NCBI GenBank assembly: GCA_020161335.1
Contig: JAIUOJ010000018.1
Coordinates: 1 to 35,570, forward strand
Source: Pseudomonadota bacterium
Lineage (GTDB): Bacteria; Pseudomonadota; Gammaproteobacteria; Xanthomonadales; Xanthomonadaceae
DNA: 35,570 bases
Reading direction: 5' to 3'
Part shown: positions 1-35,570 of the stretch, piece by piece
Layout: each line of letters begins with the position of its first letter
Numbering within the stretch: the stretch's first letter is position 1
Program-made: the position numbers and the translations under genes
Notes under the pieces: model-generated
Database searches by the model: none
What the model saw: the letters and a program-made list of their open reading frames with translations, nothing else
Told to the model about the DNA's origin: nothing

Positions 1-52
1 CGCGGTCCAGCGCGCCGTCGACGAAGGCGAACGGCGATCCGGGCGCAGGCAT
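1..52 (-). CDS. Start of a probable NADH pyrophosphatase NudC (partial)
   Basis: A minus-strand reading frame opens with ATG at 52, 13 bases after the erpA stop codon, and runs off the window edge after 17 codons (MPAPGSPFAFVDGALDR). The codons are G/C-ending, as in the neighbouring genes. From memory, a NUDIX NADH pyrophosphatase (NudC) with a similar FAF..LDR opening follows erpA in Xanthomonas, so NudC is my best guess. Only the N terminus is visible, no NUDIX box is included, and the identity is an inference. It would be co-transcribed with erpA. Confidence 0.4.
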   Translation of the reverse strand, partial: MPAPGSPFAFVDGALDR

Positions 53-65
53 CGGGGTCAGGCGA

Positions 66-425
66 TCAGACGGTGAACGAGGAGCCGCAGCCGCAGGTCG
101 ACTTGGCGTTGGGGTTGCGGATGGTGAACTGGGCGCCGTGCAGGCCCTCGACGTAATCCACCGAAGCGCCCATCAGGTACTGCAGGCTGAGCGGATCGAC
201 CACGAGCGTGACCCCATCGGTGGTCACCGCGAGGTCGTCCTCGGCCTGCTGTTCGTCGAACTCGAAGCCGTACTGGAAGCCGGAGCAGCCGCCGCCCTGG
301 ATGTACACGCGCAGCTTGAGCGCCGCGTTGCCCTCCTCGGCGATCAGCTCGCGAACCTTGCCGGCCGCGGCCAGGGTGAAGTCCAGCGGGCGTTCGAGCG
401 ACAGATAGTGGGGCGCGTTGTCCAT
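66..425 (-). CDS. erpA: Iron-sulfur cluster insertion protein ErpA
   Basis: A-type Fe-S carrier of 119 residues that passes clusters to apo-proteins in the cytoplasm; in E. coli it is needed for isoprenoid synthesis enzymes and respiratory complexes. The whole protein is the HesB/IscA fold. The three cluster-binding cysteines are C47 in [11 protein letters not shown] and C111 and C113 in the C-terminal STCGCGSSF. The stretches [18 protein letters not shown] and [14 protein letters not shown] match E. coli ErpA almost residue for residue, which separates it from IscA and SufA. The N terminus is a little longer than in E. coli (119 against 114 residues). I see no Shine-Dalgarno sequence before the ATG at 425, so translation may depend on the upstream gene, which ends 58 bases away. 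Confidence 0.96.
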
Positions 426-483
426 GACAGCAGGATGGGGGGGCCGCCGGCGGAGTTCAAGCGCGCCCGCGCGTGGCGCCCGT

Positions 484-1206
484 TCAGCCGGCGGGCGCGC
501 GGGCGGCCTCGTTCCAGGGGACCGCGTGCTCGACCGGCGCGCCGCCCGCCGGGGCCAGGCGCACGCTGATGCGCAGCGGCTGGAAGCCCGGCGGCAGCAG
601 GATGTCGCCTTCCACCTGCTGGAAGTACTTGAAGGAATAGTCGACGCCCGGCGCGCCCGGCTGCTGGCGCAGGTCCGCCCAGGCCAGCCGGCGCAGCTTG
701 CCGTCCTCGGTGCCCTCCACCGAGAGCGTCAGCCGGCCGCTGCTGACCGCGCCGCGGTTGAGGTTCTGGGTCAGCGTCACCGTGTAGTGCCAGGCGTGGT
801 CGGCCTGCGGCCGCAGCGACAGTTCGTGCACGGCCAGGCCACGGCGCTGCGCGGTGGCGCCGACGAAGCGTTCGTAGAACGCGACGTCCGCGCGCAGGGC
901 CGAGATCTCCTCGTCGCGTTCGGCCAGCGTGCCCTGAAGGTCGCGGTTGGCGTCGCGGCTGATCTGGTCGGAGCGGGTGAGGGTGGCGACTCGCTGCTCC
1001 AGCGCCTCGAGGCTGGCCTGCTGCGCCGCCTGCCCGGGTCGCGCCTCGCCGCCGCCCGCCAGCACCTGCCAGGCGCCCCAGGCGCCAAACGCGAGGCTGG
1101 CGGCGAACACCACCAGCGCGAGGTACAGCCAGCGATGGCCGGGCACGGGCGGCGCGGGCGCATGCTGCGTCGTGGCCGGGGCGGGGGTCTGGTCTGGATC
1201 CGTCAT
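484..1206 (-). CDS. DUF6776-type single-pass membrane protein
   Basis: Unknown function, 240 residues. A Pro/Ala-rich cytoplasmic N terminus (1-24) is followed by one membrane helix (about 26-46). Next comes a coiled coil (about 60-110, with heptad-like ALEQRVATL and [12 protein letters not shown]) and a C-terminal beta-rich domain (about 115-230) with [12 protein letters not shown]. This layout and the AFYERF/TLTQN signatures match the family I know as DUF6776, which in gamma-proteobacteria often sits near bactofilin genes; here no bactofilin gene is present. It is probably anchored in the inner membrane with the C-terminal domain in the periplasm (inference). A promoter ends about 6 bases before the ATG, which suggests a leaderless transcript. 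It lies upstream of erpA on the same strand. Confidence 0.8.
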
Positions 1207-1212
1207 CCGGCC

Positions 1213-1242
1213 GGTATAGCGACGGGCTTAAGCCTGCGTCAA
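1213..1242 (-). promoter_or_regulatory. Sigma-70-like promoter of the DUF6776 gene
   Basis: On the minus strand TTGACG (1242-1237) and TATACC (1218-1213) are separated by 18 bp. They match the -35 and -10 consensus in 5/6 and 5/6 positions. The -10 box ends 6 bases before the ATG at 1206, so transcription should begin at or next to the start codon. No Shine-Dalgarno sequence is possible in that space. The spacer contains the palindrome GGCTTAAGCC. Confidence 0.55.
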
Positions 1243-1256
1243 GGCACCGGGCTTCA

Positions 1257-1262
1257 TATACT
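1257..1262 (+). promoter_or_regulatory. Possible -10 box of the DUF4126 gene
   Basis: TATACT on the plus strand, 63 bases before the ATG at 1326. No convincing -35 box lies 16-18 bp upstream. It is placed back to back with the minus-strand promoter of the DUF6776 gene. Confidence 0.3.
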
Positions 1263-1325
1263 GCGCCGCACAGGCCACCTCCTTGGGCGGCGTTCAGCCG
1301 AACCGGGCCTGCGAGGGACTGCACC

Positions 1326-1907
1326 ATGACCGACGCCCACCTGTTCGCCATCGGCATCCTGCTGGCCTGGCTGGCCGGGATCCGGGCCTACCTCACCGTG
1401 TTCGGGGTCGGCCTTGCCGGTGCGCTGGGCTGGCTCGACCTGCCGCCCGCGCTGGAGGCCACCACCTCGCCGTGGGTGCTGGGCGTGTCGGGCGCGCTGG
1501 CCGTCGCCGAGTTCTTCGCCGACAAGATCCCCGGCGTCGATTCGGGCTGGGACCTGCTGCAGACCCTCGCGCGGGTGCCGGCCGGTGCCTTCCTCGCCGC
1601 CGCGGCGCTCTCGCCCGACGGCCAGCTCGGTGCCGGCATGCTCGCCACGGGCGCCGGCGTGGCGCTCAGCAGCCACCTGCTCAAGGCCGGCTCGCGCGCC
1701 CTGCTCAACACCTCGCCCGAGCCGGTGAGCAACTGGACCGCCTCGGCCACCGAGGACGTGGTGGTGGTCGGCGCCCTGGGCCTGGCCTGGGCCTATCCCT
1801 GGGCGGCGCTGGCGATCGTGCTCGGCATCGGCGTGCTCGTCGCGCTGACGCTGTGGTGGGTCTGGCGCCGCCTGTTCAGGCGCGCCCCCCGCCCGGCGCC
1901 CGGCTGA
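1326..1907 (+). CDS. DUF4126 family membrane protein
   Basis: 193 residues, almost entirely hydrophobic, with four to five predicted membrane segments (about 5-25, 48-62, 82-105, 110-125 and 145-180). The stretch ADKIPGVDSGWDLLQT is the family hallmark of DUF4126, as is the SSHLLKAGSRALLNTSPEPVSN segment after the third helix. Function is not established for the family; the protein should sit in the inner membrane. A purine-rich site (GAGGGA) precedes the ATG. The C terminus is a short basic tail (RRLFRRAPRP). It is a single gene, diverging from the DUF6776 gene and followed by 256 bases without a gene. Confidence 0.85.
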   Translation: MTDAHLFAIGILLAWLAGIRAYLTVFGVGLAGALGWLDLPPALEATTSPWVLGVSGALAVAEFFADKIPGVDSGWDLLQTLARVPAGAFLAAAALSPDGQLGAGMLATGAGVALSSHLLKAGSRALLNTSPEPVSNWTASATEDVVVVGALGLAWAYPWAALAIVLGIGVLVALTLWWVWRRLFRRAPRPAPG

Positions 1908-1960
1908 GACGCGCGTCGCACCCTCCGTCGGGAATGTGCGTCGCGTGTCGTGCGGCCGGC

Positions 1961-1982
1961 CCGCATTGGCGCAATAATGCGG
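1961..1982. repeat. Dyad symmetry upstream of the receiver/kinase operon
   Basis: CCGCATT (1961-1967) and AATGCGG (1976-1982) are perfect 7-bp inverted arms around an 8-base centre that contains AAT. The element lies 54 bases after the DUF4126 stop and about 180 bases before the next start codon. It could be an operator for the downstream operon or a weak terminator; there is no T-run. Nothing else convincing is visible in 1908-2163. Confidence 0.35.
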
Positions 1983-2163
1983 CGCTGGGGGATTCCGGGG
2001 ACTCTACGCGTGGCTGCGCAGGCAGACGCATCGCGACATCGTTCATTGTTCGCACCGTGCCGGTGCGTGGCCGCGCCTTCGGTCGGCGCCTGCGTGCACG
2101 GCGACCGCGGCCTCGGCGCGGCGGCGGTTGCCTGCCCCCCTGCTTTCCGGCAAGGTTGAGCGG

Positions 2164-3990
2164 ATGTCCGCCGCCGACAACCGCCGCCGGGCGGAATTCC
2201 CACCGGCCCACTACTGGCGACGCTGGAGCGCGGATGCGCCGGCGCCCGTGTTGCCGTCCGTCGCCGCCGCGCCCGCCGCCGCCGAGGCGCTGCCGCAGCC
2301 GGCAACGCCCGCGCTGGAAGCCAAGGAAGACGGCACCCAGTACCGCGTGCTGATCGTCGAGGACGATCCCAGCCAGGCGCTGTTCGCCGAGAGCGTGCTG
2401 TTCGGCGCCGGCATGCAGGCGCAGGTGGCCTCGGTCACCAGCGAAGTCATGGGCGCGCTCGAACAGCTGCGCCCGGACCTGGTGCTGATGGACCTGCACA
2501 TGCCCGGCCTCGACGGCGCCGAGCTGACCGCGATGATCCGCGCCCACGCCGAGTTCGCGCAGACGCCGGTGGTGTTCCTCACCGGCGACGAGGACCCGGA
2601 GCGGCGCTTCGACGCGCTCGACATCGGCGCCGACGATTTCCTGCGCAAGCCGGTGCGCCCGCGGCACCTGATCTCCGCGGTGCAGAACCGCATCCGCCGC
2701 GCGCGCGCGCAGCGCCAGCCCGCGCCGGAGGGCGCCGGCCGCCATCCGGTGACCGGGTTGCATACGCGCCAGCAGATGCTGCAGCTGCTGTCGTCCTCGG
2801 TCGGCGGCGAGCAGGACGGCGCCGTTTACTTCGTCGAGGTCGCGGGCACCGCGGCGTTGCGCGACCGCTTCGGCTATGCCGCGCTGGAAACGCTGTTGAC
2901 CGATGCCAGCCGGCACCTGGGCGGGATCGCCGAGGGCCACGCCACCTCGCGCCTCAACGACAACACCTACCTGGTGTTCGCGCGCGGGCTGGGCCACGAC
3001 ACCCTGCCGGCATTCGCGCGCACCCTGCGCGACGGCCTGGGACAGCATGCCTTCCCGGTCGACGGCCAGCAGATCCGCCTGCGCGTGCTGGTGGGCTATG
3101 CGCCGCTGGCGCAGGGCTTCGCCGACGCCGGCGGCGCGCTGTCCGCCGCCGAGGAGGCGCTGCGCGACGCGCGCAGCCTGCCCGCCGGCATCGCCGGCTG
3201 GGAGCGCCCGGTGTCGCAGGAAGACCTGCGCGCGGACGCGCTGGCCGAGACCCTGCGCGAAGCCCTGTCCTCCGGCGGCCTGGTGGCCGCGTTCCAGCCG
3301 ATCGTGGCGGTGGCCGGCGGCGACGATGCGCAGTACCAGGTGCTGGTGCGCCTGCGCGACGCGCAGGGCGAACTGCACCCGGCCGGCGAGGTGCTGCTGG
3401 CCGCGGCGCGCATCGGCGCGCTGCATGACGTCGACCGGCGCGTGTTCGAGATCGCGATCGAGGCCTTGCGCCGGCACGGCGCGGAGGGTCGCGCGCTGCG
3501 CCTGTTCGTGACCCAGTCGCCACAGACGCTGGCCCAGGACGGCTATGCCGCCTGGCTGCTGCAGGCCCTCGCGGAGGCCGGCGTGGCCGGCACCGCCCTG
3601 GTGGTCGACGTGCGGCAGGAGGATGCGCTGATCCATGCGCTGTCGCTGCAGGAGTTCTGCCAGGCGATGGTCTCCGCCGGCGTGCAGCTGTGCCTGAGCC
3701 AGTACCGGTTCGGCACCGAGTCCAATGCGCTGATCGCGCAGCTGCCGCTGGGTTACGTGCGGCTGTCCTCGCGCTACGCCAGCCAGCTCGACGATGGCCA
3801 GGTGCGCGACGAGATGCGCAGCGCAATCGAGCATGCGCACCGGCTGGGGCTGCAGGTGATCGGCCAGCAGGTCGAGGACGCGCAGTCGGCCGCCACGCTG
3901 TGGATGACCGGCGTCGATTTCATCCAGGGCAACCTGGTGCAGCGCCCGGCCGGCGACCTCGAGTTCGACTTCCGCCATTCGGTGCTCTAG
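2164..3990 (+). CDS. Response regulator with degenerate GGDEF and EAL domains
   Basis: 608 residues, cytoplasmic. The receiver domain (about 59-180) looks functional: acidic pocket E66/D67/D68, phospho-acceptor D110 in [11 protein letters not shown]140 and K162 in RKP. The next domain (about 193-337) has the GGDEF fold pattern, but the signature position reads LNDNTY (264-269), so cyclase activity is unlikely. The EAL-like domain (about 355-600) has QVL in place of EAL (392-394), SQYRFG in place of DDFGTG, and VRLSS in place of the catalytic-lysine strand. The IQGNLVQRP end is kept. Loss of metal ligands argues against phosphodiesterase activity; a c-di-GMP-binding or protein-docking role, as in FimX-type proteins, is an inference. 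The ATG at 2164 is chosen because AAGG lies 8 bases before it. The partner kinase begins 2 bases after the stop. Confidence 0.88.
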
Positions 3991-3992
3991 CC

Positions 3993-6605
<2,613 letters not shown>

Positions 6606-6609
6606 GCCG

Positions 6610-6629
6610 CCGCGCCCGCCGCGGCGCGG
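6610..6629. terminator. Hairpin between convergent kinase and bfr genes
   Basis: CCGCGCC (6610-6616) pairs with GGCGCGG (6623-6629) around a 6-base loop. It fills the 24-base gap between the hybrid kinase stop and the bfr stop. It may end transcription from both sides, but it has no T-run on either strand. Confidence 0.4.
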
Positions 6630-7100
6630 TCAATCGTCGATCTTGCTCTGCAGGTAGTTCTGCTCGCCGACGCGCGAGACCAGGTCGAGCTGGGTCTCGA
6701 TCCAGTCGACGTGCTCCTCCTCGTTGTCCAGGATGTCCGCCAGCAGCTTGCGGCTGACGTAGTCGCCCGCGGTTTCGCAGTACGCAATGGCCTCACGCAG
6801 CAACGGCAGGCCCTCCATTTCCAGCGCCAGGTCGCAGCGCAGCAGCTCGACCGGGTTCTCGCCGATCTTCAGCTTGCCCAGCGCCTGGAAATTCGGCAGT
6901 CCCTCGAGGAACAGGATGCGTTCGGCCAGCGCGTCGGCATGCTTCATCTCGTCGATCGACTCGGCGTACTCGTGCTTGGCCAGTTCCTCCAGCCCCCAGT
7001 TCTTCAGCATCTTGGCGTGCAGGAAGTACTGGTTGATGGCGGTGAGTTCGTTGTAGAGCACCTGGTTGAGGTACTTGATGACCTGGGCATCACCCTTCAT
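6630..7100 (-). CDS. bfr: Bacterioferritin
   Basis: Haem-containing 24-mer ferritin subunit, 156 residues. It oxidises Fe2+ at a di-iron centre and stores iron in the cytoplasm. All six ferroxidase ligands are present at standard numbering: E18, E51, H54, E94, E127 and H130. M52, the haem axial ligand shared between two subunits, is also present, so this is a true Bfr rather than a haem-free ferritin. The start [15 protein letters not shown] is typical, and GGAG lies 7 bases before the ATG at 7100. bfd lies 121 bases upstream on the same strand, forming the usual storage and release pair. Confidence 0.97.
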
Positions 7101-7141
7101 CGCCGTGCTCCGCGCGTCGTGGACGCACGGACTCTAGCGTC

Positions 7142-7160
7142 TCGCCACGCAGCGTGGCGA
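7142..7160. repeat. Perfect palindrome between bfd and bfr
   Basis: TCGCCACGC (7142-7150) and GCGTGGCGA (7152-7160) are perfect 9-base arms around a single A. It lies 42 bases before the bfr start and 61 bases after the bfd stop. It could be a regulator site for bfr or a 3' hairpin of the bfd mRNA. No T-run follows on the minus strand, so it is not a standard terminator. Confidence 0.4.
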
Positions 7161-7221
7161 AACGGGAATTGTGTGCATTCGTATCGGCGTCGCGCGATGC
7201 CGCGCCATCGCGCCGCGACGC

Positions 7222-7443
7222 TCAGGCCGCGCGTGCAACCTGCGGGAACGGCAGCACGTTGCCGGACGTCGACGGCGTCGCCGGATGCAGCTCGGCCAGC
7301 AGGTCGCAGGCCGTGTCCACGCAGGTCCCGCAGCAGGCGCCACACCCGGTGCGCATGGTCAGCTCGGACATGCTGGCGCAGCCGGCCGCGGCCGCCTGGC
7401 GGATGTCCTGCTCGGTGACTCCATTGCAGACACAGACGTACAC
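7222..7443 (-). CDS. bfd: Bacterioferritin-associated ferredoxin
   Basis: Small [2Fe-2S] protein of 73 residues that docks on bacterioferritin and feeds electrons to its haem so that stored iron is released. With the GTG start at 7443 the protein begins MYVCVCNGVTEQDI, and its ligand cysteines are C4, C6, C38 and C41, the same numbering as E. coli Bfd. An upstream ATG at 7473 would add 10 residues, but it overlaps the probable -10 box (7472-7477), so I prefer the GTG. The C-terminal 20 residues (HPATPSTSGNVLPF onward) extend beyond the fold and are probably flexible. A Fur-box-like operator precedes the gene, so expression should rise under iron limitation. It lies directly upstream of bfr. 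Confidence 0.88.
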   Translation of the reverse strand: MYVCVCNGVTEQDIRQAAAAGCASMSELTMRTGCGACCGTCVDTACDLLAELHPATPSTSGNVLPFPQVARAA

Positions 7444-7471
7444 GGCGGGCCGGACCTGGGAACGGGCGCCC

Positions 7472-7500
7472 ATTGCGCCATGCGTGAGAATGATTGTCAA
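7472..7500 (-). promoter_or_regulatory. Promoter of bfd overlapping the Fur box
   Basis: On the minus strand a perfect -35 TTGACA (7500-7495) is followed after 17 bp by CGCAAT (7477-7472), a weak -10 box (3/6). The -35 hexamer lies within the Fur-box-like sequence, so bound Fur would block polymerase. Transcription would start near 7465, upstream of the GTG at 7443. Confidence 0.5.
7485..7499. promoter_or_regulatory. Fur box upstream of bfd
   Basis: TGAGAATGATTGTCA matches the 7-1-7 Fur consensus TGATAATNATTATCA at all but two of the defined positions, and the two differences nearly preserve the symmetry. It sits 42 bases before the GTG start of bfd and covers its -35 box. Repression by Fur-Fe2+ under iron-rich conditions is the expected effect. 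Confidence 0.7.
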
Positions 7501-7518
7501 TCCCGCCAAGACTCGTAT

Positions 7519-8121
7519 TCAGCCTCCGCCGGCATCCGAGTCGCGGACGCCACCCGGGCGCCCGCTGGCCCCGGCCCGCGGCGGCCGCCGCGCCGGCCCG
7601 CGCTCGCGCCGTTCCAGGGTGGCGGCCGGGATCGCGAGCGCCCCGGCGATCTGCCGCGCGAACGGCGCCAGGTGCGACAGGGCGCTGGTGTAGACGCCGC
7701 GCTTGAACATCACCACGTGGTCCAGCGGATACCAGAAATCGACCCAGCGCCAGTGGTCGAACTCGGGTTTGTCGGTCATGTCCAGGCGCAGGTCGCTCTC
7801 CGCGCCGACGAACTGCAGCAGGAACCAGACCTGCTTCTGGCCGATGCACACCAGCCGGTCGTTGCGGCGCACCGCGTTGCGCGGCAGCCGGTAGCGCAGC
7901 CAGCCCGGGGTGACGCCGAGCACGGCCACGTGCTCGGGCAAGAGACCGGTTTCCTCGCGCAGCTCGCGGTACATCGCCTCCAGCGGCGTCTCGTCGCTGT
8001 TCATCCCGCCCTGCGGGAACTGCCAGCCGTCGCGACGCACCCGCCGGGCCCAGAACACGCGACCGTCAGGATGCATCAGCACGATGCCGACGTTGGGGCG
8101 ATACCCGTCCGGATCGATCAC
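7519..8121 (-). CDS. rppH: RNA pyrophosphohydrolase RppH
   Basis: NUDIX hydrolase of 200 residues that removes pyrophosphate from the 5' end of triphosphorylated mRNA and so triggers RNase E-dependent decay. The NUDIX box runs from G38 to L60, with G38, E44, R52, E53, E56, E57 and G59 in place ([11 protein letters not shown]). The start reads [14 protein letters not shown]. The GTG at 8121 is chosen because GGAG lies 8 bases before it and family members begin at this residue; frames extending to 8223 are not needed. The last 40 or so residues are an Arg/Gly/Pro-rich tail, as in Xanthomonas homologues and unlike the shorter E. coli enzyme. bfd follows on the same strand but has its own promoter. 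Confidence 0.95.
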
Positions 8122-8195
8122 GATGCGGACTCCAGAATCTACTGTCGCCGACTCTGCCACGCGCAGGGGAACGCGACAAGCTCGGGCCAACGGCG

Positions 8196-8224
8196 TTGAC
8201 TCCGCTACGGGCCGGCCCGACAAT
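8196..8224 (+). promoter_or_regulatory. Promoter of the tRNA-Met gene
   Basis: TTGACT (8196-8201) and GACAAT (8219-8224) with a 17-bp spacer match -35 and -10 boxes in 5/6 and 4/6 positions. Transcription would start near 8231, about 22 bases before the tRNA. The GC-rich bases after the -10 box resemble the discriminator of stringently controlled stable-RNA promoters. Confidence 0.55.
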
Positions 8225-8252
8225 ACGCGGCTCGCCGCGATCCGCGGCCGAT

Positions 8253-8329
8253 GGCTATGTAGCTCAGCCGGTTAGAGCACAGCACTCATAATGCTGGGGT
8301 CGGTGGTTCGAGTCCACCCATAGCCACCA
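8253..8329 (+). tRNA. tRNA-Met (CAT), elongator type
   Basis: A 77-base cloverleaf with encoded CCA. The acceptor stem is GGCTATG with CATAGCC, the D arm contains AGCTCAGCCGGTTAGAGC, and the anticodon stem is CAGCA with TGCTG. The loop CTCATAA carries anticodon CAT at 8287-8289, and the T arm is GGTGG-TTCGAGT-CCACC. The first base pair G1-C72 is intact, which excludes an initiator tRNA. Overall identity to the E. coli elongator tRNA-Met is high. A lysidine-modified tRNA-Ile would also carry CAT, but the acceptor stem and anticodon arm fit Met better. Confidence 0.95.
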
Positions 8330-8337
8330 ACACCCGG

Positions 8338-8361
8338 AGCCCCGCGGAAGCGGGGCTTTTT
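8338..8361 (+). terminator. Rho-independent terminator after tRNA-Met
   Basis: AGCCCCGC (8338-8345) pairs with GCGGGGCT (8350-8357) around a GGAA loop, and the last stem T begins a run of five T residues (8357-8361). It begins 9 bases after the tRNA CCA end. Confidence 0.9.
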
Positions 8362-8417
8362 CGTGCCTGCGCCGCCGCCGTGACCGCCAGGCGGCACGCG
8401 CGTCGCGCGCCGGCGAC

Positions 8418-11240
8418 TCAGGGTTTCTCCATCACGTAGCGGCCGGTCCTGCGCAGCGCGGACACGGCCTGGTCGAGCTTCGGTCCGCAGGTGTCGCCGA
8501 CGAACAGCGCCGGCTTCGCCTTGCGCAGGGCAAGGGCTTCGCGCAGCCACGCCGTGGCCTGCGCCGGCTGGTGCTTCGCCGACAGGATCGCGGCCTGGAC
8601 CTGGGTGACCGTGCACAGTCCAACCGCCGCGTTGTTGTTCGGCAGCGTGGCGATCAGGCGCGGCACCGCGGCCTGCAGCAAGGCCTCGGCGCCGTCGAGG
8701 TCGCCGAGCCGGTAGCGCAGGTACGCGCCCAGGGATTGCGCTGCGTTGTGGGCGGGATGGCCAGCGCCCAGCGCGCGCTCGATGTCCGCCTGCGCCTGCG
8801 CCAGCAGGACCGCCGCCTCCTGGAAGTCCCCGGCTTGTCCTTGCCAGGCCAGGGCCTTGGCCAGGCTCAACTGCGCGTAGGGCGCGGGGACCCCCGTCTG
8901 GCGTGAGTCGGCCGCCACCTGGCGCAACGCGCCGATGCCCTCGGTGCGCTGCGCCGGCGTCGCGCCTGGCAGGAGGAGGTTGATGCCGAACAGGGCGCGC
9001 ATCCGCAGCGTGTTCTCGTGGCGCGGGCCATAGGCCTGCTCGAAGATGCGAAGCGCCTCACGGCCCGCGGCTTCCGCTTCGGCCGCCTGCCCCACCCAGG
9101 CGTGCAGGCTTGCGGCGACCCGCAGGCTCTCGCCGTACTCGACGTGTTCGGTCCCATAGGCGGCGGCCAGGAGGCGCTGGGCACGGGCCAGGGTGGACCA
9201 GGCCGCATCCTTGTCGCGCACCGCGCCCTGCGCATACGCCAGCAGCAGCAGCGTCCGGGCGGTTTCGGGATGCTGTTCGCCCAGGCGCATGGCCTGGCTC
9301 TCGGCCACCGCCTGGAACAATGCCAGCGCCTCGCGCGTGGACTCCTGCTGCTGGAACACGCGGCCTCGCAGCCGCTTCGCCTCGTCGGCCAGCAGCGAGT
9401 CCGGCGCGGCCAGGGCGAGCGCACGGTCGGCGTCCGCGGCGGCGGCGGCGGGCACCAGCATCCGCCGCGACCAGTCGCCGCGCAGCAGCAGCAGTTCGAC
9501 CAGCATCGCCGGATCGGGCTCCTGGCGCGCCAGGGCCATGGCCTCCTCCAGCATCGCGCGCGCGGCGTCGCGCTCGCCCTCGTTCCAGCGGCTGCGCGCG
9601 ATCTCGGCCATCAGCCGCACCCGCAACGGACGCCCGCTGCCGTCGGCGGGCATGGCGTCCAGCGCGCGTTGCGCCACCTGGCGCGCTTCGGCATGGCGTG
9701 CCTGGATGTTGAGCAGCGAGGCCAGGGTGGCATCGGCGTGCTGCTGCGCGTCGTGGTCGCCGGCATTGATCGTCGCTGCTTCGTTCGCCAGCGCCGTCGC
9801 GTGCCGGTAGTCGCCGATCACGGCGTAGCCACGCGCCAGCGAATCCAGCGCCTGCATCAGCACCTGCGGCTGGTCCTGCAGCCCCGACGCGCGGACCTGG
9901 GCCTCGGTCTGCTCCAGCAGGCGCGCGGACGACAGCGGCACCTCGCCCAGCCCGGACAGGGCGGCGGTGCCGAGGGTGCGCTCGAACAGCGCGGCCACCG
10001 ACGCCGAGGCCGCGGCTTCGCGCTGCGCGCGCTGCTGCAGCCACCAGGCGCTGCCCACGCCCACCAGGGCGGACAGCAGCACCATCCCGGCGAGGCCGGC
10101 GACCATGCGGTGGCGCGCCACCAGCCGCCCGCTGCGGTAGAGCCAACCGCCTGCCCGCGCCGCCACGGGCCGCTGCGCGCGCCAGCGCCGCAGGTCATCG
10201 ACCAGCGCGGCCGCGTCGGGATAGCGCCGGGCGGGATCAGGGTCGACGCAGCGCGCCACGAGGGCATCGAGGTCGCCGCGCAGCCGCTGCGCCAGTGCCG
10301 CCTCGTCGGCGAACCCCCGCCACGCCGCGGTCCCCTCCGGCGCCTCCCGCGCCAGCCGCGACAGCGGCGGCAGGCGCTGGTCGAGCAGTGCGCCGCCCAG
10401 CAGCGAATGACTGGGCAGGAACCCGCCCAGCAGCCGCGCCAGCACGATGCCCAGCGAGAACACGTCGGCCTGCGCGCCGGGCGCGGCCCCGCGCAGCACT
10501 TCCGGCGCGGTGTAGCCGGGTGACACCGCCAGCGGCGCCCCGCCCTCGGCGTGGCCCGGGTGGGACAGGCCGAAGTCGAGCACGTGCACCTTGCCCGGCG
10601 GCGTGACCAGCAGGTTCGACGGCTTGATGTCGCGGTGCACGATGCCCCTCGCATGCGCGTGCGCGACGGCATCGCAGGCCTGCGCGAACAGGTCGACGCG
10701 CGCCTCCAGCGGCAGCCGGCACTGGTCGCACCAGGCGTCGATCGGTTCGCCCTCGACGTAACGCATGGCGAACCAGGGGATGCCGTCCGCATCCACGCCG
10801 CCGTCGAGCAGGGTCGCGATGTGCGGGTGCTCCAGCTGCGCCAGGTGCTCGCGCTCGGCGCGGAAGGCCTCCAGCAGCTGCGGCGAGACCAGGTCGGCGC
10901 GCACGCACTTCAACGCGACCCGCTGCCGGTACTGGCCGTCGTCGCGATGCGCCTCGTACACCGCGCCCATACCGCCCTCGGCGATCCTGCGCTCGATCCG
11001 CCACGGGCCGAGCCGCGTGCCGATGCGGGGGTCGTCCGCGGCCGCCGCCGGCCCCTGCGGCACGCCCGGCCAGGGTTGGTCGATCAGGTGGCGCCGGGCG
11101 TCGGCGCGCAGCATCGACTGCAGCAGCGCGTGCGCTTCGGGATCGTCGTGGCGCAGCGCCGCCAGCGTCGCCTCGCGCGCCCCGGCCGACAGCGCAAGGA
11201 GTTCGTCGAACAGGTGCAGCGCGCGCGCGTCGGCCGACAT
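8418..11240 (-). CDS. Transmembrane Ser/Thr protein kinase with C-terminal helical repeats
   Basis: 940 residues. The cytoplasmic N-terminal kinase domain (about 80-350) has all catalytic motifs: Gly-rich loop EGGMGAVYEA (88-97), K111 in VALKCV, catalytic D204 in HRDIKPSN, DFG at 222-224 and APE in YTAPEVL. One membrane helix (about 379-400) divides it from a large periplasmic region (about 410-940). That region is made of alpha-helical TPR-like repeats, for example a repeated LGEQHPETARTLLLLAYA-type motif, which could bind a signal or partner. A helical lead of about 70 residues precedes the kinase domain. Its start overlaps the stop of the sigma gene by one base (TGATG), so the two are translationally coupled. 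In Xanthomonas citri (PknS/EcfK) and Vibrio (PknT/EcfP), such kinases activate their ECF partner; the same role here is an inference. Confidence 0.92.
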   Translation of the reverse strand: MSADARALHLFDELLALSAGAREATLAALRHDDPEAHALLQSMLRADARRHLIDQPWPGVPQGPAAAADDPRIGTRLGPWRIERRIAEGGMGAVYEAHRDDGQYRQRVALKCVRADLVSPQLLEAFRAEREHLAQLEHPHIATLLDGGVDADGIPWFAMRYVEGEPIDAWCDQCRLPLEARVDLFAQACDAVAHAHARGIVHRDIKPSNLLVTPPGKVHVLDFGLSHPGHAEGGAPLAVSPGYTAPEVLRGAAPGAQADVFSLGIVLARLLGGFLPSHSLLGGALLDQRLPPLSRLAREAPEGTAAWRGFADEAALAQRLRGDLDALVARCVDPDPARRYPDAAALVDDLRRWRAQRPVAARAGGWLYRSGRLVARHRMVAGLAGMVLLSALVGVGSAWWLQQRAQREAAASASVAALFERTLGTAALSGLGEVPLSSARLLEQTEAQVRASGLQDQPQVLMQALDSLARGYAVIGDYRHATALANEAATINAGDHDAQQHADATLASLLNIQARHAEARQVAQRALDAMPADGSGRPLRVRLMAEIARSRWNEGERDAARAMLEEAMALARQEPDPAMLVELLLLRGDWSRRMLVPAAAAADADRALALAAPDSLLADEAKRLRGRVFQQQESTREALALFQAVAESQAMRLGEQHPETARTLLLLAYAQGAVRDKDAAWSTLARAQRLLAAAYGTEHVEYGESLRVAASLHAWVGQAAEAEAAGREALRIFEQAYGPRHENTLRMRALFGINLLLPGATPAQRTEGIGALRQVAADSRQTGVPAPYAQLSLAKALAWQGQAGDFQEAAVLLAQAQADIERALGAGHPAHNAAQSLGAYLRYRLGDLDGAEALLQAAVPRLIATLPNNNAAVGLCTVTQVQAAILSAKHQPAQATAWLREALALRKAKPALFVGDTCGPKLDQAVSALRRTGRYVMEKP

Positions 11241-11926
11241 CAGCCGTCGTCCATGCAGGTGATCAGGAAGCTGCGCGCGCTCCGCCAGTCGCGGCGGACG
11301 GTGCGCTCGCTGATCCCGAGCAGCAAGCCGATCTCACGATCGTCCAGGCCACCGAAGTAGCGCAGGCCGACGAGGGTCTCCAGCCGCGGCTCGATCGCGG
11401 CCAGCCGCTTCAGCGCCTGGTCGAGCTGCAGCAGTTCCTCCACGTCCATCTCAGGCGACGCCACGTCGATCTCGTCCAGGGCGAAGTGCTGCTCCTGCGC
11501 GCCGCGCTTGCCGGCCAGGCGCCGCTTGGACTCGTCGAGGATCGCGTAGCGCATCGCCCGCGCCATCAGCCCCACCAGGTGCGCGCGGTTCTCGGCGTTG
11601 CTGGCGGCGTCGGCCAGCTTCAGCCAGGCATCGCTGACCAGCGAGGTTGGCGACGCGCCCGCGCCGCGGTGGCGGCGCAGCTGCATGCGTGCCAGCTGGT
11701 GCAGGTCCTGGTACAGCAGGGCGTAGATCCGGTCCCAGGCCTGCGGCTCGCCCTCGCGCACCTGCCCCAGCAGCAGGGTCACGGACTCGCGGGTCTCTCC
11801 CGAGGGCGAACCCGCGGCAGAATCGTTGGCTGGCATCGGATCGGGCACGCGTTGTGGTTGCGGGAGGGGTCCGGGCACGGGGCCGGGAAGCCGCAATCCA
11901 TTGCAGCCGCGCGAATCTGAATTCAT
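11240..11926 (-). CDS. ECF-like RNA polymerase sigma factor linked to a Ser/Thr kinase
   Basis: 228 residues. A Pro-rich N-terminal extension (1-45) precedes region 2 (about 46-140) and region 4 (about 160-225), whose helix-turn-helix includes DDREIGLLLGISERTVRRDW. There is no region 3 or 1.1. In region 2.2, where classic ECF factors carry an acidic DAED-like motif before LVQE, this protein reads SPTS-LVSDAW (92-101). Ser92, Thr94 and Ser95 therefore stand where acidic residues contact the beta-prime clamp. This is the pattern of kinase-activated ECF factors of the ECF43 kind, in which phosphorylation supplies the missing charge. An internal ATG at 11836 could give a form 30 residues shorter; the ATG at 11926 has AGG upstream. 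No anti-sigma gene is adjacent. Confidence 0.9.
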   Translation of the reverse strand: MNSDSRGCNGLRLPGPVPGPLPQPQRVPDPMPANDSAAGSPSGETRESVTLLLGQVREGEPQAWDRIYALLYQDLHQLARMQLRRHRGAGASPTSLVSDAWLKLADAASNAENRAHLVGLMARAMRYAILDESKRRLAGKRGAQEQHFALDEIDVASPEMDVEELLQLDQALKRLAAIEPRLETLVGLRYFGGLDDREIGLLLGISERTVRRDWRSARSFLITCMDDG

Positions 11927-11980
11927 CTTAAAGCCTGACGGCCGTCCGGCCCACTCCTTCTCTAATTGGGTCGGTAATGG

Positions 11981-11998
11981 GCACCACGGCCGTGGTGC
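11981..11998. promoter_or_regulatory. 18-bp perfect palindrome in the sigma/DUF11 divergent region
   Basis: GCACCACGG (11981-11989) and CCGTGGTGC (11990-11998) form a perfect palindrome with no centre gap. It lies 55 bases upstream of the sigma gene and 39 bases upstream of the DUF11 gene. Symmetry, length and position suggest a dimeric regulator site acting on one or both genes; no regulator is identified. Confidence 0.45.
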
Positions 11999-12036
11999 AT
12001 TGCGATCCGTACCGATGCCTTAGGGGAGGCACGATA

Positions 12037-14373
12037 TTGAGCACCACAGGCATGATGCCGGACGAAGGTCCGGCCCGGCTCCATGCGCCCTTTGAAAAGC
12101 GCGGCCCCGCCGCGCGTCCGGCGCGCGCCGTCGCCCTGCTGCGCGGCCTGCTGCTGCTGTGCCTGGCCTGGAGCGGCCTGGCGCAGGCGCAGATCGCGCC
12201 GCCACTGGCCTGCGACAGCCGCATGTGGCTGTCGCAGACCAACCGGCTCTCGCTGGTCGATACCTCGGCCAGCCCGGTCACCTTCCCGACCGCGCTGACG
12301 ATCACCCAGCCGGGAACCCAGCACTTCCTCAACGCCGGCGACATCAATCCGGCCGATGGCAGCCTCTACTACATCCGCAACGCCGGGAACGGCAATGCCG
12401 CGTCGAACCAGCTGTGGCGGATCAGCGGCAACGGCACGACGACCAACCTGGGGACCGTGGGCAGCCTGCCGGTGGCGGGGGCCCCGATCGGCCAGCGCAC
12501 CTATATCAGCGGCGCCTTCACCGCGGCGGGCAACATCCTGTACGTGCTGCACAACCAGTCGCCGCAGGCGCAGATGTATGCCATCGACGTGAACGCCTCG
12601 CCGCTCACGGCCACGCTCATCCCGTTCACGAGCTCGATCAGCGTCGCGGACATCGCCTACACCAACGACGCCTTCTACGCCGTGCAGCTGAGCGGGCAGA
12701 TGGTCCGCATCGACCTCGACGGCACCGTCAGCAACATCGGCGCCCCCAATGGCCTGACCAACGGCTCCCATGTCGGCGGCATGATGGGTGCGCCGAACGG
12801 CCTGTTCGGCATCCACAACGCCGGTGGCTTCTACCAGTTCGACGTGACCACCGGTGCCGCGGTGCAGATCGGCCCGGCGACCGCCTCGGATTCGAACGAC
12901 GGCTACCACTGCCCCTCCTCGCCACTGGCCTTCGGCGCGGACCTGGCCGTGACCAAGACCAACACCCCCGCCTCCGGGCCGAACGACCTGGCCAACGACA
13001 CCTACGTGCCCGGCCAGGCGCGCACCTACGACATCGTGGTGCGCAACAACGGCCCGTTCGGGGCGCAGAACCAGCCGGTGGTCGACACCCTGCCCGCCGG
13101 CATCACCGCCGCCACCTGGACCTGCGCGGTCAATGCCGGCAGCCCGGCCGGCACCAGCTGCGGCGAGACCACCAGCGGCTCGGTCAGCGGCGCGACGACG
13201 ATCAACTGGCCGGGCCTGGACCTGCCGGTGGGCGGTGCCGTCACGTTCCGCGTCACCCTGACCGCGCCCCTCAGCTACACCGGCACCCTGGTCAACAGCG
13301 TGCAGGTGCTGCCGACCGACAGCGTGATCGACAACACGCCCGGCAACAACAGCGCCACCGACTCCGACCTGCGCGCGCCGCAGGTGACGCTGCGCAAGAC
13401 CACCATCGGCGGCGTCGGTAGCTTCAGCTTCAGCGGCGGCAACGGCGTGGCCAACCACACCATCACCACCACCGCCGAGAACACCGCGGTCACCGGCGCG
13501 GCGCAGTTCCTGACGACGCCCGGCACCGCCACAGCGATCACCGAGGCCGTGCCCGCCGGCTGGCGCCTGACCGACATCACCTGCACCGGCCTGCCCTCGG
13601 GCGGCGTCGCGACGGTCGACCTGGCCGCGGCCACGGTGACCCTCAACGCCGCCGCGACCGTGGTCAACGCCCAGGTGCAGTGCACCTTCACCAACACGCG
13701 CCAGCCGATCGTGCGCCTGCAGAAGTCGCTGCCGAACGGCCGCTTCGACGCCGCCGACCAGTTCACGCTGGCGATCGCCGGCCCGGGCGCGCCCGCGGCC
13801 GTGACCACCACCGGCAGCGGCACCGCCGCCGCTGGCAGCGTGCTGGTCTCGCCGGCGACCATCGGCAGCGCCTATGCGCTGTCGGAGACCGGCGCCGGCG
13901 CCACCAACCTGGCCGCGCATTACACCAGCGCCTGGTCGTGCACCAATGCCCACGCCGGTGGACAGGCGCCCAGCGGCAGCGGCACCAGCTTCAGCGTGAC
14001 CCCGGTGGCCGGCGACGACCTGACCTGCACCTTCGCCAACACCCGCAGCGTGCGCGCCGACCTGTCGATCACCAAGACCAACACGCCCGGGCAGAACGGC
14101 GACGTGGACCTCGGCGGCGACACCCTGCTGTCGGGCAGCAGCACCACCTACACGCTGCGCGTGGCCAACGCCGGCCCCGACGCCGCCCACGGCGCGACCG
14201 TACGCGACACGCCTGCCAACCTCAGCTGCAGCAGCATCAGCTGCAGCGCGAGCGGCGGCGCGCAATGCCCGGTGTCGCTGGACGTGGGCCTGCTGACGAC
14301 CAGCGGCCTGGTCCTGCCGGCGCTGCCCGTCGGCGGCAACGCCGTGTTCACGCTGACCTGCACCGTGCCCTGA
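12037..14373 (+). CDS. Secreted DUF11 repeat protein
   Basis: About 778 residues from a TTG start. I chose the TTG at 12037 because GGGGAGG ends 7 bases before it; ATGs at 11977 and 12052 lack such a site. A signal peptide is clear: a basic lead, then a hydrophobic stretch AVALLRGLLLLCLAW and a probable cut after AQAQ. The N-terminal region (about 55-285) has repeated short beta-strand motifs (LYYIRN, LYVLHN, FYQFDV) like a beta-propeller. A DUF11 domain starts near 301 (ADLAVTKTNTP), two prealbumin-like beta domains follow (about 450-555 and 558-670), and a second DUF11 starts near 674 (ADLSITKTNTP). Each domain contains Cys pairs. There is no C-terminal anchor, LPxTG or outer-membrane barrel; the protein ends just after the last beta-domain. 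An extracellular or surface adhesive role is an inference. It diverges from the sigma/kinase operon. Confidence 0.82.
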   Translation: MSTTGMMPDEGPARLHAPFEKRGPAARPARAVALLRGLLLLCLAWSGLAQAQIAPPLACDSRMWLSQTNRLSLVDTSASPVTFPTALTITQPGTQHFLNAGDINPADGSLYYIRNAGNGNAASNQLWRISGNGTTTNLGTVGSLPVAGAPIGQRTYISGAFTAAGNILYVLHNQSPQAQMYAIDVNASPLTATLIPFTSSISVADIAYTNDAFYAVQLSGQMVRIDLDGTVSNIGAPNGLTNGSHVGGMMGAPNGLFGIHNAGGFYQFDVTTGAAVQIGPATASDSNDGYHCPSSPLAFGADLAVTKTNTPASGPNDLANDTYVPGQARTYDIVVRNNGPFGAQNQPVVDTLPAGITAATWTCAVNAGSPAGTSCGETTSGSVSGATTINWPGLDLPVGGAVTFRVTLTAPLSYTGTLVNSVQVLPTDSVIDNTPGNNSATDSDLRAPQVTLRKTTIGGVGSFSFSGGNGVANHTITTTAENTAVTGAAQFLTTPGTATAITEAVPAGWRLTDITCTGLPSGGVATVDLAAATVTLNAAATVVNAQVQCTFTNTRQPIVRLQKSLPNGRFDAADQFTLAIAGPGAPAAVTTTGSGTAAAGSVLVSPATIGSAYALSETGAGATNLAAHYTSAWSCTNAHAGGQAPSGSGTSFSVTPVAGDDLTCTFANTRSVRADLSITKTNTPGQNGDVDLGGDTLLSGSSTTYTLRVANAGPDAAHGATVRDTPANLSCSSISCSASGGAQCPVSLDVGLLTTSGLVLPALPVGGNAVFTLTCTVP

Positions 14374-14422
14374 CGACCGCCGCGGGCGGCGCCGCCGGAA
14401 GACGCGCCCCGAACCGCCCCGG

Positions 14423-16285
<1,863 letters not shown>

Positions 16286-16330
16286 GAATCCCGAACTCCC
16301 TGGAATGTCCGCGAAGTGTACGGGAAAGCA

Positions 16331-16376
16331 CTGTCCGGCCGGACAGGCCGGGTGTCCGCGCGGACACTCGCGGACA
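16331..16376. promoter_or_regulatory. Tandem palindromic enhancer sites for a sigma-54 activator
   Basis: Two perfect 16-bp palindromes, CTGTCCGGCCGGACAG (16331-16346) and GTGTCCGCGCGGACAC (16352-16367), share the inverted half-site TGTCCG/CGGACA. Their centres are 21 bp apart, two helical turns. A further half-site CGGACA lies at 16371-16376. They lie about 70-105 bases upstream of the predicted sigma-54 start site, the normal place for an enhancer-binding activator. The activator encoded in the same cluster is the obvious candidate. Confidence 0.75.
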
Positions 16377-16409
16377 CTCTGTTTCCCAATGCAATCAACG
16401 CCTTGGGAT

Positions 16410-16425
16410 TGGCACGGCGATTGCA
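16410..16425 (+). promoter_or_regulatory. Sigma-54 (-24/-12) promoter of the exporter operon
   Basis: TGGCACG (16410-16416), 4 bases, then TTGCA (16421-16425). This is a full match to the RpoN consensus TGGCACG-N4-TTGCW, with GG and GC separated by exactly 10 bases. Transcription would start near 16436, 30 bases before the adaptor gene. Confidence 0.85.
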
Positions 16426-16465
16426 TGCAACCCTCGCAAGCCCTTCGACATCACATCCCTAGCCC

Positions 16466-17761
16466 ATGGACAGCCGCGCCCGCATCCGCGACACCTCCGC
16501 CCAGGACCACGTCGTCGCCCGCCCGTCCGGCCCGCGCCGCCTGCCGAAGGCGTGGCTGGCCGGCGGCGGCGCCGCGCTGGCGTTGCTGGCGCTCGTGGTG
16601 TGGGTGGTGGCGGGCTGGCGCGCGGGCGGCAGTTCCTTCGATGCCTCGCGCATCCGCATCGCCGAGGTCAAGCGCGGCGACCTGGTGCGCGACCTGTCGG
16701 CCGACGGCCGCGTGATCACCGCCAACAGCCCGACCCTGTACGCGATCGCCGGCGGCACGGTGGCGCTGAAGGTGGTGGCCGGCGACGTGGTCAAGCAGGG
16801 CCAGGAGCTGGCCGTCATCGACAGCCCCGAACTGCGCAGCAAGCTGGTGCAGGAGGAATCCACCCTCGCCAGCCTGCAGGGCGAGGCCAACCGCGCCATG
16901 CTGGATGCGCAGCTGACCCGCTCGGACGCGCAGAAGCTGCTCGACCAGGCGCAGATCGACCACACCGCCGCGCAGCGCGACGTGGAGCGCTACCAGCGCG
17001 CCTACGAGGGCGGCGCGGTGTCGAAGAACGAATACGACCGCGCGCTCGACGGCATGAAGAAGGCCGACCTCGGGCTGGCCGCGGCGCGCAAGGACTTCTC
17101 GCTGCAGGGCCAGGGCGCGGGCATCGACGCACGCAACAAGCGCCTGCTCGCCGACCGCCAGCAGTCGGTGGTGGCCGAACTCCGCCGCCAGGTGCAGGCA
17201 TTGACGCTGCGCGCGCCGTTCGACGGCCAGGTCGGCCAGGTGCAGATCGCGCAGGGCACCAACGTCGCGATCAACGCGCCGATCCTGAGCGTGGTCGACT
17301 TGCGCGTGTTCGAGGTGGAGATCCGCGTGCCGGAAAGCTTCGCGCGCGACCTGTCGATCGGCGTGCCGGCGCAGGTCACCGCCAGCGGCAACCGCTACGA
17401 CGCCAAGGTGTCGGCGGTGTCGCCGGAAGTGGTCAACGGCGAGGTCACCGCGCGCCTGCGCTTCGACGAGGGCCAGCAGCCGCCGAACCTGCGCCAGAAC
17501 CAGCGCCTGTCCGCGCGCATCGTGATGGACACGCGCGAGAACGTGCTGATGGTCGAGCGCGGCCCGTTCCTCGAACAGGACGGCGGGCGCTTCGCCTACG
17601 TGGTCAACGGCAGCAGCGCAGAACGCCGCCCGATCCAGGCCGGCGCCAGCAGCCTCAACGCCGTGGAGATCGTCTCCGGGCTGGAAGCCGGCCAGCGCAT
17701 CGTGATTTCCGGCACCGATCAATTCGCCAACGCGGACCGCGTCCGCATCTCGGGACAATGA
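16466..17761 (+). CDS. HlyD/MacA-type periplasmic adaptor of an ABC exporter
   Basis: 431 residues. One N-terminal membrane helix (about 31-50) anchors the protein in the inner membrane with the rest in the periplasm. A split biotinyl-lipoyl domain (about 90-122, GGTVALKVVAGDVVKQGQEL, and 246-282, LRAPFDGQVGQVQIAQG) flanks a long alpha-hairpin (about 123-243) that would reach an outer-membrane channel. A beta-barrel and a membrane-proximal domain complete the chain (about 285-431). This is the membrane-fusion-protein plan of MacA and RND adaptors. It is the first gene of the sigma-54-driven operon; no TolC-like gene is in the window, so the channel must be encoded elsewhere. No clear Shine-Dalgarno sequence precedes the ATG. 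The substrate is unknown. Confidence 0.92.
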   Translation: MDSRARIRDTSAQDHVVARPSGPRRLPKAWLAGGGAALALLALVVWVVAGWRAGGSSFDASRIRIAEVKRGDLVRDLSADGRVITANSPTLYAIAGGTVALKVVAGDVVKQGQELAVIDSPELRSKLVQEESTLASLQGEANRAMLDAQLTRSDAQKLLDQAQIDHTAAQRDVERYQRAYEGGAVSKNEYDRALDGMKKADLGLAAARKDFSLQGQGAGIDARNKRLLADRQQSVVAELRRQVQALTLRAPFDGQVGQVQIAQGTNVAINAPILSVVDLRVFEVEIRVPESFARDLSIGVPAQVTASGNRYDAKVSAVSPEVVNGEVTARLRFDEGQQPPNLRQNQRLSARIVMDTRENVLMVERGPFLEQDGGRFAYVVNGSSAERRPIQAGASSLNAVEIVSGLEAGQRIVISGTDQFANADRVRISGQ

Positions 17762-17762
17762 C

Positions 17763-17972
17763 ATGAACGCCTTCGCCCAGTTCCCCGCCCACCTGCACTG
17801 GACCGCGCAACAGCTGGCCGACGCCGTCCCGCCGCGCCTGTCGGAGCTGTACGCCTTCGACGTCGCCCGCGACGGCGCCACCCCGGCCGCCAACCGCGAG
17901 CATCGTGCGGCGCGGCGCAAGCCCGGCTACGTCGCGCATCGCGCGATGGACAGCCGCTTCACCATCCGTTGA
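17763..17972 (+). CDS. Small protein of unknown function in the exporter operon
   Basis: 69 residues, beginning 1 base after the adaptor stop codon. Nearly every codon ends in G or C, as in the flanking genes, which supports real translation. The sequence opens MNAFAQFPAHLHWTAQQLAD. It has no signal peptide or membrane helix, is rich in Ala and Arg, and carries a basic C-terminal half (EHRAARRKPGYVAHR). I do not recognise a family. Being between adaptor and ATPase suggests a cytoplasmic partner of the exporter, but this is inference only. Confidence 0.7.
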   Translation: MNAFAQFPAHLHWTAQQLADAVPPRLSELYAFDVARDGATPAANREHRAARRKPGYVAHRAMDSRFTIR

Positions 17973-18096
17973 CCGCTTTTCCATCCCGGACCCGGCCCCG
18001 CAGACCGACGTCTCTCTCCAGGTGGCGCACTCCGCATCCGCGCCGGCCGGGATGGACTTCCTCCTCCACCACACCGCCGCACCCAAGGAATCCGCC

Positions 18097-18831
18097 ATGC
18101 TCGACATGCGCCAGGTCACCAAGGTCTACCGCACCGAACTCGTCGAAACCCACGCCCTGCGCTCGCTCGACCTGCACGTCGGCGAAGGCGAGTTCGTGGC
18201 CGTCACCGGCCCGTCGGGTTCCGGCAAGACCACGTTCCTCAACATCGCCGGCCTGCTGGAAACCTTCACCGGCGGCGACTACCACCTCGACGGCGTCGAC
18301 GTGAAGGGCCTGAACGACAACCAGCGTTCGCGCCTGCGCAACGAGAAGATCGGCTTCATTTTCCAGAGCTTCAACCTGATCCCCGACCTCAACCTGTTCG
18401 ACAACTGCGACGTGCCGCTGCGCTATCGCGGGATGCCGTCGGGTGAGCGCAAGCTGCGCATCGAGGAAGCGCTGTCGCAGGTGGGCCTGGGCTCGCGCAT
18501 GAAGCACTACCCGGCGGAGCTGTCCGGCGGCCAGCAGCAGCGCGCCGCGATCGCGCGCGCGCTGGCCGGCTCGCCGCGCCTGCTGCTGGCGGACGAACCC
18601 ACCGGCAACCTCGACTCGCAGATGGCGCGCAGCGTGATGGAGCTGCTGGAGGACATCAACGCGCGCGGCACCACGATCGTGATGGTCACCCATGACCCGG
18701 AGCTGGCCGCGCGCGCGCAGCGCAACGTGCACATCGTCGACGGCATGGCCACCGACCTCACCGTCGAGTCGGGCATCGGACGCAGTCGCCCCGCCGCGGC
18801 GGCCGAACCGGCCACGGCGGCGACCGCCTGA
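18097..18831 (+). CDS. MacB-type ABC transporter ATPase
   Basis: 244 residues, cytoplasmic nucleotide-binding subunit that powers the two permeases encoded next. All motifs are present: Walker A GPSGSGKT (38-45), Q90 of the Q-loop in FIFQSFN, signature LSGGQ (142-146), Walker B LLLADE (162-167), D-loop LDS and switch H199 in VTHD. GLLETFTGG after Walker A and the LNDNQRSRLRNEKIGFIFQ stretch are typical of the LolD/MacB/FtsE group rather than importers. A short Ala-rich tail (224-244) extends past the fold. The ATG at 18097 is preceded by AAGGAA at 6 bases; upstream in-frame starts would add a low-complexity lead and are rejected. Confidence 0.94.
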   Translation: MLDMRQVTKVYRTELVETHALRSLDLHVGEGEFVAVTGPSGSGKTTFLNIAGLLETFTGGDYHLDGVDVKGLNDNQRSRLRNEKIGFIFQSFNLIPDLNLFDNCDVPLRYRGMPSGERKLRIEEALSQVGLGSRMKHYPAELSGGQQQRAAIARALAGSPRLLLADEPTGNLDSQMARSVMELLEDINARGTTIVMVTHDPELAARAQRNVHIVDGMATDLTVESGIGRSRPAAAAEPATAATA

Positions 18832-18866
18832 CCGCACCGCGCGACGCGACGACCCACGATGCAGCC

Positions 18867-18884
18867 GGCGGGCCTGGGCCCGCC
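18867..18884. repeat. Hairpin between the ATPase and first permease genes
   Basis: GGCGGGC (18867-18873) and GCCCGCC (18878-18884) form a 7-bp stem with a 4-base loop, just before the GGAG of the permease gene. It may modulate translation or protect the mRNA end. Confidence 0.35.
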
Positions 18885-18899
18885 CCCACGGAGCCTCCC

Positions 18900-20201
18900 A
18901 TGTTCGGCTACTACTTCAACCTCGCCCTGCGCAGCTTCCGGCGCAACAAGGTGCTCACCGCGCTGATGGTGCTGGCGATCGCCCTCGGCATCGGCGCGTG
19001 CATGACCACGCTGACCGTGTTCAAGGTGCTGTCCGGCGACCCGATCCCGCAGAAGAGCGACCAGCTGTTCTACGTGCAGCTCGACCCGGCGAGCGCGCGC
19101 GGCGCGGTGCCCGGCGAGGAGCCGGCGTTCCAGATGACGCGCTACGACTCCGAGGCGCTGCTGCGCGAGAAGCGCGGCGACCGCCAGGCGATGATGACCG
19201 GCGGCGGCGTGTCGATCACCCCGGAACGCGCCGACACCCCGCCGTTCGTGTCGATGGCGCGCTACACCAGCGCCGACTTCTTCCCGATGTTCGACGTGCC
19301 GTTCGCCTACGGCGGCCCGTGGTCGGCCAAGGACGACGCGGCCGAAGCGCGCGTGGTGGTGCTCTCGCGCAAGATGGCCGAGCGCCTGTTCGGCGACGCC
19401 AATGCCGTCGGCCGCTCCGTCCGCCTCGACCAGGCCGACTTCACCGTCGCCGGCGTCATCAACGAATGGCAGCCCTCGCCGCGTTTCTACGACATGGCGC
19501 TGGACCGCTACGGCGAGGCCGACGAGGTGTTCCTGCCCTTCTCCACCGCGGTCTCGCTGAAGATGGGCCGCAACGGCAGCATGGACTGCTGGGGCGACAG
19601 CGAAGGCGACTCCACGGGGCTCAACGTGCCCTGCACGTGGATCCAGTACTGGGTGGAGCTGGGTTCGAAGGAGAAGGCCGATGCCTATCTCAACTACCTC
19701 AACAACTACTCCGACCAGCAGCGCGCCGCCGGTCGCTTCGAGCGCCCGACCAACGTGCGCCTGCGCAACGTGATGGCGCTGCTGGAGTACAACAAGGTGG
19801 TGCCCAGCGACGTGGTGATGCAGCTGTGGCTCGGCTTCGGCTTCCTGCTGGTGTGCCTGCTCAACACCGTGGGCCTGCTGCTGGCCAAGTTCCTGCGCCG
19901 CAGCAGCGAGATCGGCGTGCGCCGTGCGCTGGGCGCCTCGCGCATGGAGATCTTCAAGCAGTGCCTGGTGGAAGCCGGCACGATCGGCCTGGCCGGCGGC
20001 ATCCTCGGCCTCGGCTTCGCCCTGCTCGGCCTGTGGGGCGTGCGCCAGCAGCCGTCGGGCTACGCCGAACTGGCGCACCTGGACCTGTCGATGCTGCTGA
20101 CGACGTTCGCGATCGCGGTCGCCGCCAGCCTGTTCGCGGGCCTGCTGCCGGCGTGGCGCGCGATGCAGGTGACGCCCGCCATCCAGCTCAAATCGCAATG
20201 A
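18900..20201 (+). CDS. FtsX/MacB-type ABC exporter permease 1
   Basis: 433 residues with the four-helix FtsX/MacB topology. One N-terminal helix (about 18-42) is followed by a large periplasmic domain (about 45-305, MacB_PCD type, with RYTSADFFPMFDVPFAYGG) and three C-terminal helices (about 312-335, 355-390 and 398-420). The cytoplasmic loop LRRSSEIGVRRALGAS is the coupling motif that contacts the ATPase. It has no ATPase domain of its own, unlike MacB, and pairs with the ATPase encoded upstream. MacB-type exporters work by mechanotransmission on periplasmic substrates. GGAG precedes the ATG. Confidence 0.93.
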   Translation: MFGYYFNLALRSFRRNKVLTALMVLAIALGIGACMTTLTVFKVLSGDPIPQKSDQLFYVQLDPASARGAVPGEEPAFQMTRYDSEALLREKRGDRQAMMTGGGVSITPERADTPPFVSMARYTSADFFPMFDVPFAYGGPWSAKDDAAEARVVVLSRKMAERLFGDANAVGRSVRLDQADFTVAGVINEWQPSPRFYDMALDRYGEADEVFLPFSTAVSLKMGRNGSMDCWGDSEGDSTGLNVPCTWIQYWVELGSKEKADAYLNYLNNYSDQQRAAGRFERPTNVRLRNVMALLEYNKVVPSDVVMQLWLGFGFLLVCLLNTVGLLLAKFLRRSSEIGVRRALGASRMEIFKQCLVEAGTIGLAGGILGLGFALLGLWGVRQQPSGYAELAHLDLSMLLTTFAIAVAASLFAGLLPAWRAMQVTPAIQLKSQ

Positions 20202-20207
20202 GTCCCG

Positions 20208-20310
20208 CCCCCTCTCCCGCTTGCGGGAGCGGGTTGGGGTGAGGGCTCGTGCCTTCACCGCCCCCCATCCGCCGCTGCGCGCCACCTTCCCCCGCAAGCG
20301 GGAGAAGGGA
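20208..20310. repeat. REP-like palindromic element between permease genes
   Basis: Two palindromic units in opposite orientation. CTCCCGC-TT-GCGGGAG (20214-20229) is followed by GGGTTGGGGTGAGGG, and a second unit contains CCCGCAAGCGGG (20291-20302). A related pair occurs at 28331-28419 in the atp operon. This identifies a dispersed repeat family in the genome. It lies within the operon, between the two permease genes. Confidence 0.6.
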
Positions 20311-20337
20311 GCAAGAAGATCATCCAAGGACACCGCC

Positions 20338-21576
20338 ATGGAAATCCGCCCCATCCTGTCCACGCTGATGCGCCACAAGACGGCCGCCGCGCTGATCGTG
20401 CTGGAGATCGCGCTGACCTGCGCCATCATCTGCAACGCGCTGTTCATGATCGGCGCGCGCATCTCGCAGCTGCGCGAGGTCAGCGGCCTGGCCGAGAACG
20501 AGCTGGTCCGCGTGTACATCACCGGCATCGGCAGCGATGACAATGCCGAAGCACAGACCCGCTCCGACCTGGCTTTGCTGCGTGGCCTGCCCGGCGTCAC
20601 CGGCGCCACGATGATGAACCAGGTGCCGTTCGTGAACTCGTCCTGGAACAGCGGCATCAACCTCAGGCAGGACCAGCAGCAGCCCACCGCCAACGCCACC
20701 GTGTACATGGCCGAGGACAAGTTCGTGGACACGCTGGGCCTGAAGATCGTCGCCGGCCGCGATTTCAACCCGGACGAGTTCGTCGAATTCGAAGCGTTTC
20801 AGGGGGCAGGTCCCGCGCGTGAAGCCGGCATCCCCGCCGCGATCATCACCAGCGCGCTTGCCGAGAAGCTGTTCCCCGGCGAGGACCCGGTCGGCAAGAC
20901 GTTCTACAGCTGGGGCGACGCGCCGATCCGCATCGTCGGCATCGTCGAGCACCTGGTGCGCCCGAGCATGCAGGGCGGGCCGACCCAGCGCGACTACAGC
21001 ATGGTGTTCCCGATCCGCACCCACTACAACGTCGGCGGCAACTACGTGATCCGCACGTCGCCGGAGCGGCGCGACGAGATCATCAAGGCCGCCTCCGACG
21101 CCCTGCGCGGCAACGGCGGCAACCGCATCATCCTCGAGGACGGCACCAAGAGCTTCTCGCAGCTGCGCCACGAGTTCTACCAGCAGGCGCGCTCGATGGC
21201 ATGGCTGCTCGGCGTCGTCTGCATCGGCCTGCTGCTGATCACCGCGCTGGGCATCGTGGGGCTGGCCAGCTTCTGGGTGCAGCAGCGCACCAAGCAGATC
21301 GGCGTGCGCCGCGCGCTGGGCGCGACCAAGGGCCAGATCCTGCGCTACTTCCAGACCGAGAACTTCCTGCTGGCGACCATCGGCATCGTCATCGGCATGA
21401 CCCTGGCCTTCGGCATCAACCAGGTGCTGATGAGCAAGTACGAACTGCCGCGCCTGCCGCTGTACTACCTGCCGATCGGCGCGCTGGCGCTGTGGGTGCT
21501 GGGACAGGTCGCGGTATTCGGGCCCGCGCGGCGTGCCGCCGCGGTGCCGCCGGCGATCGCCACGAGGAGCGTCTAG
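20338..21576 (+). CDS. FtsX/MacB-type ABC exporter permease 2
   Basis: 412 residues, the same topology as the preceding permease but divergent in sequence, so the exporter is likely a heterodimer. The N-terminal helix is at about 15-38, the periplasmic domain at about 40-285, and the three C-terminal helices at about 292-315, 340-365 and 372-400. The coupling loop reads QQRTKQIGVRRALGATKGQI. Periplasmic residues about 148-163 (VEFEAFQGAGPAREAG) use A/T-ending codons unlike the rest of the gene and may be an insert. The ATG at 20338 has AAGGA 8 bases upstream; the frame extends upstream into the REP-like repeat, which I exclude. Confidence 0.92.
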   Translation: MEIRPILSTLMRHKTAAALIVLEIALTCAIICNALFMIGARISQLREVSGLAENELVRVYITGIGSDDNAEAQTRSDLALLRGLPGVTGATMMNQVPFVNSSWNSGINLRQDQQQPTANATVYMAEDKFVDTLGLKIVAGRDFNPDEFVEFEAFQGAGPAREAGIPAAIITSALAEKLFPGEDPVGKTFYSWGDAPIRIVGIVEHLVRPSMQGGPTQRDYSMVFPIRTHYNVGGNYVIRTSPERRDEIIKAASDALRGNGGNRIILEDGTKSFSQLRHEFYQQARSMAWLLGVVCIGLLLITALGIVGLASFWVQQRTKQIGVRRALGATKGQILRYFQTENFLLATIGIVIGMTLAFGINQVLMSKYELPRLPLYYLPIGALALWVLGQVAVFGPARRAAAVPPAIATRSV

Positions 21577-21579
21577 TCG

Positions 21580-22107
21580 ATGCGCCGCGCAGCGCCCGGC
21601 GCCGTTTCGCCATGGACGGCGCTCCTGGCCTGCCTGTTGCTGGCGACGGGCGCGACGACCGTCGCCGCCCGGGATCCGGGCGATGCGGACCTGTTCGAGG
21701 CGCTCAAGGCGCACGACAGCGTGTTCTTCGAGCGCGGGTTCAACCAATGCGACCTCGACTACCTCGAGGGCGCCGTCGACCCGCAGCTGCGCTTCTACCA
21801 CGACCAGGGCGGCTTCCAGGACTACGCCACCTTCCTCGAGAACACGCGCAAGTACATCTGCGCGGACCCCGCGCGCAAGCCGATCCGCAAGGTCGATGCG
21901 GACAGCCTGCAGGTGTTCCCGCTCTACCACGACGGCGTGCTCTACGCCGCGCTCCAGAGCGGCGTGCACCGTTTCTACCTGCGCGAGCCCGGCAAGGACG
22001 ACGTGCTGACCAGTGTCGCGCGCTTCACCCATGTGTACGTGCTCGACGCGGGTCGATGGCGGCTCAAGGAAGTGCTGAGCTACGATCACCACAGTCCCGG
22101 CCCATGA
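21580..22107 (+). CDS. Secreted NTF2-like (DUF4440/SnoaL-type) protein 1
   Basis: 175 residues. It has an N-terminal signal peptide (hydrophobic ALLACLLLATGATTVAA, likely cut near residue 30). The remainder looks like a single NTF2/SnoaL fold: a helix containing FFERGFNQCDLDYLEG, then strand LRFYHDQGGF, and C-terminal strands ending ARFTHVYVLDAGRWRLKEVLS. C57 and C94 are kept in the next protein and could form a periplasmic disulfide. The gene starts 3 bases after the permease stop, so it belongs to the exporter operon. Catalytic or binding roles in this fold vary too widely to name one. Confidence 0.82.
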   Translation: MRRAAPGAVSPWTALLACLLLATGATTVAARDPGDADLFEALKAHDSVFFERGFNQCDLDYLEGAVDPQLRFYHDQGGFQDYATFLENTRKYICADPARKPIRKVDADSLQVFPLYHDGVLYAALQSGVHRFYLREPGKDDVLTSVARFTHVYVLDAGRWRLKEVLSYDHHSPGP

Positions 22108-22142
22108 CTCCCGCGCGCCGCCCGACCTTCCTGGAGACCCCC

Positions 22143-22628
22143 ATGCGTGCCTGCACGATTGCCTTCGCCGCCCTGCTGGCCGCCAGCGCGTTCGCACGCG
22201 CCGCGGAGCCGCCGGCGCAACCCGGGCCGGACAGCGAGCTCTACCGCGCCGTCGCCGCGCTGGATACGCAGTTGTTCGATGCCTACAACCGCTGCGACCT
22301 CGACGCGTTCCGGGCCCTGCTTGCCGACGACCTCGAGTTCTACCACGACCAGGGTGGGCTGATGCTCGGCGCGGACGCGGTCACCGACGCCACGCGCAAG
22401 TACATCTGCGGCAAGGTGCGGCGCGAGCTGGTGCCGGGCACGCTGGAAGTCGACAAGATCGAAGGCTACGGCGCGATCGAGCTGGGCACGCACCGCTTCT
22501 GCGAACTCGAGGGCGACCACTGCATGGGCATCGCGCGCTTCGTGCAGGTGTGGAAGCGCGATGGCGACACCTGGAAGGCCACGCGCATCATCAGCTTCGG
22601 CCACCGGCCGCTGGACGGGAACGAATAG
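22143..22628 (+). CDS. Secreted NTF2-like (DUF4440/SnoaL-type) protein 2
   Basis: 161 residues with a signal peptide (CTIAFAALLAASAFARA, cut near residue 20). It is clearly related to the preceding protein: CDLD-x-F/Y, FYHDQGG, RKYIC and a final ARF-x-x-V-W/Y strand occur in the same order. C51 and C89 align with C57 and C94 of protein 1; C120 and C127 are extra. The pair looks like an old tandem duplication. TGGAG precedes the ATG at 22143. An overlapping ATG at 22104 would share ATGA with the previous stop but would spoil the signal peptide, so it is less likely. Confidence 0.82.
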   Translation: MRACTIAFAALLAASAFARAAEPPAQPGPDSELYRAVAALDTQLFDAYNRCDLDAFRALLADDLEFYHDQGGLMLGADAVTDATRKYICGKVRRELVPGTLEVDKIEGYGAIELGTHRFCELEGDHCMGIARFVQVWKRDGDTWKATRIISFGHRPLDGNE

Positions 22629-22667
22629 GCGTTACGATTGCCGACCCGACCGCATTCGCCCGGCCAC

Positions 22668-24020
<1,353 letters not shown>

Positions 24021-24033
24021 GGCCCCGGGGCGC

Positions 24034-25356
24034 ATGCGCATCCTTCGCGTCCTGCCGCTGGCGATCCGCATGTTCGGGCTGACCGTGCTCGGCATCGCCG
24101 CCACCGCCGCGGGCACTGCCGTGCTGGCGCAATGGCTCGCGCCGTGGATCGCCGCGCTGGCGGCCACGCTCGTGGTCGGCACGACCATGGGCATCGTGGT
24201 CTGGCGCACCTTCGTGCCCTTGCGCGCGCTGTTCCGCGCACTCGCCGGCACCGTCGCCGGCTATCGCGACGGCGATTTCAGCTTCGGCATCACCTGGGAC
24301 AAGTACGGCGACCTGATCGAACTGGTCGATGCGCACAACGCGCTCGGCAACGCCCTGCGCGAACAGCGACAGGGGCTGGTGCAGCGCGAACTGCTGCTCG
24401 ACACCATGGTGCAGAACACCCCGGTGGCGATGCTCCTGCTCGACGCCGGGCGCCACGTGGTGCTGGGCAACCTCGCCGCGCGCAAGATGATGGGCGACGG
24501 CCGCAAGATCGAGGGCCATGCGCTGGACGACCTGCTCGCCGGCGCGCCGGCCGCCGTGGGCGAGGCGTTCGCGCGCGGCGGCGACGGCATGTTCACCGTG
24601 AGCGACGAGGACCACGAGGAGATCTACCACCTCGCGCGGCGCATGTTCCGCCTCAATGGCCGCCAGCACGAGCTGGTGCTGGTGCGGCGCATGACCACCG
24701 AACTGCGGCGCCAGGAAGTGCAGACCTGGAAGAAGGTGATCCGGGTGATCAGCCACGAACTCAACAATTCGCTGGCGCCAATCGCCTCGCTCGCGCACTC
24801 GGGCCTGGAACTGCTGCGGCGCGGCCAGCACGAGAAACTGCCGATCGCGCTGTCCACGATCGAGGAACGCGCACGCCATCTCGAGGGCTTCCTGCGCGAC
24901 TACGCGCGCTTCGCCAAGCTGCCGACACCGCGCGCCGAGCCGGTGCACCTGCCACGCTTCATCGAAAAGCTGCGCACCCAGGTCGACTTCGCCATCGACG
25001 GGACGATCCCCGACCAGTCCCTGCGTTTCGACCCGGCGCAGTTCGAGCAGGCGCTGCTGAACCTGCTCAAGAACGCGCACGAGTCCGGTTCCTCGCCGGA
25101 CGCGGTGTCGATGGCGGCACGGCGGATCGCCGATGGCTGGCGGATCGACGTGCTCGATCGCGGCACCGGCATGAACGAATCGGTGCTGGCCAATGCCCTG
25201 CTGCCGTTCTATTCGACCAAGCGCAGCGGTACCGGCCTGGGCCTGGCGCTGGCGCGCGAGATCGCCGAAGCGCACGGCGGGCGGATTGCCCTGCTCAACC
25301 GCGACGGCGGCGGGCTGTGCGTGTCGCTGGTGCTGCCGGGCCAAGTGCAACCCTGA
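24034..25356 (+). CDS. Sensor histidine kinase of the exporter two-component system
   Basis: 440 residues, inner membrane. Two close helices (about 11-33 and 36-58) with a tiny periplasmic turn suggest sensing in or near the membrane, as in intramembrane-sensing kinases that watch ABC exporters. A HAMP-like link and a PAS-like domain (about 120-215) precede HisKA with H241 in VISHELNNSLAPI, the NtrY/NtrB-like version of the H-box. The ATPase has N347 in LLNLLKNAHE, DRGTGM (375-380) and GTGLGLA (399-405). The start is 13 bases after the regulator stop. Phosphotransfer to the regulator encoded upstream is expected. Confidence 0.93.
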   Translation: MRILRVLPLAIRMFGLTVLGIAATAAGTAVLAQWLAPWIAALAATLVVGTTMGIVVWRTFVPLRALFRALAGTVAGYRDGDFSFGITWDKYGDLIELVDAHNALGNALREQRQGLVQRELLLDTMVQNTPVAMLLLDAGRHVVLGNLAARKMMGDGRKIEGHALDDLLAGAPAAVGEAFARGGDGMFTVSDEDHEEIYHLARRMFRLNGRQHELVLVRRMTTELRRQEVQTWKKVIRVISHELNNSLAPIASLAHSGLELLRRGQHEKLPIALSTIEERARHLEGFLRDYARFAKLPTPRAEPVHLPRFIEKLRTQVDFAIDGTIPDQSLRFDPAQFEQALLNLLKNAHESGSSPDAVSMAARRIADGWRIDVLDRGTGMNESVLANALLPFYSTKRSGTGLGLALAREIAEAHGGRIALLNRDGGGLCVSLVLPGQVQP

Positions 25357-25671
25357 GCCGCCGGCGGGAAAAACGCGTCCCCACGCGCAACGGGAACCAC
25401 GCGCACGCGGCGCACGCCCAGCCTCCAGGCACACCTTCCACGCGTGTTGCGTTCGAATCCAGCCGCAATGCCGTCACTCCGGCGAAAGCCGGCAGCGCTT
25501 TTCAACAGACGGAACGTCTGGTCATCCCGTCGCATCGGAGCACATCGCGAGCTGCCACATGGATCGCGGCGTTCGCCGGGATGACGGACGCAAAGCCGGG
25601 GTCTAAAAACCGGAGCCAGGTTCGACTTTCCCGGGGAAACCCAAACCTGACCGTTGCGGTCCCTGCGGTCC
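25357..25671. repeat. Gene-free region filled with inverted repeats
   Basis: This 315-base gap between two convergent genes holds at least three palindromic elements. CCGTCACTCCGGCGAAAGCC (25471-25490) pairs with the inverted copy at 25568-25587 (17 of 20 bases), like the widespread CCGGCGAAAGCCGG-type repeats. CAGACG-GAA-CGTCTG is a short hairpin at 25506-25520. An imperfect palindrome at 25617-25649 runs from CAGGTT through TTTCCCGGGGAAA to AACCTG, 23 bases before the glmU stop, and may end glmU transcription. No coding potential was seen. Confidence 0.6.
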
Positions 25672-27045
25672 TCACGCCTTCGGCTTCTTCACCGGCCTTT
25701 TCCAGCCATCGATCGTCACCTGGCGCGCGCGCGCCACGGTCAGCTTGCCCTCGGGCGCATCGACGCCGATCACCGAGCCCGCACCGATGGTGGCGTCCCG
25801 GCCGATCCCGACCGGCGCCACCAGCGCCGAGTTCGAGCCGATGAAAGCGCCATCACCGATCGTCGTGGTCGACTTGTTCGCGCCGTCGTAGTTGCAGGTG
25901 ATGGTGCCGGCGCCGATGTTGACCTTCGCGCCGACCACGGCGTCGCCGAGATAGGTCAGGTGGTTGGCCTTGCTGCCGACGCCCAGCACCGCATTCTTGG
26001 TTTCCACGAAGTTGCCGACATGCACGCCGTCGGCCAGCACCGTGCCCGGGCGCAGCCGCGCGAACGGGCCGATGACCACGGCGCCTTCGGCGCGCGCACC
26101 CTCGAGGTCGCAGTGCGCGCGCACTTCGGTGCCGGCGGCCAGCACGACGTCCTTCAGGCGCGTGAACGGGCCGATGTGCACGCCGTCGCCCAGTTCGACC
26201 CGGCCCTCGAACACCACGTCGACGTCGATCTCCACGTCCTGCCCGACGATGACCTCGCCACGCACGTCGATCCGCGCCGGGTCGGCGAAGCGCGCACCCT
26301 GCACGCACAACGCGCGCACCGCCCGCGCCTGGTAGGCGCGCTCCAGCCGCGCCAGTTGCCACGGGTCGTTCGCGCCTTCGGTTTCCTGCGCATCGTCGAC
26401 CTCGACGATCTCGGCGGCGGTGAAGTCGCCCGCGGCCATGCCGGCCACGTCGGTCAGGTAGTACTCGCCCTGCGCATTGTCGTTCGACAGCCGCGACAGC
26501 CAGCCCTTCAGCGCCACCGCGTCGGCCGCGATCACGCCGGTATTGACCATGCGGATCGCCCGTTGCTCGCGGTTGGCGTCTTTTTCCTCGACCACGGCGG
26601 CCACGCGGCCCTCGGCGTCGCGCAGGATGCGGCCGTAACCGGTGGGATCGTCGAGTTCGGTCACCAGCAGCGCGAGTCGTCCATCGGTGGCCAGCAGGCG
26701 ACGCAGCGAGTCCACGGTGAACAGCGGCGCATCGCCGTACATCACCAGCACGCGCGCGTCGTCCGGCACGCCCGGCATCGCCTGCTGCACGGCGTGGCCG
26801 GTACCCAGCTGGCGCGCCTGCTCGGCCCAGGCCAGGTCCGGCTGGTCGGCGAACGCCGCGCGCACCTGGTCGCCGCCGTGGCCGTAGACGATGTGGATCC
26901 CGGCCGGGTCGAGTGCGCGTGCGGTCGCGATGACATGCGCCAGCATCGGCCGCCCCGCGACCTTTTGCAGCACCTTGGGCAGCCTCGACTTCATGCGCTT
27001 GCCCTCGCCGGCGGCGAGGATCACGACGTGCAGGGGCTTGCTCAT
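25672..27045 (-). CDS. glmU: Bifunctional GlmU (uridyltransferase/acetyltransferase)
   Basis: 457 residues, cytoplasmic. The N-terminal domain (about 1-228) is the pyrophosphorylase that makes UDP-GlcNAc: [17 protein letters not shown] (10-26), YGDAPL and GEYYLTDV are its signatures. The C-terminal left-handed beta helix (about 250-440) acetylates glucosamine-1-phosphate with acetyl-CoA and shows hexapeptide repeats, HLTYLGDA and the [13 protein letters not shown] catalytic stretch. The end is basic (KRPVKKPKA). The ATG at 27045 is preferred over one 8 codons upstream because GGA precedes it and family members start at [13 protein letters not shown]. With glmS, also in this window, it covers the route to UDP-GlcNAc except GlmM. 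Convergent with the kinase gene at 25356. Confidence 0.97.
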
Positions 27046-27072
27046 GACGGTTCCGGCGTGGGTGACCACGTG

Positions 27073-27078
27073 ATTCTA
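27073..27078 (-). promoter_or_regulatory. Possible -10 box of glmU
   Basis: TAGAAT on the minus strand, 28 bases before the glmU start. A good -35 box is not seen 16-18 bp upstream. Confidence 0.3.
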
Positions 27079-27218
27079 AGGCCAGCGACCGCGGCCGCCG
27101 CATTGACCGCCAGCGACGGTGGCGGCAGGCATGCGGCATTCACTCCGCCGGGCTTACGATGGCGCCCGATGACCACGCCCTGCTCCCTCACCCGCCCGCG
27201 TCCAGTGGGCAGCCTGCG

Positions 27219-27602
27219 ATGAGCCTGCGCAGGCAGGGCAGCCGCTACCTCGTCGTCGGCGGCCTGCAGTGGCTGCTCGACTGGGCGGTGATGGTGGCGC
27301 TGTCGCACCTGGGTATGGCGGTCGCCGCCGCCAATGTCTCCGGCCGCGTCAGCGGCGCGCTGCTGGGCTACTGGCTGAACGGGAAGGTGACGTTCGCAGA
27401 CGGTGGCGTGGTCCTGGGGCCGACGCAGTTCCGCCGCTTCGCGGTGATGTGGCTGTGCACCACCGCGGCCAGCACGCTCGCAGTGGCGGGCATCGACGGG
27501 GCGCTCGGCCTGGCGTACGCCTGGCTGGCCAAGCCGCTGGTCGAGATCCTCCTCGGGGTGGTCGGCTTCGTCGCCTCTCGGCACTGGGTGTACAAACCCT
27601 AG
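27219..27602 (+). CDS. GtrA-like membrane protein
   Basis: 127 residues with four predicted membrane helices (about 8-28, 33-52, 68-92 and 97-120), the GtrA/DPMS-accessory fold. Family marks are the opening RYLVVGGLQWLLDW, the NVSGRVSGALLGYWLNGKVTF stretch between helices 2 and 3, and the ending VGFVASRHWVYK. Members flip or help transfer lipid-linked sugars, for example in O-antigen glucosylation; no glycosyltransferase gene is beside it, so the partner is unknown. The ATG at 27219 is chosen because the fold begins there; one at 27159 would add a 20-residue polar lead. Convergent with atpC and divergent from glmU. Confidence 0.85.
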   Translation: MSLRRQGSRYLVVGGLQWLLDWAVMVALSHLGMAVAAANVSGRVSGALLGYWLNGKVTFADGGVVLGPTQFRRFAVMWLCTTAASTLAVAGIDGALGLAYAWLAKPLVEILLGVVGFVASRHWVYKP

Positions 27603-27838
27603 CCCGGCCTCCACGGACGCGAGAACGCCGCACCGCGAGACACGCCAGTCCATGCGCGCGCTTGGCGCAACGCCGCGCGCGATGCGCTGGCAGATACCGG
27701 CAACGCGGGCTCCGGCAACAGCGGGAACACAAGCCCGAGGCTGCGCCGCGAGACCCTTCAAGCCTTGTCGCAGTGGCACGCGCCGCCGCGCGTGATCCCT
27801 TTTCGGATGCCGGGAATCAAGCCTTCCGGCCCACACGA

Positions 27839-27862
27839 GAACGCCGGCATGCGCCGGCGTTC
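27839..27862 (-). terminator. Strong hairpin after atpC
   Basis: GAACGCCGGC (27839-27848) and GCCGGCGTTC (27853-27862) form a perfect 10-bp stem with a 4-base loop, 26 bases after the atpC stop. It is probably the end of the atp operon, although no T-run follows. The rest of 27603-27887 shows nothing clear. Confidence 0.6.
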
Positions 27863-27887
27863 CCAGGACAACGCGGTGAGACCCGGT

Positions 27888-28310
27888 TCAGTGCTTGAGG
27901 TTCTTGCGCAGCCGCTCGAGCGCCTGCAGCTGCGCCAGCGACTCGGCCAGCTTGGCCTGCGCCTCGGCGACTTCCATCGCCTCGCCGCGGCCGGCGAGGA
28001 TGCGCTCGGCTTCTTCCTTCGCCGCGCGCACCTTGGCCTCGTCGATGTCGTCGGCGCGGATCGCGGTGTCGGCGAGGATCGTCACCACCTGCGGCTGCAC
28101 CTCGAGGATGCCGCCGCCGATGGCGAAGTCGAGCACGCTGCCGTCGGGCCGCGTGACCACGACCTTGCCGGGCTTGAGCCGGGTGATCAGCGGCGCGTGG
28201 CGCGGCGCGATGCCGAGCTCGCCCAGTTCGCCGGTGGCGACGACCAGCGTCGCTTCGCCCTGGAAGATCTCGGCTTCGGCACTCACGATGTCGCAGCGGA
28301 TGGTACTCAT
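27888..28310 (-). CDS. atpC: ATP synthase F1 subunit epsilon
   Basis: 140 residues, the central-stalk subunit that couples rotation to catalysis and can inhibit ATP hydrolysis. The N-terminal beta sandwich (about 1-85, with [19 protein letters not shown]) and the C-terminal helical hairpin (about 90-140) are both present. It opens [18 protein letters not shown]. Last gene of the operon, 115 bases after atpD, with a REP-like repeat in the gap. Confidence 0.97.
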
Positions 28311-28330
28311 GACGCGCTTCTCTTCCGTTT

Positions 28331-28419
28331 CCCCCTCTCCCGTTCACGGCAGAGGGCAGGGGTGAGGGCGATGGGCCGCGAGCCCCCACCCTGACCCTCT
28401 CCCGCAAGCGGGAGAGGGG
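28331..28419. repeat. REP-like palindromic pair between atpD and atpC
   Basis: CCCCCTCTCCCG (from 28331) leads a diverged unit ending in GGGTGAGGG. The second unit has a perfect 11-bp stem, CCCTCTCCCGC (28395-28405) with GCGGGAGAGGG (28408-28418). It is the same family as the element at 20208-20310. Such a hairpin can stabilise upstream mRNA and lower epsilon relative to beta. Confidence 0.6.
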
Positions 28420-28425
28420 ATTGAA

Positions 28426-29958
<1,533 letters not shown>

Positions 29959-30822
29959 CTACACAGCGGCCGCACCGCCGACGATCTCGGAGATTTCCTG
30001 GGTGATCGCCGCCTGCCGGGCCTTGTTGTAGACCAGGTTCAGCGTGTCGATCAGCTTGGTGGCGTTGTCGCTGGCGGACTTCATCGCGACCATGCGCGCA
30101 GCGTGCTCGGAGGCGACGTTCTCCATCACCGCCTGGTACACCAGCGATTCGATGTAGCGCGTCAGCACGTGCTCCAGCACGGTCTGCGCATCCGGCTCGT
30201 AGATGTAGTCCCAGTCGTGGCTGGCAACCACCTCGTCCGAAGCCGGCAACGGCAACAGCTGGTCGAACGCGGCGCGCTGCACCATGGTGTTGACGAAGTC
30301 GTTGTAGGCCAGGAACACCTTGTCGACCTTGCCACCGTCGTAGGCGTCCAGCATCACCTTGACCACGCCCACCAGCTGCTCGACCTGCGGCGTGTCGCCG
30401 AGGTGGGTCACGGTCGCCAGCATGTCGACCTTGATCCGGCGGAAGAACACGGAGGCCTTCTGGCCGATGGTGACAACGTCGACCTCGACGCCCTTCTCCT
30501 GCCACTGGCGGAAATCGACCAGCAGCTTGCGGAACAGGTTGTTGTTGAGGCCGCCGGCCAGCCCGCGGTCGGACGAGACGATCACGTAGCCGACGCGCTT
30601 GATGTCCTTGCGCTCGACCAGGTAGGGGTGCTGGAACTCGGAGTTGGCCTGCGCGAGGTGGCCGATGACCTGGCGCATCGCCCGTGCATAGGGACGCGAG
30701 GCCTTCATCCGATCCTGCGCCTTGCGGATCTTCGAGGCCGAGACCATCTCCAGCGCGCGCGTCACCTTGCGGGTGTTCTGCACGCTCTTGATCTTGGTCT
30801 TGATTTCCCTTCCGCCTGCCAT
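29959..30822 (-). CDS. atpG: ATP synthase F1 subunit gamma
   Basis: 287 residues, the rotating shaft. The N-terminal helix [20 protein letters not shown] and the C-terminal helix [22 protein letters not shown] form the coiled coil, and the middle alpha/beta domain carries [16 protein letters not shown]. The ATG at 30822 is supported by GGAG 7 bases before it; the frame extends into a repeat region upstream, which is not coding. Confidence 0.97.
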
Positions 30823-30838
30823 CTGCTCGCTCCGCGAG

Positions 30839-30960
30839 CGGGAATCGGGAATGGTGAATGGGGAATCGTCAAAGGCCGCTGGCCCTGACATCGATCCTCA
30901 ATTCTCCGATTCGCGAAACCCCGCCCTATCGATTCCCTGTTCCCGATTCTCGATTCCCGG
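30839..30960. repeat. Inverted GGGAAT-type repeats between atpA and atpG
   Basis: GGGAATCGGGAATGG-like units (30839-30868) and inverted ATTCCC/TTCCCGATT units (30931-30960) flank about 60 bases. This is a second copy of the element found between atpG and atpD. Confidence 0.6.
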
Positions 30961-30969
30961 CAGCTGGTC

Positions 30970-32535
<1,566 letters not shown>

Positions 32536-32655
32536 TGCTTCGTTTCCCTTGTGCCGGCGTCGCCGCAGGCGATTGCTTTTGAATCCAGTAGGTCGTCGGT
32601 GGCCGGTGTCCCGTGCAGGCGCCTCACGCCCGCGCCGGTTCGCCGGCCGCCGCCA

Positions 32656-33186
32656 TCATTGACTTGCCAGCGCGGCCTGCAGCCGCTGCAGCTTGCCGCG
32701 CAGCGAACCGTCGATGACGGTGTCGCCCGCGGCGATCACCGCGCCACCGATCAGCCCGGCATCGACCGCCGTCTCGACGTCGACCTCGCGGCCGAAGCGC
32801 TTCTTCAGCGCGGCCTTGATCGAATCGAGCTCGCCGGCCGGCAGCGCGGTCGCCGAGGTCACCACCGCCTTGACCACGTGCTCGGCCTCGGCACGCAGTT
32901 CCTCGTACAGGCCCGCGATCTCCGGCAGCAGCGACAGGCGCCGGTTGTCGGCGAGCAGGCCGAGGAAGTCGCGGAACGCGCCTCCGGCCTGTTCCGGCGA
33001 GAGCAGCGACACCGCCTGCTCGCCGCCCAGGGCCGGATGGCCGAGCAGCGACGCGGCCTGCGGGTCGGCCGCGACGCGCGCGGCGAAGCCGAGCGCGTCC
33101 GACCACTGCGCGAACGCACCGGCATCGCGCGCGATGCCGAAGGCGGCGCGGGCGTACGGGCGGGCGAGCGTGAGGGCCTGGCTCAT
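32656..33186 (-). CDS. atpH: ATP synthase F1 subunit delta
   Basis: 176 residues, joins F1 to the peripheral stalk. The N-terminal six-helix domain (about 1-105, [12 protein letters not shown]) binds alpha, and the C-terminal domain (about 110-176, with [20 protein letters not shown]) binds subunit b. Starts 3 bases after the atpF stop, so probably translationally coupled. Confidence 0.97.
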
Positions 33187-33189
33187 GGA

Positions 33190-33675
33190 TCAGGCCGCCT
33201 CGTCCGACAGCTGCGCGGCCAGTTCGTCCAGCAGCGCCTTGTGGGCGCTGGCGTCGATTTCCCGGCGCAGCAGCTTCTCGGCGCCGGCCACGGCCAGCGT
33301 CGACACCTGCTTGCGCAGGTCCTCGCGGGCGCGGTTGGCGGACGCGGCGATCTCGGTCTCGACCAGCGCCTTCTGGCGCGAGCCTTCGGCGATCGCCTCG
33401 GCCTTGGCGGCGTCGACGATCTGGTTCGCGCGCTGGTGCGCCTGCTCGATGATCTCGTTGGCCTTGGCGCGCGCCGCCTTCAGCTCCTCGGCGACCTTCT
33501 CCTCGGCCTGCGCGAGGTTCTTCTGCGCATTGTCGGCGGCGGCCAGGCCTTCGGCGATCTTGCGCTGGCGTTCCTCGATGGCGGCCATGATGTGCGGCCA
33601 GCCAAACTTCATCACCAGCCACGCCACCGCGAAGAACGCGAGGCCCTGGATGATGAAAGTCAGGTTGATATCCAT
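33190..33675 (-). CDS. atpF: ATP synthase F0 subunit b
   Basis: 161 residues, peripheral-stalk subunit. One N-terminal membrane helix (about 5-24, [21 protein letters not shown]) is followed by a long Ala/Glu-rich helix that forms the right-handed coiled-coil dimer, ending at the delta-binding site. GGAG precedes the ATG by 7 bases. Confidence 0.97.
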
Positions 33676-33731
33676 GACGTGCTCCGTACGCCGGCGCGCG
33701 ACGCGCCGACGCTAGCCAATGCCGGTGTCGA

Positions 33732-35339
<1,608 letters not shown>

Positions 35340-35402
35340 GGCCCAACCCCAGACGGTCAGCGGAGACGGGCCATGGTGGAATCGGCCCAGCGAAGCCGAA
35401 AA

Positions 35403-35432
35403 AGTATAGCAGCGGGGTGATTTCGCCGGCAA
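35403..35432 (-). promoter_or_regulatory. Sigma-70 promoter of the atp operon
   Basis: TTGCCG (35432-35427) and TATACT (35408-35403) on the minus strand with an 18-bp spacer match -35 and -10 boxes in 4/6 and 5/6 positions. Transcription would start near 35396, leaving a leader of about 57 bases before atpI. Confidence 0.6.
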
Positions 35433-35450
35433 CCTTGTGCGCTGCACCAA

Positions 35451-35570
35451 TGCCGGAACGCGACCGGTGCACGGCCGGGGTGCCGGGCCGGCCCGCGGCC
35501 ATGCTCACGCCACCGGCACGGCGCCTGCGGCATCGTGGGGCCCAGCGGCCGGCGATCCCCGGCCGGGCGG
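35451..35570. other. Upstream edge with no supported gene
   Basis: A minus-strand frame that ends at a TGA at 35505 could be the last 21 codons (ending AAGAVPVA) of a gene beyond the window. The evidence is too short to call. Confidence 0.2.

Follow-up and report, generated by a model that had tools for sequence, protein, structure and literature searches.

The control region described here resembles several known systems in parts. As described in the cited texts, the NtrC-type regulator QseF (GlrR) of Enterobacteriaceae is encoded in a cluster with its own kinase and works with a sigma-54 promoter, IHF, and repeated upstream sites that have TGT...ACA ends (PMC6075780, PMC4987338). PrsK/PrsR, likewise a kinase and a regulator, was found through a conserved motif about 63 nt before the -24/-12 element, and the targets of this PEP-CTERM regulon are secreted proteins (PMC1569441). 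A review cites BfmAK of Stenotrophomonas maltophilia, a two-component system, for reported binding to its own promoter (PMC11089167). Among exporters, MacAB-TolC and DarBCD combine an adaptor, an ATPase, and MacB_PCD/FtsX permeases. Sigma-54 control of this permease class is already in print: a 2025 statistical survey found sigma-54 promoters enriched before antimicrobial-peptide-type ABC transporters (COG0577/COG1136), with the COG0577 enrichment including gammaproteobacteria, and claims the first such link (PMC12316311). The permeases of the locus studied here belong to the class of the surveyed COG0577 permeases.

The exporter cluster and its predicted control region

The locus lies in a 35,570-nt stretch of a Xanthomonadaceae genome (contig JAIUOJ010000018.1), referred to here as the window. 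An eight-gene exporter cluster (16466-25356, +) is divergent from glmS (Table 1). The exporter proteins score below the MacA, MacB, DarB, DarC, and DarD cut-offs, so the exporter is not assigned to the MacB or DarBCD families. Two DUF4440 proteins (21580-22628) are encoded between the permease and regulator genes, and their homologues occur in some relatives only. With a gap of about 335 bp between the HlyD and ATPase genes, the cluster may or may not be cotranscribed as a whole; if it is, the circuit would be one of positive autoregulation.

Table 1. Features of the control region and its flanking genes (window coordinates).
Feature	Position	Strand	Remark
glmS	14423-16285	-	Divergent from the exporter cluster
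Extra half-site TGTCCG	16306-16311	+	At -105 also in L013, L014, and L018
glmS -10-like hexamer TACACT	16315-16320	-	Palindrome 1 covers its -35 position
Distal palindrome CTGTCCGGCCGGACAG	16331-16346	.	Predicted activator site 1; read directly
Proximal palindrome GTGTCCGCGCGGACAC	16352-16367	.	Predicted activator site 2; read directly
Extra half-site CGGACA	16371-16376	+	A comparable one only in some relatives
Predicted IHF site AATCAACGCCTTG	16393-16405	+	0 mismatches to WATCAANNNNTTR; overlooked by the earlier note
Sigma-54 promoter -24/-12 TGGCACGGCGATTGCA	16410-16425	+	Read directly; core conserved in 9 regions
HlyD/RND-type periplasmic adaptor	16466-17761	+	First gene of the cluster; RND_mfp subfamily cut-off reached
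ABC transporter ATPase	18097-18831	+	Start read from the ORF
MacB_PCD/FtsX permease 1	18900-20201	+	Family match
MacB_PCD/FtsX permease 2	20338-21576	+	Family match
DUF4440 protein	21580-22107	+	Signal peptide by eye
DUF4440/SnoaL-like protein	22179-22628	+	Signal peptide by eye
NtrC-family response regulator	22668-24020	+	Receiver, AAA+ sigma-54 domain with GAYTGA loop, Fis-type HTH; predicted activator
Sensor histidine kinase	24034-25356	+	Best NCBIfam match is AtoS, under the cut-off; membrane segments seen by eye

An earlier note on this DNA had described a complete sigma-54 control region with a full -24/-12 promoter 40 bases before the adaptor gene and two perfect 16-bp palindromes 21 bp apart. 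Direct reading of the window bears out both elements: TGGCACGGCGATTGCA ends 40 bases 5′ of the ATG at 16466, and the palindromes CTGTCCGGCCGGACAG and GTGTCCGCGCGGACAC are perfect, with a centre-to-centre distance of 21 bp. The promoter has the -24 GG and -12 GC dinucleotides at the correct spacing (TGGCACG-N4-TTGCA), the predicted activator sites upstream are conserved in relatives, and the genome encodes RpoN and an activator with a GAFTGA-type loop (here GAYTGA). The completeness of the control region is backed by comparative evidence. The four-base spacer given in the note was a misreading. The half-sites are 2 nt apart (TGTCCG-N2-CGGACA), and the scan that the note had proposed, run with TGTCCG-N4-CGGACA and up to 3 mismatches, returned 35 matches against 28 expected and missed both palindromes.

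The predicted IHF site stops 4 bases short of the -24 element, between the predicted enhancer and the promoter, and matches WATCAANNNNTTR, which we take to be the IHF consensus, without mismatch. RNA family searches of the region gave two matches, both far below their gathering scores.

Conservation of the element and its predicted activator

Taken singly, the parts of the element are not enriched in the source genome. In the assembly (3.56 Mb, 252 contigs, 95% complete), the window holds the only two exact palindromes. When one mismatch is allowed, the palindrome occurs 10 times and its reversed control 18 times, so that it is not enriched genome-wide. The -24/-12 string alone is also at chance level, with 34 matches of TGGCAYGNNNNNTGC and 30 of its reversed control. 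Both results would suit an origin of the palindromes by chance in a region of 70% GC. That explanation is nonetheless hardly credible, given the conservation of the half-sites amid variable surroundings in 9 closely related and 41 dereplicated regions and the recurrence of CGGACA before small-protein genes found by protein profile (both described below). The control region stands above chance because its whole arrangement is conserved, rather than through its promoter string or its palindrome count.

For this comparison, we used 81 regulator loci (80 fetched and the window), of which 58 had a usable adaptor match and 23 had none and were left uncounted. From the 58, L059 (contig end), L043 (short), and L071 were set aside; the adaptor match of L071 begins at residue 57, so that its promoter was not located, and its upstream DNA shows TGTCCGGCCGGACA. 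The 55 scored regions were reduced to 41 by dereplication. Both palindromes are present exactly 21 bp apart in the window and in each of L011 to L018, the eight closest among the fetched relatives (9/9 regions). In an alignment of these nine regions, 24/24 half-site columns are invariant, compared with 0/4 columns between half-sites and 23/141 other columns (P = 3.5e-16 for half-site versus other columns by Fisher's test, with columns treated as independent). Ten of the 11 columns of the promoter core are invariant as well.

Outside this clade, perfect palindromes are rare. There the arrangement loosens to half-sites (CGGACA/TGTCCG) that frequently lie near -50 and -71 relative to the -24 box but also take other orientations and spacings. 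At offsets picked after inspection of the regions, CGGACA lies at -52 to -48 from the -24 box in 35/55 regions (25/41 dereplicated) and at -73 to -69 in 23/55 (17/41 dereplicated). Across 1,000 first-order resamplings of the 41 regions, the mean counts for these two ranges were 0.11 and 0.13, with maxima of 3 and 4. All but one of the regions (54/55; 40/41 dereplicated) have at least one exact half-site; in L067, L077, and L082 the half-sites lie at -81 or beyond. Among 13 exporter regions from genomes that carry second sites (see below), 12 carry one or more exact half-sites no farther than 130 bp from the -24 box, in varying positions; in the exception, L155, none precedes the exporter promoter. 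The conserved unit outside the clade is the half-site and not the perfect palindrome. Lack of conservation before orthologous operons was one of the refuting outcomes named in the earlier note; in the clade the palindrome pairs are conserved, and beyond it the half-sites persist, with perfect palindromes as the exception.

The uncounted loci vary in kind. L028 has CGGACA at -71 and -50 before TGGCACGTGGTTTGC. L037, L053, L068, L073, and L074 end at contig ends, and at L035, L038, L069, L070, and L079 tandem permease arrays run off the fetched stretch. L061 to L064 and L072 have regulator and kinase, with no exporter gene in the fetched DNA save a weak ATPase match in L063. L084 to L090 are distant relatives (36 to 39% identity); a single CGGACA close to a sigma-54-like string occurs in L087 and in no other of them. 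As a separate observation, arrays of at least two permease pairs occur in the exporter operons of the five array loci just named and in those of L111 and L163.

IHF-like sites show a similar positional preference. With up to one mismatch, such a site lies at -19 to -16 in 34/55 regions (23/41 dereplicated). Counted on either strand between -45 and -13, IHF-like sites occur in 29/41 dereplicated regions and in 0/41 within a control stretch farther upstream, an excess to which the lower GC content near the promoter may contribute in part.

We then asked which protein the element would serve. The regulator of the operon has the domain set of the NtrC family (Table 1), and its nearest named relatives are Luteimonas records. 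It is not NtrC itself (TIGR01818; 321.1 bits, with 558.6 required), nor GlrR/QseF (278 and 763 bits), nor the PEP-CTERM regulator PrsR (316.7 and 502.6 bits). The source genome has one rpoN and five PF00158 matches, two strong and three weak, and its other strong activator is NtrC (673.8 bits; cut-off, 558.6). About 7 kb from the ntrC gene, a sigma-54 string precedes glnA (L123; G000:C1:172072), with the IHF-like sequence AATCAATGAGTTG upstream. Among 28 of the 34 sigma-54-like strings in the genome, only the one in the window has exact half-sites within 130 bp upstream, and no further targets were found among these 28.

Across the family, the regulator was found in 252/297 genomes (E ≤ 1e-120). 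The pattern CGGACA-N38-50-TGGCAYG-N5-TGC occurs in 204/252 genomes with the regulator and in 14/45 without it (P = 9e-11, with no correction for phylogeny), and the strict pattern is absent from 48 of the 252. The reversed control pattern matched in 34/297 genomes (row count). The rate in regulator-less genomes exceeds that of this control, which points either to regulators that the search missed or to the existence of other sites. A tighter pattern, applied to an order-wide sample, was present in 115/398 genomes (reversed control, 6/398); by row reading, these are 95/129 in the family of the window and 20/269 in other families. The recognition helix itself is also conserved: the motif [ST]RQ[AS]LYRR is present in 71/71 regulators of at least 50% identity whose match reaches it (in 2 of 73 the match is cut), and the helix differs in seven relatives of 36 to 39% identity.

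These data suggest that the regulator encoded in the operon is the probable binding partner of the conserved element, an assignment predicted from linkage, co-occurrence, and the scarcity of other activators. Since linkage and co-occurrence are indirect, and since a CGGACA/TGTCCG palindrome could also fit other dimeric factors, a repressor or nucleoid protein might instead occupy the motif while the regulator acts elsewhere. We regard this as very unlikely, as the spacing of the sites from a conserved -24/-12 promoter is that of enhancers, the only other strong sigma-54 activator of the source genome is NtrC, and motif and regulator co-occur. The autoregulatory circuit with an operon-encoded activator that the earlier note had proposed is likely on comparative evidence, and its binding motif for an uncharacterised NtrC-family regulator gains comparative support as a predicted operator, with the spacer corrected to N2.

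The divergent glmS gene and a second predicted target

The element might also concern glmS, and the earlier note had suggested that cell-wall precursor supply might be affected. The -10-like hexamer of glmS is present in 41/42 regions that have the gene, and palindrome 1 occupies the place of the glmS -35 element in 9/9 regions of the clade, where the adjoining TACGGGAA stretch is invariant. These features would fit palindromes that serve as a glmS operator and lie near the exporter promoter by accident. Such an origin is highly improbable: the distance from the -24 box to glmS varies from 124 to 210, whereas the distance from half-site to -24 box is mostly constant, and the half-sites also precede an unrelated small-protein gene (see below). 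Moreover, glmS has no match in 13/55 regions. For ten of these, the fetched DNA extends more than 800 bp upstream, and each of the ten retains one or more exact half-sites. As the half-sites track the -24 box and persist without glmS, the comparison assigns the element to the exporter and not to glmS.

A dual function is a separate matter. In this clade, the activator could drive the exporter and also lower (or raise) glmS expression by covering its -35 position, as the geometry in all nine regions would allow. A parallel exists in that QseF activates glmY (PMC6075780) and GlmY, with GlmZ and RapZ, controls glmS mRNA (PMC7073468). Outside the clade, however, 32 regions have both glmS and the -10-like hexamer, and an exact half-site lies within 26 bp of the hexamer in only 9 of them; moreover, overlaps in divergent regions need not act. 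We therefore consider a dual function rather doubtful: the overlap is no feature of the family, and the suggested effect on glmS is a geometric possibility in this clade only.

In several genomes, the element recurs at a second site, apart from the regulator gene, and we fetched 20 such stretches. Three are exporter operons (L103, L109, and L111). Six precede a gene (type A) for a small protein that, by eye, has a signal peptide and three copies of a TLxxVxVRPSAEQ-like unit. In nine pattern-found stretches (type B; L105 to L107, L112, L113, and L115 to L118), the element is followed by a short, fast-evolving ORF whose start looks signal-like, by a TrmL gene some 300 nt downstream, or by both; the TrmL assignment is over the cut-off in L116, just below it in L105, and by likeness in the rest. 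The element of L119 precedes another short ORF, and that of L114 looks like chance. At the trmL locus of the source genome, no exact half-site was found near the gene start, and one half-site pair lies about 500 bp upstream, by eye in a coding region.

As the search pattern roughly fixes the position of CGGACA, the pattern-found second sites are not an independent set. A motif-free test was provided by a protein profile search for type A in 198 family genomes, which placed the protein in 49 of them; it was absent from the source genome and from the eight sampled genomes of the same genus. Among the best 30 of 50 matches, some from closely related genomes, 28 have an upstream -24/-12 match (up to 2 mismatches) and 27 have CGGACA at -48 to -51, a recurrence that also argues against chance and against a glmS operator. 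Without the three seeds, the latter count is 24/27, again with some close kin. By coordinates, 18 genomes hold both a site 4.9 to 8.0 kb before the regulator and a type A site 210 to 322 bp before the match; the exporter genes themselves were seen in the fetched stretches, a smaller set than these 18 genomes. Co-occurrence of type A and the regulator was not counted as evidence, since the regulator is in most genomes anyway.

The type A leaders (L164 to L193, from the -12 box to the ATG) have a block similar to GGTGTACTACCTTACTACCACACC, with GGTG-N16-CACC in most, that is strongly conserved across 21 genes and is overlapped by a sigma-70-like promoter. The block presumably resembles operators of GntR/YtrA-type repressors, and through it the small protein may be under a second control. 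The consulted part of the literature on a YtrA-type regulator did not confirm the resemblance.

According to a review, data suggest that MacB takes its substrates from the periplasm (PMC5985334). Together with the shared switch, this makes the small protein a fair candidate for exporter cargo, though as conjecture. Going further, a family-wide regulon might join a MacB-type exporter with a Sec-secreted repeat protein as its cargo or signal partner, an undescribed two-locus system of secretion and sensing. We offer this tentatively, as a possibility with the odds against it; it concerns Xanthomonadaceae/Lysobacteraceae, in which the exporter would face the periplasm and the small protein would enter it.

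The proposed mechanism and its place among known systems

Taken as a whole, 16331-16425 is very likely the sigma-54 control region of the exporter operon, with the NtrC-family regulator that the operon encodes as its activator. By analogy with its family, the kinase would sense an envelope signal and phosphorylate the regulator (22668-24020). As the conservation of the sites suggests, regulator dimers would then occupy the two TGTCCG-NN-CGGACA palindromes, which lie two helical turns apart on one face of the DNA. IHF, given the consensus match, would bend the DNA between the palindromes and the -24/-12 promoter. The AAA+ ring would open the sigma-54 polymerase complex, a step that is established for the family and presumed here, and transcription of the operon, its regulator and kinase genes included, would follow. 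In other genera, to judge by DNA architecture, the same activator probably drives the small secreted repeat protein too.

For an uncharacterised regulator of most sampled family genomes, the analysis thereby names a predicted operator (TGTCCG-NN-CGGACA, with CGGACA near -50 and -71 relative to the -24 box) together with its promoter, the position of a predicted IHF site, and a second predicted target gene. What had been an annotation as a sigma-54-dependent regulator next to an ABC transporter becomes a testable regulon, in which the second target offers a clue to what the exporter handles.

Among the matches listed from the open-licence literature, none describes this operator, the activator predicted for it, or the small protein as a target. 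The survey of sigma-54 promoters, in the portion that bears on COG0577, names no activator, operator, or IHF site for that class (PMC12316311). The exporter differs from MacAB-TolC and DarBCD in having its ATPase and two permeases in separate genes. With respect to PrsR, the difference lies in the motif, which ends in TTTACA there and is CGGACA in the window (PMC1569441). The sites described for QseF/GlrR are TGTN12ACA or TGTC-N10-GACA, while those of the window are TGTN8ACA or TGTC-N6-GACA, and the QseF/GlrR target is an sRNA where that of the window is an exporter (PMC6075780, PMC4987338). Set beside these systems, the element is, on the comparative evidence, a real and well-conserved sigma-54 switch, ordinary in kind, with a new predicted operator and a small predicted regulon.
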